Positions 1 through 64,000 of a stretch of DNA of 64,000 nucleotides are shown here, piece after piece. The DNA is from an uncultured Bacteroidota bacterium (GTDB lineage Bacteria > Bacteroidota > Bacteroidia > Flavobacteriales > Flavobacteriaceae). Within the stretch, counting starts at the first letter, position 1. Each line of letters starts with the position of its first letter. Location: assembly GCA_902557655.1 (NCBI GenBank), contig CACEAZ010000007.1, forward strand, positions 1-64,000, written 5' to 3'. The notes beneath the pieces are model-generated. The model was not told the DNA's origin. It did not search any database and worked only from the letters and a program-made list of their open reading frames with translations. A program made the position numbers and the translations under genes.

Positions 1-3000
1 AGTCAAACCAACGAACTATTCCTTAATGGATTGGATCCTTCAGACTTTACAATCACCTATTACGAGACACAGGAGAATGCAGAGAATACAGAGAATGCCA
101 TTGTTAGTCCTTTTGCCTATACAAATATCAGTGCCTTCAATCAGGTTATTTGGATCCATGTGGAAAACACCGAAACAGGTTGTTTCAACATTACTAGTTT
201 GGAATTGATTATAAATGATCTTCCACAGCTTACTCAACCTACACCAATGAATCTGTGTGATGACAATAACCCTGGAGATGAAGTGGAAGAGTTTACATTA
301 GAGGATCGTATTGAAGAAGTCTTACAAGGACAAACAGGTATTGAAGTTTCCTTCTATACAACACAGGAAAATGCAGACAATGCAACCAATCCTATCAGTA
401 GTCCTTATACAAATACAAGCAATCCACAGACAATCTATATAAGAGGAGAATACGAGGATACAGGATGTCATTCTACCATTACCTTAGACTTAAGAGTAAA
501 TCCGATTCCAAGTCCTGCAGCTGCTGAACCCATTGAAGAATGTGATGAAGACAATGACGGATTTACCTTCTTTACTATAGATGCTAATGAAGTGGAGATT
601 ATCAATGGAGAGTTAGATGTTTTTCTTTCTTATTATGAAACAATCGATAATGCAGAAAATGCGGTGGATCCTATTTTCAGTCCTTATTATAATATTTTAT
701 CCGGTGGTCAAACTATTTTTATAAGAGCAGAGAATGCCTTGACAGGTTGTTTTACCATTATAGAGCAAGAACTAATAACGAAGCCTTCTCCAGAGCTTCC
801 GGTGATTATAGAAGATATTGAGGTTTGTGATGATGATTATGATGAGATCACTGTATTTGATCTAACACAAAGAGATGAAGATATTTACGGAGATCAAAGC
901 ACAACAGACTTTACCTTAAGTTACCACGAGAGTTTATTGGATGCAGAGACAGGAGATGATCCTATTGTCAGTACTACGAGCTACCAAAATCTATCCAATC
1001 CTCAGACAATCTATGTAAGATTAGAAGGGTTTGACAACTCCTGTGTTAGTATAGGAGAGTTTAATCTTTTGGTTTCTCTTCCACCGGTTATTCAACAGCC
1101 TACACCGTTAGAAGAGTGTGACGACGAAGTTGCAGATCAAATCACAGAATTTGATTTAACATCAAAGAACGATGAGATTACAGCAGGAAATACGCTGTGG
1201 GATGTGGTGTATTATGAAACAGAGCAAGATGCACTGGATAATACAAATGCCATTGAAAATCCTGAGGCTTATGCAAATACTTCTGTGGGAGGTAATCCTT
1301 TCAATCCACAAACGTTATTTGTAGCTATAACAAACGAATTAGGGTGTATTGCCTATACTACTTTAACCATAAAAGTATTACCAAATCCAACACCAAATAC
1401 AGATCCTGTAGATCTTGAACTATGTGATTATGACAATCCAGGAGATCAGGTTGAAGTATTTGACATCACTTTAAATGAAGCTTATATCATTGATGGAGAG
1501 CCAGGAGTGAGTATAACGTATTACGAATCACTCGATAATGCCATTACAGAAACAGATGTTATTGTAGATCCTACCAATTATACCAATACAACACCAGGTC
1601 AACAAACAATCTATGCAAGAGTAACTAATGACGCTACGGGATGTTACACAATGGTTGATTTTGATGTAATTGTTAATGTAGTACCTAATATAGCAGCAGT
1701 TGGAGACATTATTGCTTGTGAGGTAAATACAGATAATTTCTATGAATTTGACCTAGATAGTGTAACGGGTGAATTGTTAGGTTCTCAAGATCCTGCAAAC
1801 TTTACGGTTACTTATTACGAGGATTTAGTTGATGCAGAAAATGATATAAATGCAATTACGAGTCCTTATACAAACCTTACAAATCCACAAGAGCTATTTG
1901 TGAATATCACCAGTGATATAACAGGTTGCTTTATTATAGGAGGTGCCTTTAATATAGAGGTTCAAGAGGCAGCTATCGCTAATGGAGATGGTGTTCCTGC
2001 AGAAATTTCAATATGTGAAGACGATCCAAGTTCTAACGATGGAATCATGGAATTTGATCTAACAGAACTAGATACTCAGATTTTAGACGGACAAGACCCT
2101 GTAAACTTCACAGTTACTTATTATGAAACTTTAGAAGACGCTGATAACGGTGTGAATGCCTTGGCTACCACTTATGAAAACATTTCTAATCCTCAAGTAA
2201 TCTTTGCAAGAGTAGACAATGATACAACCATAGACTCTCAGTGTTATGCGATTGCAGAAGCAACACTGGAGGTGAATCTACTTCCTGAGTTTACATTAGA
2301 AGATCTATATATAGCTTGTGTGGATGTGAACGGTTCAGAGTTAGTAGAATCAAGTTTAATGGAGATTGATCTTTCTCCTAGTGAACATACTTTTGAATGG
2401 TTTGATCCAACGGATACATTAGTGGCAACAACGCAAAGCTATACTCCACTAATGAGTGGAACTTACACTGCAGTAGCTACTTCACTAAAAGGTTGTAAGT
2501 ATTATGTTACTACAGAAGTATCGGGTAGCTCCCCAGCAATTGTAGAAGCCCTTGTGACTACTTTAGCCTTTGCTGAAGAACACGTCATTGAAGCAAATGC
2601 AGTGGGAACGGGTGATTATGAATACAGCCTAGATGACGGGCCGTGGCAATTAGACGGAACATTTACAGATGTTAGTGCAGGAATACATACAGTAACAGTC
2701 AGAGATCTTAACGGGTGTGGTATTGGTATTAAAACCGTACTGGTTATTGACTATCCTAGATTCTTTACTCCAAACGGAGATGGGTATAATGATACATGGC
2801 ATATTGTGGGAATAGATACTCGACCGCTATCGAAAATATACATATTTGATCGTTACGGAAAACTACTAAAAGAACTAAGCCCTACAGGTGAAGGATGGGA
2901 CGGAACCTACAATGGAATCCCACTACCGGCTACTGATTACTGGTTTAGAGTAGAATATGAAGAACCCGGAACGGAAATTATTAAAACCTTCAGAGCGCAC

Positions 3001-3018
3001 TTTAGCCTGAAAAGATAA
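1..3018 (+). CDS. Giant tandem-repeat surface protein with type IX (type B) C-terminal signal, 5' end missing
   Basis: The reading frame is open from base 1, so this is the 3' part (1005 codons) of a larger gene. After a partial unit, seven repeats of about 95-102 residues follow, with first cysteines at bases 256, 541, 826, 1117, 1423, 1717 and 2014; a divergent unit starts at 2317. A typical unit opens with an acidic Cys-Asp-Asp segment, then has TYYE, a SPYTN / NPQTIYVR block and usually a second Cys in TGC. The last 85 residues begin FFTPNGDGYNDTW and match the gliding-motility/CHU_C type B sorting domain. This predicts export by the type IX system and surface attachment, probably as an adhesin. 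The acidic loops could bind calcium (inference). The DNA looks less AT-rich than the neighbours. The family is clear; the ligand is unknown. Confidence 0.88.
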   Translation, partial: SQTNELFLNGLDPSDFTITYYETQENAENTENAIVSPFAYTNISAFNQVIWIHVENTETGCFNITSLELIINDLPQLTQPTPMNLCDDNNPGDEVEEFTLEDRIEEVLQGQTGIEVSFYTTQENADNATNPISSPYTNTSNPQTIYIRGEYEDTGCHSTITLDLRVNPIPSPAAAEPIEECDEDNDGFTFFTIDANEVEIINGELDVFLSYYETIDNAENAVDPIFSPYYNILSGGQTIFIRAENALTGCFTIIEQELITKPSPELPVIIEDIEVCDDDYDEITVFDLTQRDEDIYGDQSTTDFTLSYHESLLDAETGDDPIVSTTSYQNLSNPQTIYVRLEGFDNSCVSIGEFNLLVSLPPVIQQPTPLEECDDEVADQITEFDLTSKNDEITAGNTLWDVVYYETEQDALDNTNAIENPEAYANTSVGGNPFNPQTLFVAITNELGCIAYTTLTIKVLPNPTPNTDPVDLELCDYDNPGDQVEVFDITLNEAYIIDGEPGVSITYYESLDNAITETDVIVDPTNYTNTTPGQQTIYARVTNDATGCYTMVDFDVIVNVVPNIAAVGDIIACEVNTDNFYEFDLDSVTGELLGSQDPANFTVTYYEDLVDAENDINAITSPYTNLTNPQELFVNITSDITGCFIIGGAFNIEVQEAAIANGDGVPAEISICEDDPSSNDGIMEFDLTELDTQILDGQDPVNFTVTYYETLEDADNGVNALATTYENISNPQVIFARVDNDTTIDSQCYAIAEATLEVNLLPEFTLEDLYIACVDVNGSELVESSLMEIDLSPSEHTFEWFDPTDTLVATTQSYTPLMSGTYTAVATSLKGCKYYVTTEVSGSSPAIVEALVTTLAFAEEHVIEANAVGTGDYEYSLDDGPWQLDGTFTDVSAGIHTVTVRDLNGCGIGIKTVLVIDYPRFFTPNGDGYNDTWHIVGIDTRPLSKIYIFDRYGKLLKELSPTGEGWDGTYNGIPLPATDYWFRVEYEEPGTEIIKTFRAHFSLKR

Positions 3019-3681
3019 TTAATCTACTAAAAAATCAAAATATTCTTGAAAGGGCTCATTTTCAAGAGTAAAGTGCCACCATTCTTTTGAATAATTTTTA
3101 AATCCATTATTTATCATAATATTATACAAGATCATTCTGTTATTTTTTTGTAGGTCTGAAATCTTAGAATAAAAAGTAGATGACTGGATTCCAAAAAAGT
3201 CGTATTCACTACCCATATCTATTTGTGTATTTGTAGACATATCTACAAGTGAAACATCTACAGTACTTCCCCTTGAATGACCTGATTTTTTTGCAATATA
3301 CCCCAAATCAAATAATTGAGATTTACTAATATTAGGATAATAAAAGCTTTTATTAATGGTGTCGTTTAAGTCTTTAGACCATTCAAAGAAAAAATCAACA
3401 GCCGATTGAGGCCTATAAGCATCAAACACAATTAAAGAATAGCCGAGTTTATTAAAATCTTTTTGTGCATTAATAAGTGCTGTAGATGCATCTTCAGATA
3501 ATATTGCAGAGTTTGATCTGTATCCTCTTACTATTTTTCCAGTAAAGTTTAATTGTGTATTATATTTTAAATCAATGATAATCGTACTGTCAATATCGTT
3601 TAAACGAATAAATCCCTCAGGTAATTCTGATTTATTTAAATAGACAAATGTAAATGTTAAAAAGAAAATTAATACTCTCAT
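3019..3681 (-). CDS. VanX/DdpX-like D-alanyl-D-alanine dipeptidase (peptidase M15D)
   Basis: This 220-residue protein carries the M15D zinc site: SGHSRGSTVD (H135, D142) and EWWHF (catalytic E200, zinc ligand H203). YRP at 89-91 supplies the arginine seen in VanX. Such enzymes hydrolyse D-Ala-D-Ala, either to recycle wall dipeptide or in glycopeptide resistance. No VanH, VanA or VanRS partner is nearby, so recycling is more likely. The first 15 residues are hydrophobic and look like a signal peptide, so the enzyme may be periplasmic rather than cytoplasmic like VanX. Its stop codon abuts the stop of the convergent adhesin gene. It is divergent from the next gene. Confidence 0.88.
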   Translation of the reverse strand: MRVLIFFLTFTFVYLNKSELPEGFIRLNDIDSTIIIDLKYNTQLNFTGKIVRGYRSNSAILSEDASTALINAQKDFNKLGYSLIVFDAYRPQSAVDFFFEWSKDLNDTINKSFYYPNISKSQLFDLGYIAKKSGHSRGSTVDVSLVDMSTNTQIDMGSEYDFFGIQSSTFYSKISDLQKNNRMILYNIMINNGFKNYSKEWWHFTLENEPFQEYFDFLVD

Positions 3682-3705
3682 TTTAAAGTTTTGTTAAAGA
3701 TAAAA

Positions 3706-3732
3706 TTGATATGTAATATTTGTATACTTTTG
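3706..3732 (+). promoter_or_regulatory. Putative promoter of the DUF5916 gene
   Basis: TACTTTTG at 3725-3732 fits the Bacteroidota -7 element TAnnTTTG. A TTG at 3706-3708 lies 16 bp upstream, slightly short for the -33 element. It is 15 bp before the proposed TTG start codon and in the gap between two divergent genes. Confidence 0.45.
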
Positions 3733-3747
3733 TTAAAATTTAATTTT

Positions 3748-5964
3748 TTGAAAAAAATAATTTTCTTGGTCTTTTTGCTTGTAACAGGTGTGCTAATACC
3801 CCAAACTATAAAAAAAGAACTATTTGTAAAATACACAACTAATGAAATTATTGTTGATGGAGTTCTTGATGAATCTGACTGGAGTAAAACAATTTCTGCT
3901 ACGGGTTTTTATGAACATTTTCCCAACCATGGTTCACCTGCAAAAAATGAAGCTACAATCAAAATAATGAACGATGATAATTTTCTGTACGTAGGAATTA
4001 AAGTTTTAGCTTCAACTAAAAAATTAAAAATCAATTCTTTTAGAAGAGATTTTGAAGCTGGAAATTCTGATAATATAACCATCATCTTTGACACCTTCAA
4101 TGACGGCAGTAACGCTTTTGTAATTGGCAGTAATCATTATGGAATTCAAAGAGACATGCTGCTGTTTAATGGAGGTGGAGGTCTACAAGATTGGGATATG
4201 ACATGGGATGTAAAATGGGTTTCAAATTCAAAAATATATGATGACTATTATGTGACTGAATGGAAAATACCACTTTCAGCTTTTAAATACAGAGAAGGTG
4301 AAACAAAATGGGGTCTAAATTCTTACATGAGAAATACAGAAAATAATACATGGAATTCATGGAATAAAGTTCCAGAAAATTTGATGTTTTTTAATCTGGG
4401 TTTCACTGGTATTATGAATTTTGAAAAACCTCTAGGAAAATCTAAATCGAAAAAATCTATTATTCCATATATAAACTCTATTTCTTACAACGATTATGAA
4501 AATGTAGAGAAAGGAAAAAGTTTTGAATTTGGAGGTGATGCTAAATTTATTATTGATAATTCACTTACTTTAGATTTAACTGTAAACCCTGATTTTTCTC
4601 AAGTAGAAGTTGACCAGCAGGTTACAAACCTTAGTAGATTTGAGGTTACATTACCTGAAAAAAGACAATTTTTTATTGAAAATAGCGATCTTTTTTCCGG
4701 ATTTGGAAACAATAGAGAGGCTAGACCTTTTTTTTCTAGAAGAATTGGAATAGCTAAAGATAAAGAGGGAAATAATATCGAGAATAAAATTATAGCAGGA
4801 CTTAGACTTAGCGGTAAAATTAACAATAATTTAAGGATAGGTTTATTAAATATGCAAACAAGTCAAGATATTGAAAATGAAATATCAGCTTATAATAATT
4901 CAATCATTACTTTACAACAAAAAGTATTTGACAGATCAAACTTTAATATATTTTTCATAAATCGTGAAGCCACAGGTGAAAATGAATATACAGAAGAAAA
5001 CGATAAATTTAACAGAGTAATTGGTTTTGATTATAACCTCAGATCAAGTGATAGTAAATGGGATGGTAAGTACTATTTTCATAGATCTTATTCTCCAGAA
5101 GAAAACGAAAATTCAAATTCATATGGAATAAGTACATCTTATGAATCAAGAAATTTTGGATTTAGAGCTGCAGGTTTATACATAGGAGAAGATTACAGAT
5201 CAGACCTTGGTTATGTAAGACGAAATGATATAATTAAACTATACCCTGAAATTAGTTACACCATTTGGCCAGAGAAATCAAAGTTTCTTAATCATAGATT
5301 TGAATTAACGCCAGTTTTTATATTAAAGCCAGGTTTAAATAATGAAATATCAGATTATTATATAATATCAAAATTAGATACTTATGGAAAAAATAGTGAG
5401 AGGATAAATATTAGTATGTGGAATAACTACACCTATTTATTCGAAGATTTTGACCCTACTGGAACCAATAATGGTAATCCTTTGCCCGCGAGCTCAGAAT
5501 ACTATTATACCAATTTTAATATTTCTTATAATTCAGATTATTCAAAAGATTTTAGTTATGAGATTAGGCCCTCATATGGAAAGTTTTACAATGGAACAAA
5601 AACTTCTCTCGATATTGAACTTGGCCAAAGAATAAGACCGAAGTTCACAAGTTCAATTGAAATGAAATATGATAAAGTTAAATTACCAAAACCATATTCA
5701 TCTGCGAATATTCTTCTGATTGCTCCAAGATTTGAATTTACATTTTCCAAAAATGTTTATTGGGCTACTTTAATGCAATACAGTAATCAGAGTGAAAATT
5801 TAAGTTTGAATACTAGATTGCAATGGAGGTTCGCACCCTTATCAGATTTATTTTTAGTTTACAACGATAATTACTACGCAGATAATAGATATAATAGTAT
5901 TTTTATTCCAAGAGTAAAAAATAGATCGATTAACCTTAAACTTACTTATTGGCTAGACATTTAA
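3748..5964 (+). CDS. DUF5916 / CBM9-like domain outer-membrane protein
   Basis: The 738-residue product (from the TTG at 3748) begins with a clean signal peptide, MKKIIFLVFLLV to about IPQ. Residues about 25-200 resemble a family 9 carbohydrate-binding-like domain (VDGVLDESDW start, then IKMNDDNFLYVGI). The rest is the DUF5916 region with the LTVNPDFSQVEVD and LPEKRQFFIEN signatures and a C-terminal half rich in alternating aromatic strands, as in an outer-membrane barrel. These proteins are widespread in Flavobacteriia and their function is unknown; handling of an extracellular glycan or peptide is only a guess. An upstream TTG at 3691 would add 19 residues before the signal peptide and lies above the promoter, so it was rejected. 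The lipoprotein gene follows with no gap. Confidence 0.8.
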   Translation: MKKIIFLVFLLVTGVLIPQTIKKELFVKYTTNEIIVDGVLDESDWSKTISATGFYEHFPNHGSPAKNEATIKIMNDDNFLYVGIKVLASTKKLKINSFRRDFEAGNSDNITIIFDTFNDGSNAFVIGSNHYGIQRDMLLFNGGGGLQDWDMTWDVKWVSNSKIYDDYYVTEWKIPLSAFKYREGETKWGLNSYMRNTENNTWNSWNKVPENLMFFNLGFTGIMNFEKPLGKSKSKKSIIPYINSISYNDYENVEKGKSFEFGGDAKFIIDNSLTLDLTVNPDFSQVEVDQQVTNLSRFEVTLPEKRQFFIENSDLFSGFGNNREARPFFSRRIGIAKDKEGNNIENKIIAGLRLSGKINNNLRIGLLNMQTSQDIENEISAYNNSIITLQQKVFDRSNFNIFFINREATGENEYTEENDKFNRVIGFDYNLRSSDSKWDGKYYFHRSYSPEENENSNSYGISTSYESRNFGFRAAGLYIGEDYRSDLGYVRRNDIIKLYPEISYTIWPEKSKFLNHRFELTPVFILKPGLNNEISDYYIISKLDTYGKNSERINISMWNNYTYLFEDFDPTGTNNGNPLPASSEYYYTNFNISYNSDYSKDFSYEIRPSYGKFYNGTKTSLDIELGQRIRPKFTSSIEMKYDKVKLPKPYSSANILLIAPRFEFTFSKNVYWATLMQYSNQSENLSLNTRLQWRFAPLSDLFLVYNDNYYADNRYNSIFIPRVKNRSINLKLTYWLDI

Positions 5965-6624
5965 ATGAAAAAAAAATTAATAATCATTTTTGCTATTGTA
6001 TGCTCGTGTTTATCTGACAAAGATGAAATAAAAATTAGCGGTGAAATTAAAGGATTAAATAACTCTTTTATTTATTTAATTCAAGCTGATAACAATACTT
6101 TGTTAGATTCAAGTAAAGTTGAAAATGAAAAATTTGATTTAACGGCTCGTATAAATGAACCTTTAGAATTAGTGCTTAAAATTCAATCAAAAGATTCAGA
6201 AAGCAGCTTTAGTTTTATTTCAGAGACCTCAGCTAAAATAATATTTACAAGCTCTAAAGAAAAGTTTCAATTTAATGGTAAAATAGAAAATTCTAACTTA
6301 AACTATGAATTTGAAAAATTAAATAGCCACATAAATCGATATAATGATATTGATCTTCAAATACTTGAGCAACAAATACAGGCATCAATAGAAAACAACA
6401 AGAAAAATTACGATTCGTTAAATGAAGAAAGACTAAAAATCGAACAAAAGAAAATATTATTTATTATTAATTATTGTTTAAATAATAACTCAAACATTTT
6501 GTCGCCCTACTTAGCGCATAAGTATAAGGACAATATAAACGTTGGTTTTTTAGAAAACATATATCAAAATCTCTCTGAAGAAATGAGGGGAACATACTAT
6601 GGTAGTAAGTTAATTAATCCCTAG
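5965..6624 (+). CDS. DUF4369-type lipoprotein without a thioredoxin domain
   Basis: This 219-residue protein has a lipoprotein signal ending at Cys15 (IVCSC). The N-terminal half (SGEIKGLNNSFIYL, later LLDSSKVENEKF) matches the DUF4369 domain found before AhpC/TSA thioredoxin modules in Bacteroidota. The C-terminal half is helical and polar, and no CxxC or thioredoxin fold is visible, so it has only the accessory domain. Its ATG follows the stop of the DUF5916 gene directly, so the two are probably co-transcribed. Its last 11 bases overlap the convergent cupin gene. The function is unknown. Confidence 0.7.
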   Translation: MKKKLIIIFAIVCSCLSDKDEIKISGEIKGLNNSFIYLIQADNNTLLDSSKVENEKFDLTARINEPLELVLKIQSKDSESSFSFISETSAKIIFTSSKEKFQFNGKIENSNLNYEFEKLNSHINRYNDIDLQILEQQIQASIENNKKNYDSLNEERLKIEQKKILFIINYCLNNNSNILSPYLAHKYKDNINVGFLENIYQNLSEEMRGTYYGSKLINP

Positions 6625-7093
6625 AGTAATCATCTTGAAGACGAATTATATCCTCCTCGTTTGAAGGGTTATTTTTATCAGTATGAATCCATATTTCAGA
6701 AACAATACCTGGCTTTGATAGGCCAACTAGTCGATGTCTCTCTTCTTTATCAAATTGAATCAAGTCTCCTTCACTGTGAATACACATTTCGTTTTCTTTA
6801 TCATCACTTGATCTAACTACACCAACAGAATTTTTATAAACCTTCCATATTTCTTTTCTTCTATAATGATATTGCCATGATAACCTTGAATTTGGATTTA
6901 CAATTAAGATCTTAGGGCTTACCCTGCCCTCAATTTTATAAAGGTCTTTGGAAATGAATTCATATATAAATTTTTCAGACTGTAACTCGTTGATTAAAAG
7001 AAAACCACCCCATGGTCTATCAAAATCACATCCTACAATTTCGTAACCCTTAGATTCAATTTCATTTTTGATGGAGGGAAATATATTATTCAT
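6614..7093 (-). CDS. Cupin, phosphomannose/phosphoheptose isomerase-like
   Basis: This 159-residue protein has a cupin fold resembling the C-terminal domain of type II phosphomannose isomerases: DFDRPWGGFLL near residue 23, SRLSWQYHYRRKEIWKV around 69-85, then GDLIQFDKEERHRL. Homologues in Flavobacteria are often labelled phosphoheptose isomerase, but the sequence supports only a sugar-phosphate-type cupin. It is the last gene of a leftward operon with the pterin synthase (2-bp gap) and idi. Its 3' end overlaps the convergent lipoprotein gene by 11 bp. The substrate is uncertain. Confidence 0.7.
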   Translation of the reverse strand: MNNIFPSIKNEIESKGYEIVGCDFDRPWGGFLLINELQSEKFIYEFISKDLYKIEGRVSPKILIVNPNSRLSWQYHYRRKEIWKVYKNSVGVVRSSDDKENEMCIHSEGDLIQFDKEERHRLVGLSKPGIVSEIWIHTDKNNPSNEEDIIRLQDDYSRD

Positions 7094-7095
7094 AT

Positions 7096-7506
7096 TTAAT
7101 TTGAAGGATATTTTACAAAATTTCTTGGCGTCTCGTATAATGTAACCGAGATATCCAATTCGCTTGAAATCTTATTTCTTAGAAGGCTATAAATATAAAT
7201 ACATATATTTTCAGCCGATGGGATTATGTCAGCAAAATATTCAACATCCAGGTTTAAATTTTTATGATCTAACCTTTCCTCAACTTCATCTTTTATAATT
7301 TTTTTTAAAACACCCATGTCAATAACATATCCACTTTCAGGATTAATTTTTCCGGTAACACTTACTATCATTTCGTAATTATGACCATGATAATTTGAGT
7401 TATTACATTTCCCAAATACAGATTCATTTTTTTCATCAGACCAATTTTTATTAAATAATCTGTGGGCAGCATTAAAATGTGCTTTTCTGCTTACTGTAAC
7501 TTCCAT
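7096..7506 (-). CDS. 6-pyruvoyl-tetrahydropterin synthase family protein (Cx5HGH type)
   Basis: This 136-residue T-fold enzyme has zinc ligands H15 (FNAAHRL), H40 and H42 and a catalytic Cys34 in the motif CNNSNYHGH. Cys and HGH are five residues apart, as in true pyruvoyl-tetrahydropterin synthases; QueD has a spacing of three. D80-H81 (LDHKNLN) and E125 (YETPRNF) complete the site. The likely reaction is dihydroneopterin triphosphate to 6-pyruvoyl-tetrahydropterin, although bacterial members can act as QueD or have mixed activity. It overlaps idi by 16 bp, so translation is probably coupled. The family is certain; the reaction is an inference from the motif. Confidence 0.85.
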   Translation of the reverse strand: MEVTVSRKAHFNAAHRLFNKNWSDEKNESVFGKCNNSNYHGHNYEMIVSVTGKINPESGYVIDMGVLKKIIKDEVEERLDHKNLNLDVEYFADIIPSAENICIYIYSLLRNKISSELDISVTLYETPRNFVKYPSN

Positions 7507-8021
7507 TTTTTTAAACTTTCTGAATATTTATTAATTATAATTTTGAACCAGGCTGTATATTTTTCAGGATTTTTTTCGATATCAATACATAATTCATCCA
7601 TTGAAATCCATTTCCATTCATCAACTTCATCTGGATTAATCTTTGGAATTCCATTGTAAACTCCTAACAAAATGTGATCAAACTCATGTTCAATCAAACC
7701 ATTTGAAAAAGAAACGTGATAAATAAAAGAGTCAAAATCATAAAGATTGGTAACAAAACCCATTTCTTCTTTTAATCTTCTTTTGCCTGCTAATATATTA
7801 TTTTCTTTTTCTCTCTGATGACTACAGCAAGTATTAGACCAAAGATTTGGAGTGTGATATTTTGTAGATGCTCTTTTTTGTAACATCATATCACCACTGG
7901 TATTAAATATGATAACGGAAAAAGCCCTATGTAAAACTCCTTTGAGATGAGCTTCCATCTTAGGCATTAAACCAATTTGATTATTATTTTTGTCAACTAA
8001 AACTACCTTTTCTACCTCCAT
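7491..8021 (-). CDS. idi: Isopentenyl-diphosphate delta-isomerase, type I
   Basis: This Nudix-fold enzyme of 176 residues interconverts IPP and DMAPP, the isoprenoid starter units. Visible landmarks are H25 and H31 (metal), the catalytic cysteine in NTCCSH (C65/C66, H68), the Nudix-like segment GKRRLKEEMGF (79-89) and E111/E113 in IEHEFD. The length is normal. It heads an operon with the pterin synthase and cupin genes. Its product feeds carotenoid synthesis, so it is functionally linked to blh and proteorhodopsin at 40 kb. A TACTTTTG box at 8026-8033 ends 4 bp before the ATG, which would make the mRNA nearly leaderless if it is used. Confidence 0.95.
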   Translation of the reverse strand: MEVEKVVLVDKNNNQIGLMPKMEAHLKGVLHRAFSVIIFNTSGDMMLQKRASTKYHTPNLWSNTCCSHQREKENNILAGKRRLKEEMGFVTNLYDFDSFIYHVSFSNGLIEHEFDHILLGVYNGIPKINPDEVDEWKWISMDELCIDIEKNPEKYTAWFKIIINKYSESLKKWKLQ

Positions 8022-8061
8022 AAATCAAAAGTAGGAATGGAAAATGAATAAACCTAATAAA

Positions 8062-8373
8062 TTATGCTTTGCCAGTTGGCCCAAAATTCATTTGAAATTT
8101 AGGATTATCATAATCCTTTATAGAGCCAAAATTATCTTCAAATCTTTTTATGTTATCATTTAACGCCTTGGAAAGCTTTTTAGCATGTTGAGGTGTGATA
8201 ATAATTCTGGACTTGACCTTATTTTTTGGGGAACCAGGCATGATTGATATAAAATCGATAACAAACTCTGAAACAGAATGGTTTATTATAGCTAGGTTAG
8301 AATAGGTACCCTCAGCTATTTTTTCATCTAATTCGATATTAATTTTTCCTTTGTTATCTTTTTTTTTATTCAT
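8062..8373 (-). CDS. DUF3467 family protein
   Basis: This 103-residue protein (NIELDEKIAEGTYSNLAIINHSVSEF, then IMPGSPKNKVKSRIIITPQHAKKL) matches DUF3467, a small conserved protein usually found just after rpoC in Bacteroidota. The ATG at 8373 is chosen over a TTG one codon upstream. It lies 7 bp after the rpoC stop and is probably the last gene of the rpoBC transcript. Its function is not established. Confidence 0.85.
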   Translation of the reverse strand: MNKKKDNKGKINIELDEKIAEGTYSNLAIINHSVSEFVIDFISIMPGSPKNKVKSRIIITPQHAKKLSKALNDNIKRFEDNFGSIKDYDNPKFQMNFGPTGKA

Positions 8374-8380
8374 CAAATTT

Positions 8381-11300
8381 TTAATTAGTGTTTAATTCCT
8401 CTTCTCCTAAACTTGCATCCATTAGTTCATCATAGCTTTCTTTAGAACCAACCAAAATATCATCGTATTTTTTTAATCCTGTTCCAGCTGGAATTCTATG
8501 GCCAACAATCACATTTTCTTTTAAGCCATCTAAATTATCAACTCTAGCATTAACTGCAGATTCATTTAGAACTTTGGTTGTTTCTTGAAATGAAGCTGCA
8601 GAAATAAACGACTTCGTCTGCAATGAAGCCTTTGTAATTCCTTGTAAAATTGGAGTCGCAGTAGCAGGACGAGCATCTCTAGCTACCAAAAGATTCTTAT
8701 CTTCTCTTCTTAAAATAGAGTTTTCATCTCTGAAATCTCTAGATGAAATAATTTGTCCTACTTTATAAGATTCAGAATCTCCTGCGTCTTCAACAATTTT
8801 CTTTCCATAAATATTGTCATTTTCTTCAATAAAATCAGACTTATGTATAAGCTGATCTTGTAGGAAGATAGTATCTCCAGAGTCTTTAATTTTTACCTTT
8901 CTCATCATTTGTCTAACTACTACTTCAAAATGCTTATCGTTTATCTTAACACCTTGTAATCTATAAACCTCTTGAACTTCATTAACCAAATATTGCTGAA
9001 CAGCGGATGGTCCTTTAATATTTAAAATGTCATTTGGTGTAATAGAACCTTCAGACATTGGAGTCCCTGCTTTAACAAAATCATTTTCTTGAACTAAAAT
9101 TTGATTAGATAATTTAATAAGGTACTTTCTTATTTCACCTGTTTTAGCTTCAATTATTATTTCTCTGTTACCTCTTTTAATTTTACCAAATGATACAACT
9201 CCATCTATTTCACTAACGATCGCGGGATTTGAAGGATTTCTTGCTTCAAATAATTCTGTAACTCTGGGAAGACCACCAGTAATATCACCTGTTTTAGCTG
9301 ATTTTCTTGGAATTTTAACTAATATTTTACCAAGATCAATTTTATCACCATCGTTTACAACAAGGTGAGCACCTACAGGTAAATTATATGATCTAATTAT
9401 CTCATCTTTTGAATTTTTAACAAGTAATGTAGGAATCATTTTTTTATTTCTTGATTCAATGATTACTTTCTCTTGGAATCCTGTTTGCTCATCAATTTCA
9501 ACTTCATAGGTTAAACCTTGTTCAATATTTTCATAACTAATTTTACCTGCAAAATCAGAAATAATAACTCCATTGTAAGGATCCCACTCACATATTAATG
9601 TGCCTTTTTTAATTTTCCTTTTACCCTTTACATACAGAAATGAACCATAAGGGATGTTGTTAGTACTCAGAGTTAGTCCTGTATTTGGATCAGAAATTTT
9701 TATTTCAGAAGTTCTTGAAATAACTATTTCAACATCATCACCATCATTGTTTTTTCCTTTAACCGTCTTAAGGTCTTCAATTTCAATATTTCCGTCAAAC
9801 TTGGATGTTACACTATTTTCTTCAGAAATATTTCCTGCAATACCACCAACATGGAATGTTCTAAGTGTCAGCTGAGTACCAGGCTCACCAATTGACTGAG
9901 CTGCAACTACTCCAACAGCTTCTCCCATTTGAACATTTTTACCTGTAGCCAGGTTTCTTCCATAACATTTTGCACAAATACCTCTTTTTGTTTCACAAGT
10001 CAATGGAGACCTAACTTCAACTGTATCAACAGATGAATTTTCAATGTTTCTAGAAATTTCATCATTGATTAAATCTCCTGATTTGACAAGAAGATCTCCG
10101 GTAATCGGATCATACACATCATGTAAGGAAGTTCTTCCAACAATTCTAGCACCTAACTTTTCAACAACCTCTTCATTCTTTTTTAAAGCTGAAACTGATA
10201 TTCCTCTTAAAGTACCGCAATCTTCTTCGGTAACAATCACATCTTGAGAAACATCAACAAGTCTTCTAGTAAGGTATCCAGCATCTGCAGTTTTTAATGC
10301 AGTGTCAGCTAGACCTTTTCTAGCTCCGTGAGTTGAAATAAAATACTCTAAAATTGAAAGACCTTCTTTAAAGTTTGAAAGAATTGGATTTTCGATAATT
10401 TCACCACCACCAGCTGTAGATTTTTTAGGCTTGGCCATTAGACCTCTCATTCCAGTAAGCTGTCTAATCTGCTCTTTGGATCCTCTCGCACCAGAGTCTA
10501 GCATCATGTATACAGAGTTAAAGCCTTGTTGGTCTTCTCTAATTCTTTTCATAGAAAGCTCTGTAAGTTCTGCATTGGTAGAAGTCCAAATGTCAATAAC
10601 CTGATTATATCTTTCATTGTTTGTAATTAGACCCATATTATAATTTGACTTAATTACATCTACTTGCTTGTTAGCATGATTAATCATTTCAAATTTTTCT
10701 TTAGGTATAATGATATCCCCTAAACTAAATGAAAGCCCACCTTGGAAAGCAAACTTATAACCTAAGGTTTTTATCTCATCTAGAAATTCAGCTGTTTCTG
10801 GGACACTCGTCAACTTGAGTATTTCACCAATAATATCACGCAATGATTTCTTGGTAAGAACCTCATTTATGTATCCAGCAGCTTCAGGAACCTTTTCATT
10901 AAATAAAACTCTTCCAACCGTAGTGTCAACAATTTTATCTACTAAATTATTTTTTGCATCAAAATCTTTTGTTTTAACCTTTATAGTAGCATTCAAATCC
11001 ACTTTTTTCTCATTGTATGCTATAACAACCTCTTCAGGGGAATAAAAAGTCAAACCCTCTCCAAGTACAGTAATATTTTTATCAGAAATCTTCTGTTTAG
11101 TCATGTAATATAAACCTAAAACCATATCCTGAGATGGAACAGTAATAGGTGATCCATTTGCTGGATTAAGAATATTGTGTGACGCTAACATTAAAAGTTG
11201 AGCCTCTAAAATAGCTTCTGGACCCAGTGGTAAATGAACTGCCATTTGATCTCCGTCAAAATCTGCGTTAAAAGCTGTACAAACTAATGGGTGTAACTGT

Positions 11301-12688
11301 ATTGCTTTACCTTCGATTAATTTTGGTTGAAAAGCTTGAATACCGAGTCTGTGCAAAGTTGGCGCTCTATTTAGAAGAACAGGATGACCTCTTAAAACAT
11401 TTTCTAAGATATCCCATACAACAGGATCTCTTCTATCAATAATTTTTCTGGCAGATTTAACAGTTTTAACTATTCCTCTTTCCATTAATTTTCTAATGAT
11501 GAATGGCTTATATAATTCAGCAGCCATATTTTTTGGAAGGCCACATTCAAAAAGTTTTAAATCTGGACCTACAACAATTACAGATCTTGCTGAATAATCA
11601 ACTCTTTTTCCAAGCAAATTTTGTCTAAATCTACCTTGTTTTCCTTTGAGAGAGTCAGATAAAGATTTTAATGGTCTGTTCGATTCAGTTTTTACAGCAG
11701 ATGATTTTCTGGTATTATCAAATAGGGAGTCAACAGATTCTTGAAGCATTCTTTTTTCGTTTCTTAAAATAACTTCAGGTGCTTTGATTTCAATCAATCT
11801 TTTAAGCCTATTATTTCTGATGATTACTCTTCTGTATAAATCGTTTAAATCAGAAGTTGCAAACCTTCCTCCATCCAGTGGTACTAAGGGTCTTAGTTCT
11901 GGTGGAATAACAGGGATTGCTTTCATAACCATCCATTCGGGTAAATTCTCTCTGTTAAGATTTCCTTCTCTAAAAGACTCAACAACTTGAAGTCTTTTTA
12001 ATGCTTCAGTTTTTCTTTGTTTTGATGTTTCGTTATTAGCTTTATCTCTAAGCTCATAAGAAAGTTCATCTAAATTTATTCTAGATAGAAGTTCAATTAG
12101 ACAATCTGCACCCATCTTGGCAATAAACTTTTCTGGATCACTGTCATCTAGGTACATATTTTCCTGCGGTAGGGATTCCAAAACATTTAAATATTCCTCC
12201 TCAGTTAAAAAGTCCATTTTATTTAATGGTTCGCCTTCAATATTTTTTGCATTACCAGCTTGAATTACAACATATCTTTCATAATATATGATCATATCAA
12301 GTTTTTTAGAAGGAAGTCCTAAAAGATATCCAATCTTGTTAGGTAAAGATCTGAAGTACCATATATGAGCTACCGGTACAACTAAATTAATGTGTCCAAT
12401 TCTGTCCCTTCTAACCTTCTTCTCAGTTACTTCAACCCCACATCTGTCACAAACAATCCCCTTGTATCTTATTCTCTTATACTTACCACATGCACACTCA
12501 TAATCTCTTACGGGACCAAAAATTCTTTCACAGAATAAACCGTCTCTTTCAGGCTTGTGAGTTCTGTAATTAATAGTCTCAGGTTTTAAAACCTCACCTC
12601 TAGAGGTAGATAATATTGATTCAGGAGATCCTAAACCAATTGAGATTTTATTAAATTTTACTGCAGTATTATCTTTTTTTCTACGCAT
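8381..12688 (-). CDS. rpoC: RNA polymerase beta' subunit
   Basis: This is the catalytic large subunit of RNA polymerase, 1435 residues, normal for Bacteroidota. The N-terminal zinc site is C65, C67, C80 and C83. The catalytic magnesium loop [12 protein letters not shown] starts at N474, with aspartates 476, 478 and 480. The second zinc cluster lies in [15 protein letters not shown]. It ends in the usual [14 protein letters not shown] region. The gap to rpoB is 20 bp and to DUF3467 7 bp, so all are likely in one transcript. Confidence 0.99.
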
Positions 12689-12708
12689 AACTTGAGTATA
12701 ATATTTTT

Positions 12709-15700
12709 TTATTCTTCTAATCTAATATCTAATCCTAATCCTTTTAATTCATGCATCAATACATTGAAAGATTCAGGTAATCCGGGTGTAGGCATTGATT
12801 CACCTTTTACAATTGCTTCATAAGTCTTAGCTCTACCTACAACATCATCTGATTTAACTGTGAGAATTTCCCTTAATGTACTGGATGCTCCGTAAGCTTC
12901 TAGTGCCCAAACTTCCATTTCTCCAAACCTTTGACCTCCAAACTGGGCCTTACCACCCAACGGTTGTTGTGTGATTAACGAATATGGACCAATTGATCTT
13001 GAATGCATCTTATCATCAACCATGTGACCTAATTTAAGCATGTAGATTACACCAACTGTAGCTGGTTGATCAAACTTTTGTCCTGTTCCACCGTCATATA
13101 GATAGGTATGACCAAATCTTGGTAAACCAGCCTCATCCGTAATATTATTTATTTCGTCCAAGGTAGCTCCGTCAAAAATCGGGGTAGAATATTTTCTATC
13201 AAGTTTTAAACCTGCCCATCCTAAAACGGTTTCATAAATCTGACCAATATTCATCCTAGAAGGTACACCTAAAGGATTTAGTACAATATCAACAGGCTTA
13301 CCATTTTCTAAGAAAGGCATATCCTCTTCCCTAACAATCTTAGCAACAATACCCTTATTACCATGTCTACCAGCCATCTTGTCACCAACCTTTAATTTTC
13401 TCTTTTTAGCAATGTAAACCTTAGCTAGCTTCAAAATTCCAGATGGTAACTCGTCACCAACAGAAATAGTAAACTTTTCTCTCCTCAATGAACCTTGAAG
13501 GTCATTTTCTTTAATCTTATAGTTGTGAATTATCTGAGAAACTGTTTCGTTTGTTGTTTTATCGGTTACCCACTTAGTTGAAACCAAATGAGCAAAATCA
13601 TCTGCAGAGTTTAACATTTTTTGAGTAAATTTTTTCCCTTTAGGAAAAACCTCTTCACCTAAATCATTAAATATTCCCTGAGATGTTTTACCGTTTAAAA
13701 TAGTATATAGTTTTTCAATTAAGATATCCTTTAACTCTGAAAACTTTAAGTCATAACTGTCTTCTAGCGCTTTTAAATCTTCTTTGTCTTGGATTCTTTT
13801 TCTTTTATCTTTTACAGATCTTGCAAATAACTTTTTATCAATTACAACTCCGTGCAAAGAAGGTGGAGCTTTTAATGATGCATCTTTGACATCTCCAGCT
13901 TTATCTCCAAAGATTGCTCTAAGAAGTTTTTCTTCTGGGGTAGGATCACTTTCACCTTTAGGTGTGATTTTACCAATAAGAATATCTCCAGCATTAATTT
14001 CCGCTCCAATTCTAATCATTCCATTCTCGTCTAGATCTTTAGTAGCCTCTTCAGAAACATTTGGAATATCATTAGTTAATTCTTCATTACCTAGTTTTGT
14101 GTCACGTACTTCAATTGAATATTCGTCAATATGAATTGATGTAAATACATCATCCCTAACAACTTTTTCGGAAATTACAATCGCATCTTCAAAGTTATAT
14201 CCTTTCCATGGCATAAAAGCAACCTGAACATTTCTTCCGAGGGCAAGTTCACCGTTATTGGTAGCATAACCTTCACACAAAACCTGTCCTTTTGTTACTT
14301 TATCACCCTTTGAAACAATAGATTTTAAATTTACACATGTACCTTGATTTGTTTTTTTAAATTTTGTCAACTTATAGGTAACTACATCAGAATCAAAACT
14401 TGTTAAAACTTCACTTTTATTTCTATTATATTTAATTACTATCTCATTAGCATCAACATATTTCACAGTACCATTAGCTTCAGCATTAATTAAAACTCTA
14501 GAGTCCGAAGCAACTTGTTTTTCTAAGCCAGTACCAACAATAGGAGACTGAGGCAATAAAAGTGGAACCGCTTGACGCATCATGTTTGAGCCCATAAGTG
14601 CACGGTTTGCATCATCATGTTCCAAGAAAGGAATTAAAGATGCAGAAATTGAAGCAATTTGATTGGGCGCAACATCAGTGTAGTGAACATTGTTAGGTTC
14701 GGTTAACGGGAAGTCACCTTCCTGTCTAGCAATAACCTTATCATCTGTAATTTTACCAGATTTGTCAACACTAATATTAGATTGAGCAATAAGTTTATTT
14801 TCCTCCTCTTCAGCACTTAAATAAATAGGGTCGGACTTCAAATCAACAACACCGTCTTTAACCTTTCTGTATGGTGTTTCAATGAATCCCATATTATTAA
14901 TTTTTGCAAATACACCTAGGGATGAAATTAAACCAATATTTGGACCTTCAGGGGTTTCAATTGGGCATAATCTACCATAATGTGTATAATGAACATCACG
15001 GACTTCAAACCCAGCACGTTCCCTTGACAAACCTCCAGGGCCTAGGGCAGATAATCTTCTTTTGTGAGTAATCTCAGCCAATGGATTCGTTTGATCCATA
15101 AATTGAGACAATTGGTTTGTTCCAAAAAATGAATTAATAACCGAAGATAAAGTTTTGGCATTAATCAAATCTATGGGAGTGAAAACCTCATTATCTCTCA
15201 CATTCATTCTTTCCCTGATAGTTCTGGCCATTCTAGCAAGACCAACACCAAATTGTGAGGAAAGTTGTTCCCCAACAGTTCTAACTCTTCTATTTGATAA
15301 ATGATCTATATCATCTATTTCTGCTTTAGAGTTAATAAGTTCTATTAAATATTTTATTATCGTAATAATATCTTCAGTAGTTAAAACTTGCTTATCCATT
15401 CCAATGTCTAAACCAAGTTTTTTATTCATTCTATACCTACCTACATCACCAAGATTATATCTTTGTTCACTAAAAAATAGTTTATCAATTATACCTCTCG
15501 CCGTTTCTTCATCTGGTGGCTCAGCATTTCTTAATTGTCTATAAATATGCTCTACCGCTTCTTTTTCAGAATTTGTAGGATCTTTTTGAAGAGTGTTGTG
15601 AATGATAGCATATTCTCCCTGCTGAGTTATTTCTTTGTGAATTAAAACAGTTTTAACTCCTGACTCAATAATTTCAATAGCATTTTCTTTATCAATTTCT

Positions 15701-16521
15701 GTATCTCTATCTAAAACAATTTCATTTCTTTCAATAGAAACAACCTCACCTGTATCTTCATCAACAAAATCTTCATGCCAAGTATTTAAAACACGAGCAG
15801 CTAATTTTCTACCATAAAACTTTTTAAGATTGGCCTTGGAAACCTTAATTTCTTCAGCTAAATCAAATATCTCTAAAATATCTTTATCTCTTTCATAACC
15901 AATTGCTCTAAATAGAGTTGTAACTGGAAGTTTCTTTTTTCTGTCAATATAAGCGTACATAACACTGTTAATGTCAGTTGCAAACTCTATCCATGATCCT
16001 TTAAAAGGAATGACACGAGCAGAGTATAATTTTGTTCCATTTGCGTGAAAAGATTGTCCAAAAAATACACCAGGAGATCGGTGTAATTGAGAAACCACAA
16101 CCCTTTCTGCACCATTTATACAAAAAGTACCGCTAGGTGTCATGTAGGGAATTGTACCTAAATATACATCTTGAACAATCGTTTCAAAATCTTCATGTTC
16201 AGGGTCTGTACAGTACAACTTTAATCTTGCCTTAAGAGGAACGCTGTAGGTTAAACCTCTTTCAATACATTCTTGGATTGAATATCTTGGAGGATCAACA
16301 AAATAATCAAGAAATTCTAATACGAACTGATTCCTTGCATCAGTTATAGGAAAATTATCCTGGAAAGTATTATATAGACCTTCCTCAGCACGTTCGTCTG
16401 ATTTAGTTTCTAATTGAAAGAAATCTTGAAAAGATTTAATTTGAATATCCAAAAAGTCAGGATATTGACTAGCATTTTTAATCGATGAAAAATTAATTCT
16501 TTCAGCTAAATTTGATGACAT
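12709..16521 (-). CDS. rpoB: RNA polymerase beta subunit
   Basis: The 1270-residue protein is the second large subunit of the core enzyme. The rifampicin-binding cluster is intact and looks wild-type ([20 protein letters not shown] and LSALGPGG). [10 protein letters not shown]-type and [10 protein letters not shown]-type segments are present, and the C-terminus ends in [12 protein letters not shown]. No rifampicin-resistance change is obvious by eye. It lies downstream of rplL across a 104-bp gap holding a 12-bp inverted repeat. Confidence 0.99.
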
Positions 16522-16572
16522 ATGTGTTATTATTTAAAAATGAGTTAAAAATCAATTAAGAACACCAAAAGA

Positions 16573-16602
16573 CATAGTTATAAATTTCAGTTTATAACTA
16601 TG
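16573..16602 (-). promoter_or_regulatory. 12-bp perfect hairpin between rplL and rpoB
   Basis: Bases 16573-16584 (CATAGTTATAAA) pair perfectly with 16591-16602 around a 6-base loop. On the minus strand only a short TTTT follows, so it is a weak terminator at most. The position matches where Escherichia coli has an attenuator and an RNase III site controlling the L12:RpoB ratio. A similar role here is inference. Confidence 0.55.
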
Positions 16603-16625
16603 CCTTAATGTGTTTAAAGTTAAAC

Positions 16626-17006
16626 TTATTTAAGTTCAACCTCAGCTCCAGCTTCTTCTAAAGATTTTTTAAATCCTTCAGCTTCGTCTTTACTTACTGC
16701 TTCTTTGATTGTTTTTGGTGCTCCATCAACAAGTTCTTTTGCGTCTTTAAGACCTAAACCTGTTAATTCTTTTACCAATTTAACAACTGCAAGTTTTGAT
16801 CCACCTGCTGCTGTAAGAACAACATCAAATTCTGATTTTTCTTCTGCTGCATCTCCTCCACCAGCACCACCTGCTGCTGCAGGAGCTGCAACTGCTGCTG
16901 CTGCTGGCTCAATGCCATACTCATTTTTTAAAATATCAGCTAACTCACTCACCTCTTTAACCGATAAGTTGACCAACTGTTCTGCGAAAGTTTTTAAATC
17001 TGCCAT
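16626..17006 (-). CDS. rplL: Ribosomal protein bL12 (L7/L12)
   Basis: This 126-residue stalk protein has the N-terminal dimerisation domain (1-32), an Ala/Gly-rich flexible hinge (about 33-56) and the C-terminal factor-binding domain with [24 protein letters not shown]. It recruits elongation factors to the ribosome through L10. It lies 27 bp after rplJ in the conserved ribosomal cluster. Confidence 0.98.
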
Positions 17007-17033
17007 TTTTCTGTTTTTATTTTTACTTTATTA

Positions 17034-17549
17034 TTATTTATTTGATAATGTTTGAAGAATCCCTGAAAGTTTACCTCCACTAGATGATAGCGCAGAGATA
17101 ACATTCTTAGCAGGAGACTGTAACAACATAATTATATCTCCAATTAATTCCTCTTTGGACTTAATTGTAAATAAAGTTTCTAGCTGCTCATCTCCAACAT
17201 AAATATCCTCTTCAATCATCGCACCTTTTAAAATTGGTCTTTCAGATTTTTTTCTAAAATTCTTTATAACCTTAGCCGGTGCATTACTCACTTCAGCAAT
17301 CATAACTGAAGTATTACCTTTTAGCGTTTCTTTCAATTCACCAAAGTCTTTTTCGGAACTTTCCATCGCTTTTTCAAGCAATGTGTTTTTAACCACTGAT
17401 AATTTTACACCAGCTTTAAAACACATTCTTCTAAGATTTGATGTCTCAAGTGCATTCAATCCAGAAATATCTGTCAAATAAATATTTTGATTTGACTTTA
17501 ATACGTCTAAGATTTCATTTATTGCTACTGATTTTTCTTCTCTTGTCAT
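17034..17549 (-). CDS. rplJ: Ribosomal protein uL10
   Basis: The 171-residue stalk-base protein binds 23S rRNA and anchors L12 dimers. The N-terminus (TREEKSVAINEILDVLKSNQNIYLTDISGL) and the LRRMCFKAGVKLSVVKNTLLEKA segment are typical. In many bacteria the L10-L12 complex represses its own mRNA leader. Here only 9 bp separate it from rplA, so any such site would be inside rplA. It belongs to the rplK-rplA-rplJ-rplL set. Confidence 0.97.
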   Translation of the reverse strand: MTREEKSVAINEILDVLKSNQNIYLTDISGLNALETSNLRRMCFKAGVKLSVVKNTLLEKAMESSEKDFGELKETLKGNTSVMIAEVSNAPAKVIKNFRKKSERPILKGAMIEEDIYVGDEQLETLFTIKSKEELIGDIIMLLQSPAKNVISALSSSGGKLSGILQTLSNK

Positions 17550-17558
17550 AATTACAAA

Positions 17559-18245
17559 TTATATTTTAGGGTCAATAGCTAAACTTGGACTCATTGTAGA
17601 TGATATGTATATACTTTTAATATACGTACCTTTTGATGATGTTGGTTTCATCTTTATTAATGTTTGTAGTAATTCGTTTGCATTACCTACAATTTTATCA
17701 GCTGAAAAAGAAACTTTTCCGATTGGAGCATGAACAATACCTGCTTTATCAACCTTGAAATCTATTTTACCAGCCTTAACATCAGAAACTGCTTTACCAA
17801 CATCCATAGTAACAGTACCTGTCTTTGGGTTAGGCATTAATCCTCTAGGTCCTAAAATTCTTCCTAAAGGTCCTAATTTACCCATAACACTTGGCATTGT
17901 AACTATAACATCTACATCAGTCCATCCCCCTTTAATTTTATCAATGTACTCATCAAGTCCAACAAAATCAGCTCCAGCATTTCTAGCTTCTTCCTCTTTA
18001 TCCGGTGAAACTAATGCTAAAACCTTCATGTCTTTTCCCGTTCCATTAGGAAGAGAAACTACACCTCTTACCATTTCATTAGCTTTTTTAGGATCAACTC
18101 CTAATCTAACAGCTAAATCAACAGATGCATCAAACTTAGTAGTAGTAATATCTTTCAACAAGGAACATGCCTCATCCAAGTTATATAACTTTGAATTGTC
18201 CACTTTTGCTTCCGATAATTTTCTATTCTTTGTTAATTTTCCCAT
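17559..18245 (-). CDS. rplA: Ribosomal protein uL1
   Basis: This 228-residue protein forms the L1 stalk that helps release E-site tRNA. Landmarks are the start [24 protein letters not shown], and [15 protein letters not shown]. The ATG at 18245 gives the family's usual start. A longer frame from 18284 would overlap rplK and adds no conserved residues. It lies 10 bp after rplK. Confidence 0.98.
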
Positions 18246-18255
18246 ATTGATTAAA

Positions 18256-18696
18256 TTATTCAGGTGCTTTACCTCCCTTAACATTTATACCCATTGATCT
18301 CGCGGTACCTGCAACCATTTTCATTGCTGACTCAACCGTAAATGCATTTAAATCTACCATTTTGTCCTCTGCAATTTTTTTCACCTGATCCCATGATACC
18401 TTAGAAACTTTATTAATGTTTGGCTCACCAGAACCTTTTTTAACCTTAGCCGCCTCTAGTAGCTGAACAGCTGCTGGAGGAGTTTTGATTACAAAATCAA
18501 ATGATTTGTCTTTGTAAACAGTTATAACAACCGGTAAAACTTTTCCTGGTTTGTCCTGAGTTCTAGCATTGAATTGCTTACAAAAATCCATTATATTAAC
18601 ACCAGCTGCACCTAAAGCAGGTCCTACTGGTGGCGATGGATTAGCAGCACCTCCTCTAACTTGTAACTTGAGAACTTTATCTATTTCTTTTGCCAT
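18256..18696 (-). CDS. rplK: Ribosomal protein uL11
   Basis: The 146-residue protein binds the GTPase-associated centre of 23S rRNA with L10. The N-terminal [20 protein letters not shown] motif, which includes the thiostrepton-sensing prolines, is intact, as is the C-terminal [12 protein letters not shown]. It lies after nusG across a 66-bp gap containing a hairpin. Confidence 0.98.
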
Positions 18697-18714
18697 ATTA
18701 CTAATTTAAGTTTC

Positions 18715-18747
18715 AATGATTTCATTATTGGAAGCAATAAAATCATT
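18715..18747 (-). promoter_or_regulatory. Hairpin between nusG and rplK
   Basis: AATGATTT (18715-18722) pairs with 18740-18747 and TATTG (18726-18730) with 18735-18739. There is a 3-base bulge and a 4-base loop. No T-run follows on the minus strand, so RNA processing or folding is more likely than termination. Confidence 0.4.
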
Positions 18748-18762
18748 TATATTATGTAACAT

Positions 18763-19320
18763 TTATAATTTTTCAACTTGCATATAACTAAGTTCCAGTG
18801 GAGTTTTTCTTCCAAAGATCTTAACCATTACCTCAAGTTTTCTTTTTTCTTCATTAATTTTTTCAATAGTTCCATCAAATCCGTTAAACGGACCGTCAAT
18901 AACTTTGACACTTTCTCCATGAATAAATGGAATAATAATGTCAGATTCTTCTTGTAAAGCCAATTCATCTACTTTTCCAAGCATTCTATTAACCTCCGAT
19001 TGTCTCAAAGGAATAGGATCTCCACCTTTAGTTTCACCTAAAAAACCAATTACATTTGTGACTGACTTGATTACGTGAGGAACTTCTCCTGCAAGGTTGG
19101 CTTTAATCATTATATAGCCAGGAAAATAAGTTTTATCTTTAGTAACTTTTTTTCCTTTTCTAATTTGAACAACTTTTTCAGAGGGTACAAGTATTTCTTC
19201 TATAAAACTGTCCATACCCATATGAGAAATCTCATTTTCAATATATGTTTTGATTTTGTTTTCTTGACCACTTACTGCCCTTACAACATACCATTTAAAA
19301 AGCGAATTCTTATCTGACAT
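18763..19320 (-). CDS. nusG: Transcription antitermination factor NusG
   Basis: This 185-residue factor has an NGN domain (WYVVRAVSGQENKIKTYIE, then FPGYIMIKA) and a C-terminal KOW domain (GESVKVIDGPFNGFDGTIEKI). It binds RNA polymerase across the cleft and couples it to Rho or the ribosome. The length is near the housekeeping norm, so it is not a specialised paralogue such as UpxY. It is 7 bp after secE. Confidence 0.98.
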   Translation of the reverse strand: MSDKNSLFKWYVVRAVSGQENKIKTYIENEISHMGMDSFIEEILVPSEKVVQIRKGKKVTKDKTYFPGYIMIKANLAGEVPHVIKSVTNVIGFLGETKGGDPIPLRQSEVNRMLGKVDELALQEESDIIIPFIHGESVKVIDGPFNGFDGTIEKINEEKRKLEVMVKIFGRKTPLELSYMQVEKL

Positions 19321-19327
19321 ATACTTT

Positions 19328-19522
19328 TTAATTAATGAGATTAAAAAATTCTTTTATAATTCTACTGAATACTGTATCCAATCCCCAAATAATCAATGAA
19401 AAAATAATTGAAAACACAGCAACTAAAACTGTTAAATTCAATCCTTCATTAAAGTTCGGCCAACTTACGTGAGACCTAAGCTCTTCAAAAGATTCTTTTA
19501 CATATTTAACAATTCCTGTCAT
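19328..19522 (-). CDS. secE: Preprotein translocase subunit SecE
   Basis: The 64-residue subunit has the amphipathic segment KESFEELRSHVSWPNFNE and one membrane helix (about 29-48), the short one-helix form common outside Gammaproteobacteria. It clamps SecY in the translocon. It lies between tRNA-Trp and nusG, the normal position. Confidence 0.95.
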   Translation of the reverse strand: MTGIVKYVKESFEELRSHVSWPNFNEGLNLTVLVAVFSIIFSLIIWGLDTVFSRIIKEFFNLIN

Positions 19523-19538
19523 ATTATATTATTTTTTG

Positions 19539-19611
19539 CACGGGTTGAGAGACTCGAACTCCCGACACCTGGTTTTGGAGACCAGTGCTCTACCAACTGA
19601 GCTAAACCCGT
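19539..19611 (-). tRNA. tRNA-Trp (anticodon CCA)
   Basis: The minus strand folds into a full cloverleaf: acceptor ACGGGTT / AACCCGT, D arm GCTC-GAGC, anticodon loop CTCCAAA giving CCA, T arm GGGAG-TTCGAGT-CTCTC, and discriminator G. The 3' CCA is not encoded. It lies between tuf and secE, as in most Bacteroidota. Confidence 0.97.
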
Positions 19612-19622
19612 AAACATAAGTC

Positions 19623-19656
19623 AAGGTATTTTGCTTATTACTAAACAAAATACCTT
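19623..19656 (-). promoter_or_regulatory. 11-bp perfect hairpin between tuf and tRNA-Trp
   Basis: AAGGTATTTTG (19623-19633) is perfectly complementary to 19646-19656 with a 12-base loop. It follows the tuf stop codon by about 23 bases on the minus strand. There is no strong T-run downstream, so partial termination or processing that frees the tRNA is plausible. Confidence 0.5.
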
Positions 19657-19679
19657 AACATAATATTATGGGTTATTTT

Positions 19680-20867
19680 TTAGTCTAAAATTTCAGTTAC
19701 CTGACCAGCACCAACTGTTCTACCACCCTCACGGATTGCAAAACGAAGTCCTATACTCATGGCAATTGGCTGGATCAACTCAACAGTGATAGTTAAGTTA
19801 TCTCCTGGCATTACCATCTCTACTCCTGAAGGAAGTGCAATAGTACCAGTAACGTCAGTAGTTCTTACATAAAATTGAGGTCTATAATTGTTGTGGAAAG
19901 GGGTATGACGACCACCTTCTTCTTTTTTCAAAATATAAACTTCAGCTTTAAACTTTGAATGAGGAGTTACAGAACCTTTCTTACAGATTACCATACCTCT
20001 ACTGATATCAGTTTTTTCAATACCTCTTAACAGAATCCCAACATTATCACCAGCTTCTCCTCTGTCTAATATCTTACGGAACATCTCTACTCCAGTAACT
20101 GTAGAATCAAGCTTTTCAGCTCCCATTCCAATGATATCAACAGCATCACCTGTATTTGCAACACCAGTTTCAATTCTTCCTGTTGCCACAGTACCTCTAC
20201 CAGTAATTGAGAATACATCCTCAATAGGCATTAAAAAATCTTTATCAACCTCACGAGTAGGTAACTCAATCCAAGAATCAACATTTTTCATTAATTCAAG
20301 AACTGTATCTACCCATTTTTGCTCACCGTTTAAGGCTCCTAATGCAGAACCAGCGATAACAGGACCGTTATCACCATCATATTCATAAAATGATAATAAT
20401 TCACGGATTTCCATTTCAACAAGTTCTAAAAGCTCGTCATCATCTACCATATCAACCTTATTCATAAACACAACAATTCTTGGAATACCAACTTGTCTTC
20501 CTAATAGAATGTGTTCACGAGTCTGAGGCATTGGCCCATCAGTAGCAGCAACAACAAGTATTGCTCCATCCATTTGTGCAGCACCAGTTACCATGTTTTT
20601 TACATAGTCGGCGTGACCTGGACAGTCTACGTGAGCGTAGTGACGATTCTCAGTCGAATATTCAACGTGTGATGTATTGATAGTAATACCTCTTTCTTTT
20701 TCTTCAGGGGCATTATCAATAGTATCAAAATCTCTTTTTTCGGATAAACCAGCGCCAGCTAGAACAGTTGTAATAGCAGCAGTAAGTGTGGTTTTTCCAT
20801 GATCAACGTGTCCGATTGTACCAATATTTAAATGCGGTTTCGAACGATCAAATGTTTCCTTTGCCAT
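19680..20867 (-). CDS. tuf: Elongation factor Tu
   Basis: This 395-residue GTPase brings aminoacyl-tRNA to the ribosome. The P-loop GHVDHGKT is at 19-26, followed by [20 protein letters not shown] and SALGALNG. Domains 2 and 3 are complete, ending VTEILD. It is the first gene of the leftward cluster and has its own clear promoter. The usual upstream tRNA genes are 5 kb away. Confidence 0.99.
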
Positions 20868-20900
20868 AATATATTATTTTAGTTGCTTTTAAAATGAGCG

Positions 20901-20932
20901 CAAATATAATTTTTTTATATCTAATTAACCAA
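20901..20932 (-). promoter_or_regulatory. Promoter of the tuf-secE-rpl-rpoBC cluster
   Basis: On the minus strand TTG (20932-20930), 21 bp and TATATTTG (20908-20901) match the Bacteroidota -33/-7 consensus. The predicted start is about 27 bases before the tuf ATG. It is one of the best promoter matches in the window. Confidence 0.7.
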
Positions 20933-21021
20933 TTTTTTACAATTTTTTTTTGAAGAGCTTTCTCAGTAGGCCAAACTTAATATTTTTTATTATTCAAAAC
21001 AGTTAAAACCAACACATTACA

Positions 21022-21636
21022 TTAAGCTTTGAAAAAAAATTTATTTTCCACAGATTCCCATAAAAGCAAACAAGCAATTGTATTGTAAGGACTCCATAAT
21101 TTTATCAATTTATCAAGCTTTATTTTATCCAATGTATGAATATCATAATTAATTTTTATTGAATTAATTAAAGCCAAGTCCTTTGGAGAAAAAATATTTT
21201 GCCTAAAAAGATTGAAAATTAAAAACATCTGAGCAGTCCATTCCCCCACACCTTTGATCTTTGTTAGTTCATTTATTACATCCTGATCAGAAAGATTTTC
21301 AAAATCAAAGTTATTATTGTAAAAAAAGTTATATGTATTTTTTATATAATCAACTTTCCTGTGAGATAAGCCTATAGATTGAATTTTATGATTTGGAATA
21401 TTCAATACTTCTAAATTGCTTTTATTTTTTATCAGATCAGAAAATCTTTTTTTAACTGTTATTGCAGCTTTGAAACTTATCTGCTGCTCAATTATCAGAT
21501 TTGCAATTGATTTGGCATAATTTTCATCGAAACGGTTTCCCCAATCAATTCTTTCAGAAAATTTAGCAATTAAAAAGTTCATTACAGGGTCCTTTGACAA
21601 ATGATCAAAGGCTTTTGACAGAGATATTCTTTTCAT
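21022..21636 (-). CDS. AlkA-like DNA-3-methyladenine glycosylase
   Basis: This 204-residue protein belongs to the HhH-GPD superfamily. The helix-hairpin-helix is LTKIKGVGEWTAQM (124-137), with the catalytic aspartate D153 in FSPKDLAL. IIEQQISFKAA (about 48-58) is the conserved helix before it. It would excise alkylated purines from DNA. There is no iron-sulfur Cys cluster, and no AraC or Ada domain is fused. It lies 5 bp after an unrelated membrane protein gene and just downstream (by coordinate) of the tuf promoter. Confidence 0.88.
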   Translation of the reverse strand: MKRISLSKAFDHLSKDPVMNFLIAKFSERIDWGNRFDENYAKSIANLIIEQQISFKAAITVKKRFSDLIKNKSNLEVLNIPNHKIQSIGLSHRKVDYIKNTYNFFYNNNFDFENLSDQDVINELTKIKGVGEWTAQMFLIFNLFRQNIFSPKDLALINSIKINYDIHTLDKIKLDKLIKLWSPYNTIACLLLWESVENKFFFKA

Positions 21637-21641
21637 TGAAT

Positions 21642-22502
21642 CTAATAATTTTCCTCAGCTAACTTATATATTCTTAGAATAACCAGACCAAATACAACAC
21701 CTAAAATCAATAGTAAAATACTGTACAATCCTTCTGCACTAAATGATAATCTTAATAAAATTGTTGAAATAATAAACCCTGTGTTTCTGATCAATTGCGA
21801 GTATCTTTCGGTATACTGGAAAGATATGAGCAATATAAAAACATCAACTAGAATCAGTATTGTAAAAAAATCAATAAAGAAAACTCCATTTAAGTTATCT
21901 GTGTAGGACTGAGAAATAAATACTTGAATAAACCATTCATAAAAATTAATAAAACAAAGAATTAAAAGGGTTGGAACTAACAATATTGATAAGAGTTTTT
22001 TGTAGTTGATGAACTTCTCTAAATTTTTATTAGTTTTTCTTTTAGGAGTGTTAACCCAAGTTTTTTTAAATAAATAAATCAAATAAAATATTACAATAAC
22101 AGCAAGAAGATCATACATCAGCTGAAGATTATTTTCATTAAGAATTTGATCTGGTTCTAAGGATATTTCAGGGATATCTTTAAAAATCTTCCTGATTAAG
22201 ACCAGAGATATTATTTCATACTCTTTAGCTACAGAAGTAGTAAAAGACCTTGGTAAGTAATAAATTAATAAAAAAGCTTCATACACCAAAATAAAGGTAA
22301 ATGGTGTATATAATGCAGAAATAGGATTGCTAGATAAATTTGTTCTTGATGAAAAGATATCTAGTGCGTAGTAATTTTCAATAAATATTAGAAGCAAGTG
22401 AATTATAAATCCAACTACTGCCAATAACATTATGTTTTTTTCAAAAAGCTCTACGTTTTTTTTTGAAAAAACATTATTGTGTAAATTTTCAATTCTATTC
22501 AT
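21642..22502 (-). CDS. Integral membrane protein of unknown function
   Basis: I do not recognise a family. The 286-residue product (ATG at 22502) has about six or seven hydrophobic segments, with a loop of roughly 40 residues after the second that contains SVAKEYEIISLVLIRKIFKDIPE. Helices near residues 25-45, 62-84, 125-145, 170-192, 205-228 and 245-280 are visible. Two TTG codons upstream could add three residues but lack support. It is probably co-transcribed with the glycosylase gene. Confidence 0.6.
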   Translation of the reverse strand: MNRIENLHNNVFSKKNVELFEKNIMLLAVVGFIIHLLLIFIENYYALDIFSSRTNLSSNPISALYTPFTFILVYEAFLLIYYLPRSFTTSVAKEYEIISLVLIRKIFKDIPEISLEPDQILNENNLQLMYDLLAVIVIFYLIYLFKKTWVNTPKRKTNKNLEKFINYKKLLSILLVPTLLILCFINFYEWFIQVFISQSYTDNLNGVFFIDFFTILILVDVFILLISFQYTERYSQLIRNTGFIISTILLRLSFSAEGLYSILLLILGVVFGLVILRIYKLAEENY

Positions 22503-22561
22503 AATCAACAACTTACAATATTTGTGCCGTTATGAATAGAACCGAAATTTATTTAATTTGA

Positions 22562-23317
22562 CTATAGTACGGGTAAACCGTTAGAAATGGATGAAATTGG
22601 AGCAACACCATATATATCCTTCTTATATACGTTAGTGTTTTTGTCACCATCAAATCCTACCCAAAGATCAGACGAAAAATAGTCATCAATAGCTGATCTA
22701 TTTGTAAAATAATATACGCCACCATAAATATATCCATCTAAACTATTTATCATAGTTTTCCCAATCATTCCTGGAAAATTTTCATTGCTAAAAACGGGAG
22801 CATACTCCATTACCTGTTTACTCATCTCTTCATCTGATGGATTAACTTCATTAGTATAATTTACAACCAATATTTGTAAGTTTTCAGCATCAGAAGATTC
22901 AGATGATTTTTTTCTCATTGAATGAGAACCATTGGCCAACTCTGTTCCCTTAAAGGTTCTAAAAATATCAGTTTTAAAATTTACTAAGTTTGGATGAGCA
23001 ACAACACCTTTCCAAAGTTCAGATTCTAAATATGTATTTACAGATTCAAGGCTTGAAAAATAGTATACTCCTCCAAAAACACCTCGTTCAACATCTCCGA
23101 TAAAAGATTTTCCAATTAATCCCGGGACATTTTCAGATGTAAAATTTGGTGCAACAGCCGATCCAAGCTCTGCATGCTGGTCAAGTGTCATATTTTCTAA
23201 TTGATAATTTACTACCAGAACAGTTTCGTCATTGTAAATTGACTCAGACTGTTTAGGTTCTGAATTTTTGCAAGAAATTATAAAAAGAACACTTGCAATA
23301 ATTAATAATTTTTTCAT
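22562..23317 (-). CDS. Lipoprotein with two tandem YdhR-like domains
   Basis: The 251-residue protein has a lipobox ending at Cys16 (FIISC). Two homologous halves follow, about 30-128 and 145-243. Each carries VVNY, then PG.IGK, GGVYYF and a C-terminal LW..V/F segment. This matches the YdhR family (PF08803) of dimeric ferredoxin-like alpha/beta-barrel proteins, related to antibiotic-biosynthesis monooxygenases. The tandem copy would form an internal dimer anchored to a membrane, which is unusual for a family that is normally cytoplasmic. No cofactor site is visible. The substrate is unknown. Confidence 0.7.
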   Translation of the reverse strand: MKKLLIIASVLFIISCKNSEPKQSESIYNDETVLVVNYQLENMTLDQHAELGSAVAPNFTSENVPGLIGKSFIGDVERGVFGGVYYFSSLESVNTYLESELWKGVVAHPNLVNFKTDIFRTFKGTELANGSHSMRKKSSESSDAENLQILVVNYTNEVNPSDEEMSKQVMEYAPVFSNENFPGMIGKTMINSLDGYIYGGVYYFTNRSAIDDYFSSDLWVGFDGDKNTNVYKKDIYGVAPISSISNGLPVL

Positions 23318-23458
23318 AATATATTGATTTGATTAAATAATTATTCTAAGATATTTAATTTGAATTAAAAATTTCAACAAAACAGATTTTTGTTTTAGTG
23401 AATTAAAAATATATTATTTAAGTGGCATAACGTTTGTAATGTCTTTAAAAAACAAAAA

Positions 23459-24034
23459 ATGAAAAACCTCGTTATAATAGGTCATCCTGATAAAAGTTCA
23501 TTTTGTTACAATGGGATTTATAAAACCATAACTCAAGAAATTAAAAATTCAGATCAAGAATTGGAAGTAATTGATTTATACCGAGACAGTTTTACTAGAC
23601 CAAGAAATAATTTAATTGAAAATTATAAAAAATTGATTTTATGGTGTGAAAGAATATATATAATATCTCCGGTCTGGTGGTTTAGGCTAACTCCCAGAAT
23701 GGAAATATTTTTTGATGAAGTTCTTACTCCTGGTTTTGCTTATAAGTTTGTAAATATTACTAAAACATATGCCTATCCAAAACCCTTTTTAAAAGATAAA
23801 ATTGTTAGGACATATATAACTCACGGAGCACCATCCATTCCCGTTAGAACCTTATACTTAAACTCTGTCAAATTAAGATTAGTTATGGGGGTTTACAGCT
23901 TTGTTTTTGGATGGAAAGCCTCACTATGGTTCAAAACAAAACAATTTTGGTCTGTTCCATTTGTTTCAGATAAAAAGAGAAAAAAATACCTCTCAAAAGT
24001 TAAGAGAGATATTTTAAAAGATTTAAATAAATAA
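23459..24034 (+). CDS. Flavodoxin-fold NAD(P)H:quinone reductase
   Basis: The 191-residue protein matches the Flavodoxin_2 family (KefF, MdaB, NQO-like). IIGHPDKSSFCYNGIY at the N-terminus binds the FMN/FAD phosphate, and SPVWWFRLTPRMEIFFDEVLTPGFAY is the family's central signature. It would carry out two-electron reduction of quinones. It heads a rightward four-gene operon with a DoxX-like membrane protein and two microproteins, and is divergent from the YdhR lipoprotein gene across 141 bp. Confidence 0.85.
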   Translation: MKNLVIIGHPDKSSFCYNGIYKTITQEIKNSDQELEVIDLYRDSFTRPRNNLIENYKKLILWCERIYIISPVWWFRLTPRMEIFFDEVLTPGFAYKFVNITKTYAYPKPFLKDKIVRTYITHGAPSIPVRTLYLNSVKLRLVMGVYSFVFGWKASLWFKTKQFWSVPFVSDKKRKKYLSKVKRDILKDLNK

Positions 24035-24036
24035 TT

Positions 24037-24453
24037 ATGCTTTATAAATTCAATACAAACGATTTTCTAGTAAGGATTCCATTATTTATAATCTTTTTCT
24101 GGTTTGGTTTATTAAAGGTTTTAAAAATGTCACCAGCAACTGAATTAATAATTGATACAGTTTACTGGATGCCCTTTTTATCCCCTGAAACTTGGGCAAT
24201 AGTTATTGGGTATTGGGAAATGGCAATAGGTATTTGTTTTTTAGATAAAAGAACTACATTAATTGCGGTTATTTTAATGTTTTTACAGATGACGGGTACA
24301 TTTATGCCCCTTGTAATATTACCAGAAGTAACTTTTCAAAATTCAAATCCACTATTGCCAACTCTAGAAGGGCAATATATAATCAAAAATATAATAATAA
24401 TAACAGCTGCTCTCATAATTGGAAGGAGCTACCTAAAATTAAAATTAAAATGA
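24037..24453 (+). CDS. DoxX / DUF417-like four-helix membrane protein
   Basis: This 138-residue protein has four hydrophobic segments: 12-30, 50-68, 75-97 and 115-133. The pattern FWFGLLKVL, MPFLSPETWAIVIGYWEMAIG and LPTLEGQYIIKNIIIITAALIIG resembles DoxX/DUF417 (YkgB/RclC-like) proteins. In other bacteria these go with oxidoreductases and resistance to reactive oxygen or chlorine. Here it follows the quinone reductase by 2 bp. The superfamily is fairly clear; the role is inferred. Confidence 0.7.
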   Translation: MLYKFNTNDFLVRIPLFIIFFWFGLLKVLKMSPATELIIDTVYWMPFLSPETWAIVIGYWEMAIGICFLDKRTTLIAVILMFLQMTGTFMPLVILPEVTFQNSNPLLPTLEGQYIIKNIIIITAALIIGRSYLKLKLK

Positions 24454-24638
24454 AAAAAATATTAGAAGTTTATTATCCAATAATCATAGCATTTATTTGT
24501 ATGATGTACTCAATCATTCTCGGCTTATCGGGAAATATCGCTGAAGCTCAATATTCAGCACATTGGCCTGGAACAATTTTATTGTTTGCAATTGCAATAC
24601 GCCAAAGGAGAAAAGATTTTAACCAAAAAGATAATTAA
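24450..24638 (+). CDS. Small two-helix membrane protein
   Basis: The 62-residue product has two hydrophobic stretches (9-27 and 36-49) and a positively charged tail (RQRRKDFNQKDN). It overlaps the DoxX-like gene by an ATGA, so translation is probably coupled. No family is recognised. Confidence 0.6.
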   Translation: MKKILEVYYPIIIAFICMMYSIILGLSGNIAEAQYSAHWPGTILLFAIAIRQRRKDFNQKDN

Positions 24639-24639
24639 T

Positions 24640-24822
24640 ATGCTGAGTCCTTTAATGTTTATAATAGGTTTCATTATTTTCTCACTTTACATGTCAGGAT
24701 TGTTATGGATGATAAAAAAATCACATGATGACCAAAGAAAAAGAAGAGAATCTGATATGAGAAACGTCGATGACAATGATTATGATGGAGGAGGAAATTG
24801 GGGAAGATTTGACAATAAATAA
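24640..24822 (+). CDS. Small single-pass membrane protein with acidic tail
   Basis: From the ATG at 24640 it is 60 residues: one membrane helix (about 5-24), then basic KKSHDDQRKRR and an acidic/Gly tail with DDNDYDGGG. It starts 1 bp after the previous stop. An upstream in-frame ATG at 24586 would overlap that gene by 53 bp and was rejected. The function is unknown. Confidence 0.55.
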   Translation: MLSPLMFIIGFIIFSLYMSGLLWMIKKSHDDQRKRRESDMRNVDDNDYDGGGNWGRFDNK

Positions 24823-24831
24823 ATTGTTAGT

Positions 24832-26028
24832 TTATCTTTTAACAATATTTTTAGGCCAAGGATCTTCAAATATGTAATCATTTTTCCACAAAGCTATCTC
24901 TTTGTCGTTGAGAAAACATGATTTTAGAGCATCTGTAAATTTGTCAACTTGAGTTTTATCTCCAATTACTGTCAATTCACAGTGACGATCTCCAAAACGA
25001 CCTGATTCTTTTGACAATTTTTCTTTTATGAGCTTAATTTCAGAGTCGAGGAGATTACCATTGTTTTCTTCAATTATCCAGGAAAGCCATATTCCTATCA
25101 ATTCTAAATTAATTCCAGCTGCTGCCTGATTCCATAAAAGTGAATCCTTTTTTCGGGAAGCTAGCCAAAAGAAACCCTTGCTTCGATAAATTCTTTGGTC
25201 AAGATATTGGTGACACACATCCCATAAACGTTTTGGATGAAAAGGTCTATCATCTTTTATAACCCTTGTTGCTAAATTATAAGGTTTTTCAACCTGAGAT
25301 TCAAATTCTAAAATTGGCTTTAATTCTTCTATTAATCCATTTACTTTATCATAATCATAAAAATCTGAATCTAATAAGTATTCAATGGGTAGATTACCAA
25401 AACTTATGGAATTAATTGAAGTATAAGGATTAATACCTTGTATTTGTTGTACAATATGTGCTATTTTTTCCTTTTTAATTCGATCGGTCTTTGTCAAAAT
25501 CAAGTCACTACTAAACATAATTTGCTCAACAAGTAAGTTTACTATATCACGCTTATAATTTGTAATATTAATTTGCATTTGTGGTATTAAATTTTTTCCA
25601 TAGTTAAAGTCATGTGAAAGCATTAAACTATCTACAAGTGTGTAAACTTTTTTTAAATTGAACTGCTCATTATTTTTAAAATATTCTACTAATGGCATAG
25701 GATGACAACTTCCAGATGTCTCAATTATAATCATTTTTGGATTTTGATTTAAGCAAAGTTTGTTAAGTGCTTCTTCAAGTTTTTTTATCCCTTTTTTACT
25801 GCTTAAAACGCAAGAATGAATTGATTCCAAATTATTATTATTTTCAATAAAATCAGAACTAGCTATAAGTTCACCATCTACATCTAAATCACTCATGTCA
25901 TTTACAATTGCACATACACTTATAGCCTTCTTTTTTGACTGGGTTAGTAAATTTCTAAAGAGAGTTGTTTTCCCTGAACCCAAAAAGCCATTAAGAATAA
26001 CAATTGAAGTTTTAAACTTATTATTCAT
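24832..26028 (-). CDS. COG0523 (CobW/YciC-like) GTPase with degenerate CxCC metal motif
   Basis: This is a G3E GTPase of 398 residues. The P-loop GFLGSGKTT is at 14-22, followed by VNDMSDLDVD near 42-51, a Walker B-like IIIETSGSCHP and TKTD for guanine. The C-terminal domain (DDRPFHPKRLWDV, then WLASRK and FGDRHCELT) is of the YciC/ZagA kind. These proteins act as zinc or other metal chaperones. The usual GC-x-CC motif is HSCVLSS here, leaving only C73. The ATG at 26028 is chosen over a TTG two codons upstream. A TAnnTTTG promoter lies before it. Confidence 0.82.
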   Translation of the reverse strand: MNNKFKTSIVILNGFLGSGKTTLFRNLLTQSKKKAISVCAIVNDMSDLDVDGELIASSDFIENNNNLESIHSCVLSSKKGIKKLEEALNKLCLNQNPKMIIIETSGSCHPMPLVEYFKNNEQFNLKKVYTLVDSLMLSHDFNYGKNLIPQMQINITNYKRDIVNLLVEQIMFSSDLILTKTDRIKKEKIAHIVQQIQGINPYTSINSISFGNLPIEYLLDSDFYDYDKVNGLIEELKPILEFESQVEKPYNLATRVIKDDRPFHPKRLWDVCHQYLDQRIYRSKGFFWLASRKKDSLLWNQAAAGINLELIGIWLSWIIEENNGNLLDSEIKLIKEKLSKESGRFGDRHCELTVIGDKTQVDKFTDALKSCFLNDKEIALWKNDYIFEDPWPKNIVKR

Positions 26029-26055
26029 TGACAATATAATATTAGGTAATCAGAG

Positions 26056-26086
26056 CAAATATATATAAAAGAAGGGATTGAGCCAA
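26056..26086 (-). promoter_or_regulatory. Promoter of the COG0523 gene
   Basis: Minus strand TTG (26086-26084), 20 bp and TATATTTG (26063-26056) fit the consensus. The -33 element lies inside the 3' end of tRNA-Thr(GGU). A Zur-type operator was looked for but not convincingly seen. Confidence 0.55.
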
Positions 26087-26152
26087 TGCCGAGAATTGAA
26101 CTCGGGACCTCTTCCTTACCAAGGAAGCGCTCTACCACTGAGCTACACCGGC
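26081..26152 (-). tRNA. tRNA-Thr (anticodon GGT)
   Basis: Cloverleaf on the minus strand: acceptor GCCGGTG / CATTGGC (two G-T pairs), anticodon stem CTTCC/GGAAG with loop TTGGTAA (GGT), T arm CCGAG-TTCAATT-CTCGG, discriminator T. CCA is not encoded. It is the last tRNA of the four-gene cluster. Confidence 0.96.
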
Positions 26153-26166
26153 TAGTGATTTTTTTG

Positions 26167-26239
26167 AGCGGGAGACCGGGTTCGAACCGGCGACATTCAG
26201 CTTGGAAGGCTGACGCTCTACCAACTGAGCTACTCCCGC
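26167..26239 (-). tRNA. tRNA-Gly (anticodon TCC)
   Basis: Acceptor GCGGGAG / CTCCCGC, anticodon stem TCAGC/GCTGA with loop CTTCCAA (TCC), T arm CCGG-TTCGAAC-CCGG and discriminator T are visible on the minus strand. A 14-base spacer separates it from tRNA-Thr. Confidence 0.96.
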
Positions 26240-26248
26240 ATTATTGTG

Positions 26249-26330
26249 TGGGGAGAGCAGGATTCGAACCTGCGAAGTTAAAAACAGCAGATTTACAGTC
26301 TGCCCTCGTTGGCCGCTTGAGTATCTCCCC
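26249..26330 (-). tRNA. tRNA-Tyr (anticodon GTA)
   Basis: This is a class II tRNA of 82 bases with a long variable arm. The acceptor is GGGGAGA / TCTCCCC, the anticodon stem GCAGA/TCTGC with loop CTGTAAA (GTA), the T arm GCAGG-TTCGAAT-CCTGC and the discriminator A. Confidence 0.96.
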
Positions 26331-26356
26331 AAAGTAAATATTTTAAAGAACTAATG

Positions 26357-26430
26357 AGCCGATGGAGGGACTCGAACCCACGACCTGCTGATTACAAATC
26401 AGCTGCTCTAGCCAGCTGAGCTACATCGGC
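26357..26430 (-). tRNA. tRNA-Thr (anticodon TGT)
   Basis: Acceptor GCCGATG / CATCGGC, anticodon stem GCTGA/TCAGC with loop TTTGTAA (TGT), T arm GTGGG-TTCGAGT-CCCTC and discriminator T. It is the first tRNA of the cluster, so the order read leftward is Thr-Tyr-Gly-Thr, as in other Flavobacteriia. Confidence 0.96.
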
Positions 26431-26440
26431 TTAATTTTTT

Positions 26441-26464
26441 CAAAAAAAACCCCGCTAAATGCGG
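26441..26464 (-). terminator. Intrinsic terminator after xerC
   Basis: On the minus strand CCGC (26464-26461), a 5-base loop and GCGG (26455-26452) are followed by GG and eight T. It probably ends the rpsU-xerC transcript before the tRNA genes. The stem is short (4 bp), but the T-run is strong. Confidence 0.6.
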
Positions 26465-26468
26465 AATG

Positions 26469-26497
26469 CAAATGTAAATATTTATTTTTTCAAACAA
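26469..26497 (-). promoter_or_regulatory. Putative promoter of the tRNA cluster
   Basis: Minus strand TTG (26497-26495), 18 bp and TACATTTG (26476-26469) fit the consensus. Transcription would start about at the first base of the terminator hairpin, so the hairpin would not be fully effective on tRNA transcripts from here (inference). Confidence 0.5.
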
Positions 26498-26539
26498 AAC
26501 AAATTATATTTTTTTTTAAGAAGTAAAAAAAATAAAAAA

Positions 26540-27430
26540 CTAACCTTTATTTCTGGGATGAGATTTCTTAAAAACTTTTTTCATTTCCTCGATAGATCTA
26601 TTTGTATAAACCTGTGTAGCAGCTAGGCTTGTGTGTCCTAATAAATCCTTTACGGAATTTAAATCAGCACCATTATTTAATAGATGAGTTGCAAATGAAT
26701 GTCTAAGAATATGAGGGCTTTTTTTCTGTTTGGTTGAATATTTAGAAAAATATTTTTTTGTAATGCGATAAACCAGATTATCATAAATTTTTTTTCCTTT
26801 AAATGTTACAAAAAAATATTCATTGCTAACTTTAAAATTCAATTTTTCTCTAAAATCTAAATATTGTTTAATTAGAATTATAGTGGATTTGATCAACGGT
26901 ATATATCTCTCCTTCTTTCTTTTTCCAAGAACTTTGATAGTCTTATTATTTATATCAATATTTTTTGATTTTAAATTGATTAACTCCTGTCTCCTAATTC
27001 CAGTACTGTATAAAATTTCCAAAATCAATCGATCTCTGCAACCTTCAAAATTATCTTGAAAATTTACCGAATTTAAAACTTCATTAATTTCAGATTCAGA
27101 GAAAGGTAATTGAATTGTGGACTTTGTTTTTAATGCCTTATGAGATGAAAGGGGGTTTTTAGTTATTGTATTTGTTTTAAGTAAAAACTTATAGTAACTA
27201 TTTAGGGAAGAAATTTTTCTGTTGATGGTTTTGTTAGTGATTCCAGTATCTACTAAAAAAACAATCCATGACCTAATTTGGGAATAAACAGCATTTTTAA
27301 TCGAATTTTGTGAAAACTCTTTTAGGTTAAAACTTCTAAATGATTGTAAATCATTTTTGTATGCGACAATCGTTTTTTCTGAGTATTTTTTTTCTAATAA
27401 AAGATAATCAAGAAAAGATTGAAATTCCAT
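26540..27430 (-). CDS. xerC: Tyrosine recombinase XerC/XerD
   Basis: The 296-residue protein has an N-terminal SAM-like core-binding domain (1-90) and a C-terminal catalytic domain. The catalytic set is R146, K170, H240, R243, H266 and Y275, in motifs [20 protein letters not shown] and [13 protein letters not shown]. It resolves chromosome dimers at dif. In Flavobacteriia the copy beside rpsU is usually called XerC; I cannot separate C from D by sequence alone. No integron or phage context is present. The hpf gene that commonly follows in relatives is absent here. Confidence 0.93.
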
Positions 27431-27495
27431 ACTAACTATAATCTATAAAGTTATAAATATATAGTAATTTAAAAGTAAATTAAATGAGAAAATGA

Positions 27496-27690
27496 TTAAA
27501 TATCTTCGTTGTCTCTAAGAGTTTGCACATACTGTGCTTTTTGTATTTCAGCTCTTCTTTTAACTGAAGGCTTTATAAACTCTTTTCTGGTTTGCAATGA
27601 TTTCTTAGTTCCAGTTTTGTCAAACTTTCTCTTGAAACGCTTCAATGCTCTATCGATATTTTCTCCGTCTTTAATTGGTATTATTAGCAT
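27496..27690 (-). CDS. rpsU: Ribosomal protein bS21
   Basis: This 64-residue basic protein (MLIIPIKDGENIDRALKRFKR, then KPSVKRR) sits near the 3' end of 16S rRNA. In Bacteroidia it is part of the pocket that hides the anti-Shine-Dalgarno. The gene has a perfect Shine-Dalgarno 7 bases before the ATG, a feature reported for Flavobacteriales rpsU and thought to permit autogenous control. It lies upstream of xerC. Confidence 0.97.
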   Translation of the reverse strand: MLIIPIKDGENIDRALKRFKRKFDKTGTKKSLQTRKEFIKPSVKRRAEIQKAQYVQTLRDNEDI

Positions 27691-27697
27691 ATTACAA

Positions 27698-27708
27698 ACC
27701 TCCTTTCT
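27698..27708 (-). promoter_or_regulatory. rpsU: Perfect 11-nt Shine-Dalgarno of rpsU
   Basis: The minus strand reads AGAAAGGAGGT, complementary over all 11 bases to the usual 16S rRNA 3' tail, with 7 bases to the ATG. Other starts in this window show no comparable motif, so this is a special regulatory site rather than a routine ribosome-binding site. Confidence 0.85.
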
Positions 27709-27723
27709 TTAGTATTAAAGGTG

Positions 27724-27751
27724 CAAATATAAACTAAAAATAATCTAACAA
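27724..27751 (-). promoter_or_regulatory. Promoter of rpsU
   Basis: Minus strand TTG (27751-27749), 17 bp and TATATTTG (27731-27724). The predicted leader of about 28 bases begins shortly before the Shine-Dalgarno. Confidence 0.65.
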
Positions 27752-27771
27752 AAGATTTTAATGATAAAAAA

Positions 27772-29301
27772 TTAATTTTTTATCGCCTCAAGATATTTAT
27801 TAAGCTGCTCCTTAACAATCGGAAATAAGAAATACAACCCTATCATATTTGGGAAAACCATTGCAAAAATCATCGCATCAGAGAATGCCCATATGGAATT
27901 CATACTTGCTGCAGCTCCGATAATCACAAAAACTAAAAATAAAATCTTGTATGTCATATCTGCGGCTTTTCCTCTACCAAATAAGAATTTCCAGGATTGC
28001 AATCCGTAATAAGACCATGATATCATTGTAGAAACAGCAAATAAAACGACAGCAATTGTTAAAAATATATCAGAATATGGTATATACTGTGCAAATGCCT
28101 GAGAGGTAATTCCAGCTCCTTCATACATTACACCATCAATCATAACTCCACCCATTCCATCACCGCCATATACAAATGCACCTGTTGAATTAAATGTAAT
28201 TATTACCAAGGCTGTCATTGTACAAATAACAACTGTGTCAATGAATGGCTCTAGTAATGCTACCAACCCTTCAGAAGCTGCATACTTGGTTTTAACAGCC
28301 GAGTGTGCAATTGAAGCTGATCCTGCCCCAGCTTCATTTGAAAAAGCTGCACGTCTAAATCCAACCATTAAAACTCCGATTACACCTCCTACCCCAACAG
28401 CTGTTGGATTAAATGCTTCTTTGATAATTAATGCAATAGCATCATCAACAAATGAAATATTTATAGCTAAAATGTAGATACATGCCAAGATATAGAGCAA
28501 TGCCATGAAAGGAACAACTTTTTCAGTGACCGATGCAATTCTTTTTATTCCACCGATAATTATAATACCAACTAAAGCAGCTAAAACAATTCCTATCATT
28601 GCGCCGGCAAAAGTTGATTCGTAACCAAATAAATCTTTTAAAACTATTGTAGCCTGATTAGATTGCGCGGCATTTCCTCCTCCAAAAGATCCTCCAATAC
28701 AGAATACTGCAAATAGACTTCCTGCAATGGTTCCTAATTTTTTAAAGCCTTTAGATTCTAGACCTTTACTTATATAATACATTGGCCCACCATATACTAT
28801 ACCATCCTTATCTACATCCCTAAAATATACTCCTAAAGTACATTCAACAAATTTGGTTGACATACCCAGCAATCCACATACGATCATCCAAAAAGTAGCC
28901 CCTGGACCACCTAGAGCGATTGCTAAGGCAACCCCAGCAATATTACCGTTTCCTACTGTTCCAGACACTGCAGTTGCAAGCGCTTGGAAGTGAGAAACTT
29001 CTCCTTCTTTATTGCCAGATTCACTTTTATCTAAATCATCATACTTTCCTCTAACTACATTGATTGATGTCCAAAAATATCTAATGTTAGGAAATCCAAA
29101 ATATACTGTAAAGAATATTGCACTACCAACAAGAAGCAAAATTACAAATGGAGTACCTGCTATTTCGAAGAAAACAACGGAACTAAAAAAATCAGAAATT
29201 GGCTTGAAAGCCTCATCAATTCTTTGATCTAATCCCTTTTCTTGAGCGCTTGTAGTTAAAGAATTTAAAAGTATAATAAATGATAAAAGATATCTTTTCA
29301 T
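27772..29301 (-). CDS. Alanine/glycine:cation symporter (AGCS family)
   Basis: This 509-residue membrane protein has about eleven helices. AVSGTVGNGNIAGVALAIALGGPGATFWM and GGPMYYISKGL are characteristic of AlsT/DagA-type sodium:alanine symporters, as is RRAAFSNEAGAGSASIAHSA. An N-terminal signal-like segment (1-19, ending TTSAQ) and a loop of about 40 residues precede the first core helix, which is common in Bacteroidota members. It would import D/L-alanine or glycine with sodium. It has a spacing of 81 bp to rpsU and appears to be a single gene. Confidence 0.92.
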   Translation of the reverse strand: MKRYLLSFIILLNSLTTSAQEKGLDQRIDEAFKPISDFFSSVVFFEIAGTPFVILLLVGSAIFFTVYFGFPNIRYFWTSINVVRGKYDDLDKSESGNKEGEVSHFQALATAVSGTVGNGNIAGVALAIALGGPGATFWMIVCGLLGMSTKFVECTLGVYFRDVDKDGIVYGGPMYYISKGLESKGFKKLGTIAGSLFAVFCIGGSFGGGNAAQSNQATIVLKDLFGYESTFAGAMIGIVLAALVGIIIIGGIKRIASVTEKVVPFMALLYILACIYILAINISFVDDAIALIIKEAFNPTAVGVGGVIGVLMVGFRRAAFSNEAGAGSASIAHSAVKTKYAASEGLVALLEPFIDTVVICTMTALVIITFNSTGAFVYGGDGMGGVMIDGVMYEGAGITSQAFAQYIPYSDIFLTIAVVLFAVSTMISWSYYGLQSWKFLFGRGKAADMTYKILFLVFVIIGAAASMNSIWAFSDAMIFAMVFPNMIGLYFLFPIVKEQLNKYLEAIKN

Positions 29302-29358
29302 GATTAGTTATTTAATGCAGGACAATATGAGAAAAAAAAAAGATTTATGAAAATTAAA

Positions 29359-30336
29359 TTACATGTAACCCATTTCACGCATCCAATCATCATTGTATAT
29401 CTTTTTTAAATATCTACTACCATGATCATGAAATAAAACTACAACCAAGTCTTCGGGCTTAAAATTTTCCTGTAATTGTAGTACACCCTTAATTGCTGCT
29501 CCAGCTGAATTACCTAAAAACATTCCTTCTTCTTTCAATAATTTTCTGCAATATATAGCAGCATCCTTATCAGTGACCTTTGTAAAACCATCTATAATTT
29601 CAAAATTTACATTTTCTGGCAACATGTCTTCTCCAATTCCTTCAGTTACATAGGGATAAATTTCGTTCTTATCGAATACTCCAGTTTCATGATATTTTTT
29701 TAATACTGAGCCGTATGAGTCAACACCCCATATTTTAATATTAGGATTTTTCTCTTTTAAATATTTTCCAACTCCTGAAATTGTTCCTCCAGTGCCTACA
29801 CCCACAACAAAATGTGTGATTTTACCATCTGTTTGGTCCCATATTTCAGGACCTGTTGACTCGTAATGAGCAATAGCATTACTTGGGTTATCATATTGAT
29901 TGACATACCATGAATTTTCAGTTTCTTCAGATAATCTCTTTGAAACGGAGTAATATGATCTTTCGTCTTCAGGTTCAACATTGGTAGGACAAACAATTAC
30001 CTCAGCACCAAAGGCTTTTAAAATATCAATTTTCTCACTAGACTGCTTGTCAGATGTAACAAAAATACATTTATACCCCTTTGCAACCGCTGCAATTGCT
30101 AATCCCATTCCGGTATTTCCAGATGTTCCTTCAATAATAGTCCCGCCAGGCTTAAGAAGACCTTTTTTTTCAGCATCAATAACCATTTTAAGACCAATTC
30201 TATCTTTTACAGAATTTCCTGGATTAAATGTTTCATATTTTGCATATAATTTACAAGGAAGATCTTTTGCTAATTTATTTATAGCAATCATTGGAGTATT
30301 TCCAATCGTATCAATTAAAGTATTAAAGTATTTCAT
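29359..30336 (-). CDS. Cystathionine beta-synthase-like PLP enzyme (catalytic core only)
   Basis: This fold-type II PLP enzyme of 325 residues has the PLP lysine K44 in PGNSVKDRIG, phosphate loop GTSGNTGMG and GVGTGGT. Segments SDKQSSEKIDILKAFGAEV, YDNPSN.IAHY and the C-terminal SRYLKKIYNDDWMREMG are closer to cystathionine beta-synthase than to CysK. The heme and CBS-pair domains of the eukaryotic enzyme are absent, as in other bacterial forms. It would join serine and homocysteine, or make cysteine from an activated serine. A CAAATATA box (-7 on the minus strand) lies at 30347-30354. Confidence 0.85.
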   Translation of the reverse strand: MKYFNTLIDTIGNTPMIAINKLAKDLPCKLYAKYETFNPGNSVKDRIGLKMVIDAEKKGLLKPGGTIIEGTSGNTGMGLAIAAVAKGYKCIFVTSDKQSSEKIDILKAFGAEVIVCPTNVEPEDERSYYSVSKRLSEETENSWYVNQYDNPSNAIAHYESTGPEIWDQTDGKITHFVVGVGTGGTISGVGKYLKEKNPNIKIWGVDSYGSVLKKYHETGVFDKNEIYPYVTEGIGEDMLPENVNFEIIDGFTKVTDKDAAIYCRKLLKEEGMFLGNSAGAAIKGVLQLQENFKPEDLVVVLFHDHGSRYLKKIYNDDWMREMGYM

Positions 30337-30346
30337 TTATGGATTG

Positions 30347-30354
30347 CAAATATA
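30347..30354 (-). promoter_or_regulatory. -7 promoter element of the CBS-like gene
   Basis: TATATTTG on the minus strand lies 10 bp before the ATG, implying a leader of only a few bases. No good -33 TTG was found at the right distance. Confidence 0.4.
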
Positions 30355-30379
30355 ATTTAATGTATATGATTTTAATGAA

Positions 30380-31612
30380 TTAATTAAATTTAATTGTATC
30401 CTTTGGATTAATTTTTGAAACCAAGAAACTAGGTATTATTATTGCGCAAATACAAACAAAAAGAATCAGAAGGTTCAAATATAAAAAATGAGGAAATTTA
30501 AAAAATATTGGTACTGTATCTACATAATAAATTTTAGAGTCTAATGAAATTATTTTAAACTTTTGCTGAATAAAAATTAAAAACCCTCCAATAAAATTTC
30601 CAATAAGAACACCTCTAAAAATTAAATACATTGAGGTATAAATAAAATATTTTCTAATAGATGAATTTTTTGCACCTAAGGCTTTTAAAATCCCAATCAT
30701 ATTTATTCTTTCAAGTATTAGAACCAATAGAACTGATATTATATTAATTGATGCTACTAAAGTCATAATGAAAAGTATAGCAACAATATTTTTATCAAAT
30801 AATTTTATCCATTCAAAAATTGAATAATATTTTTCCTTTGAACTTACAACATCATAATCAGAGGGCGAATTTAAATACACCATGTCTGAAACCAAGTCCA
30901 AATCAGAATGATTATTTAAATGAATTTCAATTGAACTTATTTCGTTTTTATCCCATTTATTAATTCTTTGAATATGTCTATAATCCCCAAATATGTACTT
31001 CGAATCTAATTCTTCAAAACCAGAATTATAAATACCTGATATTTTGAATCCAGTAACTGAGGGCATATCATCTTGATTTTTTGATGATAACATTTGGAAA
31101 TTATCCCCAACATTTAATCTTAACTTATCTGATAAAATTTGTGAAACAACTACATTATTTGTGACTTTATCGGCTTTTAAAATTAATTCTCCTTCAATGA
31201 TAAATCTTTCTATTTCAGAAAAATTATATTCAGCTGAGATTCCTTTAAAATATCCTCCTTCAAATTCATTTGGAGTTCTAAAAATTCCAAATTTTGTAAT
31301 AATTTTTTCAACTCTAGAAATTTCAGGAATATTGTCAAGCCAATTTAAAAATTCCTGATCTGGAACGATTGGATTAATTGAATTCTCATTTGATATATTC
31401 CTAAAACTGCTAATATTTATATGCCCTTCAATTGAAGAAATTTTATCTTTAATTTCTTTTTGCATTCCAAGACCAACGGCAACAGAAACCATCATAACCA
31501 GAACACTTATTGAAATTGCAAGCACTCCAATTTTTATTATTGGTGCTGAAATACTATTTTTATATGGTTTAGCATCAATAATTTTTTTTGTCAAAAAATG
31601 TTCAAAATTCAA
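30380..31612 (-). CDS. LolC/LolE-type lipoprotein-releasing ABC permease
   Basis: The 410-residue protein has an N-terminal helix (about 24-46), a periplasmic MacB-like domain (50-260) and three C-terminal FtsX-family helices. MNFEHFLTKKI at the start and ERINMIGILKALGA are typical of LolC/E. It extracts outer-membrane lipoproteins with LolD and LolA. The start is a TTG: an in-frame stop lies two codons upstream. This start overlaps the divergent namZ start by 15 bp. Confidence 0.88.
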   Translation of the reverse strand: MNFEHFLTKKIIDAKPYKNSISAPIIKIGVLAISISVLVMMVSVAVGLGMQKEIKDKISSIEGHINISSFRNISNENSINPIVPDQEFLNWLDNIPEISRVEKIITKFGIFRTPNEFEGGYFKGISAEYNFSEIERFIIEGELILKADKVTNNVVVSQILSDKLRLNVGDNFQMLSSKNQDDMPSVTGFKISGIYNSGFEELDSKYIFGDYRHIQRINKWDKNEISSIEIHLNNHSDLDLVSDMVYLNSPSDYDVVSSKEKYYSIFEWIKLFDKNIVAILFIMTLVASINIISVLLVLILERINMIGILKALGAKNSSIRKYFIYTSMYLIFRGVLIGNFIGGFLIFIQQKFKIISLDSKIYYVDTVPIFFKFPHFLYLNLLILFVCICAIIIPSFLVSKINPKDTIKFN

Positions 31613-32818
31613 AACTTAATTCTTTTATTATTAATCGTTATTGGATCTGGTTATTATGTTATTGCTGATAACAAAATTAACGAACTTAAATCTAATATTA
31701 TTGTTGGGGCCAGCCAAATATCTGATTATGAAAATCTTATAAAAAATAAAAGAATTGGGGTTATTGCAAACCACACATCTGTAATTTTTAAAGAGAATGA
31801 TTCATACACCCACTTAATAGACTCTCTGTTAAGCTTAGATTTTAATATAAAAAAAATATTTGCACCAGAGCATGGGTTTAGAGGGACTGAACCTAATGGA
31901 GCAAATGTAGATGATGAGATAGACTTAAGGACAGGTTTAAAGATTATATCTCTTCATGGAAAAAATAGAAATTATGGAGAAATAGATGACAATGATGTTA
32001 GAGATATTGATGTTTTAATATTTGATATCCAGGATGTTGGAGTTAGGTTTTATACACATATTTCTGTATTACATTATGTTATGGAAACTTCTGCTAGAAA
32101 TAATATTCCATTGATAATTCTTGACAGACCTAATCCTAACGGGCATTATGTTGATGGGCCTGTTTTAAATTTAGATAATAAGAGTTTCGTTGGAATGCAT
32201 GAAGTTCCCATAGTCTATGGCTTAACTATCGGAGAATACGCAAATATGATAAATCAAGAAGAGTGGTTGACCAATGGTATTAAATCTGAACTTTATGTGG
32301 TTAAACTAAAAAACTATGACAGAAATAAGGTTTATGAACTCCCAATTAAACCATCCCCAAACCTACCTAATAAATCATCGGTAAACCTGTATCCATCTCT
32401 TTGTTTGTTTGAGGGAACAAATATTAGTGCGGGAAGAGGAACTAATATGCAATTTCAAATTTATGGGAGTCCATTTTTAAATAAAAAATTAAATGAATTT
32501 AAGTTTACCCCAAAAAAAAATTTAGGTTCAAAATATCCAAAGCATGAAAATATCTTATGTTATGGTAAAAATTTAGCCGAAACCAAAAAGCTTGAAAAGA
32601 TAAATTTAAAATATATCATTGATGCTTTTAATGAAAGTACTAAAAAGGGTGAATTTTTTAATTCTTATTTTGTCAAACTTGCTGGGGTAAAGGAGTTAAA
32701 AAAGCAAATTATTAATGGCATTCCAGAGAATGAAATCAGAAAAAGTTGGAAAAAAGATTTAGATAAATTTAAATTAATGAGAAAGAAGTATTTAATTTAT
32801 CATAACAAAAATGACTAA
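31598..32818 (+). CDS. namZ: NamZ-type exo-beta-N-acetylmuramidase (DUF1343)
   Basis: The 406-residue protein has a signal peptide/anchor (8-22) and the DUF1343 (PF07075) signatures KIFAPEHGFRG, LIFDIQDVGVRFYT, ILDRPNPNG and FEGTNISAGRGT. Characterised members remove terminal MurNAc from peptidoglycan fragments, feeding wall recycling. The length is close to the norm. Its start overlaps the divergent lolC/E start, and its stop overlaps the ftsE ATG by one base, suggesting translational coupling. Confidence 0.88.
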   Translation: MFKIQNLILLLLIVIGSGYYVIADNKINELKSNIIVGASQISDYENLIKNKRIGVIANHTSVIFKENDSYTHLIDSLLSLDFNIKKIFAPEHGFRGTEPNGANVDDEIDLRTGLKIISLHGKNRNYGEIDDNDVRDIDVLIFDIQDVGVRFYTHISVLHYVMETSARNNIPLIILDRPNPNGHYVDGPVLNLDNKSFVGMHEVPIVYGLTIGEYANMINQEEWLTNGIKSELYVVKLKNYDRNKVYELPIKPSPNLPNKSSVNLYPSLCLFEGTNISAGRGTNMQFQIYGSPFLNKKLNEFKFTPKKNLGSKYPKHENILCYGKNLAETKKLEKINLKYIIDAFNESTKKGEFFNSYFVKLAGVKELKKQIINGIPENEIRKSWKKDLDKFKLMRKKYLIYHNKND

Positions 32819-33522
32819 TGGATAATCTAATTGTAGAATATAAAAATGCAGAAATAAAATTAGAATCTGAATTGAAAATAAAGGATCTTAATTTAAAAAT
32901 AAATAAAGGTGAATTTGTGTTTCTTATAGGCAAAACTGGGTCCGGCAAATCTAGTATATTAAAATCTATGTATTCTGAAAAAAAAATAATTAGCGGAGAA
33001 GCTGTTATTTCAAAAACTAATCTTTCTTTGATCAAAAACAAAAATATTCCTGAACTAAGAAGAAAAATTGGTATAATCTTTCAAGACTTTCAATTATTAA
33101 AAGACAGAAATGTATACGATAATTTAGATTTTGTTTTAAAAGCAACTGGTTGGAAAAACAAGAATGAGAGAAAAGAAAAAATTGAATTATGTCTGAATAA
33201 AGTTCATATAATAGATCACGCAAATAAATTTCCAAGCCAACTTTCAGGAGGAGAAAAACAAAAGGTTGCCATAGCAAGATCCCTTTTAAATGATCCAAAA
33301 ATTATTATAGCTGATGAGCCTACAGGAAATTTAGACCCAAAGAGCAGTATAGAAATTATGGAGGTATTAAGGGAAATTAATGAAAATGGAAATACCATTT
33401 TAATGGCTACTCATGATTTTAGTTTATTGAAAAAATACAATGGAAGAATTTTACGATGTAGAAATGGATTAGTAGATGAGATAGAAACAAAAGATCTGGA
33501 AATTGAAAAAATATACTCATGA
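32818..33522 (+). CDS. ftsE: Cell-division ABC ATPase FtsE
   Basis: This 234-residue ATPase has Walker A GKTGSGKSS, Q-loop FQDF, signature LSGGEKQKVAIARS, Walker B IIIADEPTGNLDP and the H-loop ATHD. FtsEX regulates peptidoglycan hydrolases at the septum. FtsX is not in this window. Coupling to namZ upstream and a 4-bp ATGA overlap with the glycosyltransferase downstream place it in a wall/envelope operon. LolD was considered, since LolC/E is next door, but the divergent orientation and the ELRRKIGIIFQDFQLL region fit FtsE better. Confidence 0.8.
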   Translation: MDNLIVEYKNAEIKLESELKIKDLNLKINKGEFVFLIGKTGSGKSSILKSMYSEKKIISGEAVISKTNLSLIKNKNIPELRRKIGIIFQDFQLLKDRNVYDNLDFVLKATGWKNKNERKEKIELCLNKVHIIDHANKFPSQLSGGEKQKVAIARSLLNDPKIIIADEPTGNLDPKSSIEIMEVLREINENGNTILMATHDFSLLKKYNGRILRCRNGLVDEIETKDLEIEKIYS

Positions 33523-34400
33523 TATCCATTTTAATTCCATGTTATGATTATGATGCCTATCCAATCGTAAGTAAAATTGAAAAACAGGCATTAATTTTAA
33601 ATATTGATTTTGAAATAATATGTATTGACGACGGATCATTCTCATCCAAAAACGAGCATAATCAAAAAATAAATTTACTCACTAATTGTAAATTCATAGA
33701 AACAAAGAAAAATATTGGAAGGGTTAAGAATAGAGTTTTACTTGCTGAGAATGCCCAATACGATTGGGTAATTTTTATTGATGTTGACACTACTCCATCT
33801 GATTACTTTTTAAGGAGGTATATTGAGTTAATAGACAAAAATTCGATTGTTTTTGGAGGATGTTTTTTCGATAAACCAAAGGGCAGTGAAAATAATTTTT
33901 TAAGATATGAATTTGGTAAAAACAGAGAAGCTAAAAAGTCTCTAACAAGAAATAAATCCCCATACAAATTTATGTCATCAAGAAATTTTATGGTTAAAAG
34001 AGAGCTAATTTTAAGTATTTTTTCAGAGATAACTAATTCCTCATATGGAAATGATTATATGCTTGGCTCAATATTGAAAGAGAAAAAAATAAATGTAGTT
34101 CACGTTGATAACGAAGTCTCTGTAAATGAAATTGAAGAAAATAAAATATTTATTGAAAAAACTAAAAAAGCGTTAGATAATCTCTACAAAAATTATAGAG
34201 AAAATAAAATTAAAACTCACGATATTTCAATTTTAAGTGCATTTATTTTTCTGGAAAAATTTCTTTTAAAAAAATTATTTTTAAAGTTTTCAGCACTATT
34301 TAGAAATTCGATCAATAATAGTTTAAATAGTCAAATACCAAGTTTATTTTTATTTGATATTTTCAGATTGGACTATTTGTGTAACATTAAAGATTCTTAA
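33519..34400 (+). CDS. Family 2 glycosyltransferase
   Basis: The 293-residue protein has a GT-A fold: ISILIPCYDYD at the N-terminus, IICIDDGSF, NIGRVKNR, and the DXD-like IDVDTTPSDYF near residue 92. The C-terminal third is basic and may touch the membrane. It is coupled to ftsE by an ATGA overlap, and its 3' end overlaps the convergent fdtA-like gene by 14 bp. It is the first gene of the glycan locus. Donor and acceptor are unknown. Confidence 0.85.
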   Translation: MISILIPCYDYDAYPIVSKIEKQALILNIDFEIICIDDGSFSSKNEHNQKINLLTNCKFIETKKNIGRVKNRVLLAENAQYDWVIFIDVDTTPSDYFLRRYIELIDKNSIVFGGCFFDKPKGSENNFLRYEFGKNREAKKSLTRNKSPYKFMSSRNFMVKRELILSIFSEITNSSYGNDYMLGSILKEKKINVVHVDNEVSVNEIEENKIFIEKTKKALDNLYKNYRENKIKTHDISILSAFIFLEKFLLKKLFLKFSALFRNSINNSLNSQIPSLFLFDIFRLDYLCNIKDS

Positions 34401-34800
34401 ATTTTTTGAATTCATTATAATCTCTAAAATAATCCTCCTCGTCAAAATAGTCTGAGGCTAATACAGCACATACGGCTCCTGATGAAAAATTATCCATCTC
34501 TCTCCAAATACCTTTAGGGATTAATAGACCTTTGTGAGGTTTGTTGAGCATGATTTTGGTTTTGTTGGTTCCGTCATCAACCAAAACCTCAAAACTTCCA
34601 CTCAATGGAATCATAAATTGAATTAGGTTTTTATGGGCATGACCCCCTCTATAGGCATCACTTGGAACATCATATAAATAATAAACTCTTTTGATATCAA
34701 AAGGAATTATATTTTTCTCAACAACCGAAAGCTTACCTCTTCCTTTGGGGTCAATAATTTTAGGAATATCTATAATTTTTACATCTTTAATCGTATTCAT
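34387..34800 (-). CDS. FdtA/QdtA-type dTDP-hexose 3,4-ketoisomerase (WxcM-like cupin)
   Basis: This 137-residue cupin has RGRGKLSVVE-like DPKGRGKLSV, YRGGHAHKNL with the metal/catalytic histidines, and GIWREMDNFSSGAVC, then ASDYFDEEDYFRDY, the family's near-invariant C-terminus. Characterised members isomerise dTDP-4-keto-6-deoxyglucose to the 3-keto form on the way to 3-acetamido-3,6-dideoxy sugars (Fuc3NAc, Qui3NAc). The partner aminotransferase and RmlA/RmlB are not in the window. Its ATG overlaps the stop of the glycosyltransferase upstream. Confidence 0.88.
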   Translation of the reverse strand: MNTIKDVKIIDIPKIIDPKGRGKLSVVEKNIIPFDIKRVYYLYDVPSDAYRGGHAHKNLIQFMIPLSGSFEVLVDDGTNKTKIMLNKPHKGLLIPKGIWREMDNFSSGAVCAVLASDYFDEEDYFRDYNEFKKFKNL

Positions 34801-35618
34801 TTTAATGATTTAAATTTTTTAATTCCTTTGAGTCCAACCATAAACTTCGATATAATTTCATTAAAATATATCATGTTTTTTCTCTTTAACAAAAAGATAT
34901 GATGTATAAGCTTTACATAAGATATATAACCGTAAAACTTATAAAAAATTGCTGCCCTAGCAAAAATATTTTTATCAATACCAGCATCTTGGCCTGAGCT
35001 TTCTGTAGGATGGGTTAAAATAATTTTAGGACAAGATGTTATTCTTAGTTTCTTTTCAAGAATATTTCTTAAAAAAATGTATTCGTCAGCTGTTTGAAAT
35101 ATAGCGCCAAGTCCAAATAGAGGGTCAAATTTAATATTATTAGCAACAATCTTTTCCCTTTTAAATGCTATTAAAAATGAATTTATATAAGAAATGGATT
35201 TGTAATTATGGTTAATTAGTGAAGGATAGTCTTTGAAAAGAGAGCCATTGTCATTTTTTGCATAATAAGTAATTACATCTGAGTCATTTTGATCGAACGA
35301 ATTAATAATGATTTCATAGAAGTGTTTTTCATAAATAACATCATCGTCACATAATAAGCATATAGCACCGCTTGATTTTGAAATTGCAAAATTTCTACTG
35401 TTTGATAAGCCATTTGCCTGAATGTTGTAATATTTTATATCAAATTTTTCAGAAATAGTACTTAAATCTTTTTCAGATTCAGATTGATCAACAACTATAA
35501 TGGAATAATCCATTGGGTTGCAGTTCTTAAACATTTTATCTAAAAATGACAAGTCCTTTTTCCCTTTTGTAGAAATTAAGATCTGTAAATTCTTTGATTT
35601 TTTTAATACTTGTGTCAT
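34797..35618 (-). CDS. Family 2 glycosyltransferase
   Basis: This is a 273-residue GT-A enzyme. LQILISTKGK, IIVVDQSES, ANGLSNSRNFAISKSSG and CLLCDDDVIYE (the DXD near residue 96) mark the nucleotide-sugar site. A late segment LFGLGAIFQTADEYIFL supplies the ED-like acid. It is transcribed with the fdtA-like gene (4-bp overlap) and divergent from the GT4-like gene. The substrate is not predictable. Confidence 0.85.
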   Translation of the reverse strand: MTQVLKKSKNLQILISTKGKKDLSFLDKMFKNCNPMDYSIIVVDQSESEKDLSTISEKFDIKYYNIQANGLSNSRNFAISKSSGAICLLCDDDVIYEKHFYEIIINSFDQNDSDVITYYAKNDNGSLFKDYPSLINHNYKSISYINSFLIAFKREKIVANNIKFDPLFGLGAIFQTADEYIFLRNILEKKLRITSCPKIILTHPTESSGQDAGIDKNIFARAAIFYKFYGYISYVKLIHHIFLLKRKNMIYFNEIISKFMVGLKGIKKFKSLK

Positions 35619-35626
35619 TAAAAAAT

Positions 35627-35634
35627 TATATTTG
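35627..35634 (+). promoter_or_regulatory. -7 promoter element of the GT/sulfotransferase/Wzx operon
   Basis: TATATTTG in the 36-bp gap between divergent glycosyltransferase genes fits TAnnTTTG. A TTG at 35610-35612 is only 14 bp upstream. The leader would be about 15 bases. Confidence 0.45.
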
Positions 35635-35654
35635 ACAGTACTGAGAACAATATA

Positions 35655-36794
35655 ATGAAAATCTTACTTATTGGAGAATATAGCAATCTTCATAATTCTT
35701 TAAAAAAAGGATTGTTAAATCTAGGTCATGAAGTTATTCTGCTTGGAAGTGGAGATGGTTTTAAAAAATATGATGTAGATATTTTAATAAAGTCAACGAT
35801 TTTTGAAAACAAATATTTAAAGATTATTGCTAAAATCATAGACAAGATTTTTAAGTTTAGTTTAAACGAATTAGAGATCTATTTTAAATCCAAAAAAATA
35901 ATAAAAAAATTAGCTGATTTTGATATTGTACAGCTCATAAACGAAAGGCCATTTAATACATCAGCAAATTTAGAAATTAGCCTTCTAAAACATGTTTTTA
36001 AAAATCATAAGAAGGTTTTCTTATTAGCCTGTGGTGTGGATCATAAAAGTATAAGTTATGCGAATGATAAAAAATTTAAATACTCCATACTAACCCCTTA
36101 TTTTGAAAATAATTCTTTAAAAAAAGAATACCGACACATATTAAAATATCTGGATTCAGATCACAGCAAACTAAGTAATTATATTGAACAAAATATTCAA
36201 GGAATCATTTCTTCAGACTTAGATTATCATATTCCTTACGTCAATTCCAAAAAATATCTTGGAATGATACCTAATCCTATTGATATTGATACATTAAATG
36301 AAGATGGTAAATCTTTCAACCAAAAAATTGTGATACTACACGCAACTAACTCAAAGAATAAATTAAAGAAAGGGAATAAATTTTTTAAAAAGTCATTATC
36401 AATTATTGAAGGTAAATATTCGAATAAAGTTGAAATAACAAGAACAACTGACCAGGCTTACTCAGAGCATATAAAAAATGTAAAAAATTGCGATATCCTT
36501 TTGGATCAAGTATATGCATACGACCAGGGTTATAATGCACTAGAAGCAATGGCGATGGGTAAAGTAGTATTGACTGGTGCTGAAAAAGAATGGAGAGAAC
36601 ATTATAATATTGTAGAAGATTATGTCGTTATTAATGCAATGCCTGATGTTTCATATTTGGTTGAAAAATTATCTTGGTTAATTGAAAACCCAGAAAAGAT
36701 AAAAATGATCTCTAAAAATGCAAGAGAATTTATTTTAAAGTATCACGACTATAATGTTATCACTAAAAAATATTTGAAGGCTTGGGAAAATTAA
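35655..36794 (+). CDS. GT-B glycosyltransferase (group 1-like)
   Basis: The 379-residue protein starts MKILLIGEYSNLHNSLKKGLLNLGH, the Rossmann loop of group 1 enzymes. Its C-terminal domain has ILHATNSKNKLKKGNKFF, and DILLDQVYAYDQGYNALEAMAMGKVVLTGAE, equivalent to the E-x7-E donor site. Only part of the standard EX7E motif is present (ALEAMAMGK). It heads the rightward part of the glycan operon, and its last 13 bases overlap the sulfotransferase. Confidence 0.82.
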   Translation: MKILLIGEYSNLHNSLKKGLLNLGHEVILLGSGDGFKKYDVDILIKSTIFENKYLKIIAKIIDKIFKFSLNELEIYFKSKKIIKKLADFDIVQLINERPFNTSANLEISLLKHVFKNHKKVFLLACGVDHKSISYANDKKFKYSILTPYFENNSLKKEYRHILKYLDSDHSKLSNYIEQNIQGIISSDLDYHIPYVNSKKYLGMIPNPIDIDTLNEDGKSFNQKIVILHATNSKNKLKKGNKFFKKSLSIIEGKYSNKVEITRTTDQAYSEHIKNVKNCDILLDQVYAYDQGYNALEAMAMGKVVLTGAEKEWREHYNIVEDYVVINAMPDVSYLVEKLSWLIENPEKIKMISKNAREFILKYHDYNVITKKYLKAWEN

Positions 36795-37696
36795 TTGAAC
36801 ATTTAAAGCCTAATTTTTTTATTCCAGGAGCGGCAAAATCTGGAACAACAACTCTGCATGATATACTTAATACCCATCCTGAAATATCTATGTCATCTGT
36901 CAAGGAACCTGGTTATTGGAAAAATAAAAATTTTAAGGAATTTGGAAAAAATGAGATGCACAATTATCAAAATTTATTCGATAGTACAAAAAAATTTAAG
37001 GGCGAATCTAGTACAGCGTACATGTACTATGATAGCTTTATAAATAATGTGAAAAATAATTACAAAGAACCTCCAAAGTTTATTTTTATTTTAAGAAATC
37101 CTATTGATAGATATTTTTCTCATGTAAACTGGATGAAGGGTTTAGGTTTAGAAAAAAATAACCTTGATGAAATAATTAATAATAGGGCAGAATTTAATTT
37201 TGAAGAATATGACGATTATCCGAAATATTATTATGAGTTTGGCTTATATAACAGATGGATAAATAGATTTTTAGATAATTTTGGCAAGGATAATATTAAA
37301 ATAATAACCTTTGAAGAATTATTAAAAAATAAACTATCTACTTTGAACGAATGTTTTGATTTTATTGGAGTTAGTCCAATAAATGAAATTAAAGAAATTG
37401 CGTCTAATAAAACAAGAAAAATAGTTTTTCCAAGTGCATATCATTTTATCAGAAAATCTTCTTCTGGAAAAATGAAATATACCGAATATGTTAAATATTT
37501 ATTGCCAAAAAAAAGCAGATCAGATATAAAATATATTATGAAATTTATAATTGAAAAATGGTTCAAGAAAGAGTTAAAATTTAAAAAGCTAGATGAGCAT
37601 ACTCGAGAATATTTAAGAAGTATCTATTATAAAGATGTCAACGATCTAAAATGTAGTTTAAATTATAACTTTTCTGAGTGGGAAGATTTTAATTAA
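36782..37696 (+). CDS. PAPS-dependent carbohydrate sulfotransferase
   Basis: This 304-residue enzyme has the 5'-phosphosulfate loop FFIPGAAKSGTTTLHDIL (about 12-29) and the 3'-phosphate motif FILRNPIDRYFSH. It also has KEPGYW and an ExSTAYMY segment. The architecture matches heparan/carbohydrate sulfotransferases. It would sulfate a glycan, probably the one made by this locus. The start is a TTG at 36782 overlapping the GT gene by 13 bp; no ATG is available near the N-terminal motif. It is followed 10 bp later by the flippase. Confidence 0.87.
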   Translation: MGKLIEHLKPNFFIPGAAKSGTTTLHDILNTHPEISMSSVKEPGYWKNKNFKEFGKNEMHNYQNLFDSTKKFKGESSTAYMYYDSFINNVKNNYKEPPKFIFILRNPIDRYFSHVNWMKGLGLEKNNLDEIINNRAEFNFEEYDDYPKYYYEFGLYNRWINRFLDNFGKDNIKIITFEELLKNKLSTLNECFDFIGVSPINEIKEIASNKTRKIVFPSAYHFIRKSSSGKMKYTEYVKYLLPKKSRSDIKYIMKFIIEKWFKKELKFKKLDEHTREYLRSIYYKDVNDLKCSLNYNFSEWEDFN

Positions 37697-37706
37697 TAAT
37701 AAAAAA

Positions 37707-38954
37707 ATGAATTTTATTAAAACATCGTTTTTATCAGGTTTAAGTACTGCAATAAGTCTTATTGCAAGGCTTATCTCTACCAAAATTGTAGCCGTTTATC
37801 TTGGTACAAATGGGATGTTTCTTATGGGTCAATTAAAAGATTTTCTAAGGTTAGGTAATACAATAAGTTCATTTGGGATTGAAAATGGAATAATTAAGTA
37901 TACTTCAGAATTTGAAAAACAGGAAATTGAATTAAAGGGTATTGTTGGCACAAGTTTTAAAATTAACTTTTTTAGTGCTTTAGTTGTTTCGGGACTAATT
38001 TTAGTTTTTAAAGAAAAAGTTTCGGATTTTCTTCAAATAAACTTCAATCAAAACTTTTATTTTTTAATCCTCATATGTTCAGTAATATCTGCGTCAATAC
38101 ATACATGTTTTCTGTCGATTTATAATGGATTAAAAAAGATTGAGCTTTATGTTCTAATAAATATATTTTCAAATATTTTATCAGCAATAGTGATAATTCT
38201 TCTTGTTTTAGAGATGGAGATAATTGGTGCATTCTATGCTCTAGCATTAAATCAGATTTTATCTCTTTTAATTAATGTTATGTTTTACATCTACTATAGA
38301 CCTTTTAAAATCAAGTGGATATTAGAATCTTTTATTACAGAAAATTTAAAAAAATTATCGAAATTTTCTGTTATGGCAATAGCAGGACCAACATGTTTAA
38401 TTATATCTACTTTTATTATTCGCGACCATATATATAACGAGTTTGGATCTGATTATGCCGGGTCGTGGGAAGCAATGTGGAGGATTTCGGCAATTTATTT
38501 ACTCTTCTTAATAACAACATTTAAATTTTATCTGATCCCAACTTTTTCAAAGGTTAACGATGAAAAACTTAAACAGGAAGTGTTTAAGATCTGGAAAGTT
38601 ACGATTCCGATTATAATCATAATAACAATAGGCGTATACTTAACTAAAAATATAATTATTGACATTTTACTTTCAAAAGAATTTGTTTTAATTAATGCAA
38701 TAATATTTTTTCACCTACTTGGGGATGTGATTAAAATTAATTGTTGGGTTCTAGGAAATATTATGATTTCAAAAGCAGACACAAAGAGCTTTGTTTTCTT
38801 TCAAATTGAATGGTCTGCTATATTTATAATATTAAGTTATCTGTTTATTGATATGTATGGCTTTGTTGGGGTTTCAATTTCCTATTTTATAACATACATA
38901 ATTCACTTTACGCTCTTAAATCTATACTACAGAAAATTACTTTGGCTTAAATAA
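37707..38954 (+). CDS. Wzx-type O-antigen/polysaccharide flippase
   Basis: The 415-residue protein has about twelve membrane helices and the MOP-family N-terminus SFLSGLSTAISLIARLISTKIVAVYLGTNGMFLMGQL, close to WzxE-like translocases. It flips lipid-linked oligosaccharide units to the periplasm. It is the last gene of the rightward glycan operon, and its stop is 1 bp from the convergent FemAB-like gene. No Wzy polymerase or ligase is seen in the window. Confidence 0.88.
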   Translation: MNFIKTSFLSGLSTAISLIARLISTKIVAVYLGTNGMFLMGQLKDFLRLGNTISSFGIENGIIKYTSEFEKQEIELKGIVGTSFKINFFSALVVSGLILVFKEKVSDFLQINFNQNFYFLILICSVISASIHTCFLSIYNGLKKIELYVLINIFSNILSAIVIILLVLEMEIIGAFYALALNQILSLLINVMFYIYYRPFKIKWILESFITENLKKLSKFSVMAIAGPTCLIISTFIIRDHIYNEFGSDYAGSWEAMWRISAIYLLFLITTFKFYLIPTFSKVNDEKLKQEVFKIWKVTIPIIIIITIGVYLTKNIIIDILLSKEFVLINAIIFFHLLGDVIKINCWVLGNIMISKADTKSFVFFQIEWSAIFIILSYLFIDMYGFVGVSISYFITYIIHFTLLNLYYRKLLWLK

Positions 38955-38955
38955 G

Positions 38956-39927
38956 CTAAATCATCAAATTATTTAATTTTTGAAAATCTGCAGTATTGAT
39001 TTCATAAAAATTTTGACTTATTGACCTAGCGCCAAAACCCTCTTTCCAGTATAGGAGTCCACTATTTATCTTTCTTCCTTCTTTTTCGTTAGATGTTCCA
39101 AAATCAAAAAATTTATAATCAGAAAAAGCATCATTAATTAAATTATAAAATAAAAAATCTAATGAACCCAATATATTTTTATCATTATTAGATCCAATGT
39201 ATTGGACATGAATAACATTTTTTGTTTGAAAAATAGTTGTTCCCGCAACTATATTATCCTTACGATAAACATTAAATTGTCTAATGTTTTTTCCAAAATT
39301 GGATTTCAATTGTTCAATTTCATCTAATGAATGAACAGGTGAAACAGAATGTTTTTTTGATAAAGTGGGTTTTAAAATTTTATTCCAAAATTCTTTGAAA
39401 TTATCTGTTTCAACTATTTTTAAATTATTTTTCACCCCTCTTTTATAACCTTGAACTCTATCTTTTGAAATTTTGATTTTTTTATTCAATTCAATAACAG
39501 ATATTATATCCTTACGATAAATATTACTGTTGGTTATAAATGATAAATAGTCTAGTTCATTAGAAAAATTTGAATTATAAATTGAGGGTATCTCTTTAAT
39601 AAATAATTTTTTAAAAGAGTTTTTATTGCAGAACTCTAATAAGCTTTTAAATATATCTAAGAAATCATTTAATTTAATATTTTCTTTGACAACTAATCCA
39701 CCGTAAGTTAATCCTTTATGAGAATATAAGTTTTTAGCTTCTATATTAGCAGGAAACAATGCAACAAGCTCTAAATCTTTAAAAATTAAAAAAGAAGAAT
39801 CTTGAAATCGAGAAGAATGATAATCCATAAAATCTCTTTTAAATAAAAAAGTAGCATTCTTGGACACATCAATAAAACTGTCCCATTGAGATTTATATTT
39901 AGATTCATAAGTTTCAATTGAAACCAT
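38956..39927 (-). CDS. FemAB/GNAT-fold acyltransferase
   Basis: This 323-residue protein resembles FemAB-like GNAT proteins: WDSFIDVSKNATFLFKRDFMDYH at the start, LVALFPANIE, TYGGLVV, and the C-terminal LDFLFYNLINDAFSDYKFFDFGTSNE with GLLYWKEGFGA. Such enzymes move acyl or aminoacyl groups to sugars or wall peptides. Placed beside the glycan genes, it could acylate the product (for instance an amino sugar). It lies 11 bp after blh and may be transcribed from the proteorhodopsin/blh side. Confidence 0.75.
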   Translation of the reverse strand: MVSIETYESKYKSQWDSFIDVSKNATFLFKRDFMDYHSSRFQDSSFLIFKDLELVALFPANIEAKNLYSHKGLTYGGLVVKENIKLNDFLDIFKSLLEFCNKNSFKKLFIKEIPSIYNSNFSNELDYLSFITNSNIYRKDIISVIELNKKIKISKDRVQGYKRGVKNNLKIVETDNFKEFWNKILKPTLSKKHSVSPVHSLDEIEQLKSNFGKNIRQFNVYRKDNIVAGTTIFQTKNVIHVQYIGSNNDKNILGSLDFLFYNLINDAFSDYKFFDFGTSNEKEGRKINSGLLYWKEGFGARSISQNFYEINTADFQKLNNLMI

Positions 39928-39938
39928 TATAATAATTT

Positions 39939-40802
39939 TTATTTATCCTTAACAAAATCCTTCATGATAAAAACATGAGGTAATGTCAAACTTGAAATTA
40001 TAATAAACACAAATAAAATGAGGTTATCACTTGTCAGTAAATCATTATTGAAATGATATAATAAAAAACCAAAAACTAAAGATAATATTGTGAAAGGAAG
40101 GGTCTTTAAGTAAAATTTTATGAAATTATCAGTTTTAAATTCCTCAAATTCTAACATTAACATTGGAAGGGAATGACAAAACCCAAAATATAATGTAAAA
40201 GAAGTTAAAAGGTCTGTGTGATAAAAAACCATGTATAGTATGGTTATTTCAGCATATAACGGAACTTTTCTTTTGATATTAAAGTTGGTAACACTTAACA
40301 TTAAAACAGCAACTGAGATCAAAAGAAAAAATGCACCATCAAAATTAGACAAATCTAGATTAGAAAATTCAGGTAGTATGTAAAGAATACCTTGTAATTC
40401 AATAATATTATTTAAAAACAAAGAGAGTAGAATATTAGCTCCGATTACAAAATTAAGCAGCTTATTGTCTGTGGAATTATATCCTAAAACCTGGGTTTCT
40501 CCAAAATGATAGCAAGATATAAGTAAAAAGATCAAGAGACCTAAAAAAGGAGAAATTATCCATAATACTATATTTATAATAATTAGAGATAAGTAGATGA
40601 TATAAAAAATTAACTTACTGTTAAACCTTCTGGCATCAGGATTTATAAAAGCTATGATATGATCAACAGAACCATGTGGAATTCCAATAGACAACATAAC
40701 AATTAAAAAAAGTAAAATTGAATAAGAACTATCAAGACCGAAGAAAATTATAGATAATGCTAAAATTAAACCTATAAGCTTTGATTTCAATATGACATCC
40801 AT
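39939..40802 (-). CDS. blh: Brp/Blh beta-carotene 15,15'-dioxygenase
   Basis: The 287-residue membrane enzyme cleaves beta-carotene to two retinals, the proteorhodopsin chromophore. Conserved histidine motifs are GIPHGSVDH (H43, H48), SCYHFGETQ (H99), FGFCHSLPML (H210) and LPHVFIMKDF (H276). About eight to ten helices are visible. The order proteorhodopsin then blh, on the same strand, is typical of marine Flavobacteriia. The gap to proteorhodopsin is 78 bp and holds a strong hairpin, but no promoter element was found in it. Confidence 0.93.
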   Translation of the reverse strand: MDVILKSKLIGLILALSIIFFGLDSSYSILLFLIVMLSIGIPHGSVDHIIAFINPDARRFNSKLIFYIIYLSLIIINIVLWIISPFLGLLIFLLISCYHFGETQVLGYNSTDNKLLNFVIGANILLSLFLNNIIELQGILYILPEFSNLDLSNFDGAFFLLISVAVLMLSVTNFNIKRKVPLYAEITILYMVFYHTDLLTSFTLYFGFCHSLPMLMLEFEEFKTDNFIKFYLKTLPFTILSLVFGFLLYHFNNDLLTSDNLILFVFIIISSLTLPHVFIMKDFVKDK

Positions 40803-40823
40803 GGCTAGTTTTTATATGAATAT

Positions 40824-40855
40824 AAAAAAAAAGGTGAGGAAAAACCTCACCTTTT
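40824..40855 (-). terminator. Strong hairpin terminator after proteorhodopsin
   Basis: An 11-bp perfect stem (40829-40839 with 40845-40855; core GGTGAGG/CCTCACC) with a 5-base loop is followed on the minus strand by about nine T. It lies between proteorhodopsin and blh. blh expression would then depend on read-through. Confidence 0.8.
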
Positions 40856-40880
40856 CTTAAAAGTTATTTATTAATATAAA

Positions 40881-41612
40881 TTAGCTTCTAGCTGCAGACC
40901 AAACTGCCATACCAAATCCAATTTTATTAATAGCATCACCTACATTGTAAACAACGTTCATGTCTAAAGCAATATTAGACATTCCTTCATACCACATTCC
41001 AGCATCAGTTCCCATTAGGTAACCTAACGGATAAATAGCCCATCCTACAAGGACGTACCATTGTAACATTCTACCAGCAGATGGTATTTTACCAGATGCA
41101 CTGTTTAATGCGGTTCCTACAGCACCAGTTGGTCCACCAAAAATGGTTAAACATCCAACTTCATATGCCATATAGAAGTAAGCACCACCAGAAATAAGAC
41201 CCCAAATTTGAGCATCTAACATTCCAGTAACTCCAGATTCACCGAAGTATCCTGCTACTAACATTACTACAGATGCCCAGAATAATTTTCTCATTCCAAC
41301 ACCCGTTAAAAGAGCAAATTCAACAACCATTAATGGTACAGTAAGAATCCAGTCTATGTACCTTAATTCAGTTGGAGATTCTCCAGTAAGAACCCACTGC
41401 TCTCTCATGTAGAAATAATGCACAGCTGCAATACCAGTAATTAGTGCTGCAACAAGCATTGAATCTTTAAATTTCTTGTCAACTTGACCGTGTTGCATTA
41501 AAAACCACACAGTAGCAGCTAACATTGAAACTGAGCCGATAAAAAATGTAAACCCAGTGAAGTCACCAGGAGCTACAGAAGCGGCGTCAAAAATAAAATT
41601 TAACATTTCCAT
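40881..41612 (-). CDS. Proteorhodopsin, green-type proton pump
   Basis: This 243-residue, seven-helix opsin has the retinal lysine K230 (NKIGFG). The proton acceptor D87, T91 and donor E98 in YIDWILTVPLMVVEF form the DTE set of proton pumps, with H65 as the acceptor's partner. The tuning position (105 in reference numbering) is M95, predicting green absorption. It is not a sodium (NDQ) or chloride (NTQ) pump. N-terminus MEMLNFIFDAASVAPGD is typical of flavobacterial proteins. A second ATG two codons in is an equal alternative start. The gene is followed by a terminator and blh. Confidence 0.97.
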   Translation of the reverse strand: MEMLNFIFDAASVAPGDFTGFTFFIGSVSMLAATVWFLMQHGQVDKKFKDSMLVAALITGIAAVHYFYMREQWVLTGESPTELRYIDWILTVPLMVVEFALLTGVGMRKLFWASVVMLVAGYFGESGVTGMLDAQIWGLISGGAYFYMAYEVGCLTIFGGPTGAVGTALNSASGKIPSAGRMLQWYVLVGWAIYPLGYLMGTDAGMWYEGMSNIALDMNVVYNVGDAINKIGFGMAVWSAARS

Positions 41613-41641
41613 AATTATATAGTGTTTAATTTGTTATACAC

Positions 41642-41649
41642 CAAAATTA
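41642..41649 (-). promoter_or_regulatory. -7 promoter element of proteorhodopsin
   Basis: TAATTTTG on the minus strand, 29 bp before the ATG, fits TAnnTTTG. The nearest -33 TTG (41666-41664) has a short spacing of 14 bp. Confidence 0.5.
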
Positions 41650-41940
41650 CACAAAATATATGCCAAAATGTTAAAAATATCTTAAAATATTGAAAATATG
41701 GTAAGGCAATATTTCTAAAAACCCTCTTCCAACAGAAAGAAATTGAAAAATATCTGATTTATGGCACTTTAATAAATACGCAAAATTTGAGTCTTATTTT
41801 TAGTGAAATAGTAGATAAATCGGGCTTTTTATTGAAAAATCATCATAATTTTAATTAATTATCAGTGTATAACTTAAGAATTTTAAGATTTTCACATTTT
41901 ATTAACTAGTTAAGTGAGGAACATTTAATTTATTTAATGA

Positions 41941-41948
41941 TAAATTTG
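41941..41948 (+). promoter_or_regulatory. -7 promoter element of kdsA
   Basis: TAAATTTG lies 13 bp before the kdsA ATG. No TTG is found at -33, so the match is partial. Confidence 0.4.
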
Positions 41949-41961
41949 TAAAAAAGATTAA

Positions 41962-42786
41962 ATGAATATTGATCAAGTACCAAATATCAAAAATTTATCT
42001 TCTGATAATTTTTTCCTCATAGCAGGACCTTGTGCTATTGAGAGTGAAGAAATGGCTGTAGAAATAGCTAGTCAAATTATAAGAATTACGGATCGTTTAG
42101 AAATTCCCTTTATCTTCAAGGGAAGTTTCAAAAAAGCAAATCGTAGTAGACTAGATAGTTTTACTGGGATTGGAGATGAAAAAGCACTTGAGATTTTAAA
42201 AAAAATAGGTGCTAATTTTAAGATTCCTGTTATTACCGATATTCATTCTGTTGACGATGCGAAGTTAGCCGCTAATTATGTAGATATTCTTCAAATTCCA
42301 GCTTTTTTAGTTCGGCAAACAGATATTCTTGTTGCCGCTGCTAAGACAGGAAAGGTAATAAATTTAAAAAAAGGACAATTTATGAGTCCTGAAAGCATGC
42401 AGTTTGCTGTTGGTAAAATAATTGAATCTGGCAATGAAAAAGTAATGATTACTGATAGAGGAACAATGTTTGGCTATCAAGATTTAATAGTTGATTTTAG
42501 AGGAATTCCGATTATGAAATCCTATGCAACTACTGTTCTTGATGTGACTCATTCATTGCAAAAACCCAATCAAACCAGTGGAGTAACTGGTGGATTACCC
42601 GAAATGATTGAAACAATAGCAAGGGGCGGGATTGTGAATGATATTGATGGTCTATTTATAGAAACACATTTTGATCCAACTCAGGCACTTAGTGACGGAA
42701 AAAATATGTTGCCATTAAATGATCTTGAGGGCCTTCTGGAAAGATTAGTAAAAATAAGACAAGCAATTGTAAGTTTTAAGAAGTAA
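41962..42786 (+). CDS. kdsA: 3-deoxy-8-phosphooctulonate (KDO-8-P) synthase
   Basis: This 274-residue enzyme condenses PEP and arabinose-5-phosphate for LPS inner-core KDO. AGPCAIES (C24) marks the metal-dependent class; the E. coli metal-free enzyme has Asn at this position. FKGSFKKANRSRLDSFTG, QIPAFLVRQTD and DVTHSLQKPN are all present. The C-terminal ETHFDP supplies further metal ligands. It shows the cell makes KDO-containing LPS. Confidence 0.95.
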   Translation: MNIDQVPNIKNLSSDNFFLIAGPCAIESEEMAVEIASQIIRITDRLEIPFIFKGSFKKANRSRLDSFTGIGDEKALEILKKIGANFKIPVITDIHSVDDAKLAANYVDILQIPAFLVRQTDILVAAAKTGKVINLKKGQFMSPESMQFAVGKIIESGNEKVMITDRGTMFGYQDLIVDFRGIPIMKSYATTVLDVTHSLQKPNQTSGVTGGLPEMIETIARGGIVNDIDGLFIETHFDPTQALSDGKNMLPLNDLEGLLERLVKIRQAIVSFKK

Positions 42787-42793
42787 ATTCCAT

Positions 42794-44173
42794 TCAAAGT
42801 TTGGGTTTTGAAACTAGCCCGTACTTATCAATTAAATAGATCAAGGCGGTCATAGTTGCTGCACCTAGCTCAAGCTCTCTTTTATGAATCGTTTCAAAAG
42901 TATCATTTTCAGAGTGATGATGATCAAAATATCTTTGAGAATCTGGTTTGAGACCACTTAACACATTATCAGGAGTTTTCAATGGTCCGATGTCTGCCCC
43001 ACTACCTCCTAATTCAAAAAAGTGAATTAAATAAGGTTTAAATAATTTTTTCCAACTTTGTATTTGGGAAAAATTAGCTTCATCTGAGTCAAAATAAAAA
43101 CCTCTTGGAGTAAATGCACCAGCGTCACTTTCGAGAGCAAAAATGTGATTTTCCCCTTTTCTGAAAGCTTCCTCCGCATATTTTTTACCTCCTCTAAGTC
43201 CATTTTCCTCATTCATGAACAAAACAACTCTTATACTTCTTTTAGGAGTTATTCCAGAAATTTTAAATAATCTTAAAACATCCATTGATTGTACACATCC
43301 AGCTCCATCATCATGAGAGCCATCCCCAATATCCCAGGAATCTAAATGTCCTCCTACCAAAACATATTCATCAGGAAATTCTGAGCCAGTAATTTCACCA
43401 ATTACATTATGCGATAATACATCATCCAATTGCTTACAATTTTGTTTGAAATAAAATTTGATGTCATTATCCATTTTAAGCATTGAACTTAATAAATCTG
43501 CATCTTTTGTACTGATGGCTGCGGAGGGGATCCTATCAATTACTGGAATTTTTCCATAGGTCATACTACCTGTGTGTGGCGAATCGTCGATAGCTAAATT
43601 CATCGATCTAACAATGACAGCAGAAGCTCCGTATTCTATTGCATTAACAGCTCCTTCATATCTTTGATCCACGCAACCACCGTATGCCTTAAATGTATCA
43701 ATCAAGGTCGCATCCATAGGTCTGTTATAAAAAACAATTTTTCCTTGGATTTTATCCCTACCCAATTTTTCAAGCTCTTCAAAACTTTTTACCTCAACCA
43801 CTTTTGCCTTAAGCCCTGCAGCAGGAGTTGAAATAGAACCGCCAAGAGCACATATGTTGACTTGAGTAGTTTTTCCAGGTGCAGTTTCTATATAGGCAAA
43901 TTCTGGAGCACCCCTAACCCATTTTGGAACCATTACGGGCTGAAGCCATACTTTATCAAGACCCATTAATTCCATTTCTGACTTAGTCCAGTTAACCGCT
44001 CTTTCAGCGTTCAAAGAGCCAGAGAGTCTACCCCCAATCTGATTGGATAAATAATCTAGCCACTCATAGCTTTTACCATTTGTAAGAGAATTTGTATAAA
44101 TATCTCTTATTACCTTTTCATCAGTCTGGGAATATGTACACAGAGAAATTAATAAAATTATAATATACCTCAT
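42794..44173 (-). CDS. Secreted M28 zinc aminopeptidase / carboxypeptidase Q-like
   Basis: The 459-residue protein has a signal peptide (to about TYSQ, residue 16), a protease-associated insert (100-230) and an M28 domain. Metal ligands lie in GGHLDSWDIGDGSHDDGAG, MNEENGLRGG, ESDAG and DHHHSENDT. It would trim peptides in the periplasm or outside. It follows the sigma-54 activator gene by 1 bp in the leftward natA-natB-activator-peptidase run. The family resembles PGCP/CPQ and bacterial counterparts. Confidence 0.9.
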   Translation of the reverse strand: MRYIIILLISLCTYSQTDEKVIRDIYTNSLTNGKSYEWLDYLSNQIGGRLSGSLNAERAVNWTKSEMELMGLDKVWLQPVMVPKWVRGAPEFAYIETAPGKTTQVNICALGGSISTPAAGLKAKVVEVKSFEELEKLGRDKIQGKIVFYNRPMDATLIDTFKAYGGCVDQRYEGAVNAIEYGASAVIVRSMNLAIDDSPHTGSMTYGKIPVIDRIPSAAISTKDADLLSSMLKMDNDIKFYFKQNCKQLDDVLSHNVIGEITGSEFPDEYVLVGGHLDSWDIGDGSHDDGAGCVQSMDVLRLFKISGITPKRSIRVVLFMNEENGLRGGKKYAEEAFRKGENHIFALESDAGAFTPRGFYFDSDEANFSQIQSWKKLFKPYLIHFFELGGSGADIGPLKTPDNVLSGLKPDSQRYFDHHHSENDTFETIHKRELELGAATMTALIYLIDKYGLVSKPKL

Positions 44174-44174
44174 C

Positions 44175-45338
44175 TTATATTTTGATAAAATCTTTTACAT
44201 TTTTTTCAGAAATTTCCTTATCTCCAAGAATGATAAGTCTCTCTATGACATTTCTTAATTCTCTAACATTACCAGACCAATCGTTTTTTTTCATTAAATC
44301 AATAGCCTTTTTTGAAAATTTTCTAACTTTTGAGCCTTGTGCATCAGCTATATTTTTTGAAAAATGATCAATTAATAACGGGATATCATCTTTTCTAGAG
44401 TTTAAAGGAGGGACATCTATAATAATTACTGCTAAACGATGGTACAAATCTTCTCTAAATTTACCTTCCTTAATCTCGTTTTTTAAGTCTTTATTTGTAG
44501 CTGCTATTACTCTTACATCAATTTTAATATCTTTTGCACCTCCAACCTTTTGAATACAATTATCTTGTAATACTCTTAAAACTTTAGCTTGAGCTGACAA
44601 GCTCATATCTCCAATTTCATCTAAAAATATTGTTCCATTATGAGCTGCTTCAAACTTTCCTATTTTATCTTTAATCGCTCCGGTAAATGATCCTTTTACA
44701 TGACCAAATAATTCACTTTCTATTAATTCACTTGGTATAGCGGCACAATTAACTTCAATTAGGGGCTGATGTGCTCGCTTACTTAGATTATGAATTGATT
44801 TCGCAACTAATTCTTTTCCAGAACCATTGGGCCCATTAACTAAGATTTTAGCATCAGTTTCGGAAACTTTATCAACAAGATCTTTTATTTGATTTATAGC
44901 CTTACTTTTTCCTATCATTTCAAAATTTTTGCTAATTTTTTTTCGAAGCAATTTATTTTCAACAACTAATTGTTTTCTGTCTAATGCATTTCTTACTGTA
45001 GTTAGTAGTCTGTTTAAATCTGGAGGTTTAGAAATATAGTCAAACGCACCTTTCTTCATGGAATCAACTGCAAGTTCTAAATCGCCATGACCTGAAATCA
45101 TTATAATTGGTGTCTCAGGGGTGTTTTTTTTTGAGAAATCTAATACCTCCATACCGTCAACTTTAGGCATTTTTATATCTGAAATAATTAAATCATAAGA
45201 CTCTTTTTTAATCCTATTAATTGCTTCTATTCCGTTTTCTGCCTCATCAATTTGGTGAGACTTATCCTCTTCAGCTAATATTTTGACCAGGACTCTTCTA
45301 ATAGCTGGTTCATCTTCGATAATTAATATTTTTGACAT
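44175..45338 (-). CDS. NtrC-family sigma-54 activator lacking a Fis/HTH domain
   Basis: The 387-residue protein has a receiver domain (D54 phosphoacceptor, E8/D9 pocket, K104) and an AAA+ domain: Walker A GPNGSGKE at 169-176, the sigma-54 loop as GSFTGA (216-221, instead of GAFTGA), Walker B FLDEIGD (238-244) and GNVRELRN (356-363). It ends 24 residues later, so there is no DNA-binding HTH. It could act from solution, or not on sigma-54 at all. No sensor kinase is adjacent; the ABC exporter genes are upstream. Confidence 0.9.
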   Translation of the reverse strand: MSKILIIEDEPAIRRVLVKILAEEDKSHQIDEAENGIEAINRIKKESYDLIISDIKMPKVDGMEVLDFSKKNTPETPIIMISGHGDLELAVDSMKKGAFDYISKPPDLNRLLTTVRNALDRKQLVVENKLLRKKISKNFEMIGKSKAINQIKDLVDKVSETDAKILVNGPNGSGKELVAKSIHNLSKRAHQPLIEVNCAAIPSELIESELFGHVKGSFTGAIKDKIGKFEAAHNGTIFLDEIGDMSLSAQAKVLRVLQDNCIQKVGGAKDIKIDVRVIAATNKDLKNEIKEGKFREDLYHRLAVIIIDVPPLNSRKDDIPLLIDHFSKNIADAQGSKVRKFSKKAIDLMKKNDWSGNVRELRNVIERLIILGDKEISEKNVKDFIKI

Positions 45339-45345
45339 AATTTAA

Positions 45346-46659
45346 TCAGTATTTAAGCCATTTTATTAATTCTTTGTATGACGGCTTTTTTCCATACATT
45401 AAAATACCTATTCTGTAAATCTTTGCTGCAATCCAAATTATTAAAATAACGGATAAAAATAAAATTGTAATTGAAATTATTTGTTCAAAAATTGGAACTC
45501 CGTAGGGAATTCTCATCATCATCACAATGGGAGATGTTAACGGAATAAAAGAAAATATTTGAGCAACAATCCCATTTGGATCTTCTGGAACGGTTAGAAT
45601 CCCAGCATATAATGCAACAATTAAAACAATTGTTATTGGCATAAGAAACTGTTGTGCATCGGTTTGATTATCAACTGCAGCACCAATAGCAGCAAAAATA
45701 GATGAATAAAGAAGATAGCCGCCTAAAAAATAAAACAAAAAGGCTATCAAAATATTGGTGAGTGGTAAGTTAATAAAAGCTGCAATCATTTCTAAAGAAT
45801 CAGATGAAATCCCGCTGTCTTGAGATGCGCTTAACATAATTGATGCATTACCTGCATTGCTTGGCATTGATGTTATGCCAAATATTGATGTAACTATTGT
45901 AGAAAAAACAAAAAATAAAAATCCCCAAACAATGAATTGAGTAAGTCCTGCAAGGGATGTTCCTATTATTTTCCCTGTCATTAGCTGAAAAGGCTTAACA
46001 GATGAAATTACTATTTCAACAATTCTATTTGTCTTCTCTTCAATTACACTCATCATTATCATACTTCCATAAGCGAAAATAAATATATATAACAGCAATC
46101 CTAAAAACATACCAAAAAACATCTTAAGAAAACCGTCAGTTTTTGTTGTTTTTTCACCCTCGAAAGTTTCTTGAAATAAGCTAACATAAACCTTAGAATT
46201 GTTTATTTGGTTGATATCTAGTCCTTCAATTTTAAAATTTTTGCTTGTCAATATTCTTTCAAGCTGAGTTTCGATGTTATTAATCAAGGTAAATGATGGG
46301 GAGTCTTCTGAAATAAAAGAAATAGAGTCTGCGATTGCTTTTGGAGAATCAAGATTTGGTATATGTATAAGACCGTAATCAGATTTTGTTTCAGAAATAG
46401 TTTTTGCTTCCTCAAATGAAAAATTTTCTAAAAGGTTATATTTCAAAAATTCTGATGAATTTAAATTTTCATATACAAATCCGGTTTCATCAACAACAGA
46501 AATATTTTTAACTGTTTCATTATTTAAACTTGACAAATAACCTAGAAAAAAAATTAAACCTACAATAAAAAGGGGAGTCAAGAATGTAGATAAAATAAAT
46601 GTCTTATTTGTTATCTTATTTAAATATTCACGAGTTGTTATAAGAGTAAAATGACCCAT
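45346..46659 (-). CDS. ABC-2 type exporter permease (NatB-like)
   Basis: The 437-residue permease has an N-terminal helix (about 22-42), a large extracytoplasmic domain (45-180) and five or six C-terminal helices, with EEKTNRIVEIVISSVKPFQLMTGKI being the family hallmark. It pairs with the ATPase gene ending 1 bp upstream. NatAB-type transporters export sodium or small compounds; the substrate here is unknown. Confidence 0.87.
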   Translation of the reverse strand: MGHFTLITTREYLNKITNKTFILSTFLTPLFIVGLIFFLGYLSSLNNETVKNISVVDETGFVYENLNSSEFLKYNLLENFSFEEAKTISETKSDYGLIHIPNLDSPKAIADSISFISEDSPSFTLINNIETQLERILTSKNFKIEGLDINQINNSKVYVSLFQETFEGEKTTKTDGFLKMFFGMFLGLLLYIFIFAYGSMIMMSVIEEKTNRIVEIVISSVKPFQLMTGKIIGTSLAGLTQFIVWGFLFFVFSTIVTSIFGITSMPSNAGNASIMLSASQDSGISSDSLEMIAAFINLPLTNILIAFLFYFLGGYLLYSSIFAAIGAAVDNQTDAQQFLMPITIVLIVALYAGILTVPEDPNGIVAQIFSFIPLTSPIVMMMRIPYGVPIFEQIISITILFLSVILIIWIAAKIYRIGILMYGKKPSYKELIKWLKY

Positions 46660-46660
46660 A

Positions 46661-47587
46661 TTAATTATTTTTTACAGAGTTAATGAATATTTCACTTGCA
46701 CTAGGAATTACTTCTTTAAAGTGAATAACCTCTCCATTGTCATTTAAAATTTTTAGTAATTCATTTGATTTCTGAGTAGGTTTGAGATTAATATTTAATC
46801 TTAAATTATCACCTAGGGTTTTAAAAGTTGGAGTACTAGTATTGTAAAGTGTGTTTAATTGGTTTTTTAAATGACCAACATTAGATGTATTAACTGCAAT
46901 TTCAAATGTATTTGATTTAAATTTTGCCTTAATATTATCTAATTTTCCGTCTAAGATCTTATTTGATTTATTTATTAGTGCTATATCTTCACATAATTCT
47001 TCAACGGACTCCATTCTATGGGTTGAAAAAATTATAGTAGCACCTTGTTTTCGTAATTCCAAAATTTCATCCTTTATAAGATTTGCATTGATTGGGTCAA
47101 ATCCAGAAAATGGTTCATCAAAGATCAATAACTTAGGTTTGTGTAACACGGTAACAATGAACTGAACCTTTTGAGCCATCCCCTTAGATAGTTCCGTTAC
47201 TTTTTTATCCCACCAATCAGAAATTTCAAATTTTTCAAACCATTTATTTAATTCAGATTTAGCAACAGATCTGTCTAATCCTTTTAATTGTGCCAAGTAT
47301 ATAGCCTGTTCTCCAATTTTCATTTTAGGATATAAACCCCTTTCTTCCGGTAAGTAGCCTATATTTTTAATATGACTTGGTTTTAATTCAGAGTTATTAA
47401 AAAAAACCTTTCCAGAATCGGGTTGGGTAATTTGATTAATTATTCTAATCAAAGTTGTTTTTCCAGCTCCGTTTGGACCTAATAGTCCAAAAATTGATCC
47501 CTCTGGAATATTTATTGAAACATCATTTAGTGCTGTAAAATTTCCGTAGTGTTTGGAAACAGAGTCAATAGATAGGATATTATTCAT
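46661..47587 (-). CDS. ABC exporter ATPase (NatA-like)
   Basis: The 308-residue ATPase has Walker A GPNGAGKTT, signature LSKGMAQKVQF, Walker B LLIFDEPFSGFDP and STHRMESVEELC. The C-terminal 80 residues form the accessory domain of drug/sodium exporter ATPases. The signature has LSKG in place of LSGG, which is common in this subfamily. It is the first gene of the leftward run with the permease, activator and peptidase. Confidence 0.9.
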   Translation of the reverse strand: MNNILSIDSVSKHYGNFTALNDVSINIPEGSIFGLLGPNGAGKTTLIRIINQITQPDSGKVFFNNSELKPSHIKNIGYLPEERGLYPKMKIGEQAIYLAQLKGLDRSVAKSELNKWFEKFEISDWWDKKVTELSKGMAQKVQFIVTVLHKPKLLIFDEPFSGFDPINANLIKDEILELRKQGATIIFSTHRMESVEELCEDIALINKSNKILDGKLDNIKAKFKSNTFEIAVNTSNVGHLKNQLNTLYNTSTPTFKTLGDNLRLNINLKPTQKSNELLKILNDNGEVIHFKEVIPSASEIFINSVKNN

Positions 47588-47671
47588 CTAAAATTGGTTT
47601 TTCTAAATATAGTGTTATTCACCCTAGAATTGGGAGTATGAATAAATATTTAATAAAACTTTAAGAAACAA

Positions 47672-48781
47672 CTATGAAAACATGTCTTTAACCCTGTCAA
47701 AAAAAGACTTTTCTGAACTTTCTGGCTTTGGTTCAAAATGCTCGTTATCGGTCATTGATTCAAAAAATTGTTTTTGCTTTTTATCCAATGTTTTAGGAGT
47801 CCAAACATTTACATGAACCAGTAAATCTCCACTACCATAACCATTTATACTTGGGATACCTTTTCCTCTCAGTCTTAAAATTTTACCAGACTGCATTCCT
47901 GATTCTATTTTAATTCTGACTTTTCCTGAAACCGTTTCAATTTCTTTGTTAGTTCCTAATATGGCATCTGGAATACTTACATATAATTCATAATGTAAAT
48001 TATCACCTTCCCTTTGTAAATTTTTATGAGGAACTTCGTTAATTACAACTAATAAGTCACCACTAATTCCATTACCTGGAGCTTCGTTTCCTTTACCACT
48101 AACCTTTAGCTGCATATCATCTACGACTCCAGCCGGAATGGGTATTTTAACCGTTTCCTCTTTGGAAATCATTCCATTTTCATCTGCTCCGTTTGGTCTA
48201 TTATCAATAACCTGACCTGAGCCAGAACAACTAGGACATGTTGAAGACGTTTGCATTCTTCCCAGAATCGTATTCGTTACACGAGTAACCTGTCCCTTAC
48301 CATTACATTGCGGGCATGTCTTAAAAGTTGCACCGGAAGCTAACACTTTCCTTTTTACTTTTATTTTTTTCTCTACTCCGTTACAGATTTCATCTAGGGT
48401 TAGATTTACACGAACTCTTAAATTACTACCTTTTACTACCCGTCTGCCTTGTCCCCCTCCAAAGCCTCCAAAGCCACCAAAAGCACCTCCAAAAATATCT
48501 CCAAATTGGCTAAATATGTCATCCATATTCATTCCGCCTCCGAAACCTGCTCCACCACCTTGAAAAGCCTGATGACCAAACTGATCATATCTTGATTTTT
48601 TTTCAGGATTACTTAATACATCATAAGCTTCAGCAGCCTCTTTAAATTTTTCCTCTGCAGCACTATCCCCAGGATTTTTGTCTGGATGATACTTTATCGC
48701 CATTTTTCTGTAAGCTTTTTTTATTTCCGAAGCAGAAGCTCCTTTACTTACACCTAATATTTTGTAATAATCTTCTTTCAT
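47672..48781 (-). CDS. dnaJ: Chaperone DnaJ with a single zinc centre
   Basis: The 369-residue co-chaperone has a J-domain (1-70, HPD at 32-34), a Gly/Phe linker (about 74-112), and a central domain with only two CxxCxGxG motifs (156-163 and 182-189). Canonical DnaJ has four, forming two zinc sites; motifs I and IV are replaced here by [12 protein letters not shown] and [11 protein letters not shown]. Zinc centre II, the one tied to chaperone function, is kept. It stimulates DnaK ATPase. It lies 1 bp after grpE. Confidence 0.95.
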
Positions 48782-48782
48782 T

Positions 48783-49298
48783 TTATTTACCTATTACAAC
48801 CTTTGGATACCTAATTACTTTTTCTCCCAACTTGTAACCCTTTTCAATTATATCGATTATTTTACCTTTCATATTTTTATCAGGTGAATCAATCTGAGTA
48901 ACTGCCTCATGATGATCAGCGTTAAATTCGTCACCTTTATTTATTTCAATCAGGCTTAGCCCCTTAGATTTTAATGAATCATAAAGTTTATTTTTAATTA
49001 AAACAATACCTTTTAAAATTTCATTGTCTTTATCTTTTTCAATCTCAATTGAAGCTCTGTCAAAATCGTCTAAAACTGGAAGTAAAGAAATCATTACTTC
49101 TTCACTTGCTGTAGAAAATAATTCAATCCTCTCTTTGGCAGTCCTTCTCTTGTAATTCTCAAACTCAGCAAAAAGCCTTAAAAACTTATCTTTCTCTAGT
49201 TTGATCTCATCTTCAAGATTAATTTCATCTGTCTGTTTTTCAACAGGATCGATTTTTTCATCCTTATCAAGTTTTTTATTAGATTTCTTTTTAGACAT
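48783..49298 (-). CDS. grpE: Nucleotide exchange factor GrpE
   Basis: This 171-residue protein has a charged N-terminal tail (1-35), a long helix ([22 protein letters not shown]) and the C-terminal beta domain with [21 protein letters not shown]. It drives ADP release from DnaK. It is coupled to dnaJ. dnaK is not in the window. Confidence 0.95.
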
Positions 49299-49357
49299 TG
49301 TTATTTTTTTAAAGTTTAGTACAAAATTGAAGCCACATTAAAATTAATGCCAAAATG

Positions 49358-50263
49358 TCACTTTAAAATATTTATCAGTGCGCTTTCAATATCAGTAAAA
49401 TGAAACTTATAACTAGTTGATGAAATTTTTTCACTAGATATCTTTTGACTTTTAAAAAGGATAGTATGCATTTTTCCAAAAATAATTTTGAAAAATAGTT
49501 TTGGAACAGGCATTAAAAAATAAACATTACCTCTAATTTTTGAAATGGTTTTGGTAAATGTAAAATTTGAAATGGGATTTGGCGCAACACCATTGTAAAT
49601 ACCATTTAATTTCATATAAACGGCATGCAAAAATATTCCAGAAATATCATTTATATGAATCCACGATTGCCATTGCTTACCAGACCCAAAATAAACACCA
49701 AAACCAAATGACATAGGCTGAATCGTTTGTTTTAATACACCTCCTTTTTTTGACAAAACCAATCCAATCCTAATTATAGAAACATTTTTAATAATATCAT
49801 TAAAGGAATTTGTAGCTTGTTCCCACTCCTTTATCACATCTGCTAAAAAATATTTACTTCTTTCAATCTCATTTTCATCGTATTCATTGTCATAAGAAGT
49901 TGGGTAAGCTCCAATTCCACTTGCCGAAACAATGGAATCAATCTTTATTTTATTTTTTATTAATGTATTCTTTAAAAATCTCAAGCTATTTACCCTACTG
50001 CTAAGTATAATTCTTTTATTTGTTTTGGTCCAAAGTCTAAAAATAGATGCACCAGACAGGTTAATTATGACACTAACACCTTCAAAACACGAAAGGTCAA
50101 TAATATTTTTTTCAGGGTTCCAATAAAAACCTTTACAATTAAACAGACTATTAATTTTCCTCTTGCTAGTTGTTAAAAAATTTATCTTAATATTTCTTTT
50201 AAGACAATCTTCCACAATTTGAGATCCAATCAGTCCAGTTGCGCCAGTGATTAATATTTTCAT
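49358..50263 (-). CDS. TIGR01777-type NAD-dependent epimerase/dehydratase
   Basis: The 301-residue SDR protein has the nucleotide loop ITGATGLIGSQIV, INLSGASIFRLWT and SRVNSLRFL, then SASGIGAYPTSYDNE. The C-terminal DUF1731-like part is shorter than usual. This matches the YfcH/SulA-like subfamily (TIGR01777), whose reaction is not known. It is divergent from ilvE. Confidence 0.87.
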   Translation of the reverse strand: MKILITGATGLIGSQIVEDCLKRNIKINFLTTSKRKINSLFNCKGFYWNPEKNIIDLSCFEGVSVIINLSGASIFRLWTKTNKRIILSSRVNSLRFLKNTLIKNKIKIDSIVSASGIGAYPTSYDNEYDENEIERSKYFLADVIKEWEQATNSFNDIIKNVSIIRIGLVLSKKGGVLKQTIQPMSFGFGVYFGSGKQWQSWIHINDISGIFLHAVYMKLNGIYNGVAPNPISNFTFTKTISKIRGNVYFLMPVPKLFFKIIFGKMHTILFKSQKISSEKISSTSYKFHFTDIESALINILK

Positions 50264-50275
50264 TTATTTATAAAG

Positions 50276-50308
50276 TTGAAGTAAATATAATTTAAATGAT
50301 TAATTTTG
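50276..50308 (+). promoter_or_regulatory. Promoter of ilvE
   Basis: TTG (50276-50278), 22 bp and TAATTTTG (50301-50308) fit the consensus. Transcription would start after the ATG at 50310, so the true start codon should be the ATG at 50331. Confidence 0.6.
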
Positions 50309-50330
50309 CATGAATTTTATTCCTTTTAAT

Positions 50331-51386
50331 ATGGACCACAATTTGAAAATTTTAAAAACTGAAAAAAGTAAAATACAGGATGTAGATTTTAATAACTTTT
50401 CGTTTGGATCTGTATTCACAGATCACATGTTTGAATGTGATTTTATTGACGGTAAATGGATAAATCCAATAATTAAACCCTACCAAACTATTTCGGTTGA
50501 ACCCTCGGCAAGTGTATTTCATTATGGTCAAGCTATTTTTGAGGGAATGAAGGCATACAAAGACAAAAAAGATGAGGTTTGGTTATTCAGACCTGATCAA
50601 AATTTTGAAAGAATCAATAGGTCTGCAGTAAGAATGGCGATTCCTGAATTTCCAAAGGATTTATTTTTTGAGGCACTTACAAAACTCGTTGACCTTGATA
50701 GGGATTGGATTAAACAAGGAGAAGGGAGATCACTTTATATAAGGCCTTTTGTTATCGGAAATGAATATGCTATTCAAGCCGTTCCTTCAAAAAGCTATAA
50801 GTTTATGATCATTTGCGCACCAGCAACCCTATATTACACCAAAAAATTGAAGGTTAAAGTAGCTGACAAGTTTAGTAGAGCTGCTTCTGGCGGTGTAGGA
50901 TATGCTAAAGCAGCGGGTAACTATGCTGGTCAGTTCTATCCAACAAATCTTGCTAAAGAGGAAGGTTTTGACCAAATAATATGGACAGATTCAAACGAAC
51001 ATAACTATTTGGAAGAAGCAGGTACTATGAACGTATTTTTTAGAATCAATGATACACTAATAACCGCTCCAACTACTGATACAATTCTAGATGGAGTAAC
51101 CAGGAAAAGTATCATTCAAATAGCAAAAGATAACGGAATTTCTGTTGAGATTAATAAACTAAAAATTGAGGAATTAAAAACGGCAGCAAAAAACGGCAGC
51201 CTAAAAGAGATTTTTGGAACTGGAACAGCAGCTGTGGTTAGTGAAATAAAGGCGTTTCAACATAAAGGAGATCTTTATGAATTAGAGACACAAAATGATT
51301 CTTATGCTGAAAGATTAAAAGGAAATTTAGTTGGAATACAAACCAATGAACTTGACGATCCGCACAATTGGAGATTCAAGGTTTAA
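50331..51386 (+). CDS. ilvE: Branched-chain amino-acid aminotransferase
   Basis: The 351-residue fold-type IV PLP enzyme makes Val, Leu and Ile from their keto acids. Landmarks are FHYGQAIFEGMKAY, the PLP lysine in GVGYAKAAGNYAGQF, EAGTMNVFF and TDTILDGVTRKSI. The ATG at 50331 gives the family start; seven codons further up another ATG overlaps the promoter and was rejected. Its last 4 bases overlap the convergent MazG-like gene. Confidence 0.94.
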   Translation: MDHNLKILKTEKSKIQDVDFNNFSFGSVFTDHMFECDFIDGKWINPIIKPYQTISVEPSASVFHYGQAIFEGMKAYKDKKDEVWLFRPDQNFERINRSAVRMAIPEFPKDLFFEALTKLVDLDRDWIKQGEGRSLYIRPFVIGNEYAIQAVPSKSYKFMIICAPATLYYTKKLKVKVADKFSRAASGGVGYAKAAGNYAGQFYPTNLAKEEGFDQIIWTDSNEHNYLEEAGTMNVFFRINDTLITAPTTDTILDGVTRKSIIQIAKDNGISVEINKLKIEELKTAAKNGSLKEIFGTGTAAVVSEIKAFQHKGDLYELETQNDSYAERLKGNLVGIQTNELDDPHNWRFKV

Positions 51387-51769
51387 TTATTTAGAATTCC
51401 CTTGATATCAGGTTTAAAATAATTGGGTCCTTTTAAAACTTTACCGTCCTCTCGATATATCGGATTGCCATCATCACCTAATTTACTCATATTACTATTT
51501 TGTATCTCAATAAATACCTCATCGATTTTATGTTGCATTCCGTGCTCTATAATAGTACCACAAAGAATATAAAGCATGTCACCAAGAGCATCGGCAACTT
51601 CAACCAAATCGTTATTATTAGCAGCTTCTAGGTACTCTTCGTTTTCTTCTTTCATTAAATTGAAACGCAAATTGTTTTTATTGATACCCAAATCCGCTTC
51701 TGGTTGATCTAAATAATCAAGTTTAAATGCCTTATGAAATTCTTTAACAGCTAATATTTTGTCTTTCAT
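51383..51769 (-). CDS. MazG-like NTP pyrophosphohydrolase
   Basis: The 128-residue all-alpha protein has the metal motif EENEE (41-45) followed by EVADALGD (57-64), the EExxE...ExxD pattern of the MazG/PRA-PH superfamily. It has a conserved C-terminus with KLGDDGNPIYREDGKVLKGPNY. It resembles the COG4696 group, thought to hydrolyse (d)NTPs as house-cleaning. The exact substrate is unknown. Confidence 0.8.
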   Translation of the reverse strand: MKDKILAVKEFHKAFKLDYLDQPEADLGINKNNLRFNLMKEENEEYLEAANNNDLVEVADALGDMLYILCGTIIEHGMQHKIDEVFIEIQNSNMSKLGDDGNPIYREDGKVLKGPNYFKPDIKGILNN

Positions 51770-51811
51770 GATATTAATTTATTTTAATATTTATTAGTTT
51801 CGCAAAAAAAA

Positions 51812-51997
51812 ATGTTTTCACAAGGTCAATTAATTTTTGCATTATTATTTACTATATGCTTCTCTATAATTTTATTTATAGCTTATAAAAAAGATGCTAA
51901 ACTTCACAAAAAATACTATAAAGGAAGTGCCTGGGTTTTACTAGCATTTATTGGATTTATTGGCTTGATAGCAGCTATAAAATTTATTTTTGTTTAA
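51812..51997 (+). CDS. Small two-helix membrane protein
   Basis: The 61-residue product has two hydrophobic helices (6-24 and 41-59) separated by a basic loop (KKDAKLHKKYYKG). Similar proteins seem common in Flavobacteriia, judging from the pattern. No function is known. It lies alone between the MazG-like gene and crcB, with a near-match promoter box (one mismatch) at 51794-51801. Confidence 0.6.
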   Translation: MFSQGQLIFALLFTICFSIILFIAYKKDAKLHKKYYKGSAWVLLAFIGFIGLIAAIKFIFV

Positions 51998-52076
51998 GCT
52001 AACTTAACTAAAAAAAAGATTTCTTTTTTAAGAATTATAATCAAAGTATTAACAGTAAATTAGACAGTATAAATTT

Positions 52077-52448
52077 ATGAAAGGTTTTCTATTAGTTTTT
52101 TTGGGTGGTGGTCTTGGAAGTGGGCTAAGATATTTGATTTCTAATGTTATGAGTCAATATTCAAAAGTCTTACCCTATGGAACTTTTACTGTGAATATTA
52201 TAGGATGTTTATTGATGGGGATTATACTTGGATATGCTCAAAAAGAAAATGCCCTAAATAGTAGCCAGACACTTTTATTAGTTACAGGGTTTTGTGGGGG
52301 ATTCACAACATTTTCAGCTTTTGCTAATGAAAACTTAGAATTAATAAAAAACGGGGAAATATTTAACTTTTCTGTTTATACTATCGGATCTTTTCTAATC
52401 GGGGTTTTAGCTGTTTTTATCGGATTATACCTAACAAAGAATATTTAA
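52077..52448 (+). CDS. crcB: Fluoride channel CrcB/FluC
   Basis: This 123-residue, four-helix protein has the family motifs GGGLGSGLRY, GTFTVNIIGC and TGFCGGFTTFSAF, which line the fluoride pore and sodium site. Dual-topology homodimers expel fluoride. A fluoride riboswitch was looked for upstream and not found. Confidence 0.92.
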   Translation: MKGFLLVFLGGGLGSGLRYLISNVMSQYSKVLPYGTFTVNIIGCLLMGIILGYAQKENALNSSQTLLLVTGFCGGFTTFSAFANENLELIKNGEIFNFSVYTIGSFLIGVLAVFIGLYLTKNI

Positions 52449-52450
52449 AA

Positions 52451-53053
52451 TTAATTCTTAATAAAATTTTTAACTCCGGCTTTGATTCTGGTATTTAGGA
52501 AATTTTTTCTCGGAACAATTGGACACGAGAAATTCTCATCATAAACGCACTTAGGATTATATGCTTTATTAAAATCAATAATTATTGAGTCAGTTCCATT
52601 AAGGAACAAATCTAAATATCTTCCCCCTCCGTAGGTTTCATTTTCGTTAGTTTCATCCAAAAAAGGAAGAAATAAATAATTTTCATATCCCTCTACTCCT
52701 TCATATTCAAGATTTTCATAAACCGATAATTCAAATTCTTTATCTGTTATCTGAAAAAATAAATCAGCATATTTTCTTACATGAGCAGGAATATCAGTGG
52801 TTGTTTTCATTTTAAAAGGAAGACTTTCTTTTGTTTCTTCAATTTTAGCTTTTACAACATATATGGAATCAAACTCAAAAAAATCTAATCCTTGAAAATT
52901 TTTTAAATCTTTTGGCTTTAAGGGGGATACTGATGCATCTTTAAAATAATTATTTACCTGCCTTTGATATTCATTTAAATTTTCATCTTGGTATCTTTTC
53001 TCATCTCTACAAGAAAAAGAAAAAATAATGACTAATGATAACAAAGTTCTCAT
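52451..53053 (-). CDS. DUF1684 lipoprotein
   Basis: The 200-residue protein has a lipobox ending at Cys15 (FSFSC). DUF1684 signatures are clear: ETYGGGRYLDLF, IIDFNKAYNPKCVYDENFSCPIVP and a final IKAGVK. The family is widespread and uncharacterised. Its stop is 2 bp from the convergent crcB stop. Confidence 0.82.
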   Translation of the reverse strand: MRTLLSLVIIFSFSCRDEKRYQDENLNEYQRQVNNYFKDASVSPLKPKDLKNFQGLDFFEFDSIYVVKAKIEETKESLPFKMKTTTDIPAHVRKYADLFFQITDKEFELSVYENLEYEGVEGYENYLFLPFLDETNENETYGGGRYLDLFLNGTDSIIIDFNKAYNPKCVYDENFSCPIVPRKNFLNTRIKAGVKNFIKN

Positions 53054-53136
53054 AGTTTGTAAAATTAAAAATATACTTCAAAATCGAATCAATAAATTTT
53101 AATTATTAAATTTATCATTCCCCAAAATTCAAAATT

Positions 53137-55659
53137 ATGAGATTAATACTTAATTTAACTACATTACTTTTATGTTTAAATAATCTAATTGCTCAAGACT
53201 ATTATTTAAAAAATAATGGCCCATACAATGAAAATATACAAAGTCCAGAGGAATTTCTAGGATATGAAATTGGTTTCGAACATACACGCCATGATTTAAT
53301 TGTTGCTTATTTAAATTATTTGTCTTATACCTCTGAAAAAGCTGAAATAATTAAATACGGTGAGTCTCATGAAGGAAGGGATCTTATTATGCTTACAGTA
53401 TCCTCAAAAAATAACTTGATTAATCTTGACAAAATAAAACGCGAGCATATTAAATATACGGTACCCAAAAATAATCTTAAAGTCGATAAAAATTTACCAG
53501 TGATAATTAATCTTGGTTACGGGGTGCACGGGAATGAACCTTCAAGTGCCGAAGCTGCAATATTAGCCGCATACACATTAGTAGCATCAGAAAATACTAA
53601 AATTAAAAGATTAATTGAAAACTCAGTAGTTTTTATTGACGCAACAATTAACCCAGATGGAAGAGACAGACATTCACAATGGGCAAATCAATACAAATCC
53701 ATAAATCTTGTTGCTGATAGTAATGATGCTGAACATAATGAAATGTGGCCAAAAGGAAGAACAAATCACTATTGGTTTGATTTAAATAGAGATTGGTTGT
53801 TAGCAATTAACCCCGAGAGTAGAGGAAAACTTAAATGGTATCATAGTTGGTACCCAAATGTGGTTACTGATTTTCATGAAATGGGAACAAATAGTAATTA
53901 CTTTTTTGAACCAATGAAAAGAAATGCTTCTTTGAAACCATTAATTCCAGATGAAAACTATAGCGTTTTAAGTCCAATTTTTGCAGAATACTATGTGAAA
54001 GCCCTAGACAGTATTGGATCATTTTATTATACCAAAGAATCTTTTGATGAAACCTACCCTGGTTACGGCTCTTCATATCCTGATGTTCAGGGAGCTGTAG
54101 CTATCTTGTTTGAACAAGCAAGTTCTAGAGGACATCTACAAGAAACAAATTACGGCTCAATGTCTTTTGGGTTTACAATAAGAAATCAATATTTATCAAG
54201 TATCGCTACTGTTGAAGCAGCAGTAGACAACAAAGATCTGTTAAGAGATTATCAAAGAAGGTTTTTTAATTCATCAGTGAATGAATTCAAAGATGAAAAA
54301 ATAAAAGCATATGAGTTTGGAGACATGTATGATCAAAACAGAAACAAAGCCTTCATCGATAAACTTTTACTTCACAAAATTAAGGTCTTTAATAGCAAAG
54401 GTAGGTTTGTAGTTCCTGTGAATCAAGGACAGTCAAGGATGGTAAAAAACTTCTTTGAAACACATAGTAAATACGTTGATAGTGTATTTTATGATGCATC
54501 TGCATGGAGTGTTTCTAACATATACAATATGAAGTCTAAGAAATTAAAAAGTTTTTTTGGAGAATCTGAAATAAAGAGGACTGAAAATTTTATAAAAAAC
54601 ATCAAGGTTAATAAGTCAAACTATGCATATATTTTAGATTGGGATGACTACAATGCTGCTGCCGCGCTTAACCTTTTACAAAAAAATGAAATTATAACTT
54701 ATTCAGCATTCAAGCCATTCACTGTAAAAGTTAACGGAACAAATTCGGTTAAAGAATTTAATTATGGTTCAGTTTTAATCCCTGTAAGTAAACAAAAAAT
54801 ATCTTCCGAAAAATTATTTTCAATTATTAAAGAAATGCAAGAAAAATTTGAAGTACCAGTTTATAATTCTGAGTCTGGGTACAGTATAAATGGTATTGAT
54901 CTTGGGAGTAATAATTTTAGAATTAATAAGCCAGTAAAGGTTGCAATGCTTATAGGAGAAGGTGTGAATTCCTATGAAGCTGGTGAGGTATGGCACCTGT
55001 TAGATACACGAGTGGGGTTACCTCTTACCAAAATTAAACTTGACCAATTTGATAGAATTTCATTAGATAAGTATACAACTTTAGTTATGGTTTCGGGGTC
55101 ATACAATCAATTGGATAAAAAACAGATTGATAAAATTGGAAATTGGATTGGAGACGGAAATACACTTATTACAATTGCTGGAGGATCAAGTTGGGCTATT
55201 AATAATGAACTGATCAATGAAACTTTGGTTAAATCAGAAAATGACACTACTTATTCAAGAAAAAGATATGTAGATGCTAGTGAGTATATCGGAAGAGAAA
55301 GAATTGGTGGTGTAATACTTAATACTGATTTGGATTTGACCCATCCCCTTGCCTTTGGATATCATGATAAATCAATACCCGTATATAAAAATAATAATGT
55401 ATTTATAAATAAAACCAAAGACGATTATTCTTCTGTAGCAACTTACTCTGATGAATTTCACATTGATGGATATATTTCTGAATTAAATAAAAGAGATTTT
55501 ATTCCAGGTTCAGCTTCGCTAATTGTTTCTAAAATTGGATTGGGTAGAGCAATATTATTTGCTGATAATCCAAACTTTAGAGGAACTTGGTATGGAACAA
55601 ATAAATTATTCCTTAATGCTATATTTTTAGGCGATAATATTTCCGTTCCATCAAAATAA
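53137..55659 (+). CDS. Secreted M14-family zinc carboxypeptidase
   Basis: This 840-residue protein has a signal peptide (1-19, ending LIAQ) and an N-terminal M14 domain. Zinc ligands H131 and E134 are in GVHGNEPSS, with the third histidine in TDFHEMG and the catalytic glutamate in LFEQASSRG. NPDGRDRHSQW is the substrate-binding loop. The C-terminal part (from about 580) has a glutamine-amidotransferase-like fold (VAMLIGEGVNSYEAGEVWHLLD), seen in large Bacteroidota members. It would degrade exported peptides. No type IX sorting domain is seen. Confidence 0.88.
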   Translation: MRLILNLTTLLLCLNNLIAQDYYLKNNGPYNENIQSPEEFLGYEIGFEHTRHDLIVAYLNYLSYTSEKAEIIKYGESHEGRDLIMLTVSSKNNLINLDKIKREHIKYTVPKNNLKVDKNLPVIINLGYGVHGNEPSSAEAAILAAYTLVASENTKIKRLIENSVVFIDATINPDGRDRHSQWANQYKSINLVADSNDAEHNEMWPKGRTNHYWFDLNRDWLLAINPESRGKLKWYHSWYPNVVTDFHEMGTNSNYFFEPMKRNASLKPLIPDENYSVLSPIFAEYYVKALDSIGSFYYTKESFDETYPGYGSSYPDVQGAVAILFEQASSRGHLQETNYGSMSFGFTIRNQYLSSIATVEAAVDNKDLLRDYQRRFFNSSVNEFKDEKIKAYEFGDMYDQNRNKAFIDKLLLHKIKVFNSKGRFVVPVNQGQSRMVKNFFETHSKYVDSVFYDASAWSVSNIYNMKSKKLKSFFGESEIKRTENFIKNIKVNKSNYAYILDWDDYNAAAALNLLQKNEIITYSAFKPFTVKVNGTNSVKEFNYGSVLIPVSKQKISSEKLFSIIKEMQEKFEVPVYNSESGYSINGIDLGSNNFRINKPVKVAMLIGEGVNSYEAGEVWHLLDTRVGLPLTKIKLDQFDRISLDKYTTLVMVSGSYNQLDKKQIDKIGNWIGDGNTLITIAGGSSWAINNELINETLVKSENDTTYSRKRYVDASEYIGRERIGGVILNTDLDLTHPLAFGYHDKSIPVYKNNNVFINKTKDDYSSVATYSDEFHIDGYISELNKRDFIPGSASLIVSKIGLGRAILFADNPNFRGTWYGTNKLFLNAIFLGDNISVPSK

Positions 55660-55722
55660 ATTAAGAAAATATATAAAAAGCTGAAAAAGAATGGAAATTA
55701 AATCAACTTGGTTTATTTAGTT

Positions 55723-56142
55723 TTAGTGGCAACCATGTCCCCATTTTTTTAACCTATAATAATTGTAAGGTAGTGGCGTTATAAACCCAGCTAATAACAT
55801 AATTGGGATAACCCACCAAGTCAATTTTGCACCACCTGTAAGAATAACATCTATAATATTCATAGATGCTTCCATAGCTATCATGCTGATAAAACTCATA
55901 CCAACTGCAACTTTGAATGCTTCCCTAAAGTTCATTTGTCGAAAAAGAATTAATGTTTCAAGTAAAATACTTGTCAACAGTCCATTTGTTATGGCTAATC
56001 CCATGATTTGCCAGGTCAATAATGAATGCTCAACTGTTTGAAAATAAAATATTGTTCCAAAGTCACCAATACTACATCCAAGTAAACACCAAAGAGTGTT
56101 AATAGATGCTTTTTTCCAAGTATGTTTACAATTCCAATTCAT
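55723..56142 (-). CDS. DUF4396 membrane protein
   Basis: The 139-residue protein has four hydrophobic segments and the family's conserved patches WCLLGCSIGDFGTIFYFQ, NGLLTSILLETLILF, MSFISMIAMEASMN and LLAGFITPLPYNYYRL. It ends in Gly-His-Gly-Cys-His, a possible metal site. Conserved Cys, Asp and Glu in membrane segments hint at metal handling, unproven. It overlaps pyrF by 17 bp. Confidence 0.8.
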   Translation of the reverse strand: MNWNCKHTWKKASINTLWCLLGCSIGDFGTIFYFQTVEHSLLTWQIMGLAITNGLLTSILLETLILFRQMNFREAFKVAVGMSFISMIAMEASMNIIDVILTGGAKLTWWVIPIMLLAGFITPLPYNYYRLKKWGHGCH

Positions 56143-56959
56143 TTTTTTGTGACAAAATTATTTTCATTTGTTTTTGTAGCTTGATAGATTCATTAGCTGC
56201 AGAATGAGCAAAATTTTTATCATTTGATGCATAAATTATTGATCTTGAAGAATTCACTAAAATTCCTATATTATCATTCATAGCATATTTACATATTTCA
56301 TTTAAATCCCCTCCCTGAGCACCAACACCAGGTATTAACAAAAAATGACTAGGAATTAATTTCCTTATTTTTTCTATGTACTGAGGTTTAGTTGCACCTA
56401 CAACATACATCATATTATCTTCATTACCCCAAATCATTGAAGACTTAATCATCTCAATGAAAACATAATCTTTATTTGCCTTTTTTAATTGAATATCTAA
56501 AGCACCAATATTTGAGGTTAAACCTAATAAAACAGAAATCTTATTTTCAAACTCTAAAAAAGGTTTTACAGAATCAGAACCCATATACGGATTAATTGTT
56601 ACACTATCAAAATTCATATTTCCAAAAAAAGTCTGGGCATACATCTTACTCGTATTACCAATATCTCCCCTTTTTGCGTCAGCTATAGTAAATATTTCTG
56701 GGAAGTTTTTATTAATATAATCGATTGTTCTTTTCATTGATACCCAACCTGAGGTTCCTAAAGATTCATAAAATGCAGTATTAATCTTATAGGCAACACA
56801 ATAAGGGTTAGTTTTATCAATAATAGACTTATTAAATAAAAAAATTGGATCCTCTTCATTTAAAAGAAACTTTGGAATTTTATTTATATCAGTATCTAAA
56901 CCAATGCACAAAAAAGAATCTTTATTTTTTATTTCTAGTATTAGATCACTAAGTTTCAT
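56126..56959 (-). CDS. pyrF: Orotidine-5'-phosphate decarboxylase (type 2)
   Basis: This 277-residue enzyme makes UMP. The catalytic D94, K96 and D99 lie in ADAKRGDIGN, with YCVAYKINTAFYE before it. The length suits the longer type 2 form. It is 2 bp after prfA and overlaps the DUF4396 gene, forming a leftward run purM-prfA-pyrF-DUF4396. Confidence 0.95.
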   Translation of the reverse strand: MKLSDLILEIKNKDSFLCIGLDTDINKIPKFLLNEEDPIFLFNKSIIDKTNPYCVAYKINTAFYESLGTSGWVSMKRTIDYINKNFPEIFTIADAKRGDIGNTSKMYAQTFFGNMNFDSVTINPYMGSDSVKPFLEFENKISVLLGLTSNIGALDIQLKKANKDYVFIEMIKSSMIWGNEDNMMYVVGATKPQYIEKIRKLIPSHFLLIPGVGAQGGDLNEICKYAMNDNIGILVNSSRSIIYASNDKNFAHSAANESIKLQKQMKIILSQKNELEL

Positions 56960-56961
56960 TT

Positions 56962-58029
56962 TTAATTATTTGCTTTTAAAATTTCAGAATTTTCAGCCAA
57001 CATCAACTCATCAATAATTTTATGGATATCTCCGTTTATAATTTTTGTTAAATCATATAGTGTTAAACCAATTCTATGCTCTGTAACCCTCCCTTGAGGA
57101 TAATTGTATGTTCTGATTTTTGCACTTCTATCACCTGATGAAACCATACTTTTTCTTTTTAATGAATCTGCTTGCCTTCTTTTTTCGACCTCTAATTCAT
57201 ATAAACGAGTTCTTAATACTTTTAAGGCTTTGTCTAGATTTTTGTGTTGAGATTTTTGGTCTTGACAACTCACTGTTATACCCGTTGGTTCGTGATGTAG
57301 CCTAATCGCTGAATAAGTAGTATTTACAGATTGCCCACCTGGGCCAGTAGAGGTAGTTCGTTCTATTCTTACTTCTTGCATATCTAATTCCACGTCAAAT
57401 TCTTCTGCTTCCGGCAGTACAATCACAGTGGCTGCGCTCGTGTGTACCCTACCCTGGGTCTCAGTCTGAGGAACTCTTTGTACACGATGAACACCGGCTT
57501 CAAATTTTAAGTGACCATAAACATCTTCTCCATTTACCTCAAAAATAACCTCTTTATATCCACCTGAAGTTCCTTCACTCACATCAACAAGATTGACAGA
57601 CCATTTCTTAGACTCTGAAAATTTTGTGTACATTCTATATAAATCACCTGCAAAAATACTTGCTTCATCTCCCCCCGTTCCAGCTCTGATCTCAACAACA
57701 ACGTTTTTTGAGTCGTCAGGATCTTTAGGAATTAATAATAATTTTAAATCTTCTTCAATTTTAGGGATGGCATTTTCGGCTTCTTCTAATTGCATTTCTG
57801 CCATTTCAATCATCTCCTGATCATTTTCACTAGAGATAATATCTTGTGCCTCTGATTTGTTGGATAAAATATTTTTATACTCATTACCTTTATCAATAAT
57901 TTTTTTGATCTCTTTATACTCTTTGGAAATTTGAATATATTTTTTTTGATCTGAAATAATATCAGGCTGAATGATTAACTCATTTATTTCAGCAAACCTA
58001 TTTTCAATTAATTTTAATTTCTCTAACAC
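56962..58029 (-). CDS. prfA: Peptide chain release factor 1
   Basis: The 355-residue factor reads UAA and UAG. The codon-recognition tripeptide is PQT in [10 protein letters not shown] and the catalytic GGQ is in [13 protein letters not shown]. The start is a GTG at 58029, supported by the typical [13 protein letters not shown]-terminus. It lies between purM (31 bp) and pyrF (2 bp). Confidence 0.97.
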
Positions 58030-58060
58030 CTAAATATTTTTTTTCGGCAGTTGGTGTAAT

Positions 58061-59239
58061 TTAATAATTAAACTCACCAAATTCTGATTTAATTGATAAT
58101 TTTTTAGATTTTGATTTTTCTACTCTTCCGATAATTTTTGCTTCGATATTGAAAGACTGCGATATAGTAATAATTTTATCAGCAAATTTTGGATCAACGT
58201 AAAGCTCCATTCTATGTCCACAGTTAAATACCTTGTACATTTCTTTCCAGTCTGTGTTTGATTCACTTTGGATTAACCTAAATAAAAAGGGAAGTTCGAA
58301 TAAGCTATCCTTTATCACATGTAAATTGTCAGAAATAAAATGTAATATTTTAGTCTGCGCACCCCCGCTGCAATGGACAATTCCATTAATATTTTTATTA
58401 CCAATTTGTTTTAAAATCTTTTTTATCACAGGTGCATATGTCCTTGTTGGAGACAAAACCAATTTTCCAGCATCTAGCTCTACTTCATCAAATTTATCAG
58501 TTAATTCTTTAGTACCAGAATATACAAGTTCACCAGGTAAACGCGGATCAAAACTTTCAGGGTATTTTTCAGCTAGAAGCTTTGAAAAAACATCGTGTCT
58601 TGCAGATGTTAGTCCATTGCTACCCATTCCGCTATTATAGACTTTTTCATAACTAGACTTGCCGTAGGAAGCTAGCCCAATAATAATATTACCATCTTTG
58701 ATATTTGAATTATCAATTACGTCATCTTTATTCATTCTAGCTACGACTGTACTATCTACAATAATAGTTCTTACAATATCTCCAACATCAGCAGTTTCTC
58801 CCCCTGTCATATACACATTAATATCATTTTGATTTAATTCTTCAACAATTTCTTTGGTACCGTTTATAATTGAAGAAATTACATCTCCAGTTATTAAATT
58901 TTTATTTCTACCGATAGTAGAAGAAAGCAAAATATTGTCAGTTGCACCTACACATATCAGATCATCAATATTCATTATCAGTGCATCTTGGGCAATGCCT
59001 TTCCATACAGAAAGGTCACCAGTTTCCTTCCAGTACATATAAGCCAACGAACTCTTGGTACCTGCCCCATCAGCATGCATTACAATACAGTGGTCTTCAC
59101 TTTGGGTTAAAAAGTCTGGAACAATTTTACAAAAAGCTTTTGGAAATAAGCCTTTGTCAATGTTCTTTATCGCATTATGTACATCTTCCTTAGAAGCAGA
59201 GACTCCGCGAAGCATATATTTTTGTGATGAATTATTCAT
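58061..59239 (-). CDS. purM: Phosphoribosylformylglycinamidine cyclo-ligase (AIR synthase)
   Basis: The 392-residue enzyme catalyses the fifth step of purine synthesis, making AIR from FGAM with ATP. The N-terminal GVSASKEDVHNAIK and MHADGAGTKSSLAYMY, IAQDALIMNIDDLICVGA and STGGETADVGD-like MTGGETADVGDIVRT are those of the longer Bacteroidota form. It heads the leftward run with prfA and pyrF. A TACTTTTG box lies at 59262-59269. Confidence 0.96.
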   Translation of the reverse strand: MNNSSQKYMLRGVSASKEDVHNAIKNIDKGLFPKAFCKIVPDFLTQSEDHCIVMHADGAGTKSSLAYMYWKETGDLSVWKGIAQDALIMNIDDLICVGATDNILLSSTIGRNKNLITGDVISSIINGTKEIVEELNQNDINVYMTGGETADVGDIVRTIIVDSTVVARMNKDDVIDNSNIKDGNIIIGLASYGKSSYEKVYNSGMGSNGLTSARHDVFSKLLAEKYPESFDPRLPGELVYSGTKELTDKFDEVELDAGKLVLSPTRTYAPVIKKILKQIGNKNINGIVHCSGGAQTKILHFISDNLHVIKDSLFELPFLFRLIQSESNTDWKEMYKVFNCGHRMELYVDPKFADKIITISQSFNIEAKIIGRVEKSKSKKLSIKSEFGEFNY

Positions 59240-59261
59240 TAAAATGGAGGTAATTAGATCA

Positions 59262-59269
59262 CAAAAGTA
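59262..59269 (-). promoter_or_regulatory. -7 promoter element of purM
   Basis: TACTTTTG on the minus strand, 22 bp before the ATG, fits TAnnTTTG. No TTG was found at -33. Confidence 0.4.
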
Positions 59270-59519
59270 TTAAAGAAAACATTAAAAATTAACATATGAA
59301 GACGATAAGATTTTTAAAATGAAAAAAAACAAAAATATGTTATTAACAATAAGTTATATTGAGAGTCTTTTTTTACATTATTTATATGGGATGGAACTAG
59401 TTATTACAATGTTTATAAAAAAGACTTAAAATCAAAAAATAATTCTTAACGATTTTTAATTTTATTTATATATTATGCAATCAATTAAAATCAATAATTA
59501 ACTAAAGAAAAAATTAAAA

Positions 59520-60524
59520 ATGAGTACAGCAAAATTAGAATATATTTGGTTAGATGGATATGTTCCAACGCAGAACATGCGAAGTAAAACAAAAATGTTA
59601 AAAGATTTTGACGGAAAACTTGAAAGTTGTCCAGTTTGGGCATTTGACGGTAGTTCAACCCAACAAGCAGAAGGTGGTTCTTCGGACTGTTTATTAAAAC
59701 CTGTTGCAATATTTCCTGATCCGACCAGAGAAAATGGATTTCTTGTAATGACTGAAGTTATGAATCCTGACGGTACTCCACATGCTTCAAACGGTAGAGC
59801 CACAATAGATGATGACGATGATGATTTTTGGTTTGGATTTGAGCAAGAGTATTTTATTATGGATACTGATACTGATCTTCCGCTTGGTTTCCCTCCTGGA
59901 GGTTATCCTGGTCCACAAGGACTCTACTATTGTTCGGTAGGTGGAAAAAATACTCACGGAAGACAGCTTGTAGAAGATCATGCTGATATATGTTTAGCAG
60001 CTGGGATTAATATCGAAGGAATTAATCAAGAGGTTGCATGCGGGCAATGGGAATTTCAAGTGTTTGGAAAAGGTGCTAAAAAGGCAGGTGATCAACTTTG
60101 GGTTGCGAGATATATTCTTGATAGATTAACCGAAGATTATGGTTATTATATTGAATATCATCCAAAGCCTATTCAAGGTGACTGGAATGGTTCAGGTATG
60201 CATGCTAATTTTTCTAACGAAATACTTAGAACGTGTGGGTCAAAAGAAACTTATGAAAAAATATGTGAAGCATTTAGACCGGTAGTTGACGAGCATATAG
60301 CTGTTTATGGTGCATACAATGACATGAGACTTACAGGTTTGCATGAAACACAATCAATCGATCAATTTAGTTATGGAGTCTCTGATAGAGGTGCATCAAT
60401 TAGAATACCTATAATCACAGTTGAAAAGGGATATAAAGGCTGGTTAGAAGACAGAAGACCTGCTTCAAATGCAGATCCATATAAGATTGCAGCCCGAATA
60501 ATCAAAACTGTTAAATCGGCTTAA
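59520..60524 (+). CDS. glnII: Glutamine synthetase, type II (eukaryote-like)
   Basis: The 334-residue enzyme makes glutamine from glutamate and ammonia. It matches GSII, not the long GlnA or GSIII: YIWLDGYVPTQNMRSKTK, WAFDGSSTQQAEGGSSD, WFGFEQEYFIM, EGINQEVACGQWEFQV and GDWNGSGMHANFS. There is no adenylylation loop, as expected for GSII. The 280-bp upstream gap is AT-rich with no sigma-54 site or clear TAnnTTTG box seen. An intrinsic terminator follows. Confidence 0.95.
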   Translation: MSTAKLEYIWLDGYVPTQNMRSKTKMLKDFDGKLESCPVWAFDGSSTQQAEGGSSDCLLKPVAIFPDPTRENGFLVMTEVMNPDGTPHASNGRATIDDDDDDFWFGFEQEYFIMDTDTDLPLGFPPGGYPGPQGLYYCSVGGKNTHGRQLVEDHADICLAAGINIEGINQEVACGQWEFQVFGKGAKKAGDQLWVARYILDRLTEDYGYYIEYHPKPIQGDWNGSGMHANFSNEILRTCGSKETYEKICEAFRPVVDEHIAVYGAYNDMRLTGLHETQSIDQFSYGVSDRGASIRIPIITVEKGYKGWLEDRRPASNADPYKIAARIIKTVKSA

Positions 60525-60542
60525 AAAATCGATATTTTGTTT

Positions 60543-60576
60543 AAAAGGAATTGTGAAAACAGTTCCTTTTTTTTTT
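60543..60576. terminator. Bidirectional terminator between glnII and the Ca/Na exchanger
   Basis: AAAAGGAATTG pairs with CAGTTCCTTTT around a short A-rich loop, followed by about ten T on the plus strand. On the minus strand, the hairpin begins right at the exchanger stop codon and is followed by TTTT-like sequence, so it can serve both genes. Confidence 0.8.
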
Positions 60577-61510
60577 ACATAAATGCCAGAGTAATAAATG
60601 TGAAATATAGTAAAAGTATGATGAACCCCTTTAATTTTCCTAAATTATCCCTTTTGGGTAATATTGCCATAAATATTAATAGTAATGTGAAAAATAACAT
60701 CCAAATTATATCTCTTTCTATAATTTCCTGTGCTATTTGAATCGGTTTGATAATTGCTGTAATTCCCAAAACTGAACCTATATTAAAAATATTTGATCCG
60801 ATTAAATTACCAATAGAAATTCCTTTTTCTTTTTTTGCAATTGCAATAAGGGATGCTGCAAGCTCCGGAATACTAGTACCTATTGCTACTATGGAAACCG
60901 AAATAACAGCTTCACTTATATTTATCTGCTTTGCAAAATTTACTGCTCCATTAACAAGGAACTCAGCTCCAAAATAGAGAGATACGGTGGAGATAATTAG
61001 CCATATAATTATTTTGGTATTTGTAGCAGAAACTAATTTATCATCTATATCATCTGCAATTGATTCATTATTTGATTTTTTTAGGGAGTAATAAATAAAA
61101 AAGAAAAGTGATGCAACCAAAATGACTCCTTCAAATAGATTTAAAATCTGATCGGTGATACAAAAAATCATTAATAAAATTGAAAAACCAAACATGATTG
61201 GCCAATCTCTTTTGTAGAAATTCTTGTCAACTTTTAAAAAACTTAAAATTGAAATAATAGATAAGACAAGTGCAATATTTGCAATATTTGATCCTATAAC
61301 ATTATTAATTGCAATAGCAGGTGAATCGTTTAGTGCGGCATTTATACTCACAATTAATTCTGGTAGTGAAGTTGCAAAAGCGACAACTGTCATTCCTATT
61401 ACAAACCTTGAAATATTAAATTTAAGAGAGATTGCAACTGATGATCTTACAACAAATTCACCCCCTACAACCAATAATAAAAAACCAAAAAATATAAATA
61501 ATAAGTTCAT
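60575..61510 (-). CDS. Calcium/sodium antiporter (CaCA family, YrbG-like)
   Basis: The 311-residue protein has about ten helices in two inverted halves. The alpha-repeats are clear: VIGMTVVAFATSLPELIVSI with GSNIANIALVL, and SVSIVAIGTSIPELAASL with GSNIFNIGSVLG. The acidic residues in SLPEL and SIPEL bind calcium. The acidic loop between halves is short. It exports calcium using sodium or protons. Confidence 0.92.
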   Translation of the reverse strand: MNLLFIFFGFLLLVVGGEFVVRSSVAISLKFNISRFVIGMTVVAFATSLPELIVSINAALNDSPAIAINNVIGSNIANIALVLSIISILSFLKVDKNFYKRDWPIMFGFSILLMIFCITDQILNLFEGVILVASLFFFIYYSLKKSNNESIADDIDDKLVSATNTKIIIWLIISTVSLYFGAEFLVNGAVNFAKQINISEAVISVSIVAIGTSIPELAASLIAIAKKEKGISIGNLIGSNIFNIGSVLGITAIIKPIQIAQEIIERDIIWMLFFTLLLIFMAILPKRDNLGKLKGFIILLLYFTFITLAFM

Positions 61511-61511
61511 A

Positions 61512-62642
61512 TTATTTGATAATTATTTTTGAATTAAAAAGGCCTGATTTAGTATTACTTCTAAGAAGATATGTGCCAGAAGGTAAATTTAGTTTAACAC
61601 TATTAGAATTATCAATTAACTTATTGTAAATATTTTGGCCCTTGAGATTAAAAATTTCGATAACCTCATTTTGCATATCATTACTAAAACTAATAATTCC
61701 ATTTGATGGGTTGGGAAATATTATTATTTCATCCATTTCGGCTCCATCAAGCGATAAATTTTCATTCCAATTAAGACCAGTGTTCTCGCCCCACAAGAAG
61801 TTAACTAGGTTAGGGTGATCAATGAATGGGTTTCTATTTTGCTGATATCCAAAAATAATTTCATTTCTGTTGATTTCAAAATCATCAACTGGATCACTGA
61901 TATGCCAATCTAATAATGAGGATAATTTACCTAGTATGGGATCATTATTATTAGGAGTTGTATAATCAACGAGTTCTAAGTCGAATTCGTTGTTTTCATG
62001 ATCAATACCAGGATCATATCTGACAACCATATAGAATAAAATTCTTGCAATATCTCCTTTTACATGATCAGCTGGTTCCCAGCTATCACTGTCATTTAGA
62101 CAATCTAATGCTTCTACATGTTGATTTCCACCAAAATCAAAATCTTTTGTACCCCTAGATGCATTGACAGATCTGTCACATGGTTTTAAATTGTGGACAT
62201 CCGTGTATGCGTTATCATCCTCGTCAGGAAACCCGTGTGACTTTGGCCAAATATGTTCTCTATTCCATGAGTTATTTTGGGTTCCATTTCCATTTTCATA
62301 CTGTGAATAATTTCCAGTTCCGTCCCTATATCCCTTATCTTGAGAACGACCGGTGTAAACCAACAACATATTATTATTGTTATTTGGGTCCTGATCAGAC
62401 TCTTGAATAATATCCCAAGTATCTGTTGAATTGGAAGTATATGGAAAAACGATATGATTTGAAATTATTTGATGTAATGCTTCTTTTAGCTGATCATCCG
62501 ACAAATTATTAGCTTGCTGATAATAATTTTGGGGAATATTAACCTGAACTTCTCCATAAGTTGGATTAGATGGAGGGCCAAAATCAGATTGAGAAAAAAG
62601 GATTAGAGGAAATAAAATTAAAAATAGAAGTATTTTTTTCAT
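61512..62642 (-). CDS. Secreted endonuclease I with type IX (type A) sorting signal
   Basis: The 376-residue protein has a signal peptide (1-17, ending LFSQ), an Endonuclease_I domain (about 40-275) with the active-site motif WNREHIWPKSHGF and NLKPCDRSVNASRGTKDF, and a C-terminal type A sorting domain with IIIFPNPSNG to the end SGLFNSKIIIK. It would cut DNA outside the cell, for phosphate or nutrient gain. The ATG at 62642 is chosen over one 24 bases upstream, because the promoter box lies between them. Confidence 0.9.
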   Translation of the reverse strand: MKKILLFLILFPLILFSQSDFGPPSNPTYGEVQVNIPQNYYQQANNLSDDQLKEALHQIISNHIVFPYTSNSTDTWDIIQESDQDPNNNNNMLLVYTGRSQDKGYRDGTGNYSQYENGNGTQNNSWNREHIWPKSHGFPDEDDNAYTDVHNLKPCDRSVNASRGTKDFDFGGNQHVEALDCLNDSDSWEPADHVKGDIARILFYMVVRYDPGIDHENNEFDLELVDYTTPNNNDPILGKLSSLLDWHISDPVDDFEINRNEIIFGYQQNRNPFIDHPNLVNFLWGENTGLNWNENLSLDGAEMDEIIIFPNPSNGIISFSNDMQNEVIEIFNLKGQNIYNKLIDNSNSVKLNLPSGTYLLRSNTKSGLFNSKIIIK

Positions 62643-62647
62643 ATTTG

Positions 62648-62679
62648 CAAATATAATGCAATTCATAATACCTGACCAA
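62648..62679 (-). promoter_or_regulatory. Promoter of the endonuclease gene
   Basis: Minus strand TTG (62679-62677), 21 bp and TATATTTG (62655-62648) fit the consensus. The predicted start is at or a few bases from the ATG at 62642, so the mRNA may be leaderless. Confidence 0.6.
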
Positions 62680-62716
62680 TAAAACTATTTGGCACAAGTT
62701 TTGAAATCTAACAGAT

Positions 62717-63109
62717 ATGAAAATTAAGTTTTTTTTAATTGCTTTTACATTAATTTTTTCATGTGGGACTAAAGTTAGTGATTTGTCAAAACCATCATCT
62801 AAACTCTCCATATCCCCTGCAGCTACAACAATACTTGATGTTATAGTTGGTAAATTTCCTGGTGTCAAAGTTATAGGGTATAATGTTTTGAATAGCGATA
62901 TAAAAATTTTAATTAGAGGAGGAAGTCTTTCGATAAACAATCAGGCGTATGCAATTTTTGATATTGATGGATCAATTCAAACTGATTTTCCTGCATACAT
63001 TGATCCACAGCAAGTAAAAAGTATTTCTATTTTGAAATCACTATCGGCCACAAACAAATATGGCGGGATTGCAAGAGGTGGAGCCATTATAATCAAACTA
63101 AAAAAATGA
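62717..63109 (+). CDS. Lipoprotein with stand-alone TonB-receptor plug-like domain
   Basis: This 130-residue protein has a lipobox ending at Cys16 (LIFSCG). The remainder resembles only the plug domain of SusC-like TonB-dependent receptors: ILDVIVGKFPGVKV, ILIRGGSLSINNQAYAIFDIDG, IDPQQVKSISILKSLSATNKYGGIARGGAIIIKLKK. No beta-barrel follows. Its stop overlaps the ATG of the subtilase gene (ATGA). A role as a docking or inhibitor partner of that protease is only a guess. Confidence 0.75.
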   Translation: MKIKFFLIAFTLIFSCGTKVSDLSKPSSKLSISPAATTILDVIVGKFPGVKVIGYNVLNSDIKILIRGGSLSINNQAYAIFDIDGSIQTDFPAYIDPQQVKSISILKSLSATNKYGGIARGGAIIIKLKK

Positions 63110-64000
63110 AAAAACTATTTATACTATTACTTACATGTAACTTTTTATTAAGTCAAACCCAAAATGAAAATTTTTTAGACGGAACAATAATCTTTAAACT
63201 AAAGGAATTTGTTGATATTAATCAAAATAACTCTTCAAAATCATTTGATGGTATCGGTCTACAAATATCTATTAAGGATTATCCCGAAATTTCAGAAATT
63301 TTTAAAAATATTAATGTTATAAAATTTGAAAGACCAAGTTATTACACTGGTAAAAGAGAATTACAAAAAATATATAGAATTACTTTTCATGAAATTGAAA
63401 AAATAGATCAACTAATTTCAGATTTAAAAATGCTTGAAATAATTGATTATGTAGAAAAAGAGCCAATTTATAAAAACTCCTATATCCCAAATGATACCTA
63501 TCATTCTGGACCTGAAAAATGGTATCATGATCTAATAAATTCTGAAGATGCTTGGGACATCTCTTTGGGAAGTGAAGGGATTAAAATTGCCATAGTCGAT
63601 AACGCGGTTGCAACCAGTCACGCTGATTTTAGTGTGTTTAAACAAATTGATATTGCTGATAATGATAACGATGCATCTCCTCCCCAATATTACAGTCAAA
63701 GTTTTGACTGGTCACACGGAACCCATTGTGCTGGTTTAGCTACAGCTGAAACTAATAATTCTAATGGAATAGCATCAATCGGAGGTAATAGTCAGTTAAT
63801 TGCAGTAAAAGCCACTGGTGATAATCAAAATGCAAGATTTACATATTACGGTTATGCAGGTGTTCAATGGGCATGTGAAAATGGCGCTAACGTTGTTAGT
63901 ATGTCATATGGATCTGAGGGTGGATCTAATGCAATGCAGGAATTAATTAATGCATACCCAGAAATCACATTTGTTGCAGCGGCAGGTAATGATGGTGTAG
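63106..64000 (+). CDS. Secreted subtilase (peptidase S8), 3' end cut by the window
   Basis: 298 codons are visible. A signal peptide (1-16) precedes a propeptide-like region (about 20-130) and the S8 domain. The catalytic aspartate D165 is in IAIVDNAVATSH (DNA rather than the usual DTG or DSG), the histidine H204 is in WSHGTHCAGL, and the oxyanion asparagine N295 is in AAAGND. The catalytic serine lies beyond the window end. It is translationally coupled to the plug-like lipoprotein. A type IX signal may follow downstream; it cannot be seen. Confidence 0.88.
   Translation, partial: MKKLFILLLTCNFLLSQTQNENFLDGTIIFKLKEFVDINQNNSSKSFDGIGLQISIKDYPEISEIFKNINVIKFERPSYYTGKRELQKIYRITFHEIEKIDQLISDLKMLEIIDYVEKEPIYKNSYIPNDTYHSGPEKWYHDLINSEDAWDISLGSEGIKIAIVDNAVATSHADFSVFKQIDIADNDNDASPPQYYSQSFDWSHGTHCAGLATAETNNSNGIASIGGNSQLIAVKATGDNQNARFTYYGYAGVQWACENGANVVSMSYGSEGGSNAMQELINAYPEITFVAAAGNDGV

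Follow-up and report, generated by a model that had tools for sequence, protein, structure and literature searches.

The rpsU locus and its Shine-Dalgarno site

The window, the whole 64,000-nucleotide stretch of DNA analysed here, contains rpsU on the minus strand (27496..27690), encoding ribosomal protein bS21 of 64 aa. The rpsU ORF scores 53.4 bits against the NCBIfam model TIGR00030 (S21p; cut-off 28.95), and residues 1–61 align with bS21 of Flavobacterium johnsoniae (PDB 7jil chain z) at an E value of 1.5e-26, the two proteins being nearly identical. Tyr54, assigned by position, is kept in the window protein. In relatives, the same position holds Tyr in 77 of 80 sequences and His in the other 3. 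The C-terminal Tyr54 of bS21 contacts the 16S tail (PMC9976891). The genes for bS18 and bS6 are also present in this genome, both at C10.

The minus-strand leader of rpsU reads ...ATACTAAAGAAAGGAGGTTTGTAAT-ATG, with the ATG at 27690. It carries an extended Shine-Dalgarno (SD) sequence, AGAAAGGAGGT (27698..27708, minus strand), which is separated from the start codon by the 7-nt spacer TTGTAAT (27691..27697, minus strand). A single 16S gene was detected in the genome (G000:C2:36248-37769), the 3' end of which is GGAACACCTCCTTTCTAG, giving the anti-SD (ASD) tail ACCTCCTTTCT. The SD is complementary to all of 16S nt 1534–1544, forming 11 bp with zero mismatches. The duplex of the rpsU leader with 16S 1532–1544 reaches -17.5 kcal/mol (RNAduplex), and little structure is computed over the SD itself (-2.0 kcal/mol). 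The sequence-only reading of this DNA had described a perfect 11-nt SD located 7 nt before the rpsU ATG, and had named a mismatched 16S tail as one observation that would count against it; the tail of the genome's own 16S matches exactly.

Upstream of the SD, we find a promoter of the Bacteroidota -33/-7 type, TTG-N17-TATATTTG (27724..27751, minus strand), the TTTG of which ends 33 nt upstream of the rpsU ATG. The -7 element TAnnTTTG occurs in 79/79 relatives, mostly 28–39 nt before the ATG, where about 7 would be expected from shuffles. The complete TTG-N16-22-TAnnTTTG occurs in 45 relatives, with about 1 expected. A sigma-70 promoter scan of the rpsU strand found nothing, because Bacteroidota promoters differ. 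The good promoter suggested earlier just upstream of the gene is thus present, and is of the Bacteroidota rather than the sigma-70 type. Given how far a transcript start normally lies from its -7 element, the rpsU leader is predicted to be about 26–29 nt long.

Downstream of rpsU, after a gap of 65 nt, lies xerC on the same strand (26540..27430, minus strand). TIGR02224 is its best hit, below the equivalog cut-off, and the synteny is conserved, with xerC located downstream of rpsU in 75 of 76 relatives. The gene for the hibernation-promoting factor, hpf, comes after rpsU-xerC in most Flavobacteriaceae, and it follows xerC in 60 of the 67 relatives with enough flanking sequence. In the window, the corresponding slot (26431-26539) lacks hpf, and xerC is followed by tRNA genes 110 nt on. 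The position after xerC also lacks hpf in L095, L096, L101, L107, L111, L112 and L113, and L112 lacks xerC too. A PF02482 family search, in which several genomes were incomplete, detected no hpf in the window's genome (G000) or in the small genomes of the close relatives L095, L096, L101, L107, L111 and L113; the same search found hpf in the genomes of six other relatives.

Strong SD pairing is confined to rpsU among the examined starts

Start energies were computed for 394 other ORF starts (minimum ORF length 90 aa), taken from the window and twenty 20-kb stretches (400 kb), covering about one third of the genome. A pattern search for AGGAGG covered the whole available genome, which is 81.7% complete. 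The strongest of the 394 starts reaches -12.6 kcal/mol, so that rpsU is 4.9 kcal/mol stronger; since the ORFs were called mechanically with a simple start choice, individual starts may be misplaced, whereas the distribution is clear. The mean energy of the SD window is -0.6 kcal/mol at these starts versus -1.6 kcal/mol in mock windows. Pairing of -5 kcal/mol or better is seen at 19 starts versus 47 mock windows (Fisher p = 4e-4), and SDs are therefore avoided at the starts of this genome, in line with the published pattern of Flavobacteriales. The starts of tuf, rplL, rpoB and others in the window are SD-less, with energies of -5.6 kcal/mol or weaker, as the sequence-only reading had claimed. 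Many equally strong SDs would also have counted against that reading, and none stands at any of the 394 starts.

In the whole available genome, AGGAGG-N3-10-ATG has 67 matches versus 58 for the reversed control, and nearly all of these sites lie within other reading frames. When 65 AGGAGG sites were inspected, rpsU alone combined pairing beyond -13.5 kcal/mol with a plausible ORF start (ORF of at least 60 aa).

Two look-alike sites were considered and set aside. The genome holds one other AGAAAGGAGG-N4-12-ATG site, at C15:13820. The sequence AGAAAGGAGGGAAGTTATAATG at this place (G000:C15:13820-13841; L053) resembles an extended SD followed by ATG and recurs across Flavobacteriales in many relatives. 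As a candidate for a second conserved SD it was rejected, being antisense to the conserved peptide HYNFPPFSTGE of polynucleotide phosphorylase (pnp). The start at -12.6 kcal/mol belongs to a 340-aa ORF (C10:3701; L219:3701-4723) whose protein begins MKNLSIIEKF, with AAGGAGGT 5 nt before the ATG. It ranks next after rpsU among SD-like starts, at about the level that chance would give among some 400 starts.

The pairing is conserved in relatives

We compared the closest 80 matches, which are not independent of each other and whose labels are nearly all Flavobacteriaceae, Flavobacteriales or Bacteroidetes (for the most part Flavobacteriaceae or uncultured Bacteroidetes, with a different label on the MAG L151). 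The leader was readable in 79 of these 80 rpsU loci. All 79 leaders pair with the 16S tail over at least 10 bp. Their energies range from -16.7 to -20.7 kcal/mol, whereas mock windows have a mean of -0.7 kcal/mol. The comparison across relatives suggested earlier therefore reveals strong pairing throughout. The SD lies directly before rpsU, about 5–9 nt from the ATG, while the rest of the leader is variable.

The core was alignable in 74 leaders; in 36 of them, one position opposite a U carries G rather than A, and the helix is kept by a G·U pair. The common AGAGAGGAGGT leaders might have tracked an altered 16S tail, as in a covariation of 16S and rpsU. This idea was rejected: the 16S tails recovered from 18 relatives are all identical, and the substitution forms a G-U wobble.

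A putative autoregulatory switch of bS21

Genetic and biochemical experiments in F. johnsoniae have established autoregulation of bS21 (PMC9976891). Ribosomes that lack the protein there have an exposed anti-SD, translate rpsU preferentially and are quicker to initiate on it (McNutt et al. 2023; PMC9976891). On the basis of homology and sequence, we consider that rpsU in the window is very probably the same autoregulatory translation switch known from Flavobacteriales (probability about 0.93). The locus combines exact 11-bp complementarity, uniqueness among the examined starts and conservation with an intact bS21 carrying Tyr54, and bS18 and bS6 accompany it in the genome. The earlier proposal that rpsU is autoregulated is thus supported, for a mechanism already demonstrated in F. 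johnsoniae.

By analogy with F. johnsoniae, the switch in this host would depend on hiding the tail in complete subunits and on the selective use of rpsU by ribosomes without bS21. In the complete 30S subunit, the 16S 3' tail would sit in a pocket formed by bS21, bS18 and bS6, a sequestration that structure 7JIL suggests (PMC9976891, citing Jha et al. 2021). With the tail held there, SDs would go unread, which would explain why nearly all genes lack one. In a 30S subunit without bS21, the tail would be free to form its 11-bp helix with the rpsU leader, so that initiation would preferentially occur there. The level of bS21 would then rise through rpsU initiation until the pocket is refilled.

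A strong SD on an unstructured leader could instead give constitutively high translation of rpsU with no feedback, and feedback is invisible from sequence alone. Yet bS21-replete ribosomes of F. johnsoniae use SDs poorly, and an rpsU'-gfp fusion rises 3- to 4-fold upon mutation or depletion of bS21 (PMC9976891). SDs are also near-absent at the other genes examined, even at highly expressed genes of the window, which shows that the lineage does not rely on SDs to express genes strongly; we regard the constitutive explanation as very unlikely. A match arising by chance, or as a remnant of coding or other sequence, is far less credible still and hardly deserves weight. Motifs rich in A and G do turn up repeatedly, through chance or antisense to coding sequence, as the C15 site antisense to pnp illustrates, but the retention of the helix, exact or G-U-paired, in 79/79 leaders at a spacing of about 5–9 nt refutes this origin.

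The autoregulatory reading could be extended to the neighbourhood of the gene. Since this streamlined marine lineage has no hpf at its usual place two genes downstream, and so lacks the hibernation factor, it might depend more heavily on the rpsU switch for maintaining its ribosomes, a speculation to which we give very little credence.

Comparison with known systems

The published sequence criteria ask for the strongest SD and for pairing below -13 kcal/mol, and the window rpsU shows both, so the finding is correct and ordinary. It is also already known, the mechanism having been published and tested (PMC9976891). About 80% of Flavobacteriales satisfy these criteria and are predicted to have rpsU autoregulation, and in most members of the order an SD of this kind is carried by a single gene (PMC9976891). 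Judged by the genome's own 16S tail, the published specialised-ribosome circuit would thereby extend, with no new mechanism, to a lineage of marine flavobacteria that is uncultured and has a small genome.

As in F. johnsoniae, the rpsU SD is extended over the whole 16S 3' tail, and its energy of -17.5 kcal/mol falls within the published range of -14 to -21 kcal/mol (PMC9976891). Both organisms share rpsU as the only strong SD found, the canonical CCTCC anti-SD, and bS21 Tyr54 with bS18 and bS6. The short leader predicted here comes near the 25 nt of its F. johnsoniae counterpart (PMC9976891). The host is a different flavobacterium, which is marine and uncultured and has a small genome; its regulatory parts, as read from the sequence, are the same. 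Covariation of the rpsU SD with the ASD has been described in Chryseobacterium relatives, in a 2021 paper citing Jha et al. 2021 (PMC8710568). As in that type, the rpsU leader of the window matches its own 16S tail; unlike that type, which has the alternative ASD UCUCA and a compensated rpsU SD (PMC8710568), the ASD here is the canonical CCUCC.
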